Shown: piece by piece, positions 1 to 64,000 of the stretch
Position numbering within the stretch: position 1 is the first letter of the stretch
How the letters are laid out: each line of letters begins with the position of its first letter
Origin: Embleya scabrispora DSM 41855
GTDB taxonomy: Bacteria; Actinomycetota; Actinomycetes; Streptomycetales; Streptomycetaceae
DNA length: 64,000 nucleotides
NCBI RefSeq assembly: GCF_000372745.1
Contig: NZ_KB889708.1
Span: forward strand, 186,001 to 250,000
Direction of reading: 5' to 3'
Notes under the pieces: model-generated
Databases searched by the model: none
What the model was told of the DNA's origin: nothing
The model's input: only the letters and a program-made list of their open reading frames with translations
Translations under genes and position numbers: made by a program

Positions 1-504
1 CTGATGATCCTGGCGTGCCACCAACAGAGCACCGCCCGCCCGGCGTTGATCGCCGGCTTCTGGGCGCCGACGATCAGGATCACGCGGGCGGCGCCGCCGG
101 AGTAGGCGGGTACTTGGCTGCCGCTGCCCGAGGCGATCACGAGGGAGCCGGTTTCGGTGAGCGCGGCGACGCTGCCGACGACGACGTCGGGACTGGCGAG
201 AAGCTGCCGGATCTCATCGGCCTGGGTGGCGCGGTCCATCCCGAGAACGCGTGGCTTGACGGCTCGGTACCGGCCGTTGGAGTTGATGTCGGCGTCGATG
301 CCCGACAAGCGGAGGCTTTCGCCGGCCGAGGTGAACACGCTCGCATCCTCGGGGATCAGGTCGGGGATGCGCGTACGCGCGGCGGCGACGTCGTCGAGGA
401 TCTCGACGGCGAACCCGTTCGCAGTCAGCGCGGTGGCCGTCCGCTCCAGGCGGTCCGACGGATGCCGGATCGGTGAACGGGGTGGTCGAAGGTCGGGTGG
501 TCAT
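1..504 (-). pseudogene. LUD-domain protein, frameshifted and cut by window edge
   Basis: The first 15 codons (MTTRPSTTPFTDPAS) read in one frame. The LUD (LutC/YkgG-like) body then continues one base off, beginning SDRLERTATALTANGF and running through LIPEDASVF, ADEIRQLLASPDVVVGSVAA and YSGGAARVILIVGAQK. A single-base indel near base 460 therefore breaks the gene, or a sequencing error does. After GAQK the usual helical C-terminus is not recognisable, so the end may be lost too; the window edge prevents a decision. LUD proteins of this actinobacterial type resemble the lactate-utilisation subunit LutC, but their substrate is not established. The start lies 2 nt after the stop of the SnoaL-like gene, so the two were one operon. 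Confidence 0.75.
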
Positions 505-506
505 GG

Positions 507-962
507 TCAGTGCTGTCCTTCCGCCGAGTGGGGGGCCGAGCCGGTCAGTGGGGTGGTGTCGAGGTACCTGACCTCGTAGACGCGCTCGCTGAACTTCCAG
601 CCGTCCGGAGTGCGCTGGTAACGGTCGTGGTAGATCGCGTAGTTCAGGCCCTGGCGGCCGTCGAGCGCGCGGGCGACTTCGTGCATGTAGGCACGGCCGG
701 TCGCGGTGCCGCCGTCCAGGTGGACCGTGCCCGGGTGCGTGTTCTGTACGAAGAAGTCCCACTGGGCCTGCAGTTGCTCGCGGCCGGTGCGGATCTCGTC
801 CCGACCGACCAACTCGACGGGGATATTGGGCATGCGCAGCGCGCCGTCCGGCGTGAACAGCGATGCCAGGCGGGCGCAGTCGCGCATCATCACCGCGTCG
901 GTGAACTCGGCACGCAGCGCGTCGATTTCCACACGATCTGCGATGGCCTGCAAGTCGGTCAC
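507..962 (-). CDS. SnoaL-like / NTF2-fold protein
   Basis: 151 residues, GTG start preceded by GAGGAG. The sequence is a single cone-shaped NTF2/SnoaL-like fold: an N-terminal helix (IDALRAEFTDAVMMRDCARLASLF) leads into FTPDGALRMPN, and the C-terminus has the typical DGWKFSERVYEVRYLDTTP strand pair. Members are small cyclases, isomerases or ligand-binding proteins; the substrate cannot be read from the sequence. It is divergent from an ECF sigma-factor remnant whose lost C-terminal half was itself SnoaL-like, and shares with it the mirrored promoter at 1002-1072. It was therefore probably a target of that sigma factor. The downstream LUD gene is broken, so this may be the only working member of the unit. 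Confidence 0.8.
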   Translation of the reverse strand: MTDLQAIADRVEIDALRAEFTDAVMMRDCARLASLFTPDGALRMPNIPVELVGRDEIRTGREQLQAQWDFFVQNTHPGTVHLDGGTATGRAYMHEVARALDGRQGLNYAIYHDRYQRTPDGWKFSERVYEVRYLDTTPLTGSAPHSAEGQH

Positions 963-1001
963 TGGTCTCTCCTCGTCGGGTCACCGTGGGTGTCTCAGCT
1001 G

Positions 1002-1072
1002 TTCGACAAGACAGCACCGCGAAATGTGAGGCGAACCGATAACCTCACATTTCGCGGTGCTGTCTTGTCGAA
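1002..1072. promoter_or_regulatory. Perfect 30-bp inverted repeat; mirrored divergent ECF-type promoters
   Basis: Bases 1002-1031 and 1043-1072 are perfect reverse complements separated by 11 nt. Read outward, each arm contains TCACA, 16 nt, then TGTC. This resembles the ECF41/SigJ promoter pattern (TGTCACA near -35, CGTC near -10). Each arm points at one of the divergent genes (SnoaL-like at 962, ECF sigma at 1111). I infer two identical autoregulated promoters rather than a terminator. Confidence 0.6.
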
Positions 1073-1110
1073 ACAGATGGAGGACCGCCGCGATCGAGGA
1101 GCCGAGCACC

Positions 1111-1500
1111 ATGACCACCCCCGCCGAGCCAGGCCACGACCGACACGAGCCGAGCCTGAGCGCGGTCACGAACGAGCGGCGCCGGCTGATCAGCCTCGCC
1201 TACCGGATGCCGGGCTCCAGGGCCGACGCGGAGGACGTGGTTCAGGAGACCTACGCCCGCTGGTATGCCATGTCCCGGCGGGAGTAGGAGGCCATCGAAG
1301 CCCCCGGCGCCTGGCTGACGACCGTCGCCAGCCGTAACGATGCCCTGCTCGGCCTGCTCGATCCCGACGCGGTCGTGACCGGCGACGGCGGCGGGCCGGC
1401 CAACGCCAAGCTGCACCCCATCGAAGGCGGCGAGCGGATCGCCCGCTACCTGGTCGAGCTCGCCGGCCTGGCACGCGGCGATTTGGCATTCAACCACCGG
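1111..1500 (+). pseudogene. ECF41-type sigma factor remnant
   Basis: The N-terminus is a clear sigma-70 region 2: ERRRLISLAYRMPGSRADAEDVVQETYARWY. A TAG stop at 1285-1287 follows MSRRE, and reading through it continues in frame with EAIEAPGAWLTTVASR. The sequence then jumps straight to LLDPDAVVTGDGGG, the start of the SnoaL-like C-terminal domain of ECF41 sigma factors, so region 4 is deleted. The frame ends in low-complexity sequence after LARGDLAFNHR. The gene has a nonsense mutation, an internal deletion and a missing end, and cannot make a working sigma factor. Its GAGGAG ribosome site is intact. Confidence 0.8.
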
Positions 1501-1643
1501 CATCCCTCCGTGAGCCCCCACCGCGCACGCGCGCGACGGACACCACGTACACGTGTTACTCCCGCCACCCAACGACGTCCTGGCGGCGTGGGATGAAAAC
1601 CGCCGGCTGAGCGTGCTCGCAGCCGAAAACTCGGCCACGCCCG

Positions 1644-1775
1644 GTGGTCAGGTCGCCCTGGCCCGAGTTCCACCACAAACCGGACGCGGGCGTCACCGCC
1701 CACCTCTTCAACCGCGTGCTCGGACAGCTCCACCACTGCCTCCGGCAACACGAACTGTTCGACGTTCCCAACAGC
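1644..1775 (+). pseudogene. Possible IS110-type transposase tail
   Basis: A short stretch reading HLFNRVLGQLHHCLRQHELFDVP resembles the extreme C-terminus of some IS110-family transposases (N-x-x-LG-x-LHHCL pattern). No start, no catalytic region and no terminal repeats were found. It is wedged between the dead sigma factor and the 3' end of the ureohydrolase. The assignment rests on one motif. Confidence 0.3.
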
Positions 1776-1781
1776 CGTGGG

Positions 1782-3035
1782 TCACGTCGTTTCGAGGCCG
1801 GCGGCGCGGTCGCGGTCGGCTTCGGCACTGGCGCGTTGCTCGGCGGTGAGGCGGGTGCCCAGGTGTCCGTTCTCGACGAGTGTGGCGAGGGTGTCCATGA
1901 CGACGCGGGCGCCGAGCTGCGAGGTGGTGTCGGCGACGTCGTACGGCGGGGCGATCTCGACGAGGTCCATGCCGATCAGTCCTTCCTGCGCCACCGTTCG
2001 GACCGCCTTGAGCGCTTCGCGCGGCGACATGCCGCCGGGTTCGGGCGTGCCGGTGCCGGGGGCACAGCCGGGGTCGACGACGTCGATGTCGAAGGAGAGG
2101 TAGACCGCGTCCACGTCCTTCCACGCGATCTCCAGGGCGATCTCCATGACACGGTCGACGCCGAGTTCCTCGACGTCGAACATGGTGATGACCGTGGTGT
2201 CGCGTTCCTCGGCGACCTGTACGCCGGAGTGGTTGCCGATCCAGCCGCCGATGCCTATCTGGACCAGGTTCGACGCGGGCACGTTGGGCAGGTCGGTGGC
2301 GTGCGACCAGTGGGTGGTGTGCATCCGCTCGTCCATGGTTGTGACGGCGGTGTCGATGTGCCGATCGAAGTGGATGATCCCGAGCCGGCCGTCGATGTGC
2401 CTGGCGATGGCCTTCGCGTCGGGGTAGCCGATGCTGTGGTCACCACCGATGATCACCGGGAACGCGCCCGCGTCGAGGATGTGGGACACCCCGAGGTCGA
2501 CTTGGTCGAAGGTCTTCTCGATGTTGGCCGGGATGACGAAGATGTCTCCGGCGTCGCCGATCGTGATCTCCTCCAACAGGTCCATGCCGAGGTCGGGGCT
2601 GTACGAGTCGTACAGCGCCGAGATGCGGCGGACGGCCTGCGGCCCGAATCGGGCACCGGAGCGGTAGGTGGTGCCCATGTCGAACGGTGCGCCCACCACG
2701 GCCACGTCGTAGCCGCCGATCTCGCGGATGTTCTCGACGTACGGGGACTTCAAGAACGTCGGGATGCCCGCGAACATCGGGTCCAGCCCCCGCGAGAACA
2801 GCGAGATGTTCCGGTCCTTGACGGACCGCGCGGCCTCCAGCCCCAGGTCCAGGGACCGCTCGGCCAGCTCACGCCGCTTGACCTCGGGCACGTCCTTTAG
2901 TCGCCGTCTCGCGCGCATCCCCGACAGGCCCGCGCGCTCCGTCGACGCCCCGATACTCCCGGTGGCGGATTTCGGCGGGTTCGGGCGCATCGGATTGCGG
3001 TGATGACGCTCGTTGTACGCGGGCTGACGGGCCAT
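1782..3035 (-). CDS. Agmatinase-family ureohydrolase (possible guanidine hydrolase type)
   Basis: 417 residues from the ATG preceded by GGGAAGGACG; the open frame runs further upstream but that part is remnant sequence. Family motifs are present: GGDHS, HFDRHID (H222, D224, H226, D228), and SFDIDVVDP for the binuclear metal site. Ureohydrolases split agmatine, guanidinobutyrate, guanidine or related compounds to urea plus amine or ammonia. The usual DAHxD motif is DRHID here, and NLVQIGIGGW follows. From memory this combination is typical of the guanidine-hydrolase (GdmH/sll1077-like) group rather than classical SpeB, so substrate is open. The N-terminal extension of about 60 residues is longer than in SpeB. 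It stands alone in the operon. Confidence 0.85.
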   Translation of the reverse strand: MARQPAYNERHHRNPMRPNPPKSATGSIGASTERAGLSGMRARRRLKDVPEVKRRELAERSLDLGLEAARSVKDRNISLFSRGLDPMFAGIPTFLKSPYVENIREIGGYDVAVVGAPFDMGTTYRSGARFGPQAVRRISALYDSYSPDLGMDLLEEITIGDAGDIFVIPANIEKTFDQVDLGVSHILDAGAFPVIIGGDHSIGYPDAKAIARHIDGRLGIIHFDRHIDTAVTTMDERMHTTHWSHATDLPNVPASNLVQIGIGGWIGNHSGVQVAEERDTTVITMFDVEELGVDRVMEIALEIAWKDVDAVYLSFDIDVVDPGCAPGTGTPEPGGMSPREALKAVRTVAQEGLIGMDLVEIAPPYDVADTTSQLGARVVMDTLATLVENGHLGTRLTAEQRASAEADRDRAAGLETT

Positions 3036-3141
3036 GACGGCGTCCTTCCCGGGCGCGTACCTGCCGCCGGCCGTCTCCGTGTACCCGGGGCCTGGCGAGG
3101 ACTGGGCCCACTCGTCCCATGCTGCCCCCGAGTCCACCGCC

Positions 3142-3258
3142 CCGCCATTCGCCCCGCTGCCAGGGGCCGGCGGGGTTGCGGAAGTGGACCGGCATGTTGG
3201 TGGCGGCGGAGAGGAGGCGGTGGCCTGCCATCTCGTTGCCTTGGTCCAGGTCGGTGAC
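3142..3258 (-). mobile_element. IS30-family transposase C-terminal fragment
   Basis: The frame beginning at 3258 reads DLDQGNEMAGHRLLSAA, then MPVHFRNPAGPWQRG. This is the conserved DQGxEMAGH...PVYFxDPxxPWQRG block of IS30 DDE transposases. The expected NENTNGLLRQYFPKGTDL that should follow is absent. Only about 40 codons survive, with no inverted repeats. It sits exactly where the SRPBCC gene loses homology, so insertion followed by deletion probably broke that gene. Confidence 0.7.
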
Positions 3259-3299
3259 CGCCGCAGGTGGGGCGGAGGCCGCTGATCGCTCGTTTGCCT

Positions 3300-3589
3300 G
3301 GCGTTGGGGGCGCCGACGGGCTCGTCCGGTCCGCAGCGATGAAGTCGAAGTAGTTGTCCAGGACGAGCCAGGCGACCTTCCGGCCGGGCACGAGTTCCGT
3401 GACGCGGACCGTGCAGCGGTGGACGTCCTGGTAGCGGTAGTGGAACTCGCCGCCGACCTGGTCGGTGACGCCTTCGACTTCCCGCGACCACCAGCCGCGG
3501 ACGTCGGTGATCGCGGCGAATGCCTCGTGCGGAGTCCGGTCCACCGAAAAGGTGGTGGTGAAGTTCTGCGGCAGATCGACTTGCATCAT
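3300..3589 (-). pseudogene. SRPBCC (AHSA1-like) protein, 3' end lost
   Basis: The N-terminal two thirds of a START/SRPBCC ligand-binding domain are clear: QNFTTTFSVDRTPHEAFAAI, RGWWSREVEGVTDQVGGEF and VAWLVLDNYFDFI. Homology stops at about residue 90, where IS30-derived sequence begins in another frame, so the C-terminal helix of the fold is missing. It is divergent from the HxlR regulator 60 bp away, a common pairing in which the regulator controls the SRPBCC gene. Confidence 0.7.
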
Positions 3590-3647
3590 GCAAGTGACTC
3601 TAGACAAGGAACTTTCATGAAGCAAGCACCTCGGTAGAATGGTGCGC

Positions 3648-4124
3648 ATGCTTGGGAAGACGTACGACGCACAGGTGTGTTCCATCGCCCGCGCCCTGGA
3701 GGTGATCGGCGAACGCTGGAGCCTGCTGATCGTCCGCGACGCCCTGTTTGCGGGCGCGACCCGCTACAGCGACTTCCAGCGCAGCCTCGGCATCGCGAGC
3801 AACACGCTCCAGGCCCGGCTCGACGGCTTCGTCGAAGCCGGCCTCATGCGGCGTCGCAGGTACTCCGAACAGCCCGAGCTGTACGACTACTTGCTCACCG
3901 ACAAGGCACGTGCACTCGCGCCCGCACTGGTCGCGCTCTCCGAGTGGGGCGACCAGTGGGCGACGGACGGGGAGCCGCCGATCCTCTACGTCCACTCGGT
4001 GTGCGGCGCCGGCGTCACCCAGGAGACGGTGTGCGCGCACTGCGGCCGCATCGACGACCCGACCGAGATCCACGCCGAGGTCGGCCCCGGCATGCCCCTC
4101 GACCGCCGCCCGCAGGGCACCTGA
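3648..4124 (+). CDS. HxlR-family transcriptional regulator
   Basis: 158 residues from MLGKTYDAQVCSIARALE (an in-frame ATG three codons upstream is possible). It is a winged helix typical of HxlR: CSIARALEVIGERWSLLIVRDALF, YSDFQRSLGIASNTLQARLDGFVEAGLM and YLLTDKARAL. The C-terminal extension has a C-x2-C pair (VCAHCGR) often seen in this subgroup. It should bind as a dimer in the divergent region upstream, which contains several short palindromic stretches, and regulate the SRPBCC gene that is now broken. A hairpin 13 nt downstream ends the transcript. Confidence 0.88.
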   Translation: MLGKTYDAQVCSIARALEVIGERWSLLIVRDALFAGATRYSDFQRSLGIASNTLQARLDGFVEAGLMRRRRYSEQPELYDYLLTDKARALAPALVALSEWGDQWATDGEPPILYVHSVCGAGVTQETVCAHCGRIDDPTEIHAEVGPGMPLDRRPQGT

Positions 4125-4136
4125 GCGCAGGGCCAG

Positions 4137-4154
4137 CGGGCGGCGGGCCGCCCG
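4137..4154 (+). terminator. Hairpin after the HxlR gene
   Basis: CGGGCGG and CCGCCCG arms pair perfectly around CGGG, starting 12 nt after the stop. There is no U tract, as is common in this group. Confidence 0.5.
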
Positions 4155-4239
4155 GGGTCGGAAGCGCGGTGGTGGCCGCGGGCCTTGCAGGCGGCGCTTT
4201 GGGGGCGGGAGGCCGCACGGATCGAGGTTCCGGCGGGTG

Positions 4240-4500
4240 GGGTGGCGCCGGGGCGGCTCGCCGATGCCGTACTCCCCGAGCCCACCGAGAAGGTCCGGGA
4301 CACGGAGCAGGCGCGGGTCGGGTGGCTCGCCTGGTGGAACGGGCTGCTCGCGGATCGGCCCGGCCCGGCCGTCGGTGCCGGCTCCGATTCGACGGGGAAA
4401 CACCATTCGATCCACCGGAGTTCGCCGCGTTGGCCGCCTGGCCGGAGCTGCGCGAGGCGACGCGGAGCGGCCGGCCGGACGCGTCGCCGGGCCGCCGGGC
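4240..4500 (+). pseudogene. Unrecognised gene remnant read in two frames
   Basis: Protein-like sequence reads LADAVLPEPTEKVRDTEQAR and VGWLAWWNGLLADRPG in one frame. It then switches near base 4370 to FDPPEFAALAAWPELREATR in another. The switch, the lack of a start and the loss of coding character by about 4500 indicate a decayed gene. I do not recognise the family. The rest of 4155-4642 holds nothing I can support. Confidence 0.35.
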
Positions 4501-4642
4501 GGCAGCGCGCGGGCGTGGCCGGCCCATCGCCGACTCGTGGTCGTGCAGATACCCAGCCACATATTTCGAAAGCTCCGGCCTGACGGGCACCAACCGGCAT
4601 CCCTGCCCGAACCACCTGTCCAGCAGGTAGCCTGCGGCCCTC

Positions 4643-5323
4643 ATGTCGAACAAGCCGGTCAGCCTGAATGCGCCGCTGCGGCTGCGTACCTCGTTTCGGT
4701 TCCCGATCGCGGATCGCGCCGCGCGGACGGACGTGTTGATCGGCGCGGCCTGGCTGTTGGTACCGGTCGTCGGATGGCTGCTCAACCTGGGCCACCGCGT
4801 GGAGGTGGTCCACCGGCTTCAGCACGGCCGGCCGGGGTTCCCGGCCTGGCGACACCCAAGACGCCTGCTGTGGCACGGACTGGTCACCGCCGCGGCGATG
4901 GTCGGCTACACCGCGCCCGGCGGCCTGTTGACGGTTGCCGGAATCTCCTGGGGCAGCGTCCCTGTCGCGATCGTCGGGGGTGTGCTCTTCGTCGCGGCGA
5001 TCGCCGCGATTCCCGGGTTCATGACCCACTACTGCGTCGCCTTCGACGCCACCGAGCTGTTCGATCCGGTCCGGGCGCTGCGCCGGGTATCCGCCTGCGG
5101 TGCGGCCTATTGGCGGGCGTGGGGCATCGCCCTGGCCGGCCTGGCGGTGTCCGTACTGGGCCTCCTGGCCGCCGGGGTCGGTTTCCTCGTCACGAGCGTG
5201 TGGTTCTGGCAGGTGGCGGGGTTCAGCTTCGCGACGGTGTTCACCGACACCCATCGGCTCGGCCCGGCCGGGGCGGAACCTCCGTTGCCCACACCGCCCG
5301 CCGAGACGAATGAGGTCGAGTAG
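4643..5323 (+). CDS. DUF4013-type integral membrane protein
   Basis: 226 residues with about four to five hydrophobic segments: DVLIGAAWLLVPVVGWLL, LVTAAAMVGYTAPGGLL, VAIVGGVLFVAAIAAIPGFM, and IALAGLAVSVLGLLAAGVGF continuing to VWFWQVAGFSFATVF. A polar, Pro/Glu-rich tail faces the cytoplasm or exterior. Order and spacing fit the actinobacterial DUF4013 family, whose function is unknown. The segment between the first two membrane helices (GHRVEVVHRLQHGRPGFPAW) is the family's most conserved part. It is followed immediately by a truncated gene start at 5326. Confidence 0.7.
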   Translation: MSNKPVSLNAPLRLRTSFRFPIADRAARTDVLIGAAWLLVPVVGWLLNLGHRVEVVHRLQHGRPGFPAWRHPRRLLWHGLVTAAAMVGYTAPGGLLTVAGISWGSVPVAIVGGVLFVAAIAAIPGFMTHYCVAFDATELFDPVRALRRVSACGAAYWRAWGIALAGLAVSVLGLLAAGVGFLVTSVWFWQVAGFSFATVFTDTHRLGPAGAEPPLPTPPAETNEVE

Positions 5324-5325
5324 GC

Positions 5326-5560
5326 ATGGACGACCGCTCCCCGGAAGTGGCGCTCGGTGTGCTGCTCGGCTTCGCCGCTCGCGACGGCCTCGACGCGGTC
5401 GTGCGGCGGATGCCCGAGCGGTGCGCCGCCGCGTTGACGGCGTCGCGCGTGCCGCTGCCCGAACTCGTGGACGCCGCGGCTGCGTTCCGACCATCCCGCG
5501 GTGACGCCCGCTATGCCGCCCGGCCCGGTACGCGTCGCCCTCCGCACTCGACCTCCGGCG
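5326..5560 (+). pseudogene. N-terminal fragment of an unrecognised gene
   Basis: It begins 2 nt after the DUF4013 stop with ATG and reads MDDRSPEVALGVLLGFAARD and VVRRMPERCAAALTASRVP, with normal codon bias for about 50 codons. Coding character then slips to another frame (HPAVTPAMPPGPVRVALRT) and ends where IS30-derived sequence begins on the other strand. I infer a gene truncated by the IS insertion. I do not know the family. Confidence 0.4.
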
Positions 5561-5639
5561 CCCGTCGCCGAGTCGTAGGAGTGGCAGCCGACAGTCGGCT
5601 GCCCCGCGACCCGCCGCCGCGCCCGGCAACGCCGGACGG

Positions 5640-5826
5640 CGGCTCCACCACCGTTGGGAGGCGAGTGCCGGCCGTTCCGCCGGCGCTTGCCGGTCCGGTA
5701 GTTGATCCCGACGATCTCGCACGCTTCGCGGCTGCTGTAGCCCTGCTGCATGAGCTGGACGTATGCCGCCCTCTCGGCGGCCGGCTTCCTGGGCCCTTGA
5801 GGCCCCCGATTGCCCCGGATCTCGAA
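5640..5826 (-). mobile_element. IS30-family transposase N-terminal fragment
   Basis: The minus strand reads GPQGPRKPAAERAAYVQLMQ, then QGYSSREACEIVGINYRTGK and RRRNGRHSPP. This is the N-terminal helix-turn-helix of Streptomyces IS30 transposases. It runs out after about 60 codons, with no DDE domain downstream and no terminal repeats. It is a different part of the protein from the fragment at 3142-3258, with host genes between the two. Confidence 0.72.
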
Positions 5827-5944
5827 GTGCAAGCGACGACGATCAGAACTCGGGCCTGCCTCGGGGCGCTCCGGCATGCCCCGAAGCCACACGACGACGC
5901 GATCGGCTCCGACAACGCATGCCCCAGCCCGCCCGGCTCGCAGA

Positions 5945-6223
5945 TGGGCACACCCGGCTTCACCCACCCGACCCCGGCGACGCCGCCTCCCGGCTGTGGA
6001 ACCTCCCCCGCGCATACCCGAGGGCCAACGCTTCTCGCGCGTGTTCGAGGGCCAGGGCGAACCCATCGACCACATCCCGGTCAGCCACGCCCTCCTCGCC
6101 CGCGTCGAGTCCGCCGGCACCGGAGCCGACCACCCGCTGCCTTCGGTGAGCGCCCGGCCCGCCGAACGACAGGACGAGCCCGGCTCGAACCACGCACCGG
6201 TGTTCGCCCGACTCGCCTACTGA
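5945..6223 (+). pseudogene. Endonuclease/exonuclease/phosphatase C-terminal remnant
   Basis: The end of an EEP-fold hydrolase is recognisable: SRLWNLPRAYP in one frame, then after a frameshift near 6010 EGQRFSRVFEGQGEPIDHIP, VSHALLARVESAG and DEPGSNHAPVFARLAY with a stop. Intact members have IDHILVSHAL and SDHxPVxA; here IDHIPVSHAL and SNHAPV retain the general-base His but Asp is replaced by Asn. The N-terminal two thirds, with the metal-binding Glu, are missing. Confidence 0.6.
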
Positions 6224-6364
6224 CCGGACCGGTTCGCCGCCGACGGAACCGTTCCAGGAAATCCACCTCGACGCTATTCGTCGTATAAACAATCCTTCGC
6301 ATCGAATAATTGAATGCTTTCTCGGAATGCCCACCGCGTACATCGACAACGACCGACAAACCGG

Positions 6365-6394
6365 TTGCATGGCTCCGGAATATCGACCTATATT
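6365..6394 (+). promoter_or_regulatory. Candidate promoter of the nucleoside cluster
   Basis: TTGCAT and TATATT are separated by 18 nt and lie 42 nt before the first cluster gene, in a locally AT-rich stretch (6260-6400) unusual for this DNA. This is the only plausible housekeeping-type promoter before the ten-gene unit. Confidence 0.45.
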
Positions 6395-6435
6395 GATTCC
6401 GCCAACTCGCCCTCCCGGAAGTCGAGACGGATTCA

Positions 6436-7644
6436 ATGCGCACCGATTCCAATGCACGAACCGTGGTCGTCTCCGGTGTGGAATTCGGCTGGGGCAGTAC
6501 GGGAAAACTCGGCGCGATCCTGTCGGCCGCACGTCGACGCTCGACCGAGCCGCTGCGCTTCGTCGGCCTGGCCTCCGGACTCGGCCGCCCCGTGTTGTCC
6601 GAACACGCCATCGACCACTGGTACGACCTGCCGAACGCCGAAGAGGACGTACCCGCCGCCATCAACGCCATCACCCGATCGGAACGAGCGGCGGCCGCGG
6701 TGGTCGTCCTGGACGGTGCGCTCGCCAAGACGCTGGAGGCGTCCGGCGTACCCACCGTGTTCGTGGACAGCCTGCCCTTCCTGTGGGCCGAGGGCGACCG
6801 GGCCGCACTGCCCCTGGACGCCACGGCCTACTGCGCGCAGAAGTGCGTCGAACTTCCCCCCGAGTGCCGGGACGTGCTGGCGTCCGTCCGGGCCCTGCAC
6901 TGGGTGGAGGCCGTCGTCGGCACCCCGTCGGTCACCGAGCCGAGCGCACCCGCCGCCGGCCCGTACCGCACGGCCGTGGTCAGTCTGGGCGGTCTGCGCG
7001 CGCCTCGGCTCGCCGACTGGACGGCCTACCCGCGCATCGTCGTTCCCGCCGTCCTGGAGGCGCTCGCCGCGTACGGGATCCACGAGGTGCACGTGGCCGG
7101 GAACCTGCCCGCCGATCTCGCCGGGCAGCTGGTGGACGCGTCCATCACGCCCCCGCGGGTGAGCACGGGAGCGCTCGCGCACGGCGAGTTCCTGGACCGG
7201 GTGGCCGGCTGCGATGTCCTGCTGACCTCCCCGGGCCTGACCACCCTGCTCGAGGCCGGTCGACTGCGCGTACCCACCATCTGTCTGCCGCCGCAAAACC
7301 TCAGCCAGATCTTCAACGGAAGATTCCACCGCCGCGCGATCGGCGTCGAGACCCGAATCGCCTGGCCCAAGGGGGTGTTCACCGAGGAGGAGGCGCTGTC
7401 CCTGCGCACCCGCGGCGAGGACCACGCCTTGGAGCTGATCTACGCGGCGATCGCCGCGGTGGCCGCCGACCCGGACTGCCGGAGAACGACCGTCGCACTT
7501 CGCGACGACATCCTGACCGTGCTGCGCGGCACCGCCGAGGGCACCGACTGGGGCGCGCTGACCGCGACCGTCGGTGTCGACGGAGCCGCCCAGGTGGCCG
7601 ATGCCCTGCTCGCGATCCTGCCGGGCGCGCCCCGCCCCGCCTGA
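6436..7644 (+). CDS. blsD: Cytosylglucuronate synthase-like glycosyltransferase
   Basis: 402 residues with a GT-B layout. The N-terminal Rossmann half carries VVVSGVEFGWGSTGKLGAIL, a Gly-rich acceptor/phosphate loop. The C-terminal half has TAVVSLGGLR, the donor-binding stretch VLLTSPGLTTLLEAGRLRVP and PTICLPPQNLSQ. The layout and the neighbourhood (MilB/BlsM-like CMP hydrolase, BlsE-like decarboxylase) match the cytosylglucuronate / hydroxymethylcytosylglucuronate synthases of blasticidin (BlsD) and mildiomycin (MilC). Those couple free cytosine to UDP-glucuronate, the committed step. It is first in the operon, with the AT-rich promoter region upstream. Assignment is by family resemblance plus context. 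Confidence 0.75.
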   Translation: MRTDSNARTVVVSGVEFGWGSTGKLGAILSAARRRSTEPLRFVGLASGLGRPVLSEHAIDHWYDLPNAEEDVPAAINAITRSERAAAAVVVLDGALAKTLEASGVPTVFVDSLPFLWAEGDRAALPLDATAYCAQKCVELPPECRDVLASVRALHWVEAVVGTPSVTEPSAPAAGPYRTAVVSLGGLRAPRLADWTAYPRIVVPAVLEALAAYGIHEVHVAGNLPADLAGQLVDASITPPRVSTGALAHGEFLDRVAGCDVLLTSPGLTTLLEAGRLRVPTICLPPQNLSQIFNGRFHRRAIGVETRIAWPKGVFTEEEALSLRTRGEDHALELIYAAIAAVAADPDCRRTTVALRDDILTVLRGTAEGTDWGALTATVGVDGAAQVADALLAILPGAPRPA

Positions 7645-7714
7645 CCGTCGCCTCGACCCGCCCTGCCGTCACCTCGACCCGTCCTGCCCGCGACCGGCCC
7701 GAAGGGGTCCCCCT

Positions 7715-8704
7715 GTGCGTGAGCGTCACCGATATCTCTTCGTCAGGATCCTGGAAGCCTGCAACGCCGACTGCTTCATGTGCGACTTCGCGCTGTCGCG
7801 CGACACGTTCCGCTTCTCCCGGGAGGACTTCGAGGACCTGTTGCCGAAGGCCCGCGACGCCGGCGTGGCCTATGTGCGGTTCACCGGCGGCGAGCCGCTC
7901 ATGCATCCGGACGTGGTGGAGCTGGTGCGCTCCGGCACGGCCGCGGGAATGCGGATGTCCCTCATCACCAACGGCTCGATGTTGCCGAGGATGGCCAAGA
8001 GCCTCGCCGAGGCGGGCCTGGCCCAGGTGATCGTCAGCCTGGACGGCGCGTCCGCCGCGACCCACGACGTGTACCGCCGTTCCCCCGGCATGTTCGACAA
8101 CGGGCTGCGCGGACTGCGTGCCGCCGCCGAACTCGGGGTCCTGCCCAGGGTCAATACCGTGGTCGGGCCGCACAACTACGGCGAAATGCCGCTGCTGCAG
8201 GAGGTGTTGACCCGCGCCGGGGTCCGACAATGGGAACTGTCCGCGCTCAAGCTGGATCGCAGCATCACCTACCCCGATCCCGACGACGTGCGCCGGGTGT
8301 GCGGCCGCGTCTACGACGCCGATCCGAACTCCCTGCTGGTGCCGATGGGCAAGCGCTTCTATGGCGACGACCCGGAGGAACAGGCGTGCTACTTCGCCGA
8401 ATCAATCACCCCACGCGCGTCGCTGCCGCAGTGCCACGTCACCGACGACGTGATCTACATCGACGGCAAGTACGGGCGGATGTACGCGTGCAGTTGCATT
8501 CCGCACCGCGAGGGCGAGGACGGCCCGGGCGGAGCGCCGCTGCGCCAGGCGGGCGTGATCGGCCTGGACACACCGGCCTTCCGGGAGCATGCCGACTTCT
8601 ACCGCGAACGCGGACCCCTGGTTTGCAACGGCTGTTCGACCACGGCCGCCGGCTACAGCGACGACGTCGCCCGGCTGGGATCGGTGAACCCATGGCAGTA
8701 CTGA
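7715..8704 (+). CDS. blsE: Radical SAM enzyme, BlsE-like cytosylglucuronate decarboxylase
   Basis: 329 residues from a GTG preceded by GAAGGGG at 8 nt. The 4Fe-4S motif is C16-N-A-D-C20-F-M-C23 (CxxxCxxC), followed by the GGEP-type SAM motif (VRFTGGEPLMHP) and VIVSLDGASAATHD. The C-terminal part contains further cysteines (YACSCIP, LVCNGCST) that may bind an auxiliary cluster. In blasticidin biosynthesis BlsE decarboxylates the glucuronyl C5 carboxylate of cytosylglucuronate by radical chemistry. The flanking synthase and DegT aminotransferase make that the best assignment. It overlaps the next gene by 13 nt. Confidence 0.78.
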   Translation: MRERHRYLFVRILEACNADCFMCDFALSRDTFRFSREDFEDLLPKARDAGVAYVRFTGGEPLMHPDVVELVRSGTAAGMRMSLITNGSMLPRMAKSLAEAGLAQVIVSLDGASAATHDVYRRSPGMFDNGLRGLRAAAELGVLPRVNTVVGPHNYGEMPLLQEVLTRAGVRQWELSALKLDRSITYPDPDDVRRVCGRVYDADPNSLLVPMGKRFYGDDPEEQACYFAESITPRASLPQCHVTDDVIYIDGKYGRMYACSCIPHREGEDGPGGAPLRQAGVIGLDTPAFREHADFYRERGPLVCNGCSTTAAGYSDDVARLGSVNPWQY

Positions 8705-9744
8705 CTCCCCGGGAGGGACCGGACACCCGACGGCCGGACACGCGACGAACGGCCACCGACGGTTCCGAACTCGGGCCCGCGGAGTCGGCTCGCCGAATCC
8801 TGCTGGTCTCGCGCGACGACCGCTTGGACTCGGTGCTCGCCCGGCGACGCGTCGCCGCCCATCTCGGCGGCCTGCGAGCGCTCCGGGACTCGACTGGGCA
8901 ACCACTCCCGGACGTGGCACTGGTCTGCGACGACGAGGCCGCCACGGAGCGGCTGCTGGAATCGGGCGTACCGGTCGTACACCTGTCCTCGGGTCACCAT
9001 GGCACGACCGGCACGACCGGGACGACCGGCACGACGGGTACGTCCGGGGCCGGGACGACTGCGGCGACCGGGGCCGCCGGCCGGGCGCTGCACCGCGTGC
9101 ACCGGCCCGGTTGGCTGCCCGACCCCGCACTCTCGTCGACGGGCCCTCGCCGCAACGGAGTTCGCCCCACCGGGCTGCTCGCCCCCGCCCGCTCCGCCCG
9201 CAAGCGCGAACGCGCGGGAACCCTGCTGTTGTTGTCCGCGTGGGACGTGCCCGACGCCGAGGCGAACGCGTTCATCGCCGACACGCTGCCCGCGCTGGTT
9301 CGGGAGGCGCTGCGGCGCACCGGCCGGTGCGACGTGGTCGGCGACACGCGGCTGACGCCGATCCGCGCCGCACTGGCGGGACTTGCCGGCCGCCGGGAGG
9401 TACGGGTGAGCCGCGCGGTCGATGTGGACGTGGACGCGCTGCACGCCGGGGCCGAGGTGTTCCTGGCCGCGCCGACCCTGGGCGCGCTGGCGCTGGCCCA
9501 AGCGCGGCGCGCACCCCTGGTGTTCCTGCCCGCGCTGGGCGACACACAGCGCGATCTGGCCGCGTGCGTACGGCATCTGGTCCCGGTTCCGCCCGCCGAC
9601 GATCCCGAGGACGACGCGTTGTGGGCACCGCCCGAGCGGAACGCCACCGCGCTGTGGAGCGTGCTCGACCCGGATCTGGACGACCTGCGCGGCGCGCAGC
9701 GCGTCGCCCGGACTCTCCGCCAACTCTCGCTCGCCCCACTGTGA
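8692..9744 (+). CDS. CGA synthase-related protein, degenerate GT-B relative
   Basis: 350 residues, ATG inside the end of the radical SAM gene. It keeps pieces of the same fold as the first cluster gene (RRILLVSRDDRLDSVLA, VFLAAPTLGALALAQARRAP, LVFLPALGDTQRDLAA). It lacks the Gly-rich GWGSTGKLG loop, and the donor motif is reduced. A Gly-Thr-Thr repeat tract of five units interrupts residues 104-118. RefSeq-type annotation for similar proteins is CGA synthase-related, and no activity is known to me. It may be a non-catalytic partner of the synthase, or act on a later sugar intermediate. The position between decarboxylase and aminomutase suggests a pathway role. Confidence 0.55.
   Translation: MAVLTPREGPDTRRPDTRRTATDGSELGPAESARRILLVSRDDRLDSVLARRRVAAHLGGLRALRDSTGQPLPDVALVCDDEAATERLLESGVPVVHLSSGHHGTTGTTGTTGTTGTSGAGTTAATGAAGRALHRVHRPGWLPDPALSSTGPRRNGVRPTGLLAPARSARKRERAGTLLLLSAWDVPDAEANAFIADTLPALVREALRRTGRCDVVGDTRLTPIRAALAGLAGRREVRVSRAVDVDVDALHAGAEVFLAAPTLGALALAQARRAPLVFLPALGDTQRDLAACVRHLVPVPPADDPEDDALWAPPERNATALWSVLDPDLDDLRGAQRVARTLRQLSLAPL
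9001..9045 (+). repeat. Five 9-nt tandem repeats in frame (Gly-Thr-Thr)
   Basis: Units are GGCACGACC (twice), GGGACGACC, GGCACGACG and GGTACGTCC. They encode a flexible Gly/Thr linker within the CGA synthase-related protein. Being a multiple of three, length changes would not shift the frame. Confidence 0.9.
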
Positions 9745-9786
9745 ACCGCCCACGGTGAACCGCCCGCCGTGAACAGCCCGCCGTGA
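9741..9786 (+). repeat. 14-nt tandem repeat after the CGA synthase-related gene
   Basis: GTGAACCGCCCACG, GTGAACCGCCCGCC and GTGAACAGCCCGCC follow one another directly, the first overlapping the stop codon. The rest of the 210-nt gap to 9955 holds no gene or clear promoter, so the operon probably continues through it. Confidence 0.75.
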
Positions 9787-9954
9787 CCATCGAGCCGTAG
9801 GCATCGCGCGCAGACATCTCGCCGTGGACGCCCCCTCCGAACGGCCCGCGACACCGCGACCCACCCACCGCCCCCACGACGCCGGCACGGCCGCCATGTG
9901 CGCCCCGGCCGAACGCCTCGCGTCGCCGAAGGCCCGTCACCCCTGGAGTCCGCC

Positions 9955-11121
9955 ATGTCCGCCACGCCCCTCGAAGCCACCACCTCGGACGAACCCACGA
10001 TCGCACGACCCCGCGTCCCCGACACGGACTGGGACGACTGGCGTTGGCACATGCGGCGACGCATCACCAACGTCGACAAGGCCCGACAATGGATCAACCT
10101 CAGCCCCGACGAGGAGAAGGCGATCGCCGGGGTGGCGGGCAAGTACCGGTGGAGCGTCACGCCGTACTACGCCTCGCTGATGGATCCGGACGACCCCCTC
10201 TGCCCGGTCCGGCAGCAAGCCGTCCCCGCCGCAGGGGAGTTGGTGGAGTTCTCCGGTGCGGAGGTCGACCCGGTCGGCGACACGTACTACCGCAAGACCA
10301 ACCGCGTCGTGCACAAGTACCCCGACCGGGTCATCATGCTGATCACCGAGGCGTGCCCGGTCTACTGCCGGCACTGCACCCGCAAGTTCCACACGACCGA
10401 CGTCAACGGCACCTACTTCCGGGACGACGAAGGCGAGTCGTTCGACGAGGATCTGCGCTACATCGCCGACCACCCGGAGATCCGGGACGTGTTGCTGACC
10501 GGCGGGGATCCGCTCTCCTACCAGGACGGCAAGCTCGAGGAGATCATCGCGGGGCTGCGGGCGATCCCGAGCGTGGAGATCATCCGGATCGGCAGCCGTT
10601 TCCCGGTGTTGTTGCCGCAACGCATCACCGACGACCTGTGCGCGATGCTCGCGCGCCATCACCCGGTGTGGGTGAACACCCATTTCAACCACCCGAAGGA
10701 GATCACCCCGGAGGCGACCGCCGCGGTGGATCGCATGTTGCGCCACGGGATCCCGGTGGGCAACCAGACCGTGCTGCTGCGGGGCATCAACGACGACGTC
10801 GCCACCATGCGCACCCTGATGACGGACCTCCTGCGCATCCGGGTGCGGCCGTACTACCTCTACCACTGCGACAACGTCACCGGCGTCTCGCACTTCATGA
10901 CCTCCGTGGCCAAGGGCTGGGAGATCATGGAGGGCCTGCAGGGTCACATCACCGGCTTCGGCGTGCCGCAGTACGTGCTGACCACCAGGATCGGCAAGAT
11001 CCCGATCGCACAGCCGTACTTCACGAACACCCCGGAGGGCCTGCGCCTGCGCAACTTCCGCGGCGAGGAGATGCTCCTCGACACCACGGCATGCCCGATC
11101 ACGGAGGCCGACGCGCGATGA
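9955..11121 (+). CDS. blsG: KamA-family amino acid 2,3-aminomutase (arginine type inferred)
   Basis: 388 residues; ATG chosen for GGAG at 8 nt. The radical SAM motif is C134-P-V-Y-C138-R-H-C141, embedded in the lysine-2,3-aminomutase context ACPVYCRHCTRKF. GGDPLS follows, and the PLP lysine is K348 in IGKIPIAQPYF. Lysine aminomutase uses two Asp residues to hold the substrate side-chain amine. The first (in YHCDNVTGVSHF) is kept. The second, normally in VVDAPGGGGK, is Thr here (VLTTRIGK), so lysine is an unlikely substrate. BlsG of blasticidin makes beta-arginine, which fits the neighbours. Its stop overlaps the next start (ATGA). Confidence 0.82.
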   Translation: MSATPLEATTSDEPTIARPRVPDTDWDDWRWHMRRRITNVDKARQWINLSPDEEKAIAGVAGKYRWSVTPYYASLMDPDDPLCPVRQQAVPAAGELVEFSGAEVDPVGDTYYRKTNRVVHKYPDRVIMLITEACPVYCRHCTRKFHTTDVNGTYFRDDEGESFDEDLRYIADHPEIRDVLLTGGDPLSYQDGKLEEIIAGLRAIPSVEIIRIGSRFPVLLPQRITDDLCAMLARHHPVWVNTHFNHPKEITPEATAAVDRMLRHGIPVGNQTVLLRGINDDVATMRTLMTDLLRIRVRPYYLYHCDNVTGVSHFMTSVAKGWEIMEGLQGHITGFGVPQYVLTTRIGKIPIAQPYFTNTPEGLRLRNFRGEEMLLDTTACPITEADAR

Positions 11122-12296
11122 CCCTGGACAAGCGACTGGGACAACGTTTCCTGCCCTACGGCGCGAACTACCTCGACTGGTCCGACATGGCGGAGCTGCG
11201 CGAGGCGATCGAACATCGGGTGCTGTTCCGCTACCAGACGGAAACCGAGAGCATGGCCTCGCGGTTGGAACGCGAGACCTGCCGACACCTGGGCGCCGCC
11301 CACTCGTTGGCCGTGCACAACTGCACCGAGGCGCTGCGGCTCGCGCTGATCGCCACCCGCCCGTCCATCGGCGATCGGGTGTACATCCCCGCCGTGACCT
11401 TCGTCGCCGTGGCCGGCGCGGTGTTGTCCTGCGGCCTGATCCCGGTGCCGGTCGACACCGACGACTCGCTGTCGTTGGATCCCACACTGCTGCCGCCGGA
11501 CGCCGAGCGGGTGATCGTGGCCCACATGGAGGGCACGGTGGCGCCGCTTCCCCAGGGCGTGCGGTACGTGATCGAGGACTGCGCGCAGTCGCTCGGCGCC
11601 CGTTTCCCGGACGGACGCGCGGTGGGCACCGCCGGCTACGCGGGGACCTTCAGCTTCCACCACAACAAGGTGCTCACCTCGGGCGAGGGCGGGCTGGTGG
11701 TCACCAACGACGAGCAGGCGTGGGCGACGATGCGCTGCTACCACGACCACGGCTCGGCGCGTGTACCCGGCCGCTACCCCACCTGGAACGAGGACGCCTA
11801 CTACGGCGAGAACTTCGTCACCAGCGAGCAGGTCGCCGCCGTCCAGTGCCAGCAGTTCCGCCATCTCGACGAACTCCTCGACGGGCTGGAGCGCATGTAC
11901 GCCATCGCCATGCGCGAACTCCCCGACCGCGCGGACCTGGAGGTGCGGCCGCGCGCGGCGGGCGACGTGAAGGTCAGTCTGCGCTTCCGCTGCCGCGACC
12001 GCGCCCTGCGTGACGCCGCCGTGGCCACGCTGACCGCCGAGGGCATCGCCAACTGGACCCTGAACAAGTACCTGTTGCCCGAGCATCCGGTGCTCACCGG
12101 CCGACGCTCGCTCTACGCCGACGGCTTCCCGTGGAACCACGCCCCCGAGGGCTCGCTCGCGCTCAGTCACGACGGATTCGCGCGCACCCGCGACCGGTTG
12201 GACCGCACCCTGTGCGTGCCGCTGTCGCCGGAGTTGCCCGAGTCCGAACAGGTCGGCGCGGTCAAGGCGATCCGGCGCGTGCTGGAGGCGGTGTGA
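11118..12296 (+). CDS. blsH: DegT/DnrJ/EryC1/StrS aminotransferase
   Basis: 392 residues of fold-type I PLP sugar aminotransferase. The substrate/cofactor loop is HNCTEALRLAL, the Asp-Cys-Ala-Gln motif is IEDCAQSLGARF, and the PLP lysine is K184 in SFHHNKVLTSGEGG. The length is normal for the family. In blasticidin, BlsH installs the sugar amine after decarboxylation by BlsE, giving the amine that is later acylated with beta-arginine. Context supports the same role: it is translationally coupled to the aminomutase upstream and to the ATP-grasp gene downstream. The exact ketosugar substrate is inferred. Confidence 0.82.
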   Translation: MTLDKRLGQRFLPYGANYLDWSDMAELREAIEHRVLFRYQTETESMASRLERETCRHLGAAHSLAVHNCTEALRLALIATRPSIGDRVYIPAVTFVAVAGAVLSCGLIPVPVDTDDSLSLDPTLLPPDAERVIVAHMEGTVAPLPQGVRYVIEDCAQSLGARFPDGRAVGTAGYAGTFSFHHNKVLTSGEGGLVVTNDEQAWATMRCYHDHGSARVPGRYPTWNEDAYYGENFVTSEQVAAVQCQQFRHLDELLDGLERMYAIAMRELPDRADLEVRPRAAGDVKVSLRFRCRDRALRDAAVATLTAEGIANWTLNKYLLPEHPVLTGRRSLYADGFPWNHAPEGSLALSHDGFARTRDRLDRTLCVPLSPELPESEQVGAVKAIRRVLEAV

Positions 12297-13534
12297 ACGC
12301 GCCTCCCACGCTGCTGATGGTGGACGACCGGGCCTCCTCGTTCACCCGCTACGCGGCCCGGGCGCTGTCCGAGAACCTGGTGCTGCTGCGCTTCGCCGAG
12401 CTTCGGGGCGACCTGCGCGAGGACTACCTGCGCGAGACCGCGCACCTGCCGGCGTTCTGGGTCCGCGAAGGCGCGCCCCTGGCAGAGGAGGCGCGACGCT
12501 ACCGGGAGTGGGCGGCCGAACTGCCGGAACCGCCCACCCGGTTCTGCAATCCCTCCGAACCGCGCCAACACGTCGCGCATCGCTTCGCCGCCCTGGTCGG
12601 GCTGCCCCATCTGGACGAACGCCAGGTGGCCTGGGTGCGCGACAAGGTCGCCATGAAGGAGCGGTTCCACGAACTGGGCCTGCGTACGGCCGCGTTCACC
12701 CGGGTGCGGTCGGCCTCGGAGGTGGAGCGGTTCGCCGCGCGGTACGGCCGGCCGCTCGTCCTCAAGCCGGTGGACTCGTTCGCCTGCGTGGACACCTACC
12801 TGCTCCCGGGACCGGCCGCCGCGGCCGAGATCGACTACGACACCCGGGACTTCATGGTCGAGGAGCATCTCGGCGGCACCGAGTGGGAGGTGTGCGCGCT
12901 CATCCACGACGGCGAGGTGCTGACCGCCTGGCCCAGTGCGATGCCCTGTCGTCCGCTGGACATCGTGGACGGCGCGATGAACGCCAACATCAGCGTCGGC
13001 ACCGACGAGGGTCCTCCGGTGGACCTGCGCGAGTTGCTCCAGCGCATCGTCACCGGCATGGACATCGACCACGGGTACGCGCACATGGAGTTCTTCGTGG
13101 TCGACGGGCAGGTGTTCGCGGGCGAGATCGGGATCCGGTTGGCGGGTTGCGAGATCCCCGCCAACCACGGACACGCCTACGGGTTCGATGTGTTCGCGGC
13201 CACGCTGGACGTCTACCTGGGTCGCCGCCCGCGCCTGGACTACCGCGAACGCCGCTGTGCGGGGGACCTGTTGCTGCCCCTGCCCGGAACGGGAACCGTG
13301 CGCCGGATCACCTCGGCGGACGAACTCCTGTGCCTGCCGGGCGTTGTCGATGCCGTTCTGCGCACCGGCGTCGGCGACACGGTGACGGCCCGCCGGGCCT
13401 CGCACAACGCCTCGGGCCACGTCCATGTCGTCGGCGACTCGATCGCACAGGTCGAACAGCGCATGCGGGCCGTCCTGGACGCCTTCAGGATCGAGGTGGC
13501 CCCGGCCCGCGAGCCCGATCCGGTCGCCCGATGA
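12293..13534 (+). CDS. ATP-grasp ligase, probable amide-forming enzyme
   Basis: 413 residues, GTG start overlapping the previous stop (GTGA). ATP-grasp features: WVRDKVAMKERFHELGLRT, the ATP lysine in PLVLKPVDSFACVD, FMVEEHLGGTEWEVCA, and the metal/phosphate triad region HMEFFVVDGQVFAGEIGIRL. The family joins carboxylates to amines through an acyl phosphate. With a beta-amino acid mutase and a sugar aminotransferase beside it, the simplest role is to ligate the beta-arginine-like acid to the sugar amine. This is inferred; it could also attach another amino acid. It overlaps the exporter start. Confidence 0.7.
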   Translation: MNAPPTLLMVDDRASSFTRYAARALSENLVLLRFAELRGDLREDYLRETAHLPAFWVREGAPLAEEARRYREWAAELPEPPTRFCNPSEPRQHVAHRFAALVGLPHLDERQVAWVRDKVAMKERFHELGLRTAAFTRVRSASEVERFAARYGRPLVLKPVDSFACVDTYLLPGPAAAAEIDYDTRDFMVEEHLGGTEWEVCALIHDGEVLTAWPSAMPCRPLDIVDGAMNANISVGTDEGPPVDLRELLQRIVTGMDIDHGYAHMEFFVVDGQVFAGEIGIRLAGCEIPANHGHAYGFDVFAATLDVYLGRRPRLDYRERRCAGDLLLPLPGTGTVRRITSADELLCLPGVVDAVLRTGVGDTVTARRASHNASGHVHVVGDSIAQVEQRMRAVLDAFRIEVAPAREPDPVAR

Positions 13535-14847
13535 CCGCCGGTCCGCGCCGAGACGGCGAACCGCCATCCGCGAAGAGCCCACCGGAACCCGCGGCGCCCC
13601 CCGGGGCCGGCGGCCTGCTCGGGCGCTTCCGCGACCTGCTCACCCGCCCGCAGGTGGCCGCGGCGGCCGGGTGGAGCGTCGTGGCCAGGCTGCCCGTCTA
13701 CCTGATGTCCCTGGCCATGGTGCTGACCATCCGTGAACAGGGCGGCAGTTACGCACAGGCCGGCCTGATCGCCGCGCTGTACACGCTCGGCATGGCGCTG
13801 GGCAGCCCACTGATCGCCCGCCGCCTCGACCGCAGCGGACGCCGCGGCGTCCTGGTGGCCACCGGCCTGGCCTACCCGGTGGCGCTCGCGACGCTGGTGT
13901 GGGCCACCCGGCCGGGCTCCTGGGCGCAGCCCGCCCTGGCCGTCGCCGCGGGTGTCGCGCTCCCGCCGACGAACGCGTGCATGCGCTCGTTGTGGGCGCG
14001 CATGCCGCTCGCGGACGAGGAACGCGAGACCGCCTACCTGTGGGAGGCGCTGCTCACCGAGGTCCTGGTCATCGGCGCGCCGCTGATGCTCGCGGCCCTC
14101 ATGTGGTCCGGATCCGCCGGGGCGGCGCTGACCACGGTCGCCGTCATCGGCGGCGCCGGAGCCCTCGGCCTGGCCTGTGTCCGGTTGCCGGCGAGCACCG
14201 AAGCCGCGACCGCGACCGGCCCGGAGCCGGCCGGCGCCGAGGTCCTGGGCATACCGCGCCACCCGCTGCGCGATCCCGCGATGCTGGTGCTCCTGGGCGT
14301 GATGACCGCGTGTGCCGTCCCCATCGGACTGATGACGCTCGCCATCCCGGCCTTCGTGTCCGCCCACGGATCACCGGACGGCACGGGTGTGGTCTACGCG
14401 TGCTGGGGCGTCGGCAGCGCGGTGGGCGCCCTGTGGCTGGGGCGCGCCCCGTCGCGGGTCCCGATGCGGGTGCGCTTCCCGCGCCTGGTGCTGGCCTTCG
14501 CGGCCGGCACGGGACTGGCCGTGCTGAGCACCTCCCCGCTGACCCTGGCAATCGCCCTGGCCGTCGGCAGCATGCCGATCGCCCTGGTGTCGGCAGCCGA
14601 GATGACCCTGGTCGGCGCGCTCGCGGACAAGCGTCTGCTGGCGCGGGCGTTCACCTGGGCGTCGCTGGCCACCGTCCTGGGGGACGCGGTGGGTCAGCAG
14701 GTCGGCGGCCTGCTGATCGAACCGATCGGCCCACGCGGCGTGTTCACCCTCGCGTTCGGCGTGGCCCTGGCGGGAGCGGGACTGGCCTTCGCGGGCCGCC
14801 GGTTGCCGGCGCCCGACGCCGCCGTTCCCGCGCGGTGCGCGACCTGA
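13531..14847 (+). CDS. MFS efflux transporter, probable product exporter
   Basis: 438 residues with about 12 hydrophobic segments after a 40-residue Pro-rich cytoplasmic N-terminus. The loop after TM2 has SPLIARRLDRSGRRGVLV, the MFS motif A region. The start overlaps the ATP-grasp stop (ATGA), so it is cotranslated with biosynthesis genes and is the likely exporter and part of self-resistance. No deaminase or acetyltransferase resistance gene of the blasticidin type is seen in the cluster. Confidence 0.8.
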   Translation: MTAGPRRDGEPPSAKSPPEPAAPPGAGGLLGRFRDLLTRPQVAAAAGWSVVARLPVYLMSLAMVLTIREQGGSYAQAGLIAALYTLGMALGSPLIARRLDRSGRRGVLVATGLAYPVALATLVWATRPGSWAQPALAVAAGVALPPTNACMRSLWARMPLADEERETAYLWEALLTEVLVIGAPLMLAALMWSGSAGAALTTVAVIGGAGALGLACVRLPASTEAATATGPEPAGAEVLGIPRHPLRDPAMLVLLGVMTACAVPIGLMTLAIPAFVSAHGSPDGTGVVYACWGVGSAVGALWLGRAPSRVPMRVRFPRLVLAFAAGTGLAVLSTSPLTLAIALAVGSMPIALVSAAEMTLVGALADKRLLARAFTWASLATVLGDAVGQQVGGLLIEPIGPRGVFTLAFGVALAGAGLAFAGRRLPAPDAAVPARCAT

Positions 14848-14937
14848 TCACCGCCGGCGGTGCGTGAAGCCCGTCTGCCCCACCCCGGTCGACCCGTTCC
14901 CGGCCGGGTCAGCCCACGGAAGTCGAGGTCACCCGTC

Positions 14938-16821
14938 ATGAACGCCCCCGTCGTCACCGAAACACACGACCGCTCGGATCCAACCCCGGCCCCTGCGCTG
15001 TTCGGTGTGGTCGAGGTCGGGCAACTGCCTCAGGCCGTCGCCGATTTCCTGGCCGCACCGGGGCACACCCCGGTCCCCGTGCCGGGTGTGGGACGCCCGG
15101 ATCTGACGCACGCCGTCGACCTGGCCGCCCGCCTGTACGACGGTGTCGAACTCCCGCGCCCGCTGGACGTCGGAGTCCTGCTCGGGCCGCAGGACCTGCC
15201 CGACGGCGTACCGGCGCTCGCCCGCCCGCTGGCCCGTACCTGGGTGGCCGAGGAGGAACTGGCGGACGCCGCCGAATTCCGGCGTCGACACCCCGGGACG
15301 CTGCTGATGGTCGGCTGCTACGACCGGCTCAACCTGGATCCGGTCCGGGCGTTGCTGCTGACCACCTACCGTGACCGCGAGCCCGGGCTGACGCTGCTGA
15401 GCGGACGCGACGCGGCCTCGGTGGCCTGGAACGTGGCCAAGCAGTACGCGACCGTGGCGCCCGGCGTCGACGCGATCGGGCTGTTCACCGACACCGACCG
15501 GCCGCCGCACTCCGACGGCGTCCGGGTCTTCGACGACCGCGACTTCGAACGCGTGGACATCCAGGCCGAGATCCTCGGCACGCGCTGGCGCCGGGTGGCG
15601 TTCCAGGGCCACGGCAAGGACGACAGCGTCAACCTCGGCGAGTTCACCATCTGCGGCCTGAACCCCGCCGCCCCCGCCCGCGCGGGACTGCTCGGCCCGC
15701 GCTGCGCGTACGGACTGCCCTGCTACAAGCCCGAGGACAAGCTGGTCCCGCTCAACCGGGTGGAAGCCGTCGAGGTGGTGCTCAGCGCCTGCAACAGCGG
15801 TCCGCTCGCCGATCTCGCGCTGTACGACCCCAGGTACCAGCTGCTGCTCAACGCCCTGGACGGCCCGGCCCGCACCGTCGTCTCCGCCGTCTCGGTACAC
15901 GATTCCGACCGGCCGGAGAACGTCGCGTGGATGCGCGCGGCCCTGTCCGGCGCGGACTCCGTGGACACCCTCAACGCCAGCCTCGCCGGATCGCACCCCT
16001 ACCCCGCGTTCATGCGCTTCGGTCTCCCGCAAGGCGACGCGCCCGCCGCACCGCCCCCCGCAGAGCACCGCCCCGACCCGCTCGTACTGACCGTGGGACG
16101 ACGCCTGACCACCCTGCTCACCTCGGAACTGCTGCCGCACAACCACGCGTTGCGCCCCAGGCTGGTCAAGCTCGCGCGCAAGGTGGACCTGTGGGTGTCC
16201 CGGCCGACCCATCTCGCCGACCAGTCGCCCGACGAGATCCGTTCCTCGCTCACGGCGGACCTGCAGTCGCTCGACCACGTGATCACCGAACAGGTCGCGG
16301 CGAACCCCGAGAACGAGATCATGAGTTACCCCGCGCACTTCGGGGACCGCAGTTCGCTGGACCCGCAGGTGCACGAGGTGACCTGCCATTGCGGCCGTCC
16401 CGCCCAGGAGTTCACCCGGCGGGGGCTGCTCCCGCACGTGTCGGACACGATCTGCGCGGTCTGCATGCGCTGCGGCGACGTCACCTTCCGGGTCCCCGAA
16501 GCCCCTTCCCTGCTGGCCTACGCCCACGACGAGGTCGAGCAGGGCGGCGTGCTGGAGGTACGCGCCACCGTCGAGGTCGCCCGTACCGGACCCGTGCGCC
16601 TGGGGCTGTTCGTGCCCACCTACCTGCGCGAGGACACCACGGTGGAACCGGGCGTGGTCAGGATCCGGGCCGGCCACGACCGGCCTCGGGACGTGGCCTT
16701 CCGGGTGCGCTTCGCCGCCGACACCGCGCCGCAGGCGTACTACTTCACCGTCTTCGCCGTCCAGGACCTCGCCGTCTCCACGGCCCGCCGCCACTTCGGC
16801 GTCGTGCCGCGCCGTACCTGA
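14938..16821 (+). CDS. Caspase-fold (CHAT/C14-like) protein with Cys-rich ribbon, role unknown
   Basis: 627 residues. A caspase-like half runs to about residue 360. Its dyad is H225 in FQGHGKDD and C285 in VVLSACNSGP, in the normal order and on the normal strand ends, followed by RTVVSAVSVHDSD. The C-terminal half holds a Cys cluster (C483, C485, then C506, C509, C512; TCHCGR and CAVCMRCGD), probably a zinc ribbon. A beta-rich domain then runs to the end, reading QGGVLEVRATVEVARTGPVR. No signal peptide. It lies 90 nt after the exporter and 42 nt before the methyltransferase, on the same strand. Cluster membership is likely, but no step of the known pathways calls for a cysteine peptidase. Confidence 0.65.
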   Translation: MNAPVVTETHDRSDPTPAPALFGVVEVGQLPQAVADFLAAPGHTPVPVPGVGRPDLTHAVDLAARLYDGVELPRPLDVGVLLGPQDLPDGVPALARPLARTWVAEEELADAAEFRRRHPGTLLMVGCYDRLNLDPVRALLLTTYRDREPGLTLLSGRDAASVAWNVAKQYATVAPGVDAIGLFTDTDRPPHSDGVRVFDDRDFERVDIQAEILGTRWRRVAFQGHGKDDSVNLGEFTICGLNPAAPARAGLLGPRCAYGLPCYKPEDKLVPLNRVEAVEVVLSACNSGPLADLALYDPRYQLLLNALDGPARTVVSAVSVHDSDRPENVAWMRAALSGADSVDTLNASLAGSHPYPAFMRFGLPQGDAPAAPPPAEHRPDPLVLTVGRRLTTLLTSELLPHNHALRPRLVKLARKVDLWVSRPTHLADQSPDEIRSSLTADLQSLDHVITEQVAANPENEIMSYPAHFGDRSSLDPQVHEVTCHCGRPAQEFTRRGLLPHVSDTICAVCMRCGDVTFRVPEAPSLLAYAHDEVEQGGVLEVRATVEVARTGPVRLGLFVPTYLREDTTVEPGVVRIRAGHDRPRDVAFRVRFAADTAPQAYYFTVFAVQDLAVSTARRHFGVVPRRT

Positions 16822-16863
16822 GCCGAATCCGACCCCACCCCGCCACTACAAAGGACGAATGTG

Positions 16864-17481
16864 ATGGAAACCCGGTCCAAGCCCGAGATCGAACTCGTCG
16901 AGACCGACGGCGAGGTGACGCTGAACATCGGCGGCGAGCAGGCGATGCAGGCCTGGGAACGCGATCTGATGTGGGCGAGCGCCGACATGTTGTGCGAGTA
17001 CGGCCGGGACTTCTACGAAGTCGGCCTGGGCCTGGGGCTGTCCGCACTGCGGATCGCGGGCAACCCGGCCACTCGCAGCCACACCGTGCTCGAACTCTTC
17101 GGCGAGGTCGAGGACCTCTTCCGGAGTCGGCACCCTTCGTTGCCCGACAATCTCGCCATCGAGCGTGGCGACTTCTTCGAGCGGGTCTTCGAACTGCCCT
17201 CGGAGAGCCTCGACGGGATGTTCTTCGACCCGGCCCTGGACATGGAGGTCTGGAAGGACGAGGCCCTGTGGGCCAAGACCATGCCGGAGGTCGTCCGGGC
17301 GCTGCGCCCCGGCGGGGTGTTCATCCCCTTCTTCAGCACCAAGCCGGAACTGCGTTGGCAATACCTGCCGCATTTCCGGAGCATCCGGGTCGAGTCCCAC
17401 CCGTACCGGGCGTACGACACCACCGAGTACACCTACGGCACGAGCGGCCAGGCCTACATCCAGTGTTTCCGCAAGACCTGA
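16864..17481 (+). CDS. blsL: SAM methyltransferase, BlsL / guanidinoacetate methyltransferase-like
   Basis: 205 residues; the ATG at 8 nt from AAAGGA is preferred over GTG two codons earlier. EQAMQAWERDLMWASADMLC followed by the SAM loop YEVGLGLGLSALRIA resembles guanidinoacetate N-methyltransferase (MQxWE, EVGFGM). LDGMFFDPALDME supplies the acceptor-binding Asp region. BlsL N-methylates the guanidino group of the beta-arginine moiety in blasticidin S. The beta-arginine-type aminomutase upstream makes the same chemistry likely here. A methylated guanidine is therefore predicted in the product. Confidence 0.75.
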   Translation: METRSKPEIELVETDGEVTLNIGGEQAMQAWERDLMWASADMLCEYGRDFYEVGLGLGLSALRIAGNPATRSHTVLELFGEVEDLFRSRHPSLPDNLAIERGDFFERVFELPSESLDGMFFDPALDMEVWKDEALWAKTMPEVVRALRPGGVFIPFFSTKPELRWQYLPHFRSIRVESHPYRAYDTTEYTYGTSGQAYIQCFRKT

Positions 17482-17590
17482 CCACGAGCCGGCGCCGCCC
17501 GCCGGCCCGGCACCCGCGGCCGGCGGCGCGCGCCGCGGCGCCGCACCTCGTCCCACGCCATCCCCACGTCCCCAATCCGGAGGCAGCCGT

Positions 17591-18109
17591 ATGACCACCG
17601 CCCCCTCTACCGACTACCTGTGCGGCCTCGACGTGGCTTCGCTGTTCCTGGCCGGGCCCTTCATCCAACTCTTGGACCCGGCCACGGGGGAGATGCCCGA
17701 GCAGGCACGAGCGCCCTTCGACATCCTGATCAAGCACTTCGAGGCGCGTGGGCTCGCCGTCCACAACGCGCATCGCCGCGAGGCGTGGGGTGCGGAGCTG
17801 ATGCGACCGGACCAGTGCACCCCGCTGGACCAGGACGAGATCCGCAAGGCCGACGTCTTCGTCGCGCTCCCGGGCTTCCCCGCCTCGCCGGGTACCCACA
17901 TCGAGGTGGGTTGGGCCAGTGCCTTCGACAAACCCATCGTGCTGATGCTGGAGCGGGGACGGGAGTACACGTTCCTGGTCCAGGGGCTGCACACGGTGGC
18001 CACCGTGGAGTACGTGGAGTACACGGACGTCGCGGAAGCCCTGCCCGAACTCGACCTGGCACTGCACCGGGCGGTGTCCCGCCACCGCGAGACGGCCCGG
18101 GCGAGCTGA
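17591..18109 (+). CDS. blsM: CMP N-glycosidase (BlsM/MilB family)
   Basis: 172 residues, ATG after GGAGG. It belongs to the nucleoside 2-deoxyribosyltransferase-like fold and is very close to MilB/BlsM over the active site: SLFLAGPFIQLLDP, VHNAHRREAWGAEL, IRKADVFVALPGFPASPGTH and IEVGWASAF, with the catalytic Glu in HIEVGWAS. These enzymes hydrolyse CMP (BlsM) or hydroxymethyl-CMP (MilB) to free base for the glucuronyl transferase. MilB Arg23 contacts the hydroxymethyl group; the aligned residue here is Ile in GPFIQL. I infer a CMP hydrolase supplying cytosine. It is the last gene before a strong terminator. Confidence 0.88.
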   Translation: MTTAPSTDYLCGLDVASLFLAGPFIQLLDPATGEMPEQARAPFDILIKHFEARGLAVHNAHRREAWGAELMRPDQCTPLDQDEIRKADVFVALPGFPASPGTHIEVGWASAFDKPIVLMLERGREYTFLVQGLHTVATVEYVEYTDVAEALPELDLALHRAVSRHRETARAS

Positions 18110-18127
18110 CCCGCGCGCCGCCACACC

Positions 18128-18160
18128 GGCAGGCGGCCGGGTCACGCCCGGCCGTCTGCC
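18128..18160 (+). terminator. Strong hairpin ending the nucleoside cluster
   Basis: A 14-bp stem (18128-18141 with 18147-18160, one G-T wobble) around TCACG begins 18 nt after the blsM-like stop. It separates the cluster transcript from the M1 peptidase. Confidence 0.75.
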
Positions 18161-18193
18161 TTCGAACGCCGCCGACCCGACGGGGATCATTCG

Positions 18194-19597
18194 ATGAGAA
18201 TCGCCACGGCCGTGCTCGTTGCCGTCGCCACACTGCTCGGCGGGGTCGGGGCGAACTCGGGCTCCGGCTCTGTCCCGAGCGTCGCGTCGGTGCGCGATGA
18301 GGCGCCGGCCGCGGGCGGGGTGCGGGCGCCTGCGGACCTGGTGAGAACACCCGCGGCGCCCTCGTACACGGTCGACCTCGCCGGTGACGCCACGGGCCGC
18401 GTGTGGACCGGCCACGAGCGGGTGGGCTTCACCAACGCCTCGGCCGATCCGCTCGCCGAGGTGTACCTGCGGTTGTGGGACAACGCGCACGGCACGTGTG
18501 CGGCGCCGCCGATCACGGTCTCCGAGGTCGCCGGCGGCACCCCGGTGGCCCTGTCCGTCGACTGCACGGCCCTGCGGATCGTCCTGTCCAAGCCGCTCGG
18601 CCGCGGCGAGCGCACCTCGATCGCCTTCGATCTACGGATCGAAGTCCCGGACCGCGTCGACCGGTTCGGCCACGACGGCGAGCACGCCATGCTCGGCAAC
18701 GCGTTGCCGCTGCTGGCGATTCGGGACGCTGCGGGCCCGCATCTGGACCCCTATACCGACCACGGCGAGTCCTTCTACTCCCTCGCGGCGGACTTCGACG
18801 TCACCCTCGACCACCCCGCGCGCCTCCGGGTGCCCGCCACCGGCACCTCGGTCGAGTCCCCGGGGGCGCCCGGTCGTACGGTCACCACCGCAACGGCGCG
18901 CAAGGTCCGTGACTTCGCGTGGGCCGCGGGGCCGTTCGCCGCCATCTCCGGCACCTCCGCCACCGGGGTCCGGATCAACGTCCACGCGGACGACGGCATC
19001 GACCCGTCCGACGCCAGGGCCATGCTGGACGTGGCGCTGACGAGCGTCGACGCCCACGCCGGGCGCTTCGGTGTCTACCCGTACGCCGAACTGGACGTCG
19101 TCCTGGACGACGATCTGTGGTTCAGCGGCATGGAGTACCCGGGCTTCGTCCTGGACCGGGTCCGGTCCACGGCACTCGTCCACGAAATCGCGCACCAGTG
19201 GTGGTACGGGATCGTCGGCAACGACGAGTACAACGACCCCTGGCTCGACGAGTCGTTCTCCGAATACGCCACCGACCTCGCCCTCGGCAGGACCGGCGAC
19301 GGCTGCCGAGACGGCTTCTCCTGGGCCGCGCCGACGGAACGGCTCACCGACTCGATGCGGTACTGGGACGCCCACCCGTCCCGCTACGAGGCCGTCGTCT
19401 ACGACTACGGCAAGTGCGCCCTGCACGAACTCCGGCGACTGATCGGCGATGCCCCGATGGAGACGCTGCTGCGTGGCTACGCCGCCGACCACTGGTACGG
19501 GATCTCCACGACGGCCGAGTTCAAGCACGCGGCCCAGGCGGCGGCCGGCACCCACGACCTGACGCCGTTCTGGGCACGGCACCGCATCGACGGCTGA
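18194..19597 (+). CDS. Secreted M1-family zinc aminopeptidase
   Basis: 467 residues with a short N-terminal hydrophobic segment (IATAVLVAVATLLGGVGANS) that looks like a signal peptide. The gluzincin site is H330-E331-I-A-H334 with the third ligand E353 (DPWLDESFSEY). The usual GAMEN exopeptidase loop is changed to SGMEYPG, as in many secreted actinomycete M1 enzymes. The catalytic Tyr is probably in SRYEAVVYDYGK. M1 enzymes trim N-terminal residues from peptides outside the cell. It follows the nucleoside cluster after a terminator, so it is a separate unit. A role in removing an amino acyl group from an exported precursor, as reported for leucyl-blasticidin, is only a suggestion. Confidence 0.85.
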   Translation: MRIATAVLVAVATLLGGVGANSGSGSVPSVASVRDEAPAAGGVRAPADLVRTPAAPSYTVDLAGDATGRVWTGHERVGFTNASADPLAEVYLRLWDNAHGTCAAPPITVSEVAGGTPVALSVDCTALRIVLSKPLGRGERTSIAFDLRIEVPDRVDRFGHDGEHAMLGNALPLLAIRDAAGPHLDPYTDHGESFYSLAADFDVTLDHPARLRVPATGTSVESPGAPGRTVTTATARKVRDFAWAAGPFAAISGTSATGVRINVHADDGIDPSDARAMLDVALTSVDAHAGRFGVYPYAELDVVLDDDLWFSGMEYPGFVLDRVRSTALVHEIAHQWWYGIVGNDEYNDPWLDESFSEYATDLALGRTGDGCRDGFSWAAPTERLTDSMRYWDAHPSRYEAVVYDYGKCALHELRRLIGDAPMETLLRGYAADHWYGISTTAEFKHAAQAAAGTHDLTPFWARHRIDG

Positions 19598-20268
19598 ACG
19601 GGTCCGCGCGTCCGCTCGGGCTCGAACCGGGTTTGTCAGGCGCGGTGTTCCGCTCCGGTCTCCAGGTTTCGGGTCACCTCTTCGAGCCGGGCCGCCGACG
19701 CGGGGCGCAGGGCCGCCGCCGGGCGGATGTCGTCCTCCGCGAGACCCCGAGACGGATGGGATGTGGCCGCCTCCCACCGCCGCGTGCCACTCGATGCCGT
19801 CGACGTCGAACGTCGTGGGTCACGTTCGTTCTCGGCGCGCACGGAATTGAAACCGCCTCCGCGCGTGGCCGGGCAGGTTGAACCTCGCGACCGGCCCGGA
19901 CCCGGCCTAGATTTTCGCGTGCGGGCCCGATGGTCCCCACCCACGTCACACGGCGCGGCGACGAACGGTCGACAGGGTCACCGCCGACTCCCCCGAGGAC
20001 TCATGGGTCAACGCGAGCCGACGTGGGGCTCACATGAATATCGCCCACAGCTACCAGCGGGCGGGCCACGACCACGGAAGGGGAGAATTCGAACCCAACC
20101 GCCCGACGCCGAAATACATCGCTCAGCCTGACCGGATACCCCTACGGCGGAAGCGGCCGGGGATCTCGTGTCGCCATATGCTGCCGATATCATCCCGGCG
20201 GTGCGCCGATGTGGACATCTGCCACGGCCGCGAGAAAGTCCTTCGGATCCACCTCGATCAGCCGAATT
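19598..20268. other. Non-coding or decayed stretch
   Basis: No intact gene. On the minus strand around 19640-19800, protein-like fragments occur in two frames (GIEWHAAVGGGHIPS, then LAEDDIRPAAALRPASAARL ending HRA), possibly the tail of a decayed gene I do not recognise. The dispersed repeat at 19847-19988 lies inside. The last 200 nt are AT-richer and probably hold the promoter of the small secreted-protein pseudogene. Confidence 0.4.
19847..19988 (+). repeat. Dispersed 141-bp repeat, copy A
   Basis: It matches 23391-23531 in the same orientation at roughly 80 percent, from TTGAAACCGCC to CCGCCGAC, with identical cores GTGGCCGGGCAGGTTGAACC and GGGCCCGA. Both copies are non-coding, and each precedes a small secreted-protein gene of one family by several hundred bases. 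No inverted ends or coding capacity are visible. Confidence 0.75.
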
Positions 20269-20600
20269 CCGATGGAAGATCCTCACGCGTTTCAAGCGTG
20301 CCGTAATTGTGACCACCGGAATCGTCGTCGCGGCGGCGAGTGCAAGCGCCGTCCCCGCCCAGGCCGCAGCCTCGAGAGTTGCGTAGCCGACGGTCACCGC
20401 CTCCACTCCCGCTCAGGTGGAACTCGACACCCCAGTCACGCCGGCAGCCGGCTGGAGGATCGCCGCCGTCTTCATCGAGCGGAACAAGCGTGTGGACGTG
20501 AGGCAGCGATACCAGCGCGAGGGCTGGAACTCGTGGAAGTGCGACTACGACATCCTGCGCAATCACAGCTCCCAGCCTTCGCGCTGGTACATTTCCCCGG
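20269..20600 (+). pseudogene. Small secreted protein, broken paralogue of the 24252 gene
   Basis: Deleting one G after ATG at 20269 gives MKILTRFKRAVIVTTGIVVA and a clean signal peptide ending SAVPAQAA. A TAG after AASRVA interrupts the frame. Beyond it the same frame continues to VTPAAGWRIAAVFIERNKRV and QRYQREGWNSWKCDYDIL. The last part closely matches YQREGWNEWKCSYEP of the intact protein at 24252-24503. The gene thus has a start-proximal frameshift and a nonsense codon. One cysteine of the family's pair (CVDAGQQ) is also replaced (VDVRQR). Confidence 0.65.
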
Positions 20601-20773
20601 CTGAACGTGCCGAGGTGCCCCGACCTGGCCCCATATCGGCGATGAAACCGACGAAAGCCTGGAGTCAGGGCCACTACTGTCCATCGGTCCGGCGCCGCGA
20701 GGTGCAGATGGGGCCACCCACTCCCCGATCGACCGGATACGGGCCGATCGAGCGAGTGATCAGCCCACCGGAG

Positions 20774-20968
20774 CTACGGAACCCAGACAGCCGGCCCGGA
20801 CGGAACCCAGACGGCCGGCCCGGACGGAACCCAGACCGCGGGAGCGTCCGCAGGCACCCAGACCGCCGGCTGAGAGGGCGCGGAATCCGCCGCTTGTGCG
20901 GGAGCGCCGAGGGTACAAACCGCCGCGATGGCGACCCCCGCACCGAGGAATAGCGTACGCATGCGCAT
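20774..20968 (-). CDS. Small secreted AVWVP-repeat peptide
   Basis: 64 residues from an ATG preceded by AAGGAAGGG at 6 nt. The signal peptide MRMRTLFLGAGVAIAAVCTL ends at APAQAA. The mature part is only about 37 residues and consists mostly of four PAVWVP units joined by ADA, SG and SG, ending exactly after the fourth unit. It has four tryptophans, no cysteine and almost no charge. I know no family. The 24-nt repeat is nearly identical in the last two units, which suggests recent expansion. It might be a cell-wall-associated or signalling peptide, or a processed precursor; none of this can be shown here. A palindrome pair lies in its upstream region. Confidence 0.7.
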   Translation of the reverse strand: MRMRTLFLGAGVAIAAVCTLGAPAQAADSAPSQPAVWVPADAPAVWVPSGPAVWVPSGPAVWVP

Positions 20969-20993
20969 ATCGTTTCCCTTCCTTCGGATAAAA

Positions 20994-21020
20994 CACGTGC
21001 GCTGGATGGCGACGCACGTG
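20994..21020 (-). promoter_or_regulatory. Inverted repeat upstream of the AVWVP peptide gene
   Basis: CACGTGCG (20994-21001) and CGCACGTG (21013-21020) are perfect reverse complements 11 nt apart. Each arm itself contains CACGTG. It lies 26-52 nt upstream of the ATG, a position suited to an operator. Confidence 0.5.
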
Positions 21021-21380
21021 AACCATAGTGCATGGAGGCGACGAGAATGAGGGTTTGCAGACGGTAAAGAGATCGTGTGCGACTTTGTTCTCGCGGGGAA
21101 TTCTCAAGCTCGAGTCGATTTACGTTTCCTGATGATTTCGACGATCACCATATGTACCGATCCGGCTGGACCACCCCTGCGGCCGGAACATCGCGCCGTA
21201 CGGCAGCCGGACCTTCGGAGTATTCCGACTCCGGCCGTATGGCCGCGGTTCGGGGCGGCCGGGCCTGGCCCCGCGGCGACGTGGAGCGGTGGGTCGACGC
21301 TCGTTCGTCGGCCGGGCGGGCGAGTTTTGGTCGACGCGGTTCTTCGTGGAGAGCGTTCAGTCGGCGTTGTCGCGGGGTGC

Positions 21381-22955
21381 CTATTCCCGTGTGGGGAATG
21401 CTCGATCCTCGCCTTCGGCCCGGCGGTCCCCGGCCAGGATTCGGTTGGCCAGCCACAGGTCGTGGCGGGCGCTCGGCGAGCTCAACAAGGATCTGTGCAG
21501 GGTCTGTTCGACCTTGATCAGGCGCTTGCGCGCGCCCGTGACGGAGATGCCCAGCGCCTCGGCGGCCGCGCTGAGCCGACCGTCGTGGCTCAGCCACGCT
21601 GCCAGGATCGCCTTTAGCGGCTCGGCGTTGGGCGACTCGCGGAGGGGTCGCATCCGGGCCAGGGCCCAGCGCCGCGCGGCGGCCGTGCCCAGTAGTTCCT
21701 CGAAGGTGGGCGTCGATGCGGCGGTGGGCGACTCGGCGGAATCCGCGTCCGGCCCGCGCGGTACGGCTCGGGCGCGGAAGGCGAGGTCGAGCTTCGCCTG
21801 GTCGCCGACGCGCTCCAGGTCGAGGTCGAGGAGTTCCTCGATCCGGCTTAATCGCGCGAGCAGGGTATTGCGGTGGATCTTCAGATGCCGGGTCGCGGCC
21901 GTGGAGAACGTGAGCCAGGACCGCGCGGTGGCCTCCAGTTCCTGACCGGTGGGCGCCGAACTGCGGGCGGGAACGTGTTCGGTCAGCGGCCGCAGCAGGC
22001 TGTCGGCCCAGCCGAGGCCGTCCCGGCCGATGACCGCGGACAGCTCCAGCGTCGCGTCGAAGCCGGCCCATCGTCGGGACAGACCGCGTGCCGTCGCCAG
22101 GGCGTGGAAGGCCTGTTCGTAGCCCAAGGCCGTCTCGTGCAGCCGCAGCGGCTCGCCGGCCCCGACCACACACGTGTCGATGCGCGCGGTGAGGCCGGCA
22201 GCCAACGGGGAAGCGTCCTCGGTCCCGGTGTCCGGTGGGACGGCCTCGATCACGATCACGTGCTCGACGTAGACGGGGCAGCGCACGATCCACGCCCGCC
22301 CCGCGGTCAGTTCGGTGCACGCTTCGACGACCTCGCGCCGTCGATCGTTCTTGCACTCGACCACATATACCCGGGCGGGATCGTGCAGCGGGGGCGACAG
22401 CGTCGACGCGATCTGTTTCGCGGTCGCCAGGTGGCCGGACATGAGCAGGTGCAAGACCGCTTCGCGACCGCGTGCGTCGGCGGCCTCCACCCGTCGCCGG
22501 GTGCGTTCGTTCTCCGCCGCTCGCCTACAGCCGCCGAGCATGATGGCCGCGTCCGCCACTGTGGGCGAGAGGACCGCGCGTGCGCCCAGGACGGCGACCA
22601 CGAGTCCGCAGCGGCTGCCCGGGCCATCCGCGACCACCAACACGCCTCCCTCGGTGGTGCCGGCGTCCAGGACGATGGTGCGCAGGTCGCGGTCGCGCAG
22701 CCGGGTCAGCCCCTCGACGACCGTCGCGACCTCGGCATGGTCGGGCCGCCGCGACGCCCCGGCGATCGGATTCCCGACCGCATCGAACAGCCCGACCCAG
22801 CAGCCTGTGTGCCGGGCGAGCCATTGCAGGAGGGCTTGCCCTCCGTCGGCTTTCCGTGAGAGTCGATGCATGGTCAACACATCGGCGGCGCGGCGCTCGT
22901 GATCGACGTGCGAGGAGGTCTCCGGGGACTCGGCCCTCGGGCGTTCCGTACTCAC
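21381..22955 (-). CDS. PucR/CdaR-type transcriptional regulator with two C-terminal HTH units
   Basis: 524 residues from a GTG with AAAGG upstream; the frame is open further but has no better start. The N-terminal half is a GAF-like sensor (ALLQWLARHTGCWVGLFDAVG). The middle is the GGDEF-like PucR core (RGREAVLHLLMSGHLATAK to GYEQAFHAL). The standard PucR helix-turn-helix follows (TRHLKIHRNTLLARLSRIEE). Unusually, another 100 residues follow with a second similar unit (LSAAAEALGISVTGARKRLI, then KVEQTLHRSLLSS). It stands alone, so its target is unknown; the AVWVP gene upstream and the small secreted genes beyond are candidates. Confidence 0.82.
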   Translation of the reverse strand: MSTERPRAESPETSSHVDHERRAADVLTMHRLSRKADGGQALLQWLARHTGCWVGLFDAVGNPIAGASRRPDHAEVATVVEGLTRLRDRDLRTIVLDAGTTEGGVLVVADGPGSRCGLVVAVLGARAVLSPTVADAAIMLGGCRRAAENERTRRRVEAADARGREAVLHLLMSGHLATAKQIASTLSPPLHDPARVYVVECKNDRRREVVEACTELTAGRAWIVRCPVYVEHVIVIEAVPPDTGTEDASPLAAGLTARIDTCVVGAGEPLRLHETALGYEQAFHALATARGLSRRWAGFDATLELSAVIGRDGLGWADSLLRPLTEHVPARSSAPTGQELEATARSWLTFSTAATRHLKIHRNTLLARLSRIEELLDLDLERVGDQAKLDLAFRARAVPRGPDADSAESPTAASTPTFEELLGTAAARRWALARMRPLRESPNAEPLKAILAAWLSHDGRLSAAAEALGISVTGARKRLIKVEQTLHRSLLSSPSARHDLWLANRILAGDRRAEGEDRAFPTRE

Positions 22956-23390
22956 GTGAGGACACCTTTCGGAACCCGTGACGTCACTTACGGCGGGTGG
23001 GCACCGAGGCGGCACCGCGACCGCCCACCCCGTGCTTCTGTAGACCGAGGCCACGACACCCACGCGCGCGGGGCGTCCGGCGAACCTTCGGGCTGCCGAT
23101 CGACGGGGCGCCATCGGCCGTGACGGCCACCGGTCCGCCGGCCCGATGGAGCATCCGCACGAGCGAGGGACTGACAAGGGAAGTCATGCGGCACCGAACC
23201 CACTTCGGGTGTGAGCGCGCCGAGGACGCGCGCCGGAACTATATCCCCCACGGCTCGGAGACGGGTCTCATTTCCTTCGCGAATGGGCCAGTCCATGTGG
23301 CGGGCCCCTGATCGACACCACCGTACGGACAAGGTCGCCCATCAACCCTTCACCGTGCCATATGGGTTGAACGACAAGTAAGCGGCGATT
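22956..23390. other. Intergenic stretch upstream of the PucR gene
   Basis: No supported gene. It should contain the PucR promoter. GGGTGGGC (22995-23002) and GCCCACCC (23023-23030) form an inverted repeat 40 nt upstream of the GTG, a possible autoregulatory operator. Short open frames on both strands lack ribosome sites. Confidence 0.4.
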
Positions 23391-23531
23391 TTGAAACCGC
23401 CGCCGCACGTGGCCGGGCAGGTTGAACCTCGCGTCCGGGTCGGACCCGGCTTAGGTTTTCCGGCATGGGCCCGACGGCCCCACCCACGCCACACAACGCG
23501 GCTCCGAACGCTCGGCGGGTCCATCGCCGAC
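23391..23531 (+). repeat. Dispersed 141-bp repeat, copy B
   Basis: Partner of copy A at 19847-19988. It ends 56 nt before the hypothetical gene at 23587 and may provide a promoter or leader. TTGAAACCGCC and GGCAGGTTGAACC are the best conserved parts. Confidence 0.75.
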
Positions 23532-23586
23532 GCGAGGACGCGAGCGCGACATCGGCTGCAACGCGACCCGTCCCGAGGAGGACCAT

Positions 23587-23901
23587 GTGCTGTACGGCCC
23601 GTCCATCGTGCGCGACACCACCGCCACGGTGACCACCATGGGAAGCGTCGACGACCCGTCCCCCCACGCGGAGCGGGTTCACGACCAACTGTGCCCCGAC
23701 GTGCCGGGGTACAAGATCGACACAGCCGCCCGTTTCGCGTCCGGGCAGCGCAACGGTCGCTCCTTCGCCGACAGCGCGCCCGAGGTCGTGATCGAGATCG
23801 TCCTGGGTGCCCATGTCCCGCTCGGTCTCGACGCGTCCTCCGCCGGCGTCCCCCTCCCGAGTTCCCCCACAGGAGCGCGTCCGTGTGAACGGGCTCGGTG
23901 A
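23587..23901 (+). CDS. Hypothetical protein, 104 residues
   Basis: GTG start with GAGGAGGA 4 nt upstream and strong third-position GC through most of the frame. It reads LYGPSIVRDTTATVTTMGSV, then HAERVHDQLCPDVPGYKIDT and PEVVIEIVLGAHVPLGLDAS; the last 20 residues are Pro/Arg-rich and less convincing. No signal peptide, membrane segment or known motif. It follows repeat copy B and precedes the small secreted gene. I do not recognise the family. Confidence 0.5.
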   Translation: MLYGPSIVRDTTATVTTMGSVDDPSPHAERVHDQLCPDVPGYKIDTAARFASGQRNGRSFADSAPEVVIEIVLGAHVPLGLDASSAGVPLPSSPTGARPCERAR

Positions 23902-24251
23902 CCGGGGTCGACCACGAAGCCGGGCAACGCGAATCGGCGAGCGGAGCGGGCGGGCGGGAGCGGCCCAGCAGATGCGGGCTCGGGGCGGGAGGCGCGTCCT
24001 CTCGGTCCCGCCCGCCGTCACCTCCAGCGGCCCCGCTTACCGTCGTCCGCCGTCTCACGAGGCCGTTCGGGGACGAATCCGATACCCGGAGGTCGCGTCG
24101 CGGGGCGGATTGATTCTGGATCGTCCACTGGCGGATCCCTAGGGTTCCGACCACGCCCACTTCGACCTGACGGTGTGTGAAGTGCCCTCTGTGCGCGGGC
24201 ATTTCCTCCAGCGCGCCCGCACGCGTCCCACCCCTCGAAAGAAGGTCCGAA

Positions 24252-24503
24252 ATGCGCAAGATGACAACCCTACTGGCCATGTTGGTCGCCCTTGGGGCCA
24301 TGTCCGCTCAGGGCACCTCTGCCGTGGCGGCCGCCTCGCCCCCCACTCCCGTCGCGGCCCAGTCCGGCGGGTGGCTCTTCGTGGACACCTACGTCAACTG
24401 GAGCACATGCGTGGATGCCGGCCAGCAGTACCAGCGCGAGGGCTGGAACGAGTGGAAGTGTTCCTACGAACCTATCGGCGTATACCGGCTCTTCATCCGC
24501 TGA
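24252..24503 (+). CDS. Small secreted two-cysteine protein
   Basis: 83 residues, ATG after AGAAGG. The signal peptide is RKMTTLLAMLVALGAMSAQG with cleavage likely after SAVAAA. The mature part of about 55 residues has two cysteines likely to form a disulfide (WSTCVDAGQQYQ and WKCSYEP) and ends VYRLFIR. It resembles the many small exported proteins of streptomycetes with a C...GxxY..GW..W.C pattern, whose function is unknown. The pseudogene at 20269-20600 is a paralogue, and both lie downstream of a copy of the 141-bp repeat. Confidence 0.75.
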   Translation: MRKMTTLLAMLVALGAMSAQGTSAVAAASPPTPVAAQSGGWLFVDTYVNWSTCVDAGQQYQREGWNEWKCSYEPIGVYRLFIR

Positions 24504-25033
24504 CAACACACCAGAGGGTGTGGGCAACGGGAGCCGCGCGACGACCGTGCCGGCACAGCGGCGATCCTCCCGCCGGACGGCGAGGGCGGCCTAGTCGACC
24601 TGGACGTACGCCATCCGACGGACCGACCGTTCCCACGGGGGCGAGTTCCTCGTGCGTCGGTCGGAACGTGCCCTGCCGACGGTCGAAATGCTGTCTCGAT
24701 ATCGTGGCTCCCGGCCACCTCGGCGCCCGCCATCCCGAATACGCGATGACATCCGTTTTCGGCCGATCCGGTCCGAGACGTATACGCGGCATCCACATCG
24801 TGATGGGATGACCCGTCGGTGGCGACAGATGCGAATACGTCGGAACGGTCGGCTCGTTCCTTCTCTCGTGAAGTCGACCGACCACGGGTCGGACATGTCA
24901 CGCACTCACTCGCACCGCTGCCCGGCCGTCTTCTATTTCTCTCGCGCATGGCATGACAAGGCACGGTAGGAGTGAGGCCCGGCGAATGGCGGACTCGGCT
25001 TCGCCGGTGGTACCAACCATCCAAGGAGACGCT
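24504..25033. other. Intergenic stretch before the protease gene
   Basis: No gene with a ribosome site or consistent codon bias on either strand. The final 100 nt should contain the protease promoter. Nothing else recognisable. Confidence 0.4.
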
Positions 25034-25909
25034 ATGTTAGGGAAATCGACCCGTAGGCGAGACGACGGGCGCCGGCATGGCAGGCGAGGCCCACTCGCGA
25101 CAGGCGCAGCGATCGGCGTGGCCGCGGCTCTCTTGGCCGCGCTCCCCGCCGTTGCCCAGGCCGGGGAGGTGACTCCGTCCATCGTCGGTGGTGCGCCGGC
25201 GAGTGAGCCGTACACGTTCGTTGTATCGATCCAGGTGGCTCGGGGGGACGACCCGAACCATCACACCTGCACCGGAACACTGGTCGCCTCCCGCTGGGTG
25301 GAGACTGCGGCACACTGCGTGACCACCTATCCGAGCGTCGCGCCCAACGACCCTTCGCTCTACCACGTGCGGGTCGGTTCGCTCGACCGCACCACCGGCG
25401 GTGTCGTGGCGAACGTCGCCTCGATCAAGGTGCATCCCACCTGGGACTGGGCCACCGGCGATGATCCCGTGGGCGACATCGCGCTTCTCGAACTCGACCG
25501 TGACGTAAACCGGATACCGGCGCTGATCGGTCCCGGTCCGGGTGGGCCCGGCGCGACCGTCCGCATGCTCGGGTGGGGCCGAACGATCGCGGGGGATCCG
25601 AATTCGCTCCCGAAGGGATTGCGGCAACTCGACAGTGCGCTGCTCCCGAACGCTTCGTGCGGTATCACCACCGGCGAACTGTGTGTGGACGACCACGAGC
25701 ACACCGCTGCGGCCTGTAATGGCGACTCCGGCGGACCGGCTTTGCGCAAGGTGTACGGCATCTGGACTCTCGTCGGAAACGACAGTCGTGGGCTGGGCGA
25801 ATCGTGCGCCGACGCCCCGGAGGTCTACACGGATATCACGCATTACCGCACATGGGTCTACTCCACGATTTTCGGGCTGAATGCGCCGGCCGCTGCTACG
25901 ACCGGCTGA
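25034..25909 (+). CDS. Secreted trypsin-like serine protease (S1)
   Basis: 291 residues, ATG after AAGGAGA. A basic, Arg-rich N-terminus (KSTRRRDDGRRHGRRGP) precedes the hydrophobic segment ATGAAIGVAAALLAALPAVA; the twin-Arg stretch could suit Tat but Sec is as likely. The mature chain starts near SIVGGAPASEPYTFVVSIQ. The catalytic triad is His in ETAAHCV, Asp in GDIALLELDRDV and Ser in CNGDSGGPALRK. Asp six residues before that Ser is absent, so trypsin-like specificity for Lys/Arg is uncertain. Two disulfides are predicted. It stands alone and is closed by a bidirectional hairpin. Confidence 0.88.
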   Translation: MLGKSTRRRDDGRRHGRRGPLATGAAIGVAAALLAALPAVAQAGEVTPSIVGGAPASEPYTFVVSIQVARGDDPNHHTCTGTLVASRWVETAAHCVTTYPSVAPNDPSLYHVRVGSLDRTTGGVVANVASIKVHPTWDWATGDDPVGDIALLELDRDVNRIPALIGPGPGGPGATVRMLGWGRTIAGDPNSLPKGLRQLDSALLPNASCGITTGELCVDDHEHTAAACNGDSGGPALRKVYGIWTLVGNDSRGLGESCADAPEVYTDITHYRTWVYSTIFGLNAPAAATTG

Positions 25910-25955
25910 CATCGACATCGACATCGACAAGCAGGCCGGACGATTGTGAAACAGA

Positions 25956-25986
25956 GCCGAGTCGCCGCAGGATGCGGCGGCTCGGC
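25956..25986. terminator. Bidirectional hairpin between protease and amidohydrolase
   Basis: 13-bp arms (25956-25968 and 25974-25986) with one mismatch around AGGAT, between the convergent genes ending at 25909 and 26075. Confidence 0.7.
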
Positions 25987-26074
25987 CCGTCCGGTAATTT
26001 CAGGAAACCGCAGGCGCGGGAACGACACGAGTACCGTCGAGGGACCCGGACTTCGCGGGCGAACGGTCGGGCCC

Positions 26075-27775
26075 CTACGCTCCCCACACCTGCCGGGCGC
26101 CCACCCACGTCGACAGGATCGGGATGTCCGCGATGTGTTCGGGTGCGATGGCCAACAGGTCATCGCCCAGGACGGTGAAGTCCGCGAGCATGCCCGGGGC
26201 GAGGCGACCCTTCAGCCGGCCCTCGCCCGTGGCGTGGGCGGAGCCGGTCGTGTACACGGCCAGGGCTTCGCGGGCGCTGATGCGCTGGTCCGGACCGAGG
26301 ACTTCGCCGTCGCGGGTCTGCCGGGTGACCATGGTGCGGATCGCGAGCAGCGGCGGCAGGGGGCCGGCCGGGTGGTCGGACGAGCCGCCCACGGTGATGC
26401 CCGCGTCGAGGAAGCGGCGGTGGCCGCAGGCCGCGGCGGCGCGTTCGTCGCCGTAGTAGCCGCGCAGCTTGCCGCCGTGGTCATGGACGAACGAGCCGAA
26501 CGGCACGGGCGTGACTCCGGCCGCGGCGATGCGCTCGACCAGGCTGTCGTCGACGAGGCTGCAGTGCTCGATGCGGTGGTTGATCCCCGCGTACGCCGGG
26601 TGGTCGGCGCGGGCAGCCTCGATGGCATCGAGGACTTTGCCGACGGCCAGGTCCCCGTTCGCGTGCACGGCGACACGGCTGCCGGCCCGGTGGACGGCGA
26701 GGACCGTTCGGGCGAACTCCTCGTCGGTCATGAGCTGGATGCCGTTGTCGGTGCCTGTCTGGCTGGGGTACGGGGCGCGGCACAGGCAGGTGCCGCCCGC
26801 GAGCGCGCCGTCGATCATGAGTTTGACGCCGACCAGCCGCAGGCGCTCGTCGCCGAATCCCGTGCGCAGTCCGGTCCGCGCCAGGCTCGGGAAGTAGCGG
26901 TGCCAAATGAGCATGCCGACACGGGCGGTGAGGACCCCGCGGTGCGCGGCCTCCTGGTACAGCCGCAGTTCACGCGGCGAGACCAGCGCGTCGCACCAGG
27001 AGGTGATGCCCGCCGCATGGAACTCGCGGACCACCTCGGCGAACGAGGGGACCAGGTCGTCGAGGGTGAACTCGCCCAGCAGCTCGGGGGCGCCGCTCGG
27101 GCGGAACCACTGGTCGAACCACGCGCCCTCGTACATCCACCCATCGAGCCGACCGTCCGCTTCGCGGCCGAGCGTGCCCCCGTGCGGGTCGGGGTCGGTG
27201 TCACGGTAGCCGGCGAGTTCCAGGGCGCGGGAATTGGCGACGGCCATGTGGCACGAGAAGTGCACCGCGAGGACCGGGTGTTCGGTGGATATCGCGTCGA
27301 GGGCCGCACGGTCGAGGCGGCCTTGCGGGTCGGCTTGGGGGTCGTATCCCTCGGCCACCACCCAGTCTCCGGGCGGGGTCGCTCGCACGCGCTCCGCGAG
27401 CGGGTCGCGCGATCCGCCGACGGCCGCCAGGGTCCGCGGGGCCAGCGACACCCGCAGGCGGGTGTCCGCCAGCCCGGCGGGGTGACAGTGCGCGTCGTTG
27501 AAGCCCGGGACCACGACGGCGTCGCCGAGGTCGACCAGCTCGGCTCCGGGCAGGCGCAGCCGCAGGTCGGCGACGTCTCCGACGGCGATGATGCGGTCTC
27601 CGAAGGTGGCGAAGGCCTCCGGCTCGGCGGTCGCGGCGCCGCCCGAGTCGGCGAGGGTGATGATGCGGCGGGATCGAAAGATCCTGGCGGTGGGTTCGTC
27701 CGGGTGGGGCAGGGCGTGCGTCGGAGCGGACGCCGTGCTGCCGTGGATGCCTTGGGCCGTCATTTCGTGTGCCAT
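26075..27775 (-). CDS. YtcJ-like amidohydrolase (Amidohydro_3)
   Basis: 566 residues. Metal-binding motifs of the family: VPGFNDAHCHPAGLAD near residue 95, the Lys in VGVKLMIDGALAGG, SRVAVHANGDLAVGKVLDAI, HRIEHCSLVDD and GSSDHPAGPLPPLLAI. YtcJ-type enzymes hydrolyse amide or cyclic amide bonds; individual substrates are mostly unknown. It is 55 nt downstream of a sodium-solute symporter gene and in its operon, with a divergent Lrp-type regulator beyond. It probably hydrolyses an imported amino-acid-like or cyclic amide compound. ATG at 27775 has AAGGAA upstream; 27763 is an alternative. Confidence 0.85.
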   Translation of the reverse strand: MAHEMTAQGIHGSTASAPTHALPHPDEPTARIFRSRRIITLADSGGAATAEPEAFATFGDRIIAVGDVADLRLRLPGAELVDLGDAVVVPGFNDAHCHPAGLADTRLRVSLAPRTLAAVGGSRDPLAERVRATPPGDWVVAEGYDPQADPQGRLDRAALDAISTEHPVLAVHFSCHMAVANSRALELAGYRDTDPDPHGGTLGREADGRLDGWMYEGAWFDQWFRPSGAPELLGEFTLDDLVPSFAEVVREFHAAGITSWCDALVSPRELRLYQEAAHRGVLTARVGMLIWHRYFPSLARTGLRTGFGDERLRLVGVKLMIDGALAGGTCLCRAPYPSQTGTDNGIQLMTDEEFARTVLAVHRAGSRVAVHANGDLAVGKVLDAIEAARADHPAYAGINHRIEHCSLVDDSLVERIAAAGVTPVPFGSFVHDHGGKLRGYYGDERAAAACGHRRFLDAGITVGGSSDHPAGPLPPLLAIRTMVTRQTRDGEVLGPDQRISAREALAVYTTGSAHATGEGRLKGRLAPGMLADFTVLGDDLLAIAPEHIADIPILSTWVGARQVWGA

Positions 27776-27830
27776 TCGTCCGTTTGTTCCTTGTCGTGTC
27801 GCCTGGTCCGGGCCTCGGCCGGTGCCGGGC

Positions 27831-29303
27831 TCACGCGGCCGTCTTCTCCGTCGGGCGCGTGATCGCGTCGGCTGTCGGCCGGGTGTGGGCGGGCAGGCGT
27901 CGAGCGGCTTCGGTAAGGAGGCCGACGGCGAGGTTGACGGCCAGGCCGATCAGCCCCGCGCTGACGTGGTTGGTGTCCACGGCGTGGCCGTCGTCGCCGA
28001 ATGTCAGCCAGATCACCACCGCTTCGCCCGCGAGGATTCCGGCCGCCACCGACCACGCGCCAACGAGCGGGCGGCGGCCGGTCAGCGCGTACAGCAGTCC
28101 GGGCGCCATCTGCGCGAGGCCGGAGTAGGTCAGCAGCAGCAGGTTCGTCAGGGCGTCCGGCCGCTCGATGGCCAGGACCAGCGCCACTCCGACGGCGCCG
28201 ACGACGGTGGTGTGGTTGACCAGTAGGCCCGAGCGTTCGCTGCGGGTGCGCACGATGTTGCGGGCGACCAGCGACGACATGCCGAGCACGATCGCCGCGG
28301 ATGGCACCATGGCGCACGCGGCCGCCGCCGTGACGACGATGCCGACCAACCAGTCGGGCATGGCGCCGTTCGTCAGGTACAGCAGCACGCCGCTGGGGCC
28401 GCCGGATGCCGCGCCCGCGACCAGGATGCCGGTGAACCCGATCAGCATCGGGATCGCCTGGCTGGCGCTGTAGAACGGGATCCAGATGCTGTTCTGCCGC
28501 AAGGCCTTCTCGTCTTTGGCGGCCAGTACCGCGGGCCAGCCGTGCGGCATGGTCATGAACATCACGCTGACCAGGCTGGTCACCATGCTGGTGAAGAACC
28601 AGGTGCGGTCGAACGGCCCGTCGTGCACGGTGAGCTTGGCCGCGTGCGTGTCGGCGAGCCGATGCGTGACCTCGCCGAGGCCGCCCGCGTAGTGCGCGGG
28701 GATGGCGACGGCCAACACGATCAGCACCAGGACCATGAGCGCGTCCTTCAGGTACGCCGCACGCGCCACGCCACCGATGCCCGACCACAGCACGAAGCCG
28801 GTGATCAGCACGGACGCGGCGATCATGCTCGCCGTCCCGGAGCCGCTGTTGCCGGTGGCCAACTCGACGACCAAGCCGAGGCCGGTGATCTGGAGCTGGA
28901 GGTAGGGCAGCAGGAAAACCACGCCGAGCACCGCGGTCAGCGTGCCCAGGGCGCGGCTGCCGTAGCGGTCGGCGAAGAAGTCGCCCTGGGTGAGGTAGCC
29001 GCGGTCCTTGCCGAGCCGCCACACCAGCGGCGCGACGACGTACATGCCGACGTACGCGAGGGGAAGGTACGGCAGCGCGTAGACGACGCCGACGCCCGAC
29101 GCGTACGCCAGGCCGGCGAGACCGAGGAACGTGAAGGTCGTGTAGACCTCGCCGGCCTGGAGGAACCAGGTCGTCACGGCGCCGAAGCGGCGCCCGCCGA
29201 CCGTCCATTCCTCAAGGTTTGCGGCCGGCTTGCGGCGGCCGAACACGCCGAGCCCGGCGATCAGCAGCATGCCCACGACGGAAACGGCCAGGGTCGTGCT
29301 CAT
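27831..29303 (-). CDS. Sodium:solute symporter (SSS family)
   Basis: 490 residues with about 13 membrane segments. Family features: FLQAGEVYTTFTFLGLAGLA near TM2, GYLTQGDFFADRYGSRALG, the TM5 to TM6 region with WSGIGGVARAAYLKDALM, and PSAAIVLGMSSLVARNI. It is in the branch often paired with a DUF3311 protein, as here (ATGA overlap). Substrates of the branch are organic acids, amino acids or ureides; the amidohydrolase downstream suggests an amide. Confidence 0.87.
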   Translation of the reverse strand: MSTTLAVSVVGMLLIAGLGVFGRRKPAANLEEWTVGGRRFGAVTTWFLQAGEVYTTFTFLGLAGLAYASGVGVVYALPYLPLAYVGMYVVAPLVWRLGKDRGYLTQGDFFADRYGSRALGTLTAVLGVVFLLPYLQLQITGLGLVVELATGNSGSGTASMIAASVLITGFVLWSGIGGVARAAYLKDALMVLVLIVLAVAIPAHYAGGLGEVTHRLADTHAAKLTVHDGPFDRTWFFTSMVTSLVSVMFMTMPHGWPAVLAAKDEKALRQNSIWIPFYSASQAIPMLIGFTGILVAGAASGGPSGVLLYLTNGAMPDWLVGIVVTAAAACAMVPSAAIVLGMSSLVARNIVRTRSERSGLLVNHTTVVGAVGVALVLAIERPDALTNLLLLTYSGLAQMAPGLLYALTGRRPLVGAWSVAAGILAGEAVVIWLTFGDDGHAVDTNHVSAGLIGLAVNLAVGLLTEAARRLPAHTRPTADAITRPTEKTAA

Positions 29304-29500
29304 CGGTCGCCCCCGTTCCGGCGCGTGCGCTGGTACTCGACGTACCCGAGTGCGGGAGTGAGGGCGATCACCCAGCCCACGCTCCAGGTCATCATCGACG
29401 GCATGCCAAGCCAAATGTGCGGAGCGTTGACGAACGGCAGCCACACCGTCGCCAGCAGCGCCGTCACGGGCACCATCAGCAGAAGCACTGCGACACGCAT
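29300..29500 (-). CDS. DUF3311 small membrane protein
   Basis: 66 residues with two hydrophobic segments (VAVLLLMVPVTALLATVWLP and MTWSVGWVIALTPALGYVEY) separated by the characteristic FVNAPHIWLGMP. DUF3311 proteins sit immediately upstream of SSS symporters and probably act as a small partner subunit. The stop overlaps the symporter start. Confidence 0.82.
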   Translation of the reverse strand: MRVAVLLLMVPVTALLATVWLPFVNAPHIWLGMPSMMTWSVGWVIALTPALGYVEYQRTRRNGGDR

Positions 29501-29602
29501 GGGTCGCTCCTGGGGTCGTCGTATTTCGCGAACCCCTGGAGCATGAAACTTACGGATAGAATCCCGAGAAATTTGTTGATAGGAGTCATCTGGAGGCTCT
29601 TG

Positions 29603-30649
29603 ATGAAGTATTCCGTCGATCTTGCGCCAACCGCCGAGCTGCGGCCCACCCTCCTGGACGAGACCGACTTGGCGCTGGTCAACGCCCTGCAAGCGGCACC
29701 GCGCGCATCGTGGACCCTGATCGGCCAAGCCTTGGGCATGAGCGCCGTCACCGCCGCGCGCCGCTGGGAACGCCTGCGCTCACGCGGCCTGGCGTGGGTG
29801 ACCGCCTACGGCGGCCCGTTCGTCCTACAGGTCAACTGCTCGGCGTATGTCGAGGTCGACTGTCATCCCGCACAGGTGCGCGCGGTCACCGAGCGCCTGC
29901 TGCGCGACCCGCGCATCACGGGTATCGAGCATGTGTCCGGCGGTACCGACCTCCTGCTGACCGTGATGGTCGCCGACCTCACCGCTCTGTCCAGACTGGC
30001 GATCGAGGTCATCGGCGCGCAGGAAGGCGTCACCGCCATCCGCAGCATGATCGCCACCCACCTGTTCACCGAAGGCAGCCGCTGGGACCTGCGCTCCCTC
30101 GACCTCCACCAGCGCAGCCTGTTGCGCCCGGGCGACGACACACCGCCGACGGGCATCGGGACCATCGCCCCCGAAGACCGCCCACTGCTCATCGCGCTCG
30201 GTGCGGACGGGCGTCTCGGTTACGGCGAACTGGCCGAGGCCACGGGCATGAGCGAGTCGACCGTACGCCGGCGGGTGACGCGCATGCTTCGCGAGGGCAG
30301 CGTCGTGCCACGCTGCGAAATCGCGCACAGTGTCTCGGGGTTCCCGGTGTTCGTGCACTACCTGGCGAACGTCCCCAGTGCCGAACTGGCCCGCGTGGGC
30401 GCGTCGATCGCCGCGGTGGCCGAGGTCCGCATGTGCGCCGCGATCGCGGCACGGCACAGCCTGCTGATCACCGCCTGGGTACGCTCGATTCCCGACACCC
30501 GCCGCCTGGAGGCGCACCTCGCCGAGCGATTCCCCGAACTCACCATCGAGGACCGGTGGTTGACGCTGGCCAACGCCAAGCGAATGGGCCACCTTCTGGA
30601 CCACGAGGGACGCAGCACGGGGTTCGTGCCGATGGATATCTGGGCATGA
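29603..30649 (+). CDS. Double Lrp/AsnC-family regulator
   Basis: 348 residues, ATG 6 nt after GGAGG. Two HTH plus ligand-binding units lie in tandem: the first from LDETDLALVNALQAAPRASW with LIGQALGMSAVTAARRWERL, the second from PEDRPLLIALGADGRLGYGE with LAEATGMSESTVRRRVTRML. Each is followed by a RAM-like beta-alpha domain. Fused double Lrp proteins are common in actinomycetes and usually control an adjacent divergent operon; here that is the DUF3311-symporter-amidohydrolase unit starting 103 nt away. The intergenic region is AT-rich. Confidence 0.85.
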   Translation: MKYSVDLAPTAELRPTLLDETDLALVNALQAAPRASWTLIGQALGMSAVTAARRWERLRSRGLAWVTAYGGPFVLQVNCSAYVEVDCHPAQVRAVTERLLRDPRITGIEHVSGGTDLLLTVMVADLTALSRLAIEVIGAQEGVTAIRSMIATHLFTEGSRWDLRSLDLHQRSLLRPGDDTPPTGIGTIAPEDRPLLIALGADGRLGYGELAEATGMSESTVRRRVTRMLREGSVVPRCEIAHSVSGFPVFVHYLANVPSAELARVGASIAAVAEVRMCAAIAARHSLLITAWVRSIPDTRRLEAHLAERFPELTIEDRWLTLANAKRMGHLLDHEGRSTGFVPMDIWA

Positions 30650-31021
30650 CGGCTTGGCCCTCGGCTCGGGTACGCGTGCGCTCGGCCCGCTGGGACAAGA
30701 TTCACCCCCCTTGGTCGAACGCGAGGGCCCGCGCCTACCGGAGCGGGCAACGTCGCGACCGGTTCACCGACCGGCCGCCCGGCAGCCGGCCCCGGTGATC
30801 CGCCGCGTGGTGGAAGGAACGTCCGGCGCATCACCGCGCGTTCGCGGGTGTCCGCGCCTCGGTCGTCGACACCCGCGAAGGGCCCGGTCGGGGGAATCCG
30901 GCCGTTCCGCCGGGTCCTTCACCGTGGGCGGGGAAGACTGACCGAGCCGGGATTCGGACGACTGCGGGGCCGGGGTTTCGCGGTCCGGGTGCTGATCCCG
31001 CCGGCTCGTACACTGAGGAGC
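30650..31021. other. Intergenic stretch with a 12-bp hairpin
   Basis: TTCGCGGGTGTC (30841-30852) and GACACCCGCGAA (30868-30879) are perfect reverse complements with a 15-nt loop. This suits a terminator for the Lrp gene, though it is about 190 nt from its stop. No gene is supported in the rest. Confidence 0.5.
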
Positions 31022-31858
31022 GTGGAGGACCACACGGCCACCGGGATCGGTGCGCGTCCGGCGCCCGCCTTGCGGCGGTACGTGGACTCGTATGTCGGTT
31101 TCGACTTCCGCGGGCTCCCGGCGGGGGTGCACTGCGGACCGCCGAGCCGGGCGCTCACTGCGGTGATCAGCCTGTCGGAACCTTTGGAGGTGGCGGCGGG
31201 CGTTGACGACGGGTCACCGGTCACCCGATTCATCGGCGTCGCCGGCGGTCTGATGTGCCGGTCCGTCGCGATCCACCACGACGGACGCCGGCAAGGTGTG
31301 AAGGTGTCGCTGACACCGCTCGGGGCTCGGGCCATCTACGGCATGCCGGCCGGTGTGCTCGCCCATCGACTGGTCCCACTCGACGAGCTTCTCGGAGCGC
31401 TTGGCGTCGAGCTGGTCGACCGGCTCCGAGCGGCAATGACATGGGCGGCGCGGTTCACCGTGCTGGACGAATTGCTCCTCCGAGCCGTCGGCCGTGGCGC
31501 AGGCGGCGACCGTGTGCCCCGGGTGCGCCCCGAGGTGGCCGAGGCATGGCGCCGCCTCATCGCCGAGCGGGGCCGCGTCCAGGTCGGTGCGGTCGCCGCG
31601 GAACTCGGCTGGAGCCGTCGGCACCTCACCGAGCGGTTTCGCGGTGAGTTCGGCCTGTCACCGAAGACGTTCGCCCGAGTTCTGCGCTTCGAGCACGCGC
31701 ACGAACTGGCGACGGCGCGGGACCCGCTCCCGTGGGCCGATGTGGCGACCATCTCCGGCTACGCCGACCAGGCCCATCTCGTGCGGGACTGGCGCGAGTT
31801 CACGAACCGATCGCCGACGGCCTGGCGTCGTGGCGAAGTCCTCCTCGGGACCGGGTAG
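31022..31858 (+). CDS. AraC-family transcriptional regulator
   Basis: 278 residues. The N-terminal domain has RPAPALRRYVDSYVGFDFRG and SVAIHHDGRRQGVKVSLTPL, typical of the DUF6597/AraC effector domain. The C-terminal AraC DNA-binding domain holds VAAELGWSRRHLTERFRGEF and WADVATISGYADQAHLVRDW, then REFTNRSPTAWRRG. The GTG at 31022 has GAGGAG only 1 nt away, too near for normal use, while TACACT lies 7 nt before it. The transcript may be leaderless or the start may be later. A cupin gene follows on the same strand. Confidence 0.85.
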   Translation: MEDHTATGIGARPAPALRRYVDSYVGFDFRGLPAGVHCGPPSRALTAVISLSEPLEVAAGVDDGSPVTRFIGVAGGLMCRSVAIHHDGRRQGVKVSLTPLGARAIYGMPAGVLAHRLVPLDELLGALGVELVDRLRAAMTWAARFTVLDELLLRAVGRGAGGDRVPRVRPEVAEAWRRLIAERGRVQVGAVAAELGWSRRHLTERFRGEFGLSPKTFARVLRFEHAHELATARDPLPWADVATISGYADQAHLVRDWREFTNRSPTAWRRGEVLLGTG

Positions 31859-31941
31859 TCGCCAATCGACTGCCCGTCGCGTCAGCCGCTGTTCCCTTTT
31901 CTTCAAGACCACCCGATCGCTGTCGTGTGACGATCGCCGGC

Positions 31942-32409
31942 ATGAGACTCGTCAACCACGAACACAACGCCATCGACCTGCGGGCCACCCCCGTGCACCT
32001 CGGGCTGGGATCGAGAGCGAAGCCCGTCGAGGGCTTCGCCTGGGACCCGGAGGTGCTGCGGGCCTACAGCGCCGCGGTCGTGGCGGATGGCGCCGAGGGC
32101 CGGATGGTGATGATCTTCGACGGCGACGGCCCCGGCGACCATTGGGAGCGCCACCCTGCCGGTGACGAACTGGTCGTTTGCCTCAGCGGGTCGGCGACGG
32201 TCACCCGCGACGTGGACGGGGTGCTCGACCGCGTTCTGCTCGGGCCGGGCGAGGCCACCATCAACCCGGCCGGGATATGGCACGTGGTCGACATGGCGGG
32301 GCCGACGTCCATCCTGACCATCACCGCCGGCGTCGGCACCGACCACCGTCCTCGGACCGATACCCGCCCGACCGAACGCGCCGGCACGTCCGGCCTGGAA
32401 GCGCCGTGA
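31942..32409 (+). CDS. Cupin-domain protein
   Basis: 155 residues. A single cupin barrel: MIFDGDGPGDHWERHPAGDE corresponds to motif 1 (G-x5-H-x3,4-E region) and GEATINPAGIWHVVDM to motif 2. The metal ligands would be the His in DHWERHPAGDE and the His in IWHVV. Such small cupins bind metal and a small ligand; the function is unknown. It follows the AraC regulator by 83 nt and may be its target. Confidence 0.75.
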   Translation: MRLVNHEHNAIDLRATPVHLGLGSRAKPVEGFAWDPEVLRAYSAAVVADGAEGRMVMIFDGDGPGDHWERHPAGDELVVCLSGSATVTRDVDGVLDRVLLGPGEATINPAGIWHVVDMAGPTSILTITAGVGTDHRPRTDTRPTERAGTSGLEAP

Positions 32410-32631
32410 CGACACGCATCGCGTGCCCGGGCGACAGCCTCACCCGTGCGCGGTTCAGCGTCGACTACCTGGACGACGCCACCCGAGCAGGCGCGTAGGT
32501 GCCCGGCCGAGGCCGCCTTTCGATTCTGCCTGACGGCAGGCGCGGCCCGGCTGCGTCGCATCGCGGCCGCGAACGTCTCGGTGGCCGAGTCGGTGTCGGG
32601 CACGGTCGGTGGCCGGGGCGGTGCGAACCCG

Positions 32632-33093
32632 TCAGGCCCCGGCCTCACCGAACGAGCGAAGCTCCAAGACCTCCTCGTCGCCGAAGGTCTGCCCGGTGGG
32701 AACGAAACCGGCGGAGATGTACAGCGCCCTGGCCGCGACGTTGTCCGCGCGCACACCGAGCCGCAGCACAGGTGCGCCGAACACCTCCCCCACGTGTACG
32801 ACGATCTCCCGGAGAGCGGCGCGACCCAGGCCCCGCCGCTGATGGTCCTCGTCGATCATCAAGCGGTAGAGCCAGATTTCCCCGTCGTCGGGGTCGGGCC
32901 CGTACATCGTGAAGCCCACCGTGCGCCCCTCGTGTAGCACCGCCCTGGTCACGAAGCCCGGGAGAAAACGACTCTCCGCGATCGAGTACAGGTTCGGTGC
33001 GATGAAGTCGCGTTGTTCTCGGGATACCGTCAGATCGATCACCTCCTCCCAGTTCTCGCGGTTCAGGTCGGCAAGTTGCACACGAATCGACAT
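32632..33093 (-). CDS. GNAT acetyltransferase, SpeG/diamine type
   Basis: 153 residues from ATG (MSIRVQLADLNRENWEEVID). The GNAT acetyl-CoA loop is IDEDHQRRGLGRAALREIV (R/Q-x2-G-x-G/A), with LYSIAESRFLPGFVTRAVL and YISAGFVPTG near the end. Closest in pattern to spermine/spermidine or diamine N-acetyltransferases; the substrate is not proven. It stands alone; the flanking stretches 32410-32631 and 33094-33398 show no gene. Confidence 0.8.
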   Translation of the reverse strand: MSIRVQLADLNRENWEEVIDLTVSREQRDFIAPNLYSIAESRFLPGFVTRAVLHEGRTVGFTMYGPDPDDGEIWLYRLMIDEDHQRRGLGRAALREIVVHVGEVFGAPVLRLGVRADNVAARALYISAGFVPTGQTFGDEEVLELRSFGEAGA

Positions 33094-33398
33094 GGCCGTA
33101 TTCCTACCGGGCCCCGCATCGACGGGCATCCGTATTTCGAATGACCGGGCGTGCGCGGACTCCACGGGGTCATCGTCCGTGGAGCGTGGACTTCTCCCGG
33201 AAGCGATGCGTGCGTTGTCGCGGGCAACGTCGGCCTGGGCCGTCGCTCGGGCTTGGGTGAAGAGATTCGCGGCCTCCTACGTGGCTGCGCAACGAGATGA
33301 CCTCCCAACCCGACGGCGCCTACCTCCGCGTGCTCGGCGCCCCCTCCCTCGCCCTCCTGGACGGACGCACACACACCACCCACTACGCCCGGAACCCG

Positions 33399-33428
33399 GG
33401 TCCGGACGGGGACGTCCCCGTCCGGACC
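33399..33428. terminator. Perfect 30-bp palindrome
   Basis: Bases 33399-33413 and 33414-33428 are exact reverse complements with no spacer, 10 nt beyond the stop of the tandem GNAT gene. It is best read as its terminator. Confidence 0.6.
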
Positions 33429-33437
33429 TTCGCCGCG

Positions 33438-34361
33438 TCACCCCTGCCGATGCTCCCACCCTCGGTCGGTACGGGTCAGCTCGCGGAAGCCGGCGGCGGT
33501 CAGTCGCCCGATCTCGTCCGCGTCGTCGGCCGACTCGTAGGCGAGCACACGGTCGACCCCGGCCAGGCGGAGCCACTGGGCCGCTTGGGCCAAGAGCCAG
33601 TCCCTCAACCCGTCGACGCGGTGGTCCGGTTCGACGACGAGACTGCCGATGTCGGCCAATGCCCCATTGCGGGCGAGCCGTTCGGGCCGGTCGAGGGCGG
33701 TGTCGACCTCGACGAAGCCGAGGACACGGCCGTCGAGGTGAGCCGTCAGCCGGGTTCCGCACTCGCCGAGCGTGCGCCGCACGGCCGGTCGGGGCAGCGA
33801 CGGCTCGGTGGGCAGCGACAGCAGGTCGGCGACCTCGGCGAGCAACACCACCTCGGTGTGGCCGGTGTGCCGGAAGCCGGCCCGTTCGTAGACCGCCCGC
33901 ACGTGTGGCCACACGTCGGGCAGGCCGTAGACCCCGGGCGCGGGCAGGGTTCCGTCGGCGTAGCGCACCCGCACGTCCCAACGCGCCAACCGGGCCAGGC
34001 ACGCGGCCATGAGCTGATCCGCCGCCGCCTCGGAGTCGGGCCGGAACGACGCCGGCGGGCGGTAAACGAACCAAGCGATCTCGCCCGCGCCGCGAAGGTC
34101 CGGGCCGACCTCGGCGTCGTCGCGGTAGCGCAGCAGATGCGCGGCGGCGACCACGGACCCGAGCTGCTCGGCGACCAGGGTGACCCGCTCCGCCACCCAC
34201 GGATCGGTGACGAACTCGTCGGGTCGCCGGGTGAGTTGCCCCAGAACGGTATTGACGGACACGGACACGCCGGGCACGACGGCGGCGACATGCGCGTTGA
34301 CGAGATCGGTCAACTGGTCGCGATCGTCACGATGAAAGGGGCGCACGGTGAGAGCAGGCAT
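33438..34361 (-). CDS. Tandem-GNAT acetyltransferase
   Basis: 307 residues, ATG with GGAGG 6 nt upstream. Two GNAT domains in tandem: the N-terminal one (LTVRPFHRDDRDQLTDLVNA to VYERAGFRHTGHTEVVLL) has a weak acetyl-CoA loop, the C-terminal one carries IGSLVVEPDHRVDGLRDWLL and ends ELTRTDRGWEH. This two-domain layout is that of mycothiol synthase-like and aminoglycoside-type acetyltransferases, but no specific substrate motif is visible. Closed by the palindrome at 33399. Confidence 0.75.
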   Translation of the reverse strand: MPALTVRPFHRDDRDQLTDLVNAHVAAVVPGVSVSVNTVLGQLTRRPDEFVTDPWVAERVTLVAEQLGSVVAAAHLLRYRDDAEVGPDLRGAGEIAWFVYRPPASFRPDSEAAADQLMAACLARLARWDVRVRYADGTLPAPGVYGLPDVWPHVRAVYERAGFRHTGHTEVVLLAEVADLLSLPTEPSLPRPAVRRTLGECGTRLTAHLDGRVLGFVEVDTALDRPERLARNGALADIGSLVVEPDHRVDGLRDWLLAQAAQWLRLAGVDRVLAYESADDADEIGRLTAAGFRELTRTDRGWEHRQG

Positions 34362-34602
34362 GAAGGACCTCCGAACGGATTCACTGCGAGGAAGGAGGCC
34401 GCCATGCGATGCGGTATGCCGCTGACGATACCTCACACGGCCTGCCGGGCCGCGTTCCCGGCCTCGAATCGGAACTCGCTCGCGGTCCGGTGACCGCCCC
34501 GCAGGCCACACCGGTTCGGGCGCCGCCCGCGCCGACTTCACACCGACCGTCGAACGGCTCGGCAGCCCGACGGCCGCACACTACGAACAGAAGGCACCCG
34601 AC

Positions 34603-35325
34603 GTGTTCCCTTCCACCATCACCGACTTCTGGCTGACTCCCTCCCCCACGAGTCGGCTCCTCTACGAGGACGGCGCCTTCAGCGTCACCGCGGACACCGC
34701 CCTGGACGAGGACGAACGGCTCACCATCCTCACCACGACCGACGGGAGGACGCGGGTTCTGCTCACCCCGGCGGTAGCGGAGACGATGCACCTGGACGAC
34801 GGACGGCGGGTCGACGAAACCGGCTTCCGGCAGCGACTGGAAAAGGCCGGCATCCGGCTGCACGGGGCCGACAACCTGTTCTACTTCACCGACGCGGCCC
34901 GGGAGACGTTGCTCGGCGAACCGGACGGCCCTTCGATCCGCCCGCTCACCGAGGACGACAGGCCGGCGTTCGACGTGTTCGAGAAGGCGGCGTCGGAACA
35001 GGATCGCGACGACGCGCAGGTCGAACCGGACCATTGGGCGGTCTACGGGGCGTTCGAGGACGGGCGGCCGGTGTGCGTGGCGAGCATGTACCCCTGGGAC
35101 GACGCGCCGCCGGCCGACCTCGGTGTGTTGACGCTCCCGCCGTATCGGGGCCGGGGCCACGCCCGCCGCCTGGTGCGCGCGATCTCCCGGCACGCCCTCG
35201 CACGGGGTTACCAGCCGCAGTACCGCTGCCAACTCGACAACCACGCCTCGGTCGCGGCGGCCGGATCGGCCGGCCTGACCCGCTTCGGGACATGGGACGT
35301 CGTCTCACCGGACTCCGCCGCGTAG
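34603..35325 (+). CDS. GNAT acetyltransferase
   Basis: 240 residues, GTG 8 nt after AGAAGG. The N-terminal 105 residues form an extra domain (FPSTITDFWLTPSPTSRLLY). The C-terminal GNAT domain follows: IRPLTEDDRPAFDVF, HWAVYGAFEDGRPVCVASMY, the acetyl-CoA loop LTLPPYRGRGHARRLVRAIS and the YRCQLDNHASVAAAGSAGLT end. The substrate is unknown. The reading frame is open further upstream with protein-like sequence, so a longer form starting before 34530 cannot be excluded. Confidence 0.75.
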   Translation: MFPSTITDFWLTPSPTSRLLYEDGAFSVTADTALDEDERLTILTTTDGRTRVLLTPAVAETMHLDDGRRVDETGFRQRLEKAGIRLHGADNLFYFTDAARETLLGEPDGPSIRPLTEDDRPAFDVFEKAASEQDRDDAQVEPDHWAVYGAFEDGRPVCVASMYPWDDAPPADLGVLTLPPYRGRGHARRLVRAISRHALARGYQPQYRCQLDNHASVAAAGSAGLTRFGTWDVVSPDSAA

Positions 35326-35439
35326 ACGTCGCCCACCCGCAAGCGGCGAGCATGACGACCTTGCGCAGCCGGTCCTTGCCCAGGCATTCGGCTGCCTGCT
35401 CCCCTGCGTTGCACCGCGGCCCATCGCCCGACCGGGTGG

Positions 35440-35680
35440 TCGTGCACGTCGCGTGCGTCGAGCGGAATCCGGATACGGCGACGTCGTCCGCTTCGCCACC
35501 ACCAACGCCGCACGGCTCCTCGACCGCAAGGGCCGACATCGGCACCCTCGCGATCGGCGCCCGCGCCGACCTCGTCGTCCTGTTCGCGGACGCCTGCGGG
35601 ACCTCGCCGTCCTGGCCGACCCCGTCCTGCGCATGCCCCCGGTCGTACGGGCCGCAGCCATCGTCCGGGACGGCCGGTGA
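35440..35680 (+). pseudogene. Amidohydrolase C-terminal remnant
   Basis: The end of a metal-dependent amidohydrolase is visible in two alternating frames: YGDVVRFATTNAARLLDRK, then ADIGTLAIGARADLVVLFAD, then LADPVLRMPPVVRAAAIVRD ending GR-stop. At least two frameshifts and the loss of the whole metal-binding barrel make it non-functional. The remaining sequence 35326-35440 holds nothing else. Confidence 0.6.
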
Positions 35681-35712
35681 TCCCCTGACCCGGGTCGGCA
35701 ACACCCGCCGGG

Positions 35713-37104
35713 TCAGCTCACCTTCGGGGTGGCGCGGACGCCGGAGTGCAGGTAGGGGGAGCCGTCGGCGAGTCGGTAGAACGTCACCGGCGTCCAGTCG
35801 CGGAGGCCCGGAAAACGCGTCGCGTACACGTTGCCTTCCACCGGCCGCAATTCGGACTCGATCGCCGACGTCTCCTGCCTGCCCGTGGTGATCCCGTTGG
35901 TGATGGTGGTGCGCATCGTCAGCGCGCCGTCGTGCCCCAGAACCTCCACGCGGACCGCCTCGCGCTCGTACACGCCGAGGTGGTCTTCCGCATCGGCGGG
36001 CAGCGGGCCGCCGGAGGGCTCCAGCGGCGTGGGGACCCTCACGCCGGCGAGGGCCTCGACGATCTCGCCGTACAGGTCGGTGTAAAGGGCCTTGCTGTCA
36101 CCGCCGTTGGTGAGCAGGCACACGGCGAGTCCGGCGTGGGGAAGGACGCGAAGGAACGCGGACTGGCCCAGGGTAGCGCCGTCGTGGCCGTACAGGCGCT
36201 GCCCGTCCCAGCCCATGAGGATCCAACCGAGTCCCCAGGAGTCGCCCAGGGTGTGGCCGTTGGGCAGGTCTATCTGCTTCTCGCGCATCAGCCGGGCGCC
36301 GGCGGTGGACAGGACGCGGGTGCCGTCGGCGGTGACGCCGTCGTTCAGGTGCAGTCGGGCGAAGGTCAGGACTTCGCGGGGGGTCGAGCAGATCAGGCCG
36401 GCCGGGCCGGCGCTGCGGACGATGCCCCATTGCGGGACGACCGTGCGGTCGTCGCCCCTGCCGGTGTGTCCGATCGCGGTGCGAAAGCGCAGCGCGTCCT
36501 CGGGCAGGGTGACGGTGTGGGTGAGGCCGAGCGGTTCGTACAGGCGCTTGCGCATCGCGTCGTCCCACCTCTCGCCGGTGAGCCGTTCGATGATGCGGCC
36601 GATCAGGTTGAAGCCGGAGTTGCAGTACGACATGGTGGCGCCGAGCGGGTGGTTCACGCCTACCTCGGCGAGCCGTTCGGTGTACTTCTCCAGGCAGTCG
36701 TCGCCGCGGCCGGTGTCGACGAAGAAGTCGCCGTCGATGCCGCTCGTGTGGCTCAGCAGGTGCCGCAGCGTGACGCTGCGCGTGAGGTCGTCGTCGATCA
36801 GGCGCAGTTCGGGCAGCACCTTGACGACCGGCTCGTCCAGGCTCAGGACGCCCTCGTCGACCAGGCCCATCGCCACGGTCGCCGTCCACACCTTGGTGAT
36901 CGAGCCGATCTGGAAGAGCGTGTCGGTGGTGGCCTCGATCCTCGCGTCGAGGTTGGCGAACCCGGTGACGGCCTCGGTGACGGTTTCGCCGTGCAGGATG
37001 CCCAGGCTCGCGCCCGGGACGCCGTGCCGGGCGGCCGACTCGTCGAGGAGAACCTGCCAATGGGCGGTGTCGAGGGGGCCGGCAGGGGTGGTCTGATCGG
37101 TCAT
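35713..37104 (-). CDS. Class C beta-lactamase-fold serine hydrolase
   Basis: 463 residues, ATG after AGGAGA. The Ser-x-x-Lys nucleophile is in FQIGSITKVWTA and the Tyr-x-Asn in ATMSYCNSGFNLIGRI. The third motif is probably YGHDGATLGQSAFL (H-x-G). A C-terminal lipocalin-like extension (HLGVYEREAVRVEVLGHDGA) is typical of the esterase/D-aminopeptidase relatives rather than true AmpC. No signal peptide, so it probably acts in the cytoplasm on esters or small peptides. Its neighbour is a peptide ABC transporter read in the same direction 250 nt upstream; they may cooperate. Confidence 0.83.
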   Translation of the reverse strand: MTDQTTPAGPLDTAHWQVLLDESAARHGVPGASLGILHGETVTEAVTGFANLDARIEATTDTLFQIGSITKVWTATVAMGLVDEGVLSLDEPVVKVLPELRLIDDDLTRSVTLRHLLSHTSGIDGDFFVDTGRGDDCLEKYTERLAEVGVNHPLGATMSYCNSGFNLIGRIIERLTGERWDDAMRKRLYEPLGLTHTVTLPEDALRFRTAIGHTGRGDDRTVVPQWGIVRSAGPAGLICSTPREVLTFARLHLNDGVTADGTRVLSTAGARLMREKQIDLPNGHTLGDSWGLGWILMGWDGQRLYGHDGATLGQSAFLRVLPHAGLAVCLLTNGGDSKALYTDLYGEIVEALAGVRVPTPLEPSGGPLPADAEDHLGVYEREAVRVEVLGHDGALTMRTTITNGITTGRQETSAIESELRPVEGNVYATRFPGLRDWTPVTFYRLADGSPYLHSGVRATPKVS

Positions 37105-37357
37105 GCGTATCTCCTGGATGGTTGCGGGTGGTGGCGGGATGCGCGCGGTGGTACCGCGGTCCGCGAGCGCATGGTGGTATGGGTACACACGCGGTCGGTG
37201 TCCGAGCCCATGCGTGATGCGGACCGCGGTGCGCCGTCATCGGGTCGCTGCCGCAGGCCCCGACGACACGGTCGCAACGCCGGGGGCCTGCCGGAAAGTG
37301 GTGGTGGTCCTGGGGGGGTTCATCCTCGCCGTGCTTGACCGGCACGCCCCAAGCCGC

Positions 37358-39244
37358 TCATTCGGTCTCGATCCGCGCCTCGGGCGGCGTGATGACCGGA
37401 TGCCAGCAGGCGACCCGGCGCGCGGCGTCGATCCGCTCCAGCGCCGGCTCGTCCGTGTGGCAGCGGTCCGTCGCCAGTTCGCAGCGCGGCGCGAACGGAC
37501 AGCCGGGAGTGTCCTCGCCGGGCCCCGGCGGGCGGCCGGCGATGGTGACGAGGGGCAGTCCGCGGTCGGTCGTCATGTCGGGCACGGCGCCGATCAGGGC
37601 ACGGGTGTACGGATGCGCGGTGCCGGTGACCAGATCGCCCGTCGGCAGTTCCTCGACCACCCGCCCGGCGTACATCACCATCACGCGCTCGCAGACCTGG
37701 GACACGACGGCGATGTCGTGAGAGATCATCAGCACGGCCGCACCCGACTTCGTGCGCACGTCCCGCAGCAGGGCGAGTACCTGCGCCTGCACCGTCACGT
37801 CGAGCGCGGTGGTGGGTTCGTCGGCGATGACGAGTCTGGGCTCGCCCATCAGGCCCATGGCGATCATCGTGCGCTGCCGCATGCCTCCGGAGAACTCGCT
37901 CGGGCGCATGCCCGACCGGTGCTCGGGGTCGGGGATGCGCACCGCGCGCAGCCGGTCCACGGCCCGTTTCATGGCCTGGGTCCGGTTGTGGCCGAGGTGC
38001 ACCTCGGCGACCTCGGAAAGTTGCCTGCCGATCGTGAGGGCCGGATTGAGCGACGCCATCGGGTCCTGGAACACCATCGAGAGCGATGTGCCGAGCCTGG
38101 CACCGGCCGTCGGGTCGACACCGTCGAAGGTGATCGAGCGCGCGGTGACCCGCGCCGGGTATGGGACCAGGCCCGCGACGGCCAGCGCGGTCAGGCTCTT
38201 GCCGGAGCCCGACTCTCCCACGATGCCGACCGCCTCGCCCGGCGCGACCGACAAGGACACGTCGCGTACCGCCACATGGCCGCCGGGGAAGGTGATGCGT
38301 AGGCGGTCGACCTCGAGGAGCGGGGCGGGGCCGGTCCCGTCGCCGGCTGTGCCGTTCGGGTCGTCCGACGGCGCCGGCACCGTGGCCCGGTGGTCCCGGT
38401 CGGCCGCCGTCCGGAGCCCGCGGCGCCCGCCGGCCTGCGACAGCACCTCGCCCACCAGGTTGAACGCGAGTCCGGTCAGCACGATCGCCACCGCCGGTCC
38501 CACCGCCGACTCCGGGTGCGTGTAGACGCGGTTGAGTTGCTCGTTGAGCAGACGGCCCCAGTCGTAGTCCGGCGGCTGTACGCCCAGGCCGAGGAACGAC
38601 AGGCCGGAGAACGCGAGGAGGATGCCGGCGCCGGCCTGGAAGAGGAACAGCGCGACCGGCTCGGCGATGTTGGGCAGGATGTGCCGCACGATCAGTCGGA
38701 AGCGGCCCACCCCGAGGATGCGCGCCGAGGCGACGTAGTCGGAGCCCGCCACCGACGCCGCGAGGTTTTGGATCAGCCGGGCGAAGGTCGGCACGATGCC
38801 GATGCCGATCGCCAGCACCGCGCCGTGCGTGCCCACGCCGAAGACGATCGCGAGGAACAGCACGAACAGCAGTGTGGGGAACGCGATGAGCAGGTTGACC
38901 AGGGCGGTGACCAGTCGCGCGAGGCGCGGGCCCAGCACGGTCGGCAGGGTGCCGAGCACGAACCCGCCGACACCGCCGATCACGACGGCGCCGAGGGTCA
39001 GTTCGAGGGTCAGGCGGGTCGCCACGATCATCCGCGCGGCGATGTCACGGCCCAAGGCGTCGGTGCCGAACCAGTGCTCGGCGCTGCCGCCCCGGCCGAT
39101 CGCGGTGGTGTCGACGCGGTCGGCGGTGTCCTGCCAGAAGATCGGCCCGATGATCGCGACGACCAGCAGCACGAACACGGCGAACATCGTGACGATGCCG
39201 AGCGGCGTGCGCAGGGTACGGCGCAGGCGTTGGGTGAACGACAT
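37358..39244 (-). CDS. Fused peptide ABC permease and ATPase (DppC-DppD type)
   Basis: 628 residues. Residues 1-290 are a DppC-like permease: HWFGTDALGRDIAARMIVAT, the EAA-like loop ARILGVGRFRLIVRHILPNI and SFLGLGVQPPDYDWGRLLNE. A Gly/Pro/Asp-rich linker (APSDDPNGTAGDGTGPAP) joins it to a DppD-like ATPase. That half has Walker A GESGSGKS, Q-loop VFQDPMASLNPAL, signature SEFSGGMRQRTMIAM, Walker B LVIADEPTTALD and switch SHD. The C-terminus has the Cys pattern of Fe-S-containing oligopeptide ATPases (CPFAPRCELATDRC). The system imports peptides or nickel-like ligands. No second ATPase gene follows. Confidence 0.9.
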   Translation of the reverse strand: MSFTQRLRRTLRTPLGIVTMFAVFVLLVVAIIGPIFWQDTADRVDTTAIGRGGSAEHWFGTDALGRDIAARMIVATRLTLELTLGAVVIGGVGGFVLGTLPTVLGPRLARLVTALVNLLIAFPTLLFVLFLAIVFGVGTHGAVLAIGIGIVPTFARLIQNLAASVAGSDYVASARILGVGRFRLIVRHILPNIAEPVALFLFQAGAGILLAFSGLSFLGLGVQPPDYDWGRLLNEQLNRVYTHPESAVGPAVAIVLTGLAFNLVGEVLSQAGGRRGLRTAADRDHRATVPAPSDDPNGTAGDGTGPAPLLEVDRLRITFPGGHVAVRDVSLSVAPGEAVGIVGESGSGKSLTALAVAGLVPYPARVTARSITFDGVDPTAGARLGTSLSMVFQDPMASLNPALTIGRQLSEVAEVHLGHNRTQAMKRAVDRLRAVRIPDPEHRSGMRPSEFSGGMRQRTMIAMGLMGEPRLVIADEPTTALDVTVQAQVLALLRDVRTKSGAAVLMISHDIAVVSQVCERVMVMYAGRVVEELPTGDLVTGTAHPYTRALIGAVPDMTTDRGLPLVTIAGRPPGPGEDTPGCPFAPRCELATDRCHTDEPALERIDAARRVACWHPVITPPEARIETE

Positions 39245-39246
39245 GG

Positions 39247-40233
39247 TCAGCTCTCCCGGATCGTGGAGTTCGGGTCGGCGATGGCGAGGACGATGTCGAC
39301 CGTGAAGTTGATCAGCAGCGCGAGGGTGCCGTAGACGAGGACGACCCCCTGCACCAGCGGATAGTCCTTCTGGATGATGGCCTGGACCATCGTCATGCCC
39401 AGGCCCGGCCACGCGAAGACGTTCTCCACCAGGACGGTCCCGGTCAGCAGCCCGGCGAGCATCAGTCCGCCGAGGGTGAGCGAGGACGTCAGCAGGTTCG
39501 GCAGCGCGTGCCGCACGTAGAGGATCCGCGTGGGCAGCCGCTTGGCGCGGGCGGTGCGCATGTAGTCCTCGTCGAGCACCCGCAGCGTCTCGACCCGCAC
39601 GATCCGCGACAGCGCGGCCACCGGGCCGATGGCAAGCGCCAGCACCGGCAGCACGTACGATTCGGGCCCGTCCTTCAGCGCCACCGGGAGCCAGCCGAGT
39701 TGGGCTCCGAAGATCGCGGCCAATCCCACCGCGAGCAGGAACTCGGGGAGGACGGCCACCACACTGGTGGCACCGACGAATGCCAGTTCGAGGCGTCGGC
39801 GGCGGCCGTGGCGGGTGAAAACTCCCGCCGCCATGCCGAGCGGAACGGCGACGACGATGGTGGTGACGAACGCGATGGCCGCGATCTGCATGGTCGAGGG
39901 CAGTCGGTCGGAGATGATCTCGGCGACCGGCATCCCGGCACCGATCGACTCGCCCAGGTCACCCTGGAGGAGTCCGGCGACGAAACTCCCGAACTGGTCG
40001 GGCAGGGACCGGTCCAGGCCGAGCGCGTGCTTGCGTGCCTCGACCAGTTCGGGGGAGGCCGAGACGCCGAGCGCGGCGCGTACCGGGTCGCCCGGTACCA
40101 GGTGGATCATCGCGAACGACGCCGTGATCAGCACGGCGAGCGACACCGTCAGACGGCCGAGGCGCCGGAGTGTGAACGTCACCCACGGGTTGGGCCGGGT
40201 ATCGGCGAAGCGGCTCGTCGGTGTGGTTGTCAT
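39247..40233 (-). CDS. Peptide ABC permease (DppB type)
   Basis: 328 residues with six membrane segments. It has the family N-terminus FTLRRLGRLTVSLAVLITAS with HLVPGDPVRAALG, and the EAA loop DEDYMRTARAKRLPTRILYV. Its stop is 2 nt before the permease-ATPase gene, and its start overlaps the stop of a substrate-binding-protein fragment. It pairs with the DppC half of the fusion. Confidence 0.9.
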   Translation of the reverse strand: MTTTPTSRFADTRPNPWVTFTLRRLGRLTVSLAVLITASFAMIHLVPGDPVRAALGVSASPELVEARKHALGLDRSLPDQFGSFVAGLLQGDLGESIGAGMPVAEIISDRLPSTMQIAAIAFVTTIVVAVPLGMAAGVFTRHGRRRRLELAFVGATSVVAVLPEFLLAVGLAAIFGAQLGWLPVALKDGPESYVLPVLALAIGPVAALSRIVRVETLRVLDEDYMRTARAKRLPTRILYVRHALPNLLTSSLTLGGLMLAGLLTGTVLVENVFAWPGLGMTMVQAIIQKDYPLVQGVVLVYGTLALLINFTVDIVLAIADPNSTIRES

Positions 40234-40400
40234 CGGGTCTCTCTCGACCGCGTCGACGTGATGTCGCCGCCGTCCCCGCCGAACGTGACGCTCTTGCCGT
40301 GGTGAGGCAGTGCGCCGTTCGCGGACGGGATCGTGCCGACACGCTTCACGAGCACGAACTCGGCGGCGTTCCGGTCGGCGACGTCCCGCGCCGCGACCTG
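40230..40400 (-). pseudogene. C-terminal fragment of a substrate-binding protein
   Basis: The frame reads VADRNAAEFVLVKRVGTIPS and HHGKSVTFGGDGGD. It aligns with the C-terminus of the intact protein at 41046 (ADWNAAEVALFKRVDVVPF, FGKGVTFRLDRGA). The fragment overlaps the permease start (ATGA), so the ancestral operon had its binding protein directly here. The rest of that gene is gone, and a divergent full-length copy sits 0.8 kb upstream. Confidence 0.6.
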
Positions 40401-40415
40401 GATGGTCCTTGTCAT

Positions 40416-41045
40416 GGGACTCCTTGCAGGAGGTGGACCGCCCTCGGTCGGACATGGCGGCCGAGGAGGGGGTCAGGTGTCATCCCCGGTTTCGAGGGGT
40501 CGTGCGGAGGCCGAAATCCGGATGTGTGGGCCCGATCGGCGCCAACGAGGAAGGGGTACGTCTCGTGGCGACCGTGCTTGTCGTGGACACGTCACCGCCG
40601 TTGGGCGGCACTTTGTGTCTCGACCACCCGAGGCCCGATGGTCGGCCTGGTGGTCGTCGCGTCGCCGGGTCGGCGTCTCGAAGAGTGCGGGTGCCGACGG
40701 GGCCGTGCTCCGGGTCGGTGTGAGCGGTGCGGGAAGGTTGCCACCGGACGACCGGACGCCGAGGACCCGGCGAAGTCGGCGATCCGTGGCCCTGAACCAG
40801 GACGATCCGTGGGGGCTGTGCCGGGCATCGATCCTCGCGGCGGTGTTCCGCCGAGGTGCGGGTACCTCGCCCGGGGCCGGCGTCGGCAGTGCCCCGAACG
40901 CACCATTGTCACGGCGAGTTGCCACGCCGTGGCTTGACGGGTTCTGCACCCGAAAAGACAGGCGGTTCCCGATCCCGGTGCGGTCTCCCCGTGCGGGGAA
41001 CGCGGCGGCACGCGCGAGTGCTTGCCGTTCGACCGGGGCGGATCG
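40416..41045. other. Non-coding stretch between binding-protein copies
   Basis: No supported gene. Long open frames exist on both strands but lack ribosome sites and recognisable motifs. The stretch lies between a binding-protein fragment and a full copy, so it is probably the scar of the rearrangement that duplicated or replaced it. Confidence 0.4.
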
Positions 41046-42653
41046 TCAGTTCTTCCGCAGCGCGGTGGGGACGATGGCCCCTCGGTCGAGGCGGAAGGTG
41101 ACGCCCTTGCCGAACATCGTTACCGGGGTGTCCACGAAGGGCACGACGTCGACGCGCTTGAAGAGGGCGACCTCGGCGGCGTTCCAGTCGGCGCAGCCGG
41201 CCGCGTCCGACTTGACTCGCGCGGCGGCGACCAGGCGCTGGTGGTCGGGATTGTCCGTCCCGCCGAAGTTCATGCCCTGTGGCGGTCGGGGGCCGCTGAA
41301 GAACGGCACCAGTTGGTCGGGCAGGGCCGCGTTGAACGGCGGCCAGGAGACGTCCCAGGCGTCGCCTCCCACGACCGAGGCGAGCGTGGTGCCGGTGAAG
41401 GTGGACGTGGTGACCTTTATGCCGAGCGCCTTCCACTGCTGCACTGTCAACTCCGCGGCGGCGAGGATCTGTTCACCGCCGCTCAGGTAGGTGAACCTGA
41501 TCTCCAGCGTCCTGCCGTCCTTGGTCCAACCGTCGCCGGATTTCGTCCAGCCCGCTGCGGTCAACTCGGCTGCGGCTTGCGCGCGATCGTGTGCCGGCAG
41601 GTTGCCGGTGATGTTGTCGGCAGGGCACATCTTGGGTTCGGCGAGCCCGAGTCCCTTGGATGGCACGCCCTTTCCGCCGGTGGCGACGGTGCCTATCTGA
41701 CCGAGGTCGAGGGCGTGGATCAGGGCCCGCCGGACGTGCTCGTCAGCCGTCGGGTGCCCCGGGGTCTCGGCGAAGAGGAGTTGCCCGAGCAGCAGGTTCA
41801 CGCTTTGCTGCTTCAGGCCGGCACTCTCCAGGCGTTGTCGGTCGGGGCCCAGGACCTGTGCGATGTTGAGCTGACCGGACAGGAGCAGGTTCGCTGCGGT
41901 CGTCTCGCTGGGGACGACCTTGAAGATGACTTTCTCGGGGGACTGGTCGTTGCCGGCGCCGGCCGGGCCCCATGTGTAGCCCTTGCGCTTGACGTACGTG
42001 TAGTGGTCGCCCGGCACGACGTCGGAGAGGATGTACGGGCCGGTGCCGTCCGAGGCGCGAGCGAGCGTGTCCGGCGCCTTCAATCCTTTGGGGCACGCAA
42101 TGGCGACCATCGCGGACATCCGCAGCAACATCGGCGCGGGGTCCCGCGTGGTCACGGTCACTGTACGGGTGGCGTCGTCGGCGGTCGCGGTGGTCGTCCG
42201 GGGCACGGACAGACCCAGCAACGGCGATTGGTTCTTCGGGTCGGCTATGTAGTTGAACTGGTTCGCGACATCGGAGACCCCAAGTGGCGTACCGTCGCCG
42301 CACGTTACACCCTCGCGCAAGCTGAACTCGACCTTGTCGACGCCGTGGACCGTCCAGGATTTCGCCAGTCCGGGGACCACCTGCCCGTCGGCCGCGATGC
42401 TCACGAGGGAGTCGTACGCGAACGCGTTCATCACGCCGGCGGCCGAGTTGGCGGCGGCGAACGGGTTGAGGGTGCCGGGGTCGGATCCCAAGCCGATGGT
42501 CACGGTGCCGGCGGCACCACCGGGGCCGCCGCCCCCGCCGCTGCCACCGCACGCCGCGGCGGTCAGACAGGCCGTGGTGGTCAGCGCCACAATCCTGGAT
42601 GCTGTTCTCATTCTGGACATCAAGTGCACAGGCGTCATTACGGACTTGGCCAT
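41046..42653 (-). CDS. Extracellular solute-binding lipoprotein (family 5)
   Basis: 535 residues from the ATG with AGGAGG at 8 nt. The signal peptide ends in the lipobox-like LTAAACGGSGGGGG, giving a lipid-anchored Cys followed by a Gly linker. Family-5 features: TVTIGLGSDPGTLNPFAAAN, LAKSWTVHGVDKVEFSLREG, NQFNYIADPKNQSP and VRRALIHALDLGQIG. It captures peptides or similar ligands for the DppBC/D-type system downstream. It reads towards that operon but is separated by 0.8 kb. An HTH regulator lies immediately upstream on the same strand. Confidence 0.88.
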   Translation of the reverse strand: MAKSVMTPVHLMSRMRTASRIVALTTTACLTAAACGGSGGGGGPGGAAGTVTIGLGSDPGTLNPFAAANSAAGVMNAFAYDSLVSIAADGQVVPGLAKSWTVHGVDKVEFSLREGVTCGDGTPLGVSDVANQFNYIADPKNQSPLLGLSVPRTTTATADDATRTVTVTTRDPAPMLLRMSAMVAIACPKGLKAPDTLARASDGTGPYILSDVVPGDHYTYVKRKGYTWGPAGAGNDQSPEKVIFKVVPSETTAANLLLSGQLNIAQVLGPDRQRLESAGLKQQSVNLLLGQLLFAETPGHPTADEHVRRALIHALDLGQIGTVATGGKGVPSKGLGLAEPKMCPADNITGNLPAHDRAQAAAELTAAGWTKSGDGWTKDGRTLEIRFTYLSGGEQILAAAELTVQQWKALGIKVTTSTFTGTTLASVVGGDAWDVSWPPFNAALPDQLVPFFSGPRPPQGMNFGGTDNPDHQRLVAAARVKSDAAGCADWNAAEVALFKRVDVVPFVDTPVTMFGKGVTFRLDRGAIVPTALRKN

Positions 42654-42802
42654 CCTGGGGAACCTCCTGAGCGGCCGACGGCAGAACATCGTCGGCGGGG
42701 GGATGGCTGACTTTAGACACCCGAGAGGCAGGTCGTGAATCGTCTGTTCGGACGAAACTGGCGCACTAATGTTGTGCGGGAGGACAAGGGGTCTGCTCCG
42801 GG

Positions 42803-43354
42803 CTATGCGTCCGGCGCCTGCGAGGGCAGTGCTTCTCCGGGGAACAGGGTCAGGCTGAACATGTGTCGCACCCGTTCCGGCGAGGGCTCGTTGCCCGCCC
42901 GGGCCATGATCACGGCGCGCAAATCCTCGATCATTCCCGCGAGTTCGTCCCGGCTGAGCCAGAGCGCGTGCTGGCGGAAACCCACCAGGTCGTGGATGGG
43001 GTCGGCACCCTCGCGATCGAGGTAGGCGTTGAACTCGGCCTGCAAGGTCGCCGCAGCCACCGCGAATGTCCGGCGGTAGTCCTCGGCCGACATCGAGGCG
43101 GCCGTATCGGCGTCGATCACCGTTTTGCCGCGGCACAACACGTACCGGCGTTCGATGGCCCCGCGGACCCGCTCCTCGCTCTCGACCGCGAGGACTTCGC
43201 CGCCGACCAGATGGCCGACGTGCCGGTAGACGGTGGCCTGCGACACGTCCGACAGCAGGGCGCACAACTCCGAGGTGGTGCGCGCCCGTCCGTCGTACAT
43301 GGCATGGACGATGCGCATTCGTACGGGGTGCAGAAACAGGTCGACCGTATCCAT
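42803..43354 (-). CDS. ArsR-like winged-helix regulator with helical C-terminus
   Basis: 183 residues from MDTVDLFLHPVRMRIVHAMY; the frame is open upstream but no better ribosome site is seen. The wHTH is LCALLSDVSQATVYRHVGHL, with the wing GEVLAVESEERVRGAIERRY. A long helical C-terminal domain (AEDYRRTFAVAAATLQAEFN) may bind an effector. It is divergent from the alpha/beta hydrolase at 43416, with the palindrome TCTCA-AAAA-TGAGA between them. Confidence 0.75.
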   Translation of the reverse strand: MDTVDLFLHPVRMRIVHAMYDGRARTTSELCALLSDVSQATVYRHVGHLVGGEVLAVESEERVRGAIERRYVLCRGKTVIDADTAASMSAEDYRRTFAVAAATLQAEFNAYLDREGADPIHDLVGFRQHALWLSRDELAGMIEDLRAVIMARAGNEPSPERVRHMFSLTLFPGEALPSQAPDA

Positions 43355-43383
43355 GGACAGGACAATGCCATCGCCGCTACCTT

Positions 43384-43397
43384 TCTCAAAAATGAGA
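43384..43397. promoter_or_regulatory. Palindrome in the divergent regulator/hydrolase region
   Basis: TCTCA and TGAGA flank AAAA, centred between the ArsR-like gene (start 43354) and the hydrolase (start 43416). A candidate operator for both. Confidence 0.4.
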
Positions 43398-43415
43398 GTA
43401 GTTAGGACGCAGACC

Positions 43416-44357
43416 ATGCCGAACCCATCGCCCGCAATCGGCCCCGACGCCGTGCTCCCCCCTCCCCCGCTGGGGCGCCGGCACGCCGTCGGCGGCCGAC
43501 GGCTGATGCTGCATCGCTCCGGCTCCGGCGGCCCGGCCGTGGTGTTCCTCCCAGGAGGTGGGATGGTCGGTCTGGACTACCTCAACATTCACGACCGGAC
43601 GGCCGAGCTGACCACCAGCGTGCTCTACGACCGCGCAGGCACCGGTTGGAGCGACCGGGCCGAACTGCCGCGCTCCGCCGGCGAGGTCGCGGACGAACTG
43701 CACGGCCTGCTGCGTTCCGCGGACATACCCGCCCCCTACATATTGGTGGGCCATTCCCTGGGCGGGTCCTATGCGCGCATGTTCGCGCAACGCTTCCCCG
43801 CTCAGGTGGCGGGCCTGCTCCTGCTGGATCCCTCCCACGAGGACTTCCTCGCCCGCGTGCCCGAGGAGGTGCGACAACACACGGAGCAAATGCGGCAGCA
43901 GCTGGAGCAGTTGCGGATCGAGGGATTGCCGGACCCGACACCGGAGCAACTGCGACAGGTTCTCGATCAGCTCGCACCGATCTCGGGGGGATGGCCGGAG
44001 TCGGTTCGCCGACCACTCGTCGACTACCACCTCGACGCGTGGCGGACCAGCCTCGACGAGGCATGGAACCTCGACAGCGAGATCGCCGACGAACTGCGGA
44101 GCGGTCCGGGCCTGCCGGATGTGCCGTTGATCGTGCTCACCGCTCTGGCGGAAGAGGAGGCCGAGGCCCGGATGTGGCCCGCCGAGACACGGCAGAAATG
44201 CAGCGACGCCAAGGCCGCGCTGCACGCCGAACTGGCCCGCTCGGTACGAAACGGTGAGCACCGAACCCTCGCCGACGCCGGACACGTCTGGCTCCACGAG
44301 CAACGCGCGGACGCCGTGCTCCGAGCCATCGACGATCTGCTCCGCACGGCGCGATGA
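43416..44357 (+). CDS. Alpha/beta-hydrolase
   Basis: 313 residues. Oxyanion region VVFLPGGGMVGLDYLN; nucleophile elbow ILVGHSLGGSYARMFAQRFP (Ser); the acid is probably in VPLIVLTALAEEEAEARMWP; the catalytic His is in LADAGHVWLHEQRADAVLRA. The cap contains a Glu/Gln-rich helical stretch (VRQHTEQMRQQLEQLRIEGL). The substrate is unknown. Divergent from the ArsR-like regulator, which probably controls it. Confidence 0.82.
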   Translation: MPNPSPAIGPDAVLPPPPLGRRHAVGGRRLMLHRSGSGGPAVVFLPGGGMVGLDYLNIHDRTAELTTSVLYDRAGTGWSDRAELPRSAGEVADELHGLLRSADIPAPYILVGHSLGGSYARMFAQRFPAQVAGLLLLDPSHEDFLARVPEEVRQHTEQMRQQLEQLRIEGLPDPTPEQLRQVLDQLAPISGGWPESVRRPLVDYHLDAWRTSLDEAWNLDSEIADELRSGPGLPDVPLIVLTALAEEEAEARMWPAETRQKCSDAKAALHAELARSVRNGEHRTLADAGHVWLHEQRADAVLRAIDDLLRTAR

Positions 44358-44835
44358 CACCCCCACCGGCCGACCGCCCCGGGGCACACCGGGGATCGAC
44401 GCCCGCCCCACGCGTGCCGGCCGACGACGGCGAACAAGGCCGGCGCGGGCCCGGCCCCGTTGCGGCAGCGCTGATGGAGGCTCCGCACCACGGCCGCCCG
44501 GCGCACCGCAACCCACGGGGCCGCCGGATCGTCCGACCCACCCATGGGCGGATGCCATGCCGCCGAAGCCTCGGCGCCAGTTGTCCGACGCCGATCCGGA
44601 CCAGCTCGCACCGGCCGGCCCGTGGCACTGTGTCGACGCGTGTCCCCTATATACAGCCACCGCGCCCCGGGACTCGTCCCGCTCGACGCGGCCGACTGAC
44701 AGCCACACCCGGCACCCCTGGGCGGCCCAACCCTCCGAACGGCTCGATCGACCCGGCCAAAAAGGTGGAGCGCCGACCGAGCCTCACGCCCGGCCCGGAT
44801 CGAAGCGCGTTGTCGACGCGCGATCGCCTCGGCAG

Positions 44836-45036
44836 CTACTCGGGCACGATGCCGCTCCGCCGGTCGCATGCCGCCGAGGGGGTCGGAGCCGTAGACGAGG
44901 GTGACGCCGCTGCGGTGGGCGCGTTCCGAGGCGGCGAGCCCCGAGTCCAGGACCTCGTCCGCCGTGCGGCGGCTGTCCTCGGGCAGCCCGAACTCGTTTG
45001 CGGTATCGGCAACGTTCGTTGCCCTCCTCGGCGATG
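44836..45036 (-). pseudogene. Internal fragment of an amidohydrolase
   Basis: Minus-strand sequence reads NEFGLPEDSRRTADEVLDSG and LAASERAHRSGVTLVYGSDP, then LGGMRP. It matches the segment before and including the last metal-binding Asp of Xaa-Pro-dipeptidase-like amidohydrolases (GVTLVYGTDLLGGMH). Neither end of the gene is present. The rest of 44358-45055 shows no gene. Confidence 0.6.
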
Positions 45037-45055
45037 GTTGGATTGAATGCGACGC

Positions 45056-45640
45056 ATGGACGAGCCCTCCCCTATCGCCATCACGCTGGCACAGGTCGGC
45101 CCGCGACTTCGCCGCATCCGTACCGAGCGTGGCCTGACCCTGTCCGCACTGGCCGAGGCAACGGGGATCTCCATCAGCACCCTGTCCAGGTTGGAATCCG
45201 GCCGACGCCGCGCGAGCCTGGAAATGTTGTTGCCGATCGCGCAGGCCCACAGGTTGCCGCTGGACGAACTCCTCGGAACCCTTGAGTCGGGCAAGTCCCG
45301 GATGCACACCAGACCTCGTGTACGCCACGGCAGAGTCCATTTTTCACTGACCAACCGCCCGAGCCCCCTGCAGGCGTGGAAGTTGGTCATCCCGGCCGCA
45401 CAGAACCGGCCCGAGCCGTGCACGCATGAGGGGCACGTGTGGCTGTACGTCCTGTCCGGACGGGTACGGGTCGTCTTGGGCGACCGCGAGCTGGTTCTGG
45501 AGCCGGGCGAGGCCGTCGAGTTCGACACCGGCGTGCCTCACTGGTTCGGTCCCCTCGGTGGCTCGGCCGTGGAGGTCCTCGGCCTATTGGGCGGCCGGGG
45601 CGAGCGCGTACACGTCCGCACCGGATTGCGGTCCCGTTGA
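45056..45640 (+). CDS. XRE-family regulator with C-terminal cupin
   Basis: 194 residues; an in-frame ATG three codons upstream is also possible. The N-terminal HTH_3 is VGPRLRRIRTERGLTLSALA with EATGISISTLSRLESGRRRA. The C-terminal cupin has HEGHVWLYVLSGRVRVVLGD and LEPGEAVEFDTGVPHWFGPL with metal-ligand histidines. This architecture is common for repressors of amino-acid, polyamine or efflux functions. The divergent neighbour is only an amidohydrolase remnant, so its target may be lost. A hairpin follows 5 nt after the stop. Confidence 0.87.
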   Translation: MDEPSPIAITLAQVGPRLRRIRTERGLTLSALAEATGISISTLSRLESGRRRASLEMLLPIAQAHRLPLDELLGTLESGKSRMHTRPRVRHGRVHFSLTNRPSPLQAWKLVIPAAQNRPEPCTHEGHVWLYVLSGRVRVVLGDRELVLEPGEAVEFDTGVPHWFGPLGGSAVEVLGLLGGRGERVHVRTGLRSR

Positions 45641-45644
45641 ACAC

Positions 45645-45665
45645 CGTGCTCGCCGGACGAGCACG
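45645..45665 (+). terminator. Hairpin after the XRE-cupin gene
   Basis: Perfect 8-bp arms CGTGCTCG and CGAGCACG around CCGGA, 5 nt past the stop. Confidence 0.65.
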
Positions 45666-46187
45666 TCGCCCGCTCGGCCCGGCTCGAAGCTCGGACCCCT
45701 CGGCGCCACCAGTGTCGGAAGCTGTTTCCCCAGCGCAACCACGCGGCCTGATCAAACCCCGGGCGGGCGAAACCTGTCCCCGACGCCGAACCGCTTGTCC
45801 GCGATCGAGAAGAGGTCAGTGGTTGCGGTGCGGCCACCAGTGTTCAGGGAGGGCACGGGGTTGATGGGACGGTGGAGGAGTTGGGGCAGGACTGGCGTCT
45901 TCGGTGGCGCGGTCGCCCTACCCAAGGTGGTTGCCGTGCGGCCGGCTCGCATTGAGGGGCGGAGCATTCTTCGGACGCGTTGATGGTGGCCTTCCCGCCG
46001 GCAGGGCGTGCTGCATCGCGCCCGGGTGGGTGCCCAGCACACCGATGCTGCCCGCCGACGACGGGTCTGCGGTGGCCCCGCCAGGGCGACGGGCGCGCAC
46101 CTCGGCACCCTCGCGGTCGGTACGGCGTCAAGCCAATCGTTCACACGGAGCCCCTGCTCCATCCCACTCCCGCCGTGAGGTACATCC
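45666..46187. other. Intergenic stretch
   Basis: Neither strand holds a gene I can support. The minus strand has open reading but no recognisable motif. The end should contain the promoter of the M28 peptidase, whose ribosome site is GTGAGG. Confidence 0.4.
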
Positions 46188-48494
46188 GTGCAGGTCATGA
46201 CCACGATGCGCAAGCGAGTACCGGCTCTGGCCGCTCTTGTGCTGTTGCTTCTCACCGCTGTCGCGGCCCTGTTGCCGTTACGTGTCTCCGAGCCCCGGCC
46301 GGCCTCCGCCCCCGTCGGCGAGTTCTCGGCGGCCCGTGCGGTGGCCCGGCTCGACAACATCGCGAAGGTCCCGCACCCGGCGGGTTCGGCCGCGCAGTCG
46401 CAGGTACGGGAGTATCTCGTCGGCGAGCTGCGGAAGTTGGGGTTGCGGCCCGAGGTCCAGGCCCGAGTCGCCCCCTCCGACCCCGACGGCAACCCGGCTG
46501 TCGTCGGGTCCGTCTCCAACATCCACGCCACGATCCCCGGCAGGGAGCCCACCGGCCGGGTCCTCCTCGTCGCCCACTACGACTCCGTGCCGATCGCCCC
46601 CGGCGCCTCCGACGACGGCGCCAACGTCGCCGCCATCCTCGAAATCGCCCGCGCACTCGGGACCGGACCGCAGCTCCGCAACGACCTCGAGATCCTGTTC
46701 ACCGACGGCGAGGAGCAAGGACTGCTCGGCGCACGGGCGTTCGTCGACGCCGAGGCGGGCACACGCCGAGCCGCCGACCCCCGGCGGACCGTCGTGGTGA
46801 ACATGGAGGGCCGGGGCCCCTCCGGGCCCGTCGTGATGTTCCAGATGGCGGGCACCGGTCTCGTCCCCGCCGTGCGAGCCTCCGGTGCCTTCACCACGTC
46901 GTTCTCCGCGGCGATCTACGACCGACTGCCCAACGACACCGACCTGACAGCCTTCGACGAGGCCGGCATGCGGGGGCTCAACTTCGCCTTCATGGACGGC
47001 TCCGGGCACTATCACACCACCCACGACGACATCGCCCGGCTCGACCGCGCGAGCGTGCAGGACATGGGGGAAGCGGCACTCGCAGCAGTCCGGCAGCTCG
47101 GCGGGGCGGACCTCTCACAAACCGGTCCGGACGCCACCTACTTCTCCCTGTTCGGCACGGTCGTGTCCTACCCGGCATGGCTGGTCCTGCCGCTCGCCGT
47201 GGTGACGCTCCTGGGCGTGCCTGTGCTGCTGTGGTTCGGCCGGCGCCGCGGGTTGTCCCCGGGCGGGGCCGGACGGGCCGCCGCGACCTTCCCGCTCACG
47301 CTGATCGGCGCGGCGGCCGGCGGCCTGGCCGGGTGGTGGGTACTGAGCCTGGCCCGACCGGACTTCGCGCTCGGTGAGGGCAGCGTGTACCACCTCGGCC
47401 GATACGCGTGGGGTGGGGTGTTGCTGCTCCTGGTGCTGCTCGTCGCCTGGTACCGCTGGGCCCGCCGCAAGGCGTCGCCGTTGGACGTCGTGGTGGGTGT
47501 GCTCGGCTGGTTCGCGCTGCTCGCCGTGGTCTGCGCGGTGCTGCTGCCCCAGGGCGCCTACCTCTTCACCTGGCCGGCGCTGATCGGGACGGTCGTCGTG
47601 GGCGTGACGTTGAGGTTCACAGCCGCGGACTCCCCGTGGCGGGCGGTGAGCGGAGCGCTGACCGCCGTGCCGGTTGTGGCACTCGTCCTGCCGGTGGTGC
47701 TCGTGCTGCTGCCCGCCCTGGGACTGACGCTCATCGCCGCACCGCTGGTCCTCGCGGTACTGCCCGCGGCGTTGCTGCCCGGTCTCCTGGAGCCCCTGCC
47801 CTCGCGCCGGGCGGTCACCGCCGGGATGCTCGCGGTGGCGGTGGCGGGTGCCGGCACGCTGGTCGTGGGCACGACCCTCGACGGGTACAGCACCGACGAA
47901 CCCCGGCCGGTCAGCCTGGGATACGTCCTGGAGTCCGACACCGGCAAGGCCACCTGGGTCAGCCTCGGCGACACCTCCCAGCCCACCGTCGGCAAGCTCC
48001 TCACCGGTGAACCGGCACGCTACGACGACCGCGTCCCCTCGCTGGGCGGCCTCGCACTGGCGAACGGAGCGGCCAGGACCGCACCCCTGGACACACCGTC
48101 GACCAAGGACGTCTCGGTCGCCGAGGCCGACGGCGTACGTACGATCCGAGTCCGCATCCAGGCCCCCGCCGACGCGCACACCATCGACGTCCACGCCGAC
48201 ACCGGCGCCCACGAGATCCTCGACGCCACCGTCGAGGGCGCGAAGCTCGCCGGCGGCCCCAAGCACCCGGAGCGCGGCTGGGGCTGGAGCTTCAGCTACG
48301 CCGCCCCGCCCGCCGACGGCATCGACGTCGTCATCCGCACCCGCGGCAACGGCCCCCTGCCGCTCCGCGTGATGTCCACCGCCGTCGGCCTGCCAAACGG
48401 GGCCGGCGCACCCGCCCCGGCCCCGGACGAGAGCTGGGCGAGCTGGCCGTCGGTCGCCGGACAGACCTTCGTCGTACGGACCTTCCGGCTCTGA
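46188..48494 (+). CDS. Membrane-bound M28 peptidase (Fxna/ERMP1-like)
   Basis: 768 residues; the GTG at 8 nt from GAGG is chosen, ATG three codons later is possible. One N-terminal membrane helix (PALAALVLLLLTAVAALLPL) precedes an M28 zinc-peptidase domain exposed outside. Its ligands are in VAHYDSVP, PGASDDGANVAAIL, LFTDGEEQGLLGAR (catalytic Glu-Glu), NMEGRGPSG and HTTHDDIARLD. About eight further membrane helices follow (330-560), then an extracytoplasmic C-terminal domain. It is probably an aminopeptidase at the cell surface. It stands alone. Confidence 0.85.
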   Translation: MQVMTTMRKRVPALAALVLLLLTAVAALLPLRVSEPRPASAPVGEFSAARAVARLDNIAKVPHPAGSAAQSQVREYLVGELRKLGLRPEVQARVAPSDPDGNPAVVGSVSNIHATIPGREPTGRVLLVAHYDSVPIAPGASDDGANVAAILEIARALGTGPQLRNDLEILFTDGEEQGLLGARAFVDAEAGTRRAADPRRTVVVNMEGRGPSGPVVMFQMAGTGLVPAVRASGAFTTSFSAAIYDRLPNDTDLTAFDEAGMRGLNFAFMDGSGHYHTTHDDIARLDRASVQDMGEAALAAVRQLGGADLSQTGPDATYFSLFGTVVSYPAWLVLPLAVVTLLGVPVLLWFGRRRGLSPGGAGRAAATFPLTLIGAAAGGLAGWWVLSLARPDFALGEGSVYHLGRYAWGGVLLLLVLLVAWYRWARRKASPLDVVVGVLGWFALLAVVCAVLLPQGAYLFTWPALIGTVVVGVTLRFTAADSPWRAVSGALTAVPVVALVLPVVLVLLPALGLTLIAAPLVLAVLPAALLPGLLEPLPSRRAVTAGMLAVAVAGAGTLVVGTTLDGYSTDEPRPVSLGYVLESDTGKATWVSLGDTSQPTVGKLLTGEPARYDDRVPSLGGLALANGAARTAPLDTPSTKDVSVAEADGVRTIRVRIQAPADAHTIDVHADTGAHEILDATVEGAKLAGGPKHPERGWGWSFSYAAPPADGIDVVIRTRGNGPLPLRVMSTAVGLPNGAGAPAPAPDESWASWPSVAGQTFVVRTFRL

Positions 48495-48609
48495 ACCCAC
48501 CCCACCAGAGCCCGCATCGGTTCCGGCCGCGACCGGGAGAGTCCGGTTCGGCGGAGGGCGCAGAGGTGCGCCGGATCGGCGCCATCAGCGAGCCGACGGT
48601 TATCACAGA

Positions 48610-48636
48610 TATCATGGACCTTCTTAGTCCATGATA
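48610..48636. promoter_or_regulatory. 10-bp inverted-repeat operator upstream of the NmrA-like gene
   Basis: TATCATGGAC and GTCCATGATA are perfect reverse complements 7 nt apart. The flanking CACAG and CTGTG extend the symmetry with a 1-nt slip. Lying 42-69 nt before the ATG, it fits a dimeric repressor site. No regulator gene is adjacent. Confidence 0.65.
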
Positions 48637-48678
48637 CTGTGCGGATCACACATGGAGACGAGAGAAGGAAAGATCGTC

Positions 48679-49422
48679 ATGCGGATTGCCATCGCCGGCG
48701 CGACCGGGAACATCGGGGCCCGGACCGCCACAGCCCTCGAAAAGAGCGGGCACGACGTCGTGCGGATCAGCCGCTCGCTCGGCGTGGACCTGTCGACCGG
48801 GGACGGGCTGGACGACGCACTGTCCGGCGTCGAGGTGGTCGTCGACGCGATCACCGCGCCGGTGACCGACCGAGCCGGGACGGTGGCGTACTTCGGCACG
48901 ACCACCCGGAACCTGCTGGCCGCCGAGGAGCGGGCCGGCGTCCGCCACCACGTGCTGCTCTCGATCGCCGGCGTCGGTCGAAACGAGGGCAATGCGCACC
49001 ACGCCGGCAAGCGCGAACAGGAGCGCCTCGTGGCGGCGGGGCCGGTGCCGTGGACCATCGTCCCGGCCACCCAGTTCCACGACTTCGCCGCGATGGTGAC
49101 GAGCTGGACCGAACAGGACGGGGTCGCCGACATCGCGCCGCTGCTCGTCCAGCCGATCGCCCCCGCGGACGTCGCCGACATCCTCGCCGAGATCGCGGTC
49201 GGCGAGCCGCAGGGGCGCTACGTCGACGTGGCCGGGCCCGAACCGCAGGACCTGGTGGACATGGCCCGGCGCACCAACGAGGCACGCGGGCGCACGGTGC
49301 GGCTCGTGCCGACCTGGTCGTCGGTGTTCGATACGTCGATGGCCGGCGACGTGCTGCTCCCCGGCGAGGGCGCCCGGATCGCACCGACCACCTTCGACGA
49401 GTGGCTCCGGGAGCAGCGGTAG
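48679..49422 (+). CDS. NmrA/SDR-like NAD(P)-binding protein
   Basis: 247 residues, ATG 8 nt after GAAGGAAAG. The N-terminal Rossmann motif is IAIAGATGNIGARTATALEK. The middle has HHVLLSIAGVGRNEGNAHHA followed by GKREQERLVAAGPVPWTIVP, the atypical SDR active-site region lacking the classical YxxxK. It ends FDEWLREQR. Such proteins bind NADP(H) and act as quinone or enone reductases or redox sensors. They are often controlled by HxlR/MarR repressors, in line with the palindrome upstream. Confidence 0.82.
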   Translation: MRIAIAGATGNIGARTATALEKSGHDVVRISRSLGVDLSTGDGLDDALSGVEVVVDAITAPVTDRAGTVAYFGTTTRNLLAAEERAGVRHHVLLSIAGVGRNEGNAHHAGKREQERLVAAGPVPWTIVPATQFHDFAAMVTSWTEQDGVADIAPLLVQPIAPADVADILAEIAVGEPQGRYVDVAGPEPQDLVDMARRTNEARGRTVRLVPTWSSVFDTSMAGDVLLPGEGARIAPTTFDEWLREQR

Positions 49423-49561
49423 CGCCAAAGCACTTCGCCGAGTCCGGGCTTCGACCACCATCGGTCGGTCGGAACTCGCCGACCGGGGTGACCACGGCGG
49501 CCGTGCCGCAGGCCGAGACCTCGGAGAGTGTGGTCGCCGGCCTCGCCGGTCGACCGGGAAC

Positions 49562-49593
49562 GCGACGCAGCGATACCCGGATCGCTGCGTCGC
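49562..49593. terminator. 13-bp perfect hairpin
   Basis: GCGACGCAGCGAT and ATCGCTGCGTCGC around ACCCGG, between the NmrA-like gene and the convergent GNAT remnant. Confidence 0.65.
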
Positions 49594-49639
49594 CCTCGGT
49601 GAGCGGGCCCCGAACGTGTTCCTGAACACCCCGAACCAG

Positions 49640-49859
49640 TCACGCCCGCGATTGGCGCTCCGGCGCCGGGCGGATGAGCTTGAGCATGATCTCGTCGCAC
49701 TCCCGGTCCACGCGCCGGCTCTCCTCCGCGAAGCCCATCCGGGCGTGGGACCGGCGTGCGGAAGTGTTCTTCTCGTACACCTCCAGCGTCAGCGCGCCGT
49801 GCAAGGCCGCCGCGCTCGTCGGCGGGAACGTACGGGCGGATCACGGGATCTTCGGACAT
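49640..49859 (-). pseudogene. GNAT acetyltransferase remnant
   Basis: The N-terminus MSEDPVIRPYVPADE and the C-terminal GNAT block ALTLEVYEKNTSARRSHARM, continuing GFAEESRRVDRECDEIMLKL, are present but in different frames. The whole acetyl-CoA-binding middle is missing. An internal deletion of about 100 codons with a frameshift explains it. Confidence 0.65.
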
Positions 49860-49867
49860 GCGCGGCC

Positions 49868-49884
49868 ATACCCCTATGGGGGAT
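49868..49884. promoter_or_regulatory. CsoR-like palindrome, weak
   Basis: ATACCCCTATGGGGGAT resembles copper-sensing CsoR/RicR operators (ATACCCC...GGGGTAT). No copper gene is recognisable on either side in 49860-50304, which otherwise holds nothing supported, so the match may be chance. Confidence 0.25.
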
Positions 49885-50304
49885 GGGCCGGCTCGGCCGC
49901 CGCCGTCGCCGGGCCTTCGTCGAGCATCGTCGCCGTGTCGACGACGCCACCGCCGTCAGCTTGCGCGCGAAACGCCGCTCGCCCTCCGGACGAACCTTTG
50001 CCCGACTTCTCGATGCGAGAGCCCCACCCACCCTTGAAAGCCCGCGCCGCCGGCAAGGCCCCGGAGAGCGTTGCCGCCCGCCACGCCGACACCCGGTCCC
50101 GCGCCTCGACGGGACGCCGTCCGGGAGCAAACGCGCCGACCCGAATCCGCGCGCGCCCTGTCCCTGAACGTCACTCGAAATCCCTGGGTCTCCCCGGCCT
50201 GCGCGTCGCTCACGGACTTACGCGAACTTTCGGACACATCCCCCGAGACGGCCGGCGGCAGCGCCGGGGGACGGCGCCGGAAAGCGATTCTCGGCGGCGC
50301 GGCT

Positions 50305-50946
50305 TCAGGGTTGGACGTGTGGGCGTTCGTGCTGCGCCCGCCAGGAGGGCGTGGCCACGCCGGACATGACGATCATCACGATGTCCTCGGCGAGGGTGTC
50401 GGTGATGGGGAGGTGGCCGAAGAGCGCCCGGTAGTACGTGGTCGAGGCCAGCAGGTCGAGGAGAAGGTCGAGATCGGCGTCGGGGCGGATGTCGCCGCGG
50501 TCGATGCCTCGGCGCAGGGCGGTGGCCGTGGCGGCGCGGCGGGGGTCGAAGAGGCGAGTGAAGAAGTCTTCGGCCAGTGCCGGGTCGGCGGCGATGTCGG
50601 CGACCAGGGCGGGCCACACGCGACGGGTGCCGGGGCCGGCGAAGGCGGCGGTGAGGGTCGCGATGCCGGCGATGAGGTCGCAGTGGGTGCAGCCGGTATC
50701 GGGGGTCGGGGCGTCCCCCATGGTCGCTACGAGGGCGTCGACGACCAGGTGGCGGCGCGACGGCCAGCGGCGGCGGATGGCCGGCTTGGTGGTGCCGGCG
50801 CGTACGGCGACCGCCTCCAGGGTGAAGTCGGCGTAGCCGCCTTCCTCGAGGAGTCGCATGGTGGCCGCGAGGACTGCCTCGTCGATGCGGTGGTCGCGGG
50901 GGCGGCCCCGGTTGGTCGGGATCAGTCGCGTACCGGAGCTGGCCAT
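50305..50946 (-). CDS. TetR-family repressor
   Basis: 213 residues. The HTH is RIDEAVLAATMRLLEEGGYA with FTLEAVAVRAGTTKPAIRRR, then WPSRRHLVVDAL. The C-terminal ligand domain has PGTRRVWPALVADIAADPAL and LLLDLLASTTYYRALFGHLP, matching the TetR_C_16/AcrR-like group that senses hydrophobic drugs. ATG is 9 nt after TATACT, so the transcript may be leaderless. Divergent from an MFS exporter, with a 20-bp operator between them. Confidence 0.88.
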   Translation of the reverse strand: MASSGTRLIPTNRGRPRDHRIDEAVLAATMRLLEEGGYADFTLEAVAVRAGTTKPAIRRRWPSRRHLVVDALVATMGDAPTPDTGCTHCDLIAGIATLTAAFAGPGTRRVWPALVADIAADPALAEDFFTRLFDPRRAATATALRRGIDRGDIRPDADLDLLLDLLASTTYYRALFGHLPITDTLAEDIVMIVMSGVATPSWRAQHERPHVQP

Positions 50947-50975
50947 GGTCACGAGTATAGAGCGCGTCTACTATC

Positions 50976-50995
50976 GTTCCGTTCTGGAACGGAAC
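50976..50995. promoter_or_regulatory. TetR operator between divergent tetR and MFS genes
   Basis: GTTCCGTTC and GAACGGAAC are perfect arms with a 2-nt centre, 30 nt upstream of the repressor start and about 80 nt upstream of the exporter. The size and symmetry are those of TetR-family operators. Confidence 0.75.
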
Positions 50996-51071
50996 ATAAT
51001 TCGCGACGACCCGGGAGTCGACCTTGTCAGCCGAGCTGCAGCGCAAACTCGAAACGACAGTCGAGCCGAAA

Positions 51072-52688
51072 ATGGACAGGACACACATGGGGACACCCGC
51101 GGGCCTCCGTCGGGCGGAGGGAGAGGGGACGGCCTCGCCTCCGGGATCGGGGAAGGCCCCGCCGCCGGCGATCACCGGCGTCGACGCGGCTGACGGCGTT
51201 GCCCCTGATGACGCCACCGACCCCGCCGACCGCGCGGGGGTGTGGGATCACGGGCATCGGGCGCTGTCGTTGGGGTTGTTGATCTCGGTGGGCCTCGTCG
51301 CCTTCGAAGCCATGGGTGTCGTCGCGATCATGCCGCACATCGCACGGCGGCTCGACGGGCTGGAATCGTACGGCTGGGGCCTGTCCGCGCTGATGCTCGC
51401 GAGCATCCTGGGCGCGGTCGTCGCCGGTACGGCCGGAGACCGTGTGGGCCCGCGTCGGCCGCTCGCGGTGGCCCTCGGCCTGCTGGCGGCGGGTTGTGTG
51501 GTCGCCGGTGTCGCGCCCACGTGGTGGGTCTTCGTGGTCGGCAGGTTCGTCCAGGGGCTGGGGGTCGGCGCGATCATGGGCCTGGCCTACCTGGTGATCG
51601 GCCGGGCCTACCCCGATCACCTGCAAGCGCGCATGGTGGCGCTCACCTCCTCGGCGTGGACCCTGCCCGCGCTCATCGGTCCGGTGATCGCGGGTACGCT
51701 CGCCGATCGGCTCTCGTGGCGTTCTCTGTTTCTCCTCCTGCCGATTCCGACCATGCTCGCGGCCCTGCTGACGTTGCCGGCGCTCCGTGCGCTGGGCGGC
51801 TCGGGAGACTCGGGCGGTTCGACGGCTCCGGGGGCAAGCGGGGATGCCCCTGGGGCGGGAACCTCTCAGGCGGGGGCTGCGGACACAGCCGGCGAGGCGG
51901 GGAACACGAAGGGGCGGCGGCTTCGAGACCTTGCGGCGAGTCTCGTACTCGCTTTGGGGATGGGGCTGATGATCGCCGCGTTCGAGTTCTCCTCGTTGGT
52001 GCCGGTGCTGCTCCTCGCATCGGTCGGCGCGGTCGTCGCCGTGCTCTCCTATCGCGCACTCACTCCGGCCGGAACCACGCGCGCCCGACGCGGGCTGCCG
52101 GCCGGGATCGCCATGCGATGGCTGCTCGCAGGGGCCTACTTCGGGGCGGACACCTTCCTTCCCCTGGGGCTGACCGAGCTGCGTGGGTTGAGCACCGTCG
52201 AAGCCGGACTCGGACTGTCGGCGGGCGCGTTGACGTGGGTGGCGGGCTCCGCGCTCCAGGCACGGTGGGACGACCGCCACGGCGCGCGACTGCGCCCGAC
52301 GCACAGCGCGGTCGGCAGCGCGGTGCTGTTCCTCGGCATCGCGATCCTGGCCGGCACCGTACTGATCGACGCCGTACCGCCGTTGGTGGCCGTACTGGGC
52401 TGGGCGATCGGCGGGTTCGGGATGGGCATCGCGTACAACGCCGCCTCCGCCGCGGTCCTCGCGCAGGCCCCGACCGACCAACAGGGCCGCACCGGCGCGG
52501 CGCTCCAGCTGTCCCAGACCTCCGCGATCGCCGCACTCAGCGGCCTCGGCGGCGGCGCCGTCGCCCTGACCCACAACCACGGCGCGGGCATGGGTACCGC
52601 GCTCGGCATGACGTTCGGACTGACCGCACTACTCGCCTTGGCGGCCGTGGCGGTATCAAGCCGGATCAAACCACCGACCGAGGGCTGA
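51072..52688 (+). CDS. MFS drug exporter (14-TM type)
   Basis: 538 residues from ATG; a TTG 16 codons upstream and ATG 5 codons later are alternatives. A 65-residue Pro/Gly-rich cytoplasmic start precedes 12 to 14 membrane helices. MFS motif A is GTAGDRVGPRRPLAVALGLL, and motif C-like Gly/Pro residues are in WTLPALIGPVIAGTLADRLS. A long Gly/Ala/Ser-rich central loop (GSGDSGGSTAPGASGDAPGA) is unusual. Regulated by the divergent TetR gene through the operator at 50976. Probable multidrug efflux. Confidence 0.87.
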   Translation: MDRTHMGTPAGLRRAEGEGTASPPGSGKAPPPAITGVDAADGVAPDDATDPADRAGVWDHGHRALSLGLLISVGLVAFEAMGVVAIMPHIARRLDGLESYGWGLSALMLASILGAVVAGTAGDRVGPRRPLAVALGLLAAGCVVAGVAPTWWVFVVGRFVQGLGVGAIMGLAYLVIGRAYPDHLQARMVALTSSAWTLPALIGPVIAGTLADRLSWRSLFLLLPIPTMLAALLTLPALRALGGSGDSGGSTAPGASGDAPGAGTSQAGAADTAGEAGNTKGRRLRDLAASLVLALGMGLMIAAFEFSSLVPVLLLASVGAVVAVLSYRALTPAGTTRARRGLPAGIAMRWLLAGAYFGADTFLPLGLTELRGLSTVEAGLGLSAGALTWVAGSALQARWDDRHGARLRPTHSAVGSAVLFLGIAILAGTVLIDAVPPLVAVLGWAIGGFGMGIAYNAASAAVLAQAPTDQQGRTGAALQLSQTSAIAALSGLGGGAVALTHNHGAGMGTALGMTFGLTALLALAAVAVSSRIKPPTEG

Positions 52689-52786
52689 GAGACGGCCGGC
52701 CGGGCCCGGGCCCGGATTCGGGCGGGTATCCGGTGCATCCGGCCGCCTTCGGTAGGGCTTTGGCCACGCCGTGTATCGAAACGCGC

Positions 52787-53065
52787 GTGCTCGCCCGGGT
52801 CACCGGCGAGACAAGTCTCGTGACTCGGGCCGTGCGGGTCACGGAAACGCGTGTGCCCGCCGCAGACTTCTCGTCCCATGGAATCCACGGCCTGGACATC
52901 CGGTTCATGCCCTCGGGAGACATCGGATCCCTGGACCTGGGGATGACGCCGCACGTACAGCGGGCCGACGACGAACTCCTGACCCGGGTGGTGTTCGGCG
53001 AGCCCAACGACCGGGCCCTCGGTGTGTACGAATCCATCCCGAGCGAGGAATGGAGCAGCCATTGA
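52787..53065 (+). CDS. Hypothetical small protein, possibly truncated
   Basis: 92 residues from GTG, with coding-like composition: RAVRVTETRVPAADFSSHGI, LDIRFMPSGDIGSLDLGMTP and LTRVVFGEPNDRALGVYESI. No ribosome site is evident and the frame is open upstream, so it may be the 3' part of a longer lost gene. Family not recognised. The stop overlaps IS110-derived sequence. Confidence 0.35.
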   Translation: MLARVTGETSLVTRAVRVTETRVPAADFSSHGIHGLDIRFMPSGDIGSLDLGMTPHVQRADDELLTRVVFGEPNDRALGVYESIPSEEWSSH

Positions 53066-53220
53066 GCGGCGCCCTCAACGACCGCGAGCGAGCCGAGGGT
53101 GAACGACACACCCAGGCCGTCCTCGCCCTCGCCCGCCGTCGCGTCAACGTCCTGTGGGCCCTGCTGCGTGACGGGCGGTGCTATCGGACCACACCACCCG
53201 TCACCCTCGCCGCTGACAAC
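53062..53220 (+). mobile_element. IS110-family transposase C-terminal fragment
   Basis: It reads ERAEGERHTQAVLALARRRV and NVLWALLRDGRCYRTTPPVT, the conserved C-terminal helix of IS110 transposases (ALARRRxxVLxALLRDG.xY). Upstream Tnp_20 and RuvC-like domains are absent, and no ends can be marked. It borders the hexuronate locus and may mark its acquisition or rearrangement point. Confidence 0.6.
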
Positions 53221-53235
53221 AGGATCAGGAATCGA

Positions 53236-54678
53236 TCAGTTCACTCTTCGGCGCATCGAGCGGTATTGCTCGGCATCGTGAGCACTGACGGATACAGGTT
53301 CGCCTGCGGCGTATGCGGAGTCCAACAGGGCTGGGGCGGTGTCGAGACGAGCGGCGCGCCCCAGCGCGTACAGGCCGAGTGCCGCGGCGCCGAGTGCGGT
53401 GCCTTCCGCGCCCGAGGAGAACACCGTGGGTCGGTCGAGCGCGGCGGCGACCACGGTCTGCCACAACGGCGAGCGGAAGGTGCCGCCGGTGATGCGCACG
53501 GAGGTGATGGGATGGACGCGGTCCAGGTCGGCGACGATTTCCGCGAGACGAAGAGCGGTTCCTTCGACGGCGGCGCGCACGAAGTGGCCGCGGGTGTGGT
53601 GGTGGGTGAGCCCCAGATAGGCGCCGCGCAACTGTGGGTTCCACAGCGGTGAGCGTTCGGGAAGCAGGTAGGGGAGCATGACCAGGCCGTCACTGCCGAT
53701 GGGTACCGCTTCGGCCAGTTCGAGCAGCTCGGTGTCGCGTCGTGGACCCGCTTCCAGATCGGAGGCGAATACGTCTCCGGCCCAGCGGACCACGCTGCCG
53801 CCGTTACTGACCGCGCCGCCGATCACCCAGATCGAGTCGGTCAGCGCGTAGCTGAACAGTCGGCCCTCCGGATCCGCGTACGGTTCGGTCGCGACGGTTC
53901 GCACCGCGCCGCTGGTGCCCAGCGAGAGTCCGGCCACGCCGGGGGCCATCGCCCCGGTGCCGAGGTTGCCGAGGGGGCCGTCGGCTGCGCCCGTGACGAC
54001 GGGAGTGCCGGCGGGGATGCCGGTTGCCCGTGCCGCGGCGGGTGAGAGGTCCAGGACCGCGGTGGTGGGCAGTATTCGGGGCAGTTGCTCGGGCCGGACA
54101 CCGGTGAGCCGGAGCGCCTCGGGGTTCCACTGTCGTGTTGTCATGTCCAGCATGCCGGTTCCGGAGGCAGAGGACAGTTCCGTGACGAGATCGCCCGTCA
54201 GCTGCAGCAGGACATGGTCCTTCAATCCGGCCCACCAACGGGTTCGCGACCACAGCTCCGGTGTTTCCTGGCGGAACCACAGCAGTTTGGCGAGTGGGGT
54301 CATCGGATGGACGGGAGTGCCGGAGACGCGCTGTAGTTCGGTTGCCTGCCCGGAGAGGTGCAGTTGCCACGCCTGGTCCACGGCACGGTCGTCCGCCCAC
54401 GTCACCAAGGGTGTGAGTGGGTGTTTGCGGTCGTCCAGGGCGAGCAGGCCGTGCATCGCCGTACCGACGGATATCGCCACGATGCGCGAGCCCGTGCAGG
54501 CGTTCGCGCATTCGCTCAGGACGTGGGTGATCGCGGCCGAGACGTGCGCCAGGTTCTGGGCGGGACCGGGCGGGCACTCCCGGGTGGCGAGATGTCGCCG
54601 GGTGGAGCCGAGCCGGAAGGCGACGGCTTTGACCGCGGTGGTCCCGACATCGAGGCCGATGACGACCTCGCCGGTCAT
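53236..54678 (-). CDS. FGGY carbohydrate kinase, gluconokinase-like
   Basis: 480 residues, start overlapping the stop of the truncated uxuB copy (ATGA). The actin-like fold begins EVVIGLDVGTTAVKAVAFRL. The substrate Asp is in PLVTWADDRAVDQAW, and the phosphate motifs are VVTGAADGPLGNLGTGAMAP, VAGLSLGTSGAVRTVATEP and RITGGTFRSPLWQTVVAAAL. The TWADDR motif and length favour gluconokinase over xylulokinase. In a locus making mannonate from glucuronate without a visible UxuA, a gluconokinase would phosphorylate gluconate formed by C2 epimerisation. Substrate is inferred. Confidence 0.83.
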   Translation of the reverse strand: MTGEVVIGLDVGTTAVKAVAFRLGSTRRHLATRECPPGPAQNLAHVSAAITHVLSECANACTGSRIVAISVGTAMHGLLALDDRKHPLTPLVTWADDRAVDQAWQLHLSGQATELQRVSGTPVHPMTPLAKLLWFRQETPELWSRTRWWAGLKDHVLLQLTGDLVTELSSASGTGMLDMTTRQWNPEALRLTGVRPEQLPRILPTTAVLDLSPAAARATGIPAGTPVVTGAADGPLGNLGTGAMAPGVAGLSLGTSGAVRTVATEPYADPEGRLFSYALTDSIWVIGGAVSNGGSVVRWAGDVFASDLEAGPRRDTELLELAEAVPIGSDGLVMLPYLLPERSPLWNPQLRGAYLGLTHHHTRGHFVRAAVEGTALRLAEIVADLDRVHPITSVRITGGTFRSPLWQTVVAAALDRPTVFSSGAEGTALGAAALGLYALGRAARLDTAPALLDSAYAAGEPVSVSAHDAEQYRSMRRRVN

Positions 54679-55100
54679 ATGAGGTCCCCGGCCTGGGCCG
54701 TGACCGCCGGCAGCGCACTGTCGAGGCCGCCCTCGGGAGTCCGGCCGCGGCCCGCTTCGGTGACGGTCGGCGTGACGACCGCCGGGTCCGGTGACGACCG
54801 GTCGGTGAACCGGGTGGCGCGGTCCGCGCCCGGATGCGCCGCGCCGACCGACGCGATCGACTCGCACCGGTCGCCGTCGCTCCCCCGGGCGATCAGGGTG
54901 TACATGCCGCCTTGGGCGGTCGGGCGCCGGGCGTTGTCGGTGCTGCTCCCGGTGAAGGAGGCGATGCCCCGGTGGACGGTGTCCGTCGCGTGCCCGGTGT
55001 ACCAGGCCCGGTGTGCGCGGAAGAACCCGCCCGGTCCCGGATGGAGGAGGCGAATCGGCGCCGGACGCCCGTCGAGGGTGCGGGTCGAGGCGGTGATCAC
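54675..55100 (-). pseudogene. Truncated uxuB copy (mannitol dehydrogenase family)
   Basis: 141 codons aligning with the start of the intact gene at 58500-59873: GRPAPIRLLHPGPGGFFRAH against GRPAAPVRMLHLGLGGFFRAH, then FRAHRAWYTGHATD and GIASFTGSSTDNARRPTAQG. The nucleotide-binding Gly motif is altered (GPGG for GLGG), and the frame drifts to Pro/Gly-rich sequence and stops at LPAVTAQAGDLI. The catalytic C-terminal domain is absent. It keeps the operon overlaps at both ends, so it is still translatable, but cannot be a working reductase. Confidence 0.8.
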
Positions 55101-56500
55101 AGCTTGAACGCCTTTCGCGGGTTGACCGTGACCAGATCCACGGCCGTCTCCATCGCCTCGTCCTCGTCGAGTCGGTGCTCGGCGACCAGTTCGGCGAGAT
55201 AGCCGCAGTCCAGCCGCCGCGACATGTCGTGTCGGGCGGGGATGGAGCAGAAGGCTCGGGTGTCGTCGACGAAGCCGGACGTCCGGGAGAAGCCCGCTGT
55301 CTCGGTAACCGCGCGGCGGAACCGGCGGATGGCGTCGGGGGCGTCGAGGAACCACCACGGGGCGCCCGCGTAGACCGAGGGGTAGAACCCGGCCAGCGGA
55401 GCGATCTCCCTGGTGAAGACGGCCTCGTCGAGGGTGAACAGGATCAGGTGGAATCCTTCGGCGGTTCCGTACCTTTGCAGGAGCGGACGCAGGGCGTCGG
55501 TGAACTCGGCGCGCAGCGGGATGTCGTGGCCGGTGTCGGGGCCGTACCGGTGGTGGGTGGGCGCGTGATGGTTGCGGCGCACGGATGGGTGCAGGGTCAT
55601 CACGAGGCCGTCGTCGCAGGACATGCGGGCCATCTCGAGCAGCATGTGTCGACGGAAGGCGACGCCCTCGGCTTCGCTCGCCGTGCCCTGCAGGGCGGCC
55701 CGGTAGATGCGGGCGGCCTCGCCGTGGGTCAGCGGTTCGGTGCCCACGTCCGGGTGGCTGTGGTCGGCGGAGGTGGCGCCGTGCGCGATGAAGTGGCGTC
55801 GTCGGTTTTCCAACGCCCGGATGTAGCCGTCGTAGTCCGAGGTGTCGACGTCCGCGGCCTCGCCCAGGCGGGTCACGGCCTTTCCCCAACCCTGACCGGG
55901 TTCCAGGTAGCGGTCGGGCCGGAAGGTGGGGAGGACCCGCGCCGTCCATTCGGGGTCGGCGGCCAGCGCCCGGTGAGCGGCCAGATCGTCCGCGGGGTCG
56001 TCGGTGGTGGCCAGCACCTCGATGCCGAAGCGGCGGAACAGTGCCCGCGGGTGGAAGGCCGGATCGGCCAGCCGCGCGGCGATCCGGTCGTAGATCCGGT
56101 CGGCCGTGGCCGCGGCGGGCCGCTCGGTCACGCCGAAGATCTCGACGAGTTCCGCCTCCATCCAGTAGCGGACAGGGGTCCCTCGGAAGGCGGTCCAGTG
56201 CTCACACATCGTGCGCCACACCTGGCGGCCCTGCTGTTCGGGCAGTGGCCCCTGCCCTACTCCGAGTTCGTCGAGCGGGACACCGCGGGCGTGCAGCAGG
56301 CGCGTGACGTAGTGATCGGAGGAGATCAGCAGACTCGCCGGATCGCTGAACGGCTTGTCGTCGACCAGCAGCCGAGGGTCCACGTGACCGTGCGGCGACA
56401 GGATCGGCAGGTCGCGGACCGCTTCGTAGAGACGGCGGGCGACGGCGCGTGTTTGTGCGTCGACGGGCAAGAGCCTGTCGGGATGGAGTGAGGAGGGCAT
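55097..56500 (-). CDS. uxaC: Glucuronate isomerase
   Basis: 467 residues. It interconverts D-glucuronate and D-fructuronate (or galacturonate and tagaturonate). Family signatures: RDLPILSPHGHVDPRLLVDD (metal-binding HxH), RYWMEAELVEIFGV, IEVLATTDDPADDL, MTLHPSVRRNHH, and the end GYLAELVAEHRLDEDEAMET followed by VNPRKAFKL. The length is normal. The stop overlaps the truncated uxuB copy (GTGA). The promoter region carries the palindrome at 56533. It is the only intact uxaC in the window; a deleted copy sits at 59870. Confidence 0.92.
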   Translation of the reverse strand: MPSSLHPDRLLPVDAQTRAVARRLYEAVRDLPILSPHGHVDPRLLVDDKPFSDPASLLISSDHYVTRLLHARGVPLDELGVGQGPLPEQQGRQVWRTMCEHWTAFRGTPVRYWMEAELVEIFGVTERPAAATADRIYDRIAARLADPAFHPRALFRRFGIEVLATTDDPADDLAAHRALAADPEWTARVLPTFRPDRYLEPGQGWGKAVTRLGEAADVDTSDYDGYIRALENRRRHFIAHGATSADHSHPDVGTEPLTHGEAARIYRAALQGTASEAEGVAFRRHMLLEMARMSCDDGLVMTLHPSVRRNHHAPTHHRYGPDTGHDIPLRAEFTDALRPLLQRYGTAEGFHLILFTLDEAVFTREIAPLAGFYPSVYAGAPWWFLDAPDAIRRFRRAVTETAGFSRTSGFVDDTRAFCSIPARHDMSRRLDCGYLAELVAEHRLDEDEAMETAVDLVTVNPRKAFKL

Positions 56501-56532
56501 GTTCCGAATGGTTGTCCGCAGCCGGAGGCCAC

Positions 56533-56556
56533 GGCAACCGGTTGTCATGTGTTGCC
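56533..56556. promoter_or_regulatory. Palindromic operator upstream of uxaC
   Basis: GGCAACCGGTTGTCATGTGTTGCC, 33 nt before the uxaC start. The core AACCGGTT is typical of LacI-family sites. The same 24-nt element with one change lies at 60087-60110 before the second block. Confidence 0.7.
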
Positions 56557-56651
56557 GCGAGAGCTTGTGTGCGGGGGTGGGCACAGGCGTCGATCAGCAA
56601 GGACTGTGGGCGACTTGGGCCGCTGGGGGGTAGCCGGCAACGGAACGGGGC

Positions 56652-57353
56652 TCATTCCCGGCCGTCCGACCCCCACGATGGAGCCCCGGCCGCCGGCGTG
56701 AGGGGTGCCGCGATCTGCGCGGCGAGGTGCCCGGCCCCGAAGCCGTTGTCGATGTTGACGACCGCGACCCCGGGGCTGCACGCGTTGAGCATCGACAGCA
56801 GGGGTGCCAGGCCGCCGAAGGCCGCTCCGTAGCCGACGGAGGTCGGCACCGCGACGACGGGCGCGGCGACCAGCCCCGCCACCACGCTGGGCAGCGCGCC
56901 GTCCATGCCTGCGGCAACCACCACGACCCGGGCGGAACGCAGCAGGTCGAGCATGCCGATCACGCGGTGGAGCCCGGCAACGCCCACGTCCACGGCCAGC
57001 TCACAGCGCCGTCCCAGATAGCGGGCGGTCAGTTCGGCCTCGAGCGCCACCGGGAGGTCGGAGGTGCCCGCCGCCAACACGACCACGAGACCTCCCTCCG
57101 GAGCGGGCGGTTCGGGCGGCCACACCAGCAACCGGGCGTCCGACTCGTGACGGGCGTCGGGCAGTTCGGCGAGGACGGCCCGCGCGTGCTCGGGACCGGC
57201 GCGGGTGAACAGGGCCACCGCCCGGCCGCGCTCGCGCAGCTCGACAGCGATCGCGCCCACCTGGTCCGGGGTCTTCCCCTCGCAGAAGATCGCCTCCGGA
57301 TACCCCCTGCGGTCGATCCGCTCATGGTCGAGACGTGCGAACGATTCAGCCAT
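56652..57353 (-). CDS. larB: Nickel-pincer cofactor biosynthesis protein LarB
   Basis: 233 residues. LarB carboxylates and hydrolyses nicotinic acid adenine dinucleotide to the dicarboxylated mononucleotide precursor of the nickel-pincer cofactor. Signatures: YPEAIFCEGKTPDQVGAIAV at the N-terminus, VVVLAAGTSDLPVALEAELT, ARVVVVAAGMDGALPSVVAG and VVAVPTSVGYGAAFGGLAPL, all typical of its AIR-carboxylase-like (PurE) domain. It overlaps the end of larE by 8 nt. A short degenerate larB copy occurs at 62640-62770. Confidence 0.92.
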   Translation of the reverse strand: MAESFARLDHERIDRRGYPEAIFCEGKTPDQVGAIAVELRERGRAVALFTRAGPEHARAVLAELPDARHESDARLLVWPPEPPAPEGGLVVVLAAGTSDLPVALEAELTARYLGRRCELAVDVGVAGLHRVIGMLDLLRSARVVVVAAGMDGALPSVVAGLVAAPVVAVPTSVGYGAAFGGLAPLLSMLNACSPGVAVVNIDNGFGAGHLAAQIAAPLTPAAGAPSWGSDGRE

Positions 57354-58191
57354 GGCGAACTCCGATCAGGGAAAGCGTGAAGGCGCCCGATTGCATGCCG
57401 GCGAGATCGACGGCGACCATCCGGAACCCGGCGGCACGGACCACCGCCAGAGCCGACTCGCGCAGGTCGCCCGCGAGCGCCACAATCTCGGCGACGGGCA
57501 CCTCGATCCGTGCGACATCGCCGTGGTGGCGGACCCGGCAGTCGCTGAAACCCAGCCCCCGCAGGCCCCGTTCCGCCGCCTCCACCTGTCTCAGCTTTTG
57601 CGGTGTGACCTCGCTGAAGTGCGGGATCCGCGAGGCCAGACAAGGCGCGGCCGGTTTGTCCGCGCACGGCAGGCCCAGCGCGGCGGCGATCCGGCGGACC
57701 GCCGCCTTGTCCAGGCCCGCGTCGGCGAGCGGGCGCAGCACCCGGTGGCGCATGGCGGCCCTGCCGCCGGGACGGTCCGCACGCACCACGTCGTCGGCGT
57801 TCTCCCCGTAGGCGACGGCCGTCAGGCCGTGCGCCCGGACCACCTCCGCGGAAATGCGGGCGAACAACTCGTCCTTGCAGTGGAAGCACCGGTCGGGGCC
57901 GTTGGCCCGGTAGGCCGGCAGGTCGCCCTCATGGGTGGCGACCTCGACCACGCGCGCACCGATCTTCACGGCGACTCGCAGGGCTGCCGTCCGCTCGTCT
58001 GCGGCGAGGCTGGGCGAGACGCCGAGCACCGCGACCACGCGGTCGGCGCCCAGCGCTCGGACGGCCAGGGCCAACAGTACGGAGGAGTCCACTCCCCCGG
58101 AGAAGGCCACACCGAGCCGTCCGGGCGTGTGGAGCAGTGTTCCGACGCGGTCGGCGGCCTCGCTGTCGGCGTCGGACAGTCCCGGGAGCAT
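57346..58191 (-). CDS. larE: ATP-dependent sacrificial sulfur transferase LarE
   Basis: 281 residues, ATG after AGGAGA. The PP-loop LGVAFSGGVDSSVLLALAV binds ATP. CFHCKDELF is the conserved LarE motif, and C184 in PCLASRIPHF probably corresponds to the cysteine that donates its own sulfur in the Lactobacillus enzyme. LarE adenylates and thiolates the carboxylates made by LarB. Only one Cys is seen at the donor site, favouring the sacrificial rather than the Fe-S type. Upstream lies glucuronidase remnant sequence. Confidence 0.92.
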   Translation of the reverse strand: MLPGLSDADSEAADRVGTLLHTPGRLGVAFSGGVDSSVLLALAVRALGADRVVAVLGVSPSLAADERTAALRVAVKIGARVVEVATHEGDLPAYRANGPDRCFHCKDELFARISAEVVRAHGLTAVAYGENADDVVRADRPGGRAAMRHRVLRPLADAGLDKAAVRRIAAALGLPCADKPAAPCLASRIPHFSEVTPQKLRQVEAAERGLRGLGFSDCRVRHHGDVARIEVPVAEIVALAGDLRESALAVVRAAGFRMVAVDLAGMQSGAFTLSLIGVRHG

Positions 58192-58249
58192 GACGTGCTT
58201 CTCCTGTTCGAGGCCGGCTCGACGGTTTGCGGCCGTCGATTCCGCGCCG

Positions 58250-58440
58250 GCGGGTTCGCAGTGCACGAGCGGCCGACTCGGGTCGCCGGTCGCGGGTGAG
58301 CACACCCTTTTTGTCGCCGCCGACCCGGTGGATGCCGTCGCAGGTCCGGAAGTCCGCGAAGTTCCATACGTGCTCGCCAACGAACGCCTCGATTCGGTCG
58401 AACACCCGGTGGTGCATCTCCGGGTAATGCCTGCTGATAC
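58250..58440 (-). pseudogene. Beta-glucuronidase (GH2) C-terminal fragment
   Basis: The minus strand reads YPEMHHRVFDRIEAFVGEHV, then WNFADFRTCDGIHRVGGDKK and GVLTRDRRPESAARALR. This is the end of GH2 beta-glucuronidases (VGExVWNFADF...GNKKGxFTRDRxPK). Everything before this, including both catalytic Glu residues, is gone. It indicates that the locus once released glucuronate from glucuronides. Confidence 0.75.
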
Positions 58441-58459
58441 TTGTCCGTCCGGGAGATGT

Positions 58460-58502
58460 CCCGGGTTCCCGACGTCCACGCCGATGACGACGTCTTCGGT
58501 CA
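58460..58502 (-). pseudogene. First codons of a second FGGY kinase copy
   Basis: After the intact uxuB stop the sequence reads (CTG)TEDVVIGVDVGNPGH. This aligns with MTGEVVIGLDVGTTAV of the intact kinase, with the same 4-nt overlap geometry but CTG in place of ATG. Homology ends after about 14 codons, where glucuronidase sequence begins. Confidence 0.65.
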
Positions 58503-59873
58503 GGTGAGTTCCCAGGCGCGGGCGGTGAGCGCCTCGACCAGTTCGGTGTCTCGGGCGAGGGCGGGATCGAGGAAGGCCAGCACGGCGTGCGCGGCGTCGG
58601 ACGGTGAGCCGGTGAGGACCGGGGCGGCGGCGTCTCGTACCGGGATCCCGTTGCTGCCGAGCAGGTGCAGCAACCACGCTGCGATGACGCGGAGCGCACC
58701 GGGCGGCATCGCCCCGGCCGTCCGCTCGGCGTAGAGCGTCGGAAGCACGCGCACCGGGATCTTCTGGGCTCCGTCCTCGGCGATCTTGGCGAGGGTGTGT
58801 CGGATGCGCGGGTTCGCGAAGCGGGCCGTCAGCGCGTCCCGGTAGGCGGCCAGCGCGGTTTCGGGGAAGTCCAGGTGGGCCGAGGCCTCGTCCCACCATT
58901 CGCGCACCCAGACCCGGCAGACCGGATCGGCCACGGCCTCGGCGACGGTGGCGTGCCCGCGAAACGGCGCCGCGTACGCCAACAGCGAGTGAGCGCCGTT
59001 CAGCAGCGACAGTTTGCGTTCCTCGTACGGCGTGACGTCGGCGACGAAGCGGGCACCGGCGTCCTCCCAGCGGGGCCGCCCGGCCGGAAACTCGCCGTTG
59101 AGCACCCACTCGGTGAACGGCTCGGTGACGACGGGGACTTCGTCGCGGCGCCCGGTCGCCTCGCGGACGGCGGCCACGTCGTCCGCAGTGGTCCACGGGG
59201 TGATCCGATCGACCATGGTGCCGACGTACGAGGCGTGCGCGGCCGCCTCGCGCCATCCGGGACGCCCGATCGTGTCCGCCAGTTCGCCGATCACCCGGGC
59301 GGTGACCTCGCCGTTTCCCGGCAGGTTGTCGCACGGCACGACAGCCACGGGGCCGCCGCTCGCGCGCTGCCTGGCGGCCAGCCCGGCCAGCAGCCGCGCG
59401 GCGACTGTCGATACCGGGGCCTCCGGATCGGCGCGAAGTGCGGCGATATCGGCGCTCACATCGGCGCGTCGGGTGTCCAGGCCGCCCCCGGCGGCGCGTG
59501 TGTACGCCGCCTCGGTGACCGTCAGGGTGACCACCGCGAGTTCCGGCCGCCGCCAGTGGTCCAGCCACGCGGCGTGGTCGCCGCCGGAGTGCGCCGAGGT
59601 GAGCGAACCGACCACCTCGAAGCGGTCGCGGTCGGGAGCGCGGGTGACCAACGTGTAGAGCCCGTCCTGGGCGGTGAGCCGCTCGGCGATCGCGGTGCTG
59701 CGCCCGGTGAACGCCGCGATCCCCCACCGGTCGGCGTCGCCGGCGTGCTCGGTGTACCAGGCCTGATGGGCCCGGAAGAAGCCGCCCAGGCCGAGGTGGA
59801 GCATGCGCACCGGCGCGGCGGGGCGTCCGTCGTCCGCGCGGGACAAGGGCCGGGTCGCGGGTTGGGCGGTCAC
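58500..59873 (-). CDS. uxuB: Fructuronate reductase (mannitol dehydrogenase family)
   Basis: 457 residues from GTG overlapping the preceding stop (GTGA). NAD-binding start MLHLGLGGFFRAHQAWYTEH; WGIAAFTGRSTAIAERLTAQ; CDNLPGNGEVTARVIGELAD; GTMVDRITPWTTADD; and the catalytic Lys/Asn/His region RKLSLLNGAHSLLAYAAPFR. Members reduce fructuronate to D-mannonate (UxuB), tagaturonate to altronate, or act on mannitol. The paired glucuronate isomerase favours UxuB. It is the only intact copy; the second is truncated at 54675. Confidence 0.88.
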   Translation of the reverse strand: MTAQPATRPLSRADDGRPAAPVRMLHLGLGGFFRAHQAWYTEHAGDADRWGIAAFTGRSTAIAERLTAQDGLYTLVTRAPDRDRFEVVGSLTSAHSGGDHAAWLDHWRRPELAVVTLTVTEAAYTRAAGGGLDTRRADVSADIAALRADPEAPVSTVAARLLAGLAARQRASGGPVAVVPCDNLPGNGEVTARVIGELADTIGRPGWREAAAHASYVGTMVDRITPWTTADDVAAVREATGRRDEVPVVTEPFTEWVLNGEFPAGRPRWEDAGARFVADVTPYEERKLSLLNGAHSLLAYAAPFRGHATVAEAVADPVCRVWVREWWDEASAHLDFPETALAAYRDALTARFANPRIRHTLAKIAEDGAQKIPVRVLPTLYAERTAGAMPPGALRVIAAWLLHLLGSNGIPVRDAAAPVLTGSPSDAAHAVLAFLDPALARDTELVEALTARAWELT

Positions 59874-60055
59874 AGTTCGAAGACCTTTCGCGGGTTGACG
59901 CTCGCCGGTTCCGTCGCCGCCTCGAATGCCTCGTCCCGGCCGAGCCGGTGCGGTGACGGGATCGGCAGGTCGCGCACCGTCTCGTACCGGCGCCGGGCGA
60001 GAGCCCGCACACCGGGGTCGACGGGGAGTGGTCGGTCGGAGTGGGGGCTTGGCAT
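59870..60055 (-). pseudogene. uxaC copy with large internal deletion
   Basis: 61 codons. The first 36 (PHSDRPLPVDPGVRALARRR and YETVRDLPIPSPH) match the uxaC N-terminus, and the last 25 (RLGRDEAFEAATEPASVNPR then KVFEL) match its C-terminus. About 400 codons between are deleted in frame. It keeps its start, its stop and the GTGA coupling to uxuB, so it may persist as a translational leader for uxuB. Confidence 0.8.
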
Positions 60056-60086
60056 GACGGCATGTTCGCTGCCGTCGGCCTGGCGC

Positions 60087-60110
60087 GGCAACCGGTTGCC
60101 ATGTGTTGCC
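60087..60110. promoter_or_regulatory. Palindromic operator between the second uxa block and larA
   Basis: GGCAACCGGTTGCC is a perfect 14-bp palindrome followed by ATGTGTTGCC. The element is shared with 56533-56556. It lies 32 nt before the uxaC remnant (minus) and 45 nt before larA (plus), so one repressor could control both directions. Confidence 0.72.
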
Positions 60111-60154
60111 CTGGGCACTTGCACCGTGTCGGACGCCATGATCCCCTGGCCGCC

Positions 60155-61384
60155 ATGACAGCACAGATAGGTGGGCCGGGCGCCGTCCTCCCCGAGGCCC
60201 GGGTGCGAGCCTTCGTCGCCGAACAACTGGCCGACGAGGATCTCGACGGCCGGAGCGTATGCCTGGTGGTACCCGACGGCACCCGCAGTTGCCCGCTTCC
60301 GCTGCTGCTCGCCGCGGTGCACGAGGCGCTGTACGGCCGGGTCTCCCGGTTGACGGTGCTTGTCGCGTTGGGTACGCACGCGCCGATGGGCGAGGCCGAA
60401 CTGGCCACCCACGTCCCGCCGCTGCCGGGCATGACCGTCCTCAACCACGAGTGGTGGAAGCCGTCGACGTTCGCCTCGGTCGGCACGATCGGCGCCGAGC
60501 GCGTGGCCGAGTTGTCCGGCGGGCTGCTGCGCCAAGAGGTCGACGTGCGCCTCAACCGGGCCGTCGTGGACCACGACGTGGCCTTGGTCGTCGGCCCGGT
60601 CTTCCCGCACGAAGTGGTCGGCTTCTCCGGCGGTGACAAGTACTTCTTCCCCGGCGTCGCGGGCGCCGACATCATCGACCTGTCGCACTGGCTCGGGGCC
60701 CTGATCACCAGCGCGGAGATCATCGGAACGCGCGGCATCACCCCGGTCCGCGCGCTGATCCACGAGGCGGCCGCGCTGATCCCGAGCCGCAGGCGCGCAC
60801 TGTGCGTCGTGGTCGAATCCGGCACCGGAGCGCTGCAGTCGATGGCGTACGGGACCCCGGAGGCGGCCTGGTCGGCGGCGGCCGACGTGTCCGCGCAGGT
60901 CCACGTCCGCTACCTCGACGCCCCCGTGCGGCGTGTGCTGTCCGTGATCCCGGAGAAGTACGAGGACATCTGGACCGCGGCGAAGGGCTTTTACAAGCTC
61001 GAACCGGTCGTCGCGGACGGCGGCGAGGTCGTCCTGTACGCACCGCACGTGCGGACGATCTCCGCGATGCACCCGGAGATCGAGGAGATCGGCTACCACT
61101 GCCGCGACTACTTCACCAAGCAGTGGGACCGCTTCAAGCACCTGCACTGGGGCGTCCTGGCGCACTCCACCCACCTGCGCGGCGCGGGTACGTACGACGA
61201 AGAGCGCGGCGAGCACTGCCGGTTGACCGTCACCCTCGCGACCGGCATTCCCGAAAGCGTCGTCCGCGGGGCGAACCTCGGCCATCTGGACCCCTCCGCG
61301 GTGGATTTCGCGGCGTTCGCCGCCGACCCGGACACACTCGTCGTGCCGCAAGCCGGCGAGGTCCTGCATCGGCTGCGCCCGTGA
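60155..61384 (+). CDS. larA: LarA-family nickel-pincer racemase/epimerase
   Basis: 409 residues. The LarA active-site pattern is complete. H75 is in GTHAPMG, H152 in FPHEVVGFSGG, the cofactor-binding K162 in GGDKYFFPGV and H178 in DLSHWLG. The spacings (10 and 16) equal those of H174, K184 and H200 in lactate racemase. LarA relatives racemise or epimerise 2-hydroxy acids by hydride transfer to the nickel-pincer nucleotide; known substrates include lactate, malate and gluconate. The hexuronate context favours a sugar acid, such as mannonate/gluconate C2 epimerisation. It is followed by larC with overlap. Confidence 0.88.
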   Translation: MTAQIGGPGAVLPEARVRAFVAEQLADEDLDGRSVCLVVPDGTRSCPLPLLLAAVHEALYGRVSRLTVLVALGTHAPMGEAELATHVPPLPGMTVLNHEWWKPSTFASVGTIGAERVAELSGGLLRQEVDVRLNRAVVDHDVALVVGPVFPHEVVGFSGGDKYFFPGVAGADIIDLSHWLGALITSAEIIGTRGITPVRALIHEAAALIPSRRRALCVVVESGTGALQSMAYGTPEAAWSAAADVSAQVHVRYLDAPVRRVLSVIPEKYEDIWTAAKGFYKLEPVVADGGEVVLYAPHVRTISAMHPEIEEIGYHCRDYFTKQWDRFKHLHWGVLAHSTHLRGAGTYDEERGEHCRLTVTLATGIPESVVRGANLGHLDPSAVDFAAFAADPDTLVVPQAGEVLHRLRP

Positions 61385-62616
61385 GGGCCGCGTGGGTCGA
61401 TGCGTCCGCCGGCATCGCCGGGGACATGCTGCTCGCCGCCCTCGTCGACGGCGGGGCCGCGCTGAGCACCGTGCGTGCCGCGGTGGAGGCCGTGGTCCCC
61501 GGCGAGGTACGCCTCGCGCAGACACAGGTCATCCGCGCCGGTATGCGAGCGACGCGGATCCACGTGACGCCGAGCGACGACGACCACGCACACCGAACAT
61601 GGCGTGATGTACGCCGCCTCATCGAGCAGGCGCCCCTGGCCGATCCGGTCCGCGCGTCGGCACTGGCCGCCTTCGCCCGCCTCGCCGTCGCCGAGGCACG
61701 TGTCCACGGCACCGCAACGGAAGAGGTGCACTTCCACGAGGTGGGTGCCTGGGATTCCATCGCCGACGTCGTCGGTGTCTGTGCCGCGCTTCACGACCTC
61801 GCCGTGACCGATCTGACGGCAGGTCCGGTGGCGTTGGGCGTCGGCCGCGTCACCACCGCCCACGGCGAACTTCCCGTCCCGGTCCCCGCGGTGGCCGAAC
61901 TCGCCGCCGAGTGGCAGGTGTTCGCGGGCGGCGAGGGCGAACTCGCCACCCCCACCGGCATGGCGCTGCTCACCACCCTGGCCCGCGAGTGCTCCCCCCT
62001 GCCACACCTGCGTCTGGAGCGAACCGGCATCGGGGCCGGCAGCCGCGACACCCCCGGACGCCCCAACGTCACCCGCGTCTTCCTCGGCACCCCGGCCCCC
62101 GCCACGACCCCGGACTCCGCCGTCGACGCCTCCGAAGCCGTCGTCCTGGAAACCAATATCGACGACCTGGACCCGCGCGCATGGCCCAGCGTCCTCGCGT
62201 CCCTCATGGAGGCCGGCGCCTCGGACGCCTGGCTGACCCCCATCCTCATGAAGAAGGGCCGCCCCGCGCACACGCTCTCCGTCCTGTGCCCACCGCAAGG
62301 CGCCCAACCCCTCCGTGACGCCGTCTTCCGCCTCACCACCACCCTGGGCGTACGCGAACGGCCGGTCCGCAAAACCGAACTCCAACGAGGCTGGACGCAC
62401 GTGGACGTCCTCGGCAGCCGCCTCCCCGTCAAGGTAGGCCACCATTGCGGCAGAATCCTCCAAGCAACCCCCGAGTTCGCTCCCGCCGCCGCCCTCGCCG
62501 CCCGTCTCGGCCTTCCCGTCCACACCGTCCTTGCCGCCACCACCACCGCCGCCCACCAAGCGGGCCTGACCTCCAGCGCCCCCACCCCGCAGACGCTCAC
62601 CTCCGAACCCGCCTGA
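61381..62616 (+). CDS. larC: Nickel insertion protein LarC (CTP-dependent cyclometallase)
   Basis: 411 residues from GTG overlapping the larA stop (GTGA). AAWVDASAGIAGDMLLAALV is the family start. EVHFHEVGAWDSIADVVGVC and TAHGELPVPVPAVAEL supply metal ligands, LETNIDDLDPRAWPSVLASL is the CTP-binding domain, and ILMKKGRPAHTLSVLC follows. LarC inserts nickel into the thiolated pincer nucleotide. In Lactobacillus larC is split and needs a ribosomal frameshift; here it is one continuous frame. The C-terminus has an Ala/Thr-rich tail. Confidence 0.92.
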   Translation: MRAAWVDASAGIAGDMLLAALVDGGAALSTVRAAVEAVVPGEVRLAQTQVIRAGMRATRIHVTPSDDDHAHRTWRDVRRLIEQAPLADPVRASALAAFARLAVAEARVHGTATEEVHFHEVGAWDSIADVVGVCAALHDLAVTDLTAGPVALGVGRVTTAHGELPVPVPAVAELAAEWQVFAGGEGELATPTGMALLTTLARECSPLPHLRLERTGIGAGSRDTPGRPNVTRVFLGTPAPATTPDSAVDASEAVVLETNIDDLDPRAWPSVLASLMEAGASDAWLTPILMKKGRPAHTLSVLCPPQGAQPLRDAVFRLTTTLGVRERPVRKTELQRGWTHVDVLGSRLPVKVGHHCGRILQATPEFAPAAALAARLGLPVHTVLAATTTAAHQAGLTSSAPTPQTLTSEPA

Positions 62617-62639
62617 ATCCGCGGCGCAGCCGACGGAGG

Positions 62640-62770
62640 CGGGGACGCCCACGCCGGGGTGCCGACGACGCCGGCGAGGGCGCCGTCCATGCCCACAGCG
62701 ACGACGATGGCATGCGCGGCGCGGAGGCGGTCGAGAGGGTCGAGACCGCAGTGGCGGCGGGCGACTCCGC
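62640..62770 (-). pseudogene. Short larB fragment
   Basis: The minus strand reads DPLDRLRAAHAIVVAVGMDG, then ALAGVVGTPAW. It matches LLRSARVVVVAAGMDGALPS of larB. Only about 40 codons survive, and no start or end is present. It supports duplication and decay of the whole lar/uxa locus. Confidence 0.55.
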
Positions 62771-62976
62771 GATCAGGGGCATGGCGCGGGCGCCGGATAC
62801 CGGTCAGGGCGACGGTCATCGTCGTCGACCCGGACGACCGCGCGGTGGGTGACGGCGTCGAGGCGGAGTACAGTGCGCTCCCTCCCACCATCCCATGGGC
62901 AGCCATGGCGTCGTCCGATACCCGGTGTCGCCGCCCCAGACCTGCGGCTTTCCCGCGAGAACGGAAGTGAGATCGG

Positions 62977-64000
62977 GTGAGCGAGCGTGACGACGCACCG
63001 ACCGCCGCAACCGGCGGGAGCAAGGCACCGACGATCTACGACGTCGCCCGGGCCGCGGGCGTGGCCGCGTCCACCGTGTCCCGGGCGTTCGCCAGGCCGG
63101 GCCGGGTCAACGCGGTGACCGCGGAACGCATCCGGCGGCTGGCCGCGGAACTCGGCTACCGCGTCAATCCGTTGGCATCGGGATTGCCCACCGGCCGCAC
63201 CTCGATGCTCGCGTTGGTGGTTTCCGACGTGACCAACCCGTTCTACGCCGAGATCATCCGGGGAGCCGAGTCCGCCGCCGCCGAGGCCGGCTTCGTCCTC
63301 CTGCTGATCGACGCCCAGGAGTCCGACCGGGTGGAACGCGCCAGCCTGGAAAGGGCGTTGCCCGCCGTCGAGGGACTCGTACTGGCGGGTACCCGACTGT
63401 CGGACTCGGCCATCCGCATGACTGCCAAGCAGCGGCCGGTGGTCGTCCTCAACCGGGACGTCGCCGACGTCCCCAGCATCACCCTCGACAACCCGCACGG
63501 CATGCTCGTGACCGCGGAACATCTGGCACGGTTGGGTCATCGCACGGTGACCTACGTGGCCGGCCCGGCGGCCTCATGGGCGGACGGGATGCGCTTGCGG
63601 AGCCTGCGCGAGGCGGCGACCGGGCTGGACATGCGGGTGCAGCGCGTGGGCCCGTTCGCGCCGACGGTCGCAGGCGGTCGCGAAGCTGCCGACGCGCTCC
63701 CCGAGGACCTGCCGACCGCCGTCGTGGCCTACAACGACCAACTGGCGATCGGGGCCATGCTCGCTCTCCAGGCACGCGGCGTCCGAGTTCCCGAGGACGT
63801 CAGCATGGTCGGCTTCGACGACATATTCCCGACGCGCATCGTCAGGCCCGGGCTGACCACCGTCGCCGCCCCGCTGCGCGCCCAGGGACGGGCTGCCGTC
63901 GACGCGCTGCTGTCCTCGCGCGGCAACCCGGCACCGCGCACCGGCAAGCCCATGACCCTGCCGGTGAAGCTGGTCGTCCGTGACTCGACGGCACAGGCCC
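62977..64000 (+). CDS. LacI-family transcriptional regulator (incomplete at window end)
   Basis: It begins at GTG after GGAAGTGAG and remains open to the last base, about 341 codons, so probably only a few residues are missing. HTH: APTIYDVARAAGVAASTVSR with AFARPGRVNAVTAERIRRLA, then the hinge helix YRVNPLASGLPTGRTSMLAL. The ligand domain is periplasmic-binding-protein-like: VSDVTNPFYAEIIRGAESAA, GLVLAGTRLSDSAI, YNDQLAIGAMLALQARGVRV and SMVGFDDIFPTRIVRPGLTT. It most likely represses the flanking hexuronate/lar genes through the AACCGGTT-centred palindromes at 56533 and 60087. Confidence 0.88.
   Translation, partial: MSERDDAPTAATGGSKAPTIYDVARAAGVAASTVSRAFARPGRVNAVTAERIRRLAAELGYRVNPLASGLPTGRTSMLALVVSDVTNPFYAEIIRGAESAAAEAGFVLLLIDAQESDRVERASLERALPAVEGLVLAGTRLSDSAIRMTAKQRPVVVLNRDVADVPSITLDNPHGMLVTAEHLARLGHRTVTYVAGPAASWADGMRLRSLREAATGLDMRVQRVGPFAPTVAGGREAADALPEDLPTAVVAYNDQLAIGAMLALQARGVRVPEDVSMVGFDDIFPTRIVRPGLTTVAAPLRAQGRAAVDALLSSRGNPAPRTGKPMTLPVKLVVRDSTAQA

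Follow-up and report, generated by a model that had tools for sequence, protein, structure and literature searches.

The window, by which we mean the whole 64,000-nucleotide stretch of Embleya scabrispora DNA that was analysed, carries a blasticidin S biosynthetic cluster (Table 1). Its genes blsD, blsE and blsG were called by curated equivalog models with scores far above the cut-off, and blsH, blsI, blsJ, blsL and blsM were called by family. The letters D, E, L and M were set by the literature and by the model names, and H, I and J are those that we take the published bls cluster to bear. The genes run blsD-E-F-G-H-I-J, then a gene for a 627-residue protein, then blsL and blsM, and this order is shared with about 20 other clusters. 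Since the order is alphabetical and just one gene separates blsJ from blsL, this gene occupies the blsK position. A first-pass annotation of the sequence had placed it between an exporter and a methyltransferase on the same strand; these neighbours are the MFS exporter gene blsJ and blsL. An arginase-family gene on the reverse strand (window 1782-2891) precedes the cluster by a few kb; it may bear on arginine supply or have no connection with the pathway.

Table 1. Genes of the cluster and features of the 627-residue protein, in window coordinates.
Feature	Position	Strand	Evidence
blsD, cytosylglucuronate synthase	6463..7644	+	TIGR04467, 642 bits
blsE, radical SAM cytosylglucuronate decarboxylase	7715..8704	+	TIGR04466, 640 bits
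blsF-like	8914..9744	+	position; 28% to a protein of the NCBI-annotated blsF family
blsG, arginine 2,3-aminomutase	9955..11121	+	TIGR04468, 643 bits
blsH, DegT/DnrJ-family PLP enzyme	11118..12296	+	PF01041
blsI, ATP-grasp amide ligase	12293..13534	+	LAL_C2 and ATP-grasp matches
blsJ, MFS exporter	13531..14847	+	PF07690
Very probable blsK orthologue, 627-aa Cys-rich protein with predicted caspase fold	14938..16821	+	ORF/gene call, homologue position, models, fold search
Predicted N-terminal clan CD (caspase-hemoglobinase) domain, residues 19-372	14992..16053	+	pTM 0.90 model; gingipain matches
GRDAASVAWNVAKQ motif, residues 156-169	15403..15444	+	homologue alignments
H225 codon, putative dyad His	15610..15612	+	kept in 49/54 homologues
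Insertion between the His and Cys strands, with C239, C256, C262	15652..15723	+	each in 54/54 homologues
C285 codon, putative dyad Cys, proposed acyl-thioester nucleophile	15790..15792	+	54/54 homologues; alignment with the CHAT LSAC Cys
Zinc-ribbon-like CxC...CxxC, residues 472-518 (C483, C485, C509, C512)	16351..16491	+	54/54 homologues
C-terminal Ig/macroglobulin-like beta sandwich, residues 521-626	16498..16815	+	VIA-align to complement C3/C4 MG domains
blsL, guanidine N-methyltransferase	16861..17481	+	weak methyltransferase matches, position; function PMC5572114
blsM, nucleotide hydrolase-like / nucleoside deoxyribosyltransferase-like	17591..18109	+	PF05014
Secreted M1 aminopeptidase-like protein, candidate dedicated deleucylase	18194..19597	+	PF01433, 1.7e-13

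The 627-residue ORF delimited by the first-pass annotation is real: it opens with ATG at 14938 and ends with a stop at 16821, and about 28 actinobacterial clusters or genomes have an orthologue that spans its full length at 65-96% identity, the closest public sequence being one from Embleya with 96% identity. Searches with the protein against Pfam, NCBIfam and PADLOC gave no match, and phmmer and profile searches of the PDB sequences returned nothing meaningful. AlphaFold, supplied with 27 homologues, gave a mean pLDDT of 82.7 for the whole protein and of 86.2 for the N-terminal domain modelled alone. When Foldseek candidates were re-ranked by VIA-align, this domain was matched best by the gingipain RgpB (4ief_B; Z 14.8 over 245 residues, rmsd 3.3) and next by Kgp (4rbm; Z 14.6 over 250 residues). 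TPR-CHAT/Csx29 followed at Z 10-11 (about 10.5), separase at 9-10 (about 9.7), DdvA at about 9.2 and SAVED-CHAT at 8.8, and these families together with the gingipains account for all of the best 37 matches, down to a Z of about 8. Caspases, legumain, MALT1 and the catalytic subunit of GPI transamidase were found at Z 5.5-6.8, so that the matches are of clan CD or CHAT type with few exceptions lower in the list. Foldseek by itself gave no E below 0.001 for the N-terminal domain, and on the full model it recovered the beta domain only. The latter, at about residues 521-626, is matched by VIA-align to the MG domains of complement C3/C4 with a Z of about 12.

In the model, H225 lies in strand 217-226 and C285 closes strand 277-285, two successive long strands arranged much as in clan CD. 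The order of the dyad that had been read from the letters, with GHG at residues 224-226 and C285 in an SACNSG stretch beginning at residue 283, is thus upheld. In a profile comparison by hhalign, for which 20 CHAT domains were taken from related genomes, P was 0.0015 and C285 fell on the catalytic Cys of the CHAT LSAC motif; unrelated control profiles reached a P of 0.04 or worse. Against three C25 domains the same comparison was not significant (P 0.025, Prob 2), and its alignment fell away from the dyad. Taken from the predicted structure, the catalytic half of the protein appears to be a clan CD (gingipain/CHAT/caspase) domain that has retained the His-Cys dyad, an assignment that holds among the re-ranked Foldseek candidates and leaves room for families outside that list. 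The caspase-hemoglobinase fold proposed in the first-pass annotation is accordingly favoured by the model, and the Cys-rich ribbon and beta domain which it had placed at the C terminus are found there.

The likeness to the gingipains (family C25, clan CD) comprises the structural match, the succession of a His strand and a Cys strand, an Ig-like domain that follows the catalytic one, and the GRDAASVAWNVAKQ motif, which by eye resembles the GR(L/I)P..aK..Y of the C25 domains L135-L137. However, the protein is not matched by the Pfam model of Peptidase C25 (PF01364), the C25 domains compared have neither the three-Cys insertion nor the zinc ribbon, and gingipains are peptidases, whereas the protein encoded here is expected to be a transferase in biosynthesis. 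With CHAT domains (TPR-CHAT/Csx29 and SAVED-CHAT) it shares the fold, at Z of about 8.8-10.8, and the LSAC Cys aligned with C285. In contrast to these, it lacks a TPR or CRISPR partner and has extra Cys sites, and neither the protein nor 20 homologues matched the Pfam CHAT model (PF12770) at E up to 10.

Conservation was read from 54 distinct homologues, with identities down to about 20-30%. Eight Cys residues are present in all of them, namely, C239, C256, C262 and C285 in the N-terminal domain and C483, C485, C509 and C512 in the ribbon. In the GRD..W..AKQ motif, D158, W164, K168 and Q169 are found in 54/54 homologues, and G156, R157, D158, W164, A167, K168 and Q169 are invariant also when the distant relatives are considered. 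H225 is kept in 49 and replaced by Asn in five, so a strict dyad is not universal in the family. With C285 in all 54 and H225 in 49, the motif did not arise by chance. The five members with H225N (L058, L060, L078, L079 and L080), which form an NRPS-linked lineage where their context was read, also carry Q223H, N286F and H321C and retain C285. As these positions change together, they are likely to share an active site around C285, and the pattern points to an active site that may have been remodelled in this lineage. Two distant relatives of about 21-23% identity, L092:8283-10361 (-) and L093:9480-11615 (+), retain H225 and all eight Cys. The ribbon of L092 reads CPTC...CPSC, the usual zinc ribbon type. 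No counterpart of the three-Cys insertion is seen in the CHAT or C25 domains that were compared.

A clear link emerges between the presence of this family and that of the pathway. BlsE was detected above the cut-off in 13 of 393 Streptomyces genomes and the BlsK family in 24, and all 13 genomes with BlsE also have a member of the BlsK family (Fisher P 3.6e-18), the copy being only decayed in G737 and interrupted by the end of a contig in G689. In 12 of the 13, blsE and the BlsK-family gene are 6-8 kb apart on one contig. The co-occurrence of orthologues with the cluster genes, named in the first-pass annotation as a check, is therefore strong. Of the outcomes which that annotation had named as refuting, neither a predicted structure lacking the fold nor an absence of the gene from related clusters was seen. 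When 396 genomes from across the phylum were searched, no genome but that of the window had a member; the family is thus rare outside the Streptomycetaceae and a few others.

BlsK has been described as a [3Fe-4S]- and tRNA-dependent aminoacyltransferase, according to the account of Wang et al. (2021, PNAS) given in PMC10691278. Leucyl-demethylblasticidin S was shown to be the true substrate of BlsL, and leucylation lowers toxicity (PMC5572114); it is the M1 aminopeptidase PepN, encoded outside the cluster, that cleaves off the leucine (PMC4664946). Judging from its position, the gene order and its Cys content, the 627-residue protein is very probably BlsK, and BlsK would then have a caspase fold. 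The protein was likened to BlsK of Streptomyces griseochromogenes by place and not by alignment: both are Cys-rich and lie between blsJ and blsL in the same cluster order. S. griseochromogenes is absent from the 29 matches of the homologue search, so that a replacement gene from outside the S. griseochromogenes BlsK family could in principle sit here. The exact gene order with one gene per letter, a Cys content that suits an Fe-S protein, and a scan of the cluster with protein-family models, in which no second leucyltransferase candidate was found, make such a replacement very improbable.

The same position bears on the functions that had been suggested earlier. The statement that no characterised step of blasticidin biosynthesis fits the protein was wrong in substance, given that the gene is at the blsK position and that BlsK appears in the cited summary as an aminoacyltransferase. 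Among the proposed activities, an amide-forming transpeptidase came closest, in that an amide would indeed be formed; the donor would be an aminoacyl-tRNA and not a peptide. Release of the product from a protein or peptide carrier and a stress effector tied to resistance gained no support, and cleavage of an aminoacyl group is already the work of PepN. A true caspase-like cysteine peptidase, whether its target were a carrier peptide or leucyl-blasticidin S or whether it served as a stress effector, would agree with the clan CD fold and the dyad, and with the TPR protein that adjoins L092 and L093, as is seen for some CHAT proteins. No gene for a peptide carrier is seen in the cluster, however, deleucylation is accounted for (PMC4664946), the invariant three-Cys insertion is foreign to the CHAT and C25 domains compared, and a transferase function has been published for BlsK, at least as summarised in PMC10691278, so that a peptidase is highly improbable. 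Because of the blsK position, the reading of the gene as an orphan within a nucleoside cluster, be it a peptidase or a stress effector, was rejected.

The gene is thus of a known kind, an orthologue of blsK, and it is the assignment of a caspase fold that appears to be new. In the openly accessible literature, no mention of a caspase-like nature of BlsK was found. Nor was a description of its mechanism, beyond the use of Leu-tRNA by BlsK as an Fe-S protein. If the fold is of caspase type and the dyad is retained, a concrete mechanism offers itself, in which an acyl-Cys intermediate is formed as it is by clan CD ligases, and the fold and the conservation together name three Cys residues as likely ligands of the cluster.

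The BlsK orthologue would act as a leucyl-tRNA-dependent leucyltransferase that produces leucyl-demethylblasticidin S, by which the host would be protected. Leu-tRNA would dock on the protein, C285, aided by H225, would accept the leucyl group as a thioester while the tRNA leaves, and the leucine would then be handed to the amine of demethylblasticidin S. The product would be the substrate of the methyltransferase BlsL, and an M1 aminopeptidase would later take the leucine off. As to the tRNA site, the helical linker and ribbon have a computed net charge close to neutral, so no such site is claimed there. The thioester step is modelled on what clan CD ligases and transamidases do with peptides, and we consider it plausible, if a little short of probable. 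GPI transamidase and legumain are clan CD enzymes that pass an acyl-Cys to an amine. They share the fold family with the protein, at Z of about 5.5-5.8, but their acyl donor is a protein and not an aminoacyl-tRNA, and they have no Fe-S cluster.

Under this mechanism the [3Fe-4S] cluster would be held by the three Cys (C239, C256 and C262) of the insertion that separates the dyad strands, and the four-Cys ribbon at the C terminus would be a zinc site. This distribution of the metals is proposed because the ribbon of L092 is a usual zinc ribbon, and it would leave C285 free as the nucleophile. The reverse distribution, with the Fe-S cluster on the ribbon and the Cys residues of the N-terminal domain binding zinc or being structural, is consistent with the four invariant ribbon Cys; it is rather unlikely in view of the typical CPTC...CPSC in L092 and of the Cys insertion in the caspase domain, which adjoins the dyad, the expected site of a cluster on which activity depends. 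The main rival to the thioester is that BlsK has the caspase fold and C239, C256, C262 and C285 jointly bind the Fe-S cluster, which would place or polarise a substrate while leucine passes directly from Leu-tRNA to the amine. The four Cys of the N-terminal domain are equally invariant and H225 is less so, the published description of BlsK, as far as it is summarised in PMC10691278, stresses the cluster, and a direct attack without an acyl-enzyme is used by aminoacyl-tRNA-dependent Fem-type transferases (PMC12945691). Against this, C285 is at the exact place of the clan CD nucleophile, at a strand end and in a CHAT-like LSAC context, and the other three invariant Cys are enough for a [3Fe-4S] cluster. 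C285 as a fourth ligand is a possibility of some weight, although one that we would not expect to prevail.

Aminoacyl-tRNA serves as the donor for an amide bond in aaRS-like enzymes, GNAT/Fem transferases, CDPS and LanB-like PEARLs, as proposed here for BlsK, but their folds differ. In a January 2026 review of biosynthetic enzymes that depend on aminoacyl-tRNA, the folds listed are aaRS-like, GNAT, CDPS and LanB-like, with neither BlsK nor a caspase-fold class mentioned (PMC12945691), and a search of the non-subscription literature for a link between a CHAT or caspase fold and aminoacyl-tRNA found none. A caspase fold would be an addition to the set given in that review for amide formation from charged tRNA. 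We tentatively suggest, as a possibility near an even balance, that the BlsK family is a new fold class of aminoacyl-tRNA-dependent amide-forming enzymes, characterised by a caspase/gingipain fold, a thioester on the dyad Cys and an adjoining three-Cys [3Fe-4S] site. Besides blasticidin clusters, this class would serve in a distant radical-SAM operon and in clusters of the arginomycin-like, NRPS and sulfate/carrier-protein (azabicycle-like) types, where the aminoacyl groups may differ.

Members of the family were indeed found in loci of several kinds. They are present in arginomycin-like clusters with beta-methylarginine genes (L053, L054, L059), in NRPS clusters that also encode a TauD-type oxygenase, an ATP-grasp ligase and an MFS exporter (L058, L060, L095, L097), and in other NRPS clusters (L057, L094). 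In three further loci (L055, L056, L099) the homologue is accompanied by an amino-acid kinase, a semialdehyde dehydrogenase, a split transketolase, a sulfate adenylyltransferase/APS kinase and BtrH-like genes, and these clusters resemble azabicycle pathways of the ficellomycin/vazabitide type. An ATP-grasp ligase or an MFS exporter adjoins the homologue in many of these other loci. The distant relatives L092 and L093 belong to a conserved operon that encodes radical SAM, PqqD-like, ABC-2, solute-binding and TPR proteins. In several uncharacterised antibiotic clusters the family flags a step that probably forms an amide, and it may therefore serve as a handle for genome mining.

Outside the Actinomycetota, a proteobacterial MAG (L030) has a bls-like cluster in which blsK is present and blsL is not recognisable, which would fit leucylation as protection and not only as a step before methylation. 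At L029:5456-7832 (-), the genes for CGA synthase, BlsE and the exporter seem fragmented and the BlsK homologue is intact, possibly owing to cluster decay or to sequencing errors.

Directly 3' of blsM, the M1 gene encodes a protein with HEIAH at residue 330 and a signal-like N terminus; seven other clusters (Embleya, Kitasatospora and others) have an orthologue of 59-86% identity in this position. The protein is a candidate for a dedicated enzyme that strips leucine from the exported product, a task hitherto assigned to the unlinked PepN. It suggests that in some producers the exported, capped drug is activated by an enzyme of their own. Finally, a 15 kb plasmid of Bombilactobacillus has a 216-aa ORF (L061:6355-7005, +) that is about 30% identical around the dyad region and adjoins small hypothetical ORFs and MFS genes.

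Follow-up and report, generated by a model that had tools for sequence, protein, structure and literature searches.

Signals of actinomycetes are typically small molecules made by enzymes, according to the available part of PMC10075063, and the LuxR proteins of Actinobacteria are called intriguing in the accessible text of the review PMC4748050, as acyl-homoserine lactones are not known to act in these bacteria. The closest described peptide systems belong to Bacillota. In the available sections of PMC11343458, Phr propeptides are described in which one pheromone occurs as many as 8 times and is released by extracellular proteases, and in those of PMC5199041 intragenic duplication goes along with a change in specificity. 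The criteria for RRNPP pairs given in the accessible part of PMC10075063 are a propeptide of 10–100 aa by default, Sec secretion (SignalP), a receptor of 250–500 aa, TPR, and adjacency from −60 to 400 bp. A literature search, with subscription papers and preprints mostly outside its scope, found nothing relevant on the PxxWΦP family described here or on its motifs.

The gene under study lies in a 64-kb window, i.e., the whole stretch of DNA that was analysed, of an 11.39-Mb assembly in 190 contigs. It is encoded on the minus strand from 20968 to 20774, with the ATG at 20968–20966 and the stop codon TAG at 20776–20774, and specifies a protein of 64 aa (open reading frame list). A strong ribosome-binding site, GAAGGAAGGG (20976–20985, minus strand), is located a few bases 5′ of the ATG. 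Further upstream, a palindrome with 8-bp arms, CACGTGCG-N11-CGCACGTG, is followed by TTTT (20994–21020, minus strand). The corresponding hairpin is present in the minimum-energy fold, with a z-score of only −1.15 for the region as a whole, and the palindrome may be an operator, a 5′ hairpin or the terminator of the upstream gene. A sigma-70 scan found no promoter. The signal peptide MRMRTLFLGAGVAIAAVCTLGAPAQA (20891–20968, minus strand) was recognized by eye in the translation. It consists of MRMR, a hydrophobic core and APAQA, with the predicted cut before AD.

The remainder of the protein is almost entirely made up of four PAVWVP units at 20852–20869, 20825–20842, 20801–20818 and 20777–20794 (all on the minus strand; translation and repeat comparison). 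The stop codon comes right after the fourth unit, with which the C-terminus thus coincides. The linkers ADA, SG and SG give periods of 9, 8 and 8 aa, and at the DNA level the tandem repeat is four 24-nt copies. An earlier sequence-only reading had described the gene with its ribosome-binding site, signal peptide and upstream palindrome, and a mature product of little else than four PAVWVP units ending on a repeat; all of this was borne out, the signal peptide by eye and the repeats by translation, and its coordinates, given without a strand, were correct. Its description of the composition as uncharged is mostly accurate, the exception being two Asp residues in the mature part.

The four 18-nt units differ from each other at 4 of 18 bases. 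Each of these four is a third codon position with fourfold degeneracy, an outcome with P = 0.0016 if placement were random, and pairwise comparison of the units gave 14 silent vs 0 replacement differences. Since the bases vary only silently, it is the hexapeptide, and not the DNA, that has been kept. This silent-only variation shows that the frame is protein-coding and, together with relatives elsewhere, rules out a chance open reading frame.

The window protein had been thought to fit no family. It indeed had no match in Pfam or NCBIfam, but relatives exist in another genus. When 394 genomes of the family were searched with the window protein (best 15 candidates per genome scored), 37 genomes reached E 0.01 or better, and besides the window's own match two were convincing, namely those in Streptomyces sp. 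PH10-H1 (G131) and Actinacidiphila rubida (G050). Their E values of 9e-6 and 5e-5 per genome indicate a modest match resting on the repeats. The PH10-H1 protein has a signal peptide and five PAVWVP/PDVWVP units, its PAVWVP unit being identical to that of the window. The A. rubida protein has a signal peptide and six PDNWVP/PANWVP units and ends on WVP. A pattern of three tandem WVP motifs was found in 5 of the 394 family genomes, and three of these five are the precursors themselves. In the genome collection, the WVP pattern matched 59 stretches, of which only two were secreted WVP-repeat proteins, each belonging to this family. Searching viral and genome collections with the single protein yielded no relative, and a pattern scan of viral sequences returned 3 contigs, none with a secreted precursor of the PxxWΦP kind.

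A profile search for the peptide in 394 genomes (best 12 candidates per genome scored) matched 30 genomes of one sister genus (g6), the same 30 as for the regulator described below, as well as the window protein at E 1e-6, this protein being itself one row of the profile. Five of the 35 g6 genomes listed were without a peptide in this search; as both this search and the one with the window protein scored only the best candidates of each genome, absences in other genomes carry little weight. Weak matches in other genomes, or in other places of the same genomes, numbered 17; six of them were inspected, three with their surroundings. When the profile was run against 394 genomes at the level of the class, 7 had matches, one being the window's own and the rest weak. 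The other six were scanned by pattern, and G103 alone was inspected closely.

We define a PxxWΦP precursor as a signal peptide with at least one P-x-x-W-Φ-P unit (Φ = V, I, L, F, W or Y), in which x-W-Φ-P does not vary within the precursor. A family of such precursors exists, and the window protein has the same build, with a signal peptide (by eye) and four identical PAVWVP units. It is likely, although not certain, that the window protein is a homologue of the sister-genus family, as judged from the repeats. Conservation in close relatives, to which the sequence-only reading had looked, was not seen, as the frame was missing from all three congeners; like proteins are instead conserved in another genus. 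The search for PAVWVP repeats and copy-number variation in other actinomycetes that it had suggested was fruitful, the sister-genus precursors carrying 1–11 units with Φ differing by species. These precursors are 66–172 aa long, many of them exceeding 100 aa, as would be expected from a larger number of repeats. A signal-type N-terminus was detected by a hydropathy rule in 29 of the 30 relatives, with a basic N-terminus, a hydrophobic core and an AxA site by eye. Genome G108 has only a degenerate AAVWWT at the sister-genus locus. Elsewhere in G108 (L264, 1212–1496, plus strand), a secreted tandem-repeat precursor with units like APANFYTDV was observed, and the fetched stretch had no match to the LuxR-type regulator.

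Positions 3 to 6 of the unit were then compared within the 23 precursors that contain at least two units (22 relatives and the window). The x-W-Φ-P core was invariant in 23 of 23, with 426 silent vs 0 replacement differences between units; because the pattern that picked the units demands W and P and allows six residues at Φ, the free tests are positions 3 and 5 only. Decayed units skipped by this pattern are QELWAP in G093, QQLWDP in G114 and a PAGRFT remnant in G058. Positions 1 and 2 vary within precursors. The x-W-Φ-P core is thus under purifying selection within precursors. On the regulator tree, Φ changes 9 times, compared with a mean of 16.5 after shuffling, and all V, I and L forms fall on one branch (11 rows, SH-aLRT 88). 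Φ is therefore lineage-specific, and the core is uniform inside each precursor but differs from species to species. Copy number changes fast, as the near-identical regulators of PH10-H1 and four close relatives are paired with 5, 2, 1, 1 and 1 intact units. In single-unit precursors, the unit forms the C-terminus or lies close to it. WΦP makes up the very end of the chain in 5 of the 30 relatives and in the window protein; a C-terminal tail after the last unit is kept in several precursors.

In both PH10-H1 and A. rubida, the peptide gene is located directly downstream of a gene for a LuxR-type regulator, on the same strand. This regulator served as the query in 150 genomes of the family, 38 of which had a match at E 1e-40 or better, and the best 30 loci of that search, one per genome, were inspected; all are from g6, with 53–100% identity. 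A small secreted protein of the PxxWΦP kind was found downstream of the regulator by an automatic screen in 29 of them and by hand in the 30th (L134). The distance between regulator and peptide gene is ~130–170 nt in 30 of 30 loci, which also form one syntenic locus (30/30) with pentapeptide-repeat and DUF genes alongside and, in 25 of 30, a glutathione peroxidase gene. The conserved neighbours, named by eye, are PBP- and FtsW-type genes, the pentapeptide-repeat protein, the glutathione peroxidase, the DUF protein and an oxidoreductase. Between regulator and peptide gene, a conserved stretch contains two GCG-N6-CGC sites in many members and is a candidate operator. The window has no evident copy of this motif.

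Two of the sister-genus regulators are 364 and 429 aa long. All 15 regulators scanned with Pfam have the GerE DNA-binding domain, and 8 of these 15 match the TrmB-like PF11495 at E 0.1 or better (best 5e-6), with bit scores of 18.9–21.3 for three regulators, just below the cut-off of 22.2 bits. Of the 32 Pfam families matched by the 15 regulators, the 25 that were listed include no TPR family. AlphaFold, given two sequences, produced a poor model of the regulator (mean pLDDT 50) that was confident only in its N-terminal helical and winged part.

An adjacent LuxR-type regulator, which we count as a second feature of the PxxWΦP family, is missing beside the window gene: in the 64-kb window, tblastn found no match to the regulator at E 1e-8, and the window's genome had none at E 1e-40. 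The best LuxR homologs in this genome are distant (E 5e-32 or weaker) and have no peptide neighbour of this kind. One distant LuxR-type homolog of this genome (L190, contig C1 near 371000) has a gene for a 92-aa secreted protein, with WSTYQCTGGGQFENYELWVK at its end, 237 nt downstream. More distant LuxR-type loci were also screened for peptides: a first screen of 20 loci gave only unconvincing open reading frames, and a second one of 33 loci found nothing in 30 and unlike proteins in the other three. In G103 (L265), a distant LuxR-type regulator with 31% identity (92–1210, plus strand) is followed after 178 nt by a gene for a 60-aa secreted peptide ending in PQVWVALDEKSIGWD (1389–1571, plus strand), possibly an independent regulator–peptide pair. 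When the G103 regulator was in turn used as a query, it gave 30 loci, and G103 itself was the only one to show a peptide with any such likeness. A 78-aa secreted peptide ending in AGVWVG was seen in G269 (L266, 1262–1498, minus strand), its gene lying directly upstream of an apparent response regulator and sensor kinase (names by eye).

The window shares genes of ~73–93% identity with three congeners up to an M1 peptidase gene that ends at 19597. After this point the similarity ceases; in one of the three, the downstream stretch ends with its contig. The region that holds the peptide gene and, upstream, the gene for a PucR-like regulator is therefore not shared at this place. The window protein was absent from all three congeners, also in the profile search, and no DNA-level similarity to the peptide gene was found within the genus. 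The PucR-like gene (21381–23177, minus strand; open reading frame list, Pfam) has the same orientation as the peptide gene and precedes it by 412 nt. Its product, 598 aa when counted from the first start codon, contains HTH_30 and no TPR in the Pfam scan, and its relatives within the genus are only 34–36% identical. Downstream of these relatives there was no such peptide at any of 4 loci. The PucR-like regulator is a possible partner or receptor of the window peptide, as a candidate only.

The region of the peptide and PucR-like genes is flanked by the M1 peptidase gene (18194–19597, plus strand) and a trypsin-like protease gene (24953–25909, plus strand). Both proteins, assigned to their families by Pfam, have signal-like N-termini and could process the precursor, although secreted proteases are common in the Streptomyces family. 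At 20280–20620 (plus strand), YQREGWNSWKCDYD looks like the decayed copy of a gene for a small secreted protein, with an intact relative nearby at 24252–24503 (plus strand), YQREGWNEWKCSYE. The two share 47 nt at 85% identity and have no Pfam match. That the gene encodes a leader or arrest peptide acting on the next gene was rejected, as no convincing minus-strand gene lies directly downstream, and so was a mobile or phage origin, with no match to phages or plasmids in tblastn.

Multi-copy Phr propeptides release their pheromones in the same manner that we propose for the PxxWΦP precursor, which we liken to a propeptide for signals. The window gene would encode a propeptide for short PxxWΦP signalling peptides that are read by a transcriptional regulator, a reading that we consider about evenly poised between right and wrong. 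The propeptide, judging from its sequence, would be exported by the Sec pathway and cleaved outside the cell into short Trp-Pro peptides P-x-x-W-Φ-P, which here would be PAVWVP, four per precursor. The receptor for the released peptides would, in the sister genus, be the LuxR-type regulator, after re-import of the peptide or otherwise. The window copy is an orphan, a peptide without the LuxR-type regulator, with the PucR-like neighbour, a distant regulator or a foreign cell as candidates for its receptor. For this reading count the pairing of regulator and peptide at one syntenic locus in 30 genomes, the purifying selection on the core, the lineage-specific Φ, the C-terminal placement of single units, the chains that end on WΦP, the PAVWVP unit shared with PH10-H1 and the parallel with Phr. 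Against it count the lack of linkage between the window gene and the LuxR-type regulator, the distant LuxR homologs of its genome without such a peptide, the conserved motif not evident in the window, the modest match to the nearest relatives, the restriction of the free tests to positions 3 and 5, and the more distant LuxR-type loci, which, G103 aside, gave nothing of this kind. The sequence-only reading had offered a precursor of identical short peptides or a cell-surface or aerial-growth peptide. The former is better supported, by identity within precursors, change between species, single C-terminal units and a linked regulator in 30 relatives, its cleavage being presumed; for the latter, no evidence was found. 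A broader claim, that these precursors represent a class of gene-encoded peptide pheromones in the Streptomyces family, one not found in the papers searched, with residues 3 and 5 as a species code read by LuxR-type regulators, is put forward tentatively, as it seems to us rather doubtful. If true, it would provide a peptide ligand for these LuxR-type regulators, and the window organism would share the word PAVWVP with a distant genus without having its regulator, i.e., as an orphan or cross-genus signal. The tie of the peptide gene to one LuxR-type regulator in 30 genomes and the short readable code make a direct test with a synthetic hexapeptide possible.

The proposed signal has to be weighed against a secreted effector, in which the chain or its pieces would have their activity at the surface of the cell or towards other organisms, as an antimicrobial, surface-active or wall-associated Trp/Pro peptide. 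The adjacent LuxR-type gene could then simply regulate the effector, as regulators often adjoin their targets. The window copy, which has no LuxR-type regulator and lies beyond the end of congener synteny, as effector genes often do, would agree with this, and so would the C-terminal tails past the last unit in several precursors. However, the peptides have no cationic or amphipathic character, and species-specific homogeneous codes and single-unit C-terminal versions are typical of signals, not of structural repeats. We regard an effector as possible but doubtful. Homogenisation of tandem repeats alone could also make the copies alike, but the silent differences argue against recent conversion.

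It is also conceivable that the window protein shares no ancestry with the sister-genus family and that its WVP repeats arose by independent local duplication in a secreted low-complexity protein. Synteny and regulator are not shared, DNA-level similarity is lacking in the genus, the E values are modest, and tandem WVP-like frames of other origin were common in the pattern searches. All six positions of the unit nevertheless match a family member, only two of the 59 pattern stretches, both of this family, are WVP-repeat proteins with a signal peptide, and a search with the family profile recovers the window protein at the E value given above, even if as one of its own rows. We consider an independent origin unlikely. 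More unlikely still is that the precursors are multi-core RiPP substrates, with cores that an enzyme modifies either before export or after it. A fixed Trp in tandem cores is reminiscent of multi-core precursors in general, but there is no modifying enzyme among the conserved neighbours in the sister genus, and the nearest genes in the window are those for the M1 peptidase, the PucR-like protein and the trypsin.

Among known systems, multi-core RiPP precursors share tandem near-identical cores with a fixed Trp with the PxxWΦP precursors, and differ in that no modifying enzyme is conserved beside the sister-genus gene. The yeast alpha-factor precursor likewise begins with a signal peptide, after which come tandem units, varying in number, that contain Trp and Pro. 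It differs in being eukaryotic, in its cleavage at dibasic sites and in its GPCR receptor, and no homology is implied. The Rap-Phr systems of Bacillota, within RRNPP(A), resemble the PxxWΦP system in their small Sec-type precursor, which bears a short peptide either C-terminally or as tandem copies (available parts of PMC11343458, PMC5199041 and PMC10075063). Their peptide gene also adjoins that of a regulator of 250–500 aa, and their code is in some cases homogeneous within the precursor and changes between lineages. In contrast to Rap-Phr, the present system belongs to another phylum, the sister-genus regulator combines a LuxR-type DNA-binding domain with a weak TrmB-like match and no TPR match (15 members), and no regulator of this type adjoins the window copy. 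With regard to the RRNPP criteria, the window protein (64 aa) lies within 10–100 aa. Its upstream regulator, which is of another family, lies just outside the adjacency limit at 412 nt, is longer than a receptor of 250–500 aa and, like the 15 sister-genus regulators scanned, shows no TPR match. The sister-genus pair has the receptor length (364 and 429 aa), the adjacency (~130–170 nt in 30/30) and probably the secretion of an RRNPP pair. It departs from one in showing no TPR match and in the many precursors above the default size. By analogy, it would work like such a pair, although we do not file it as a member.
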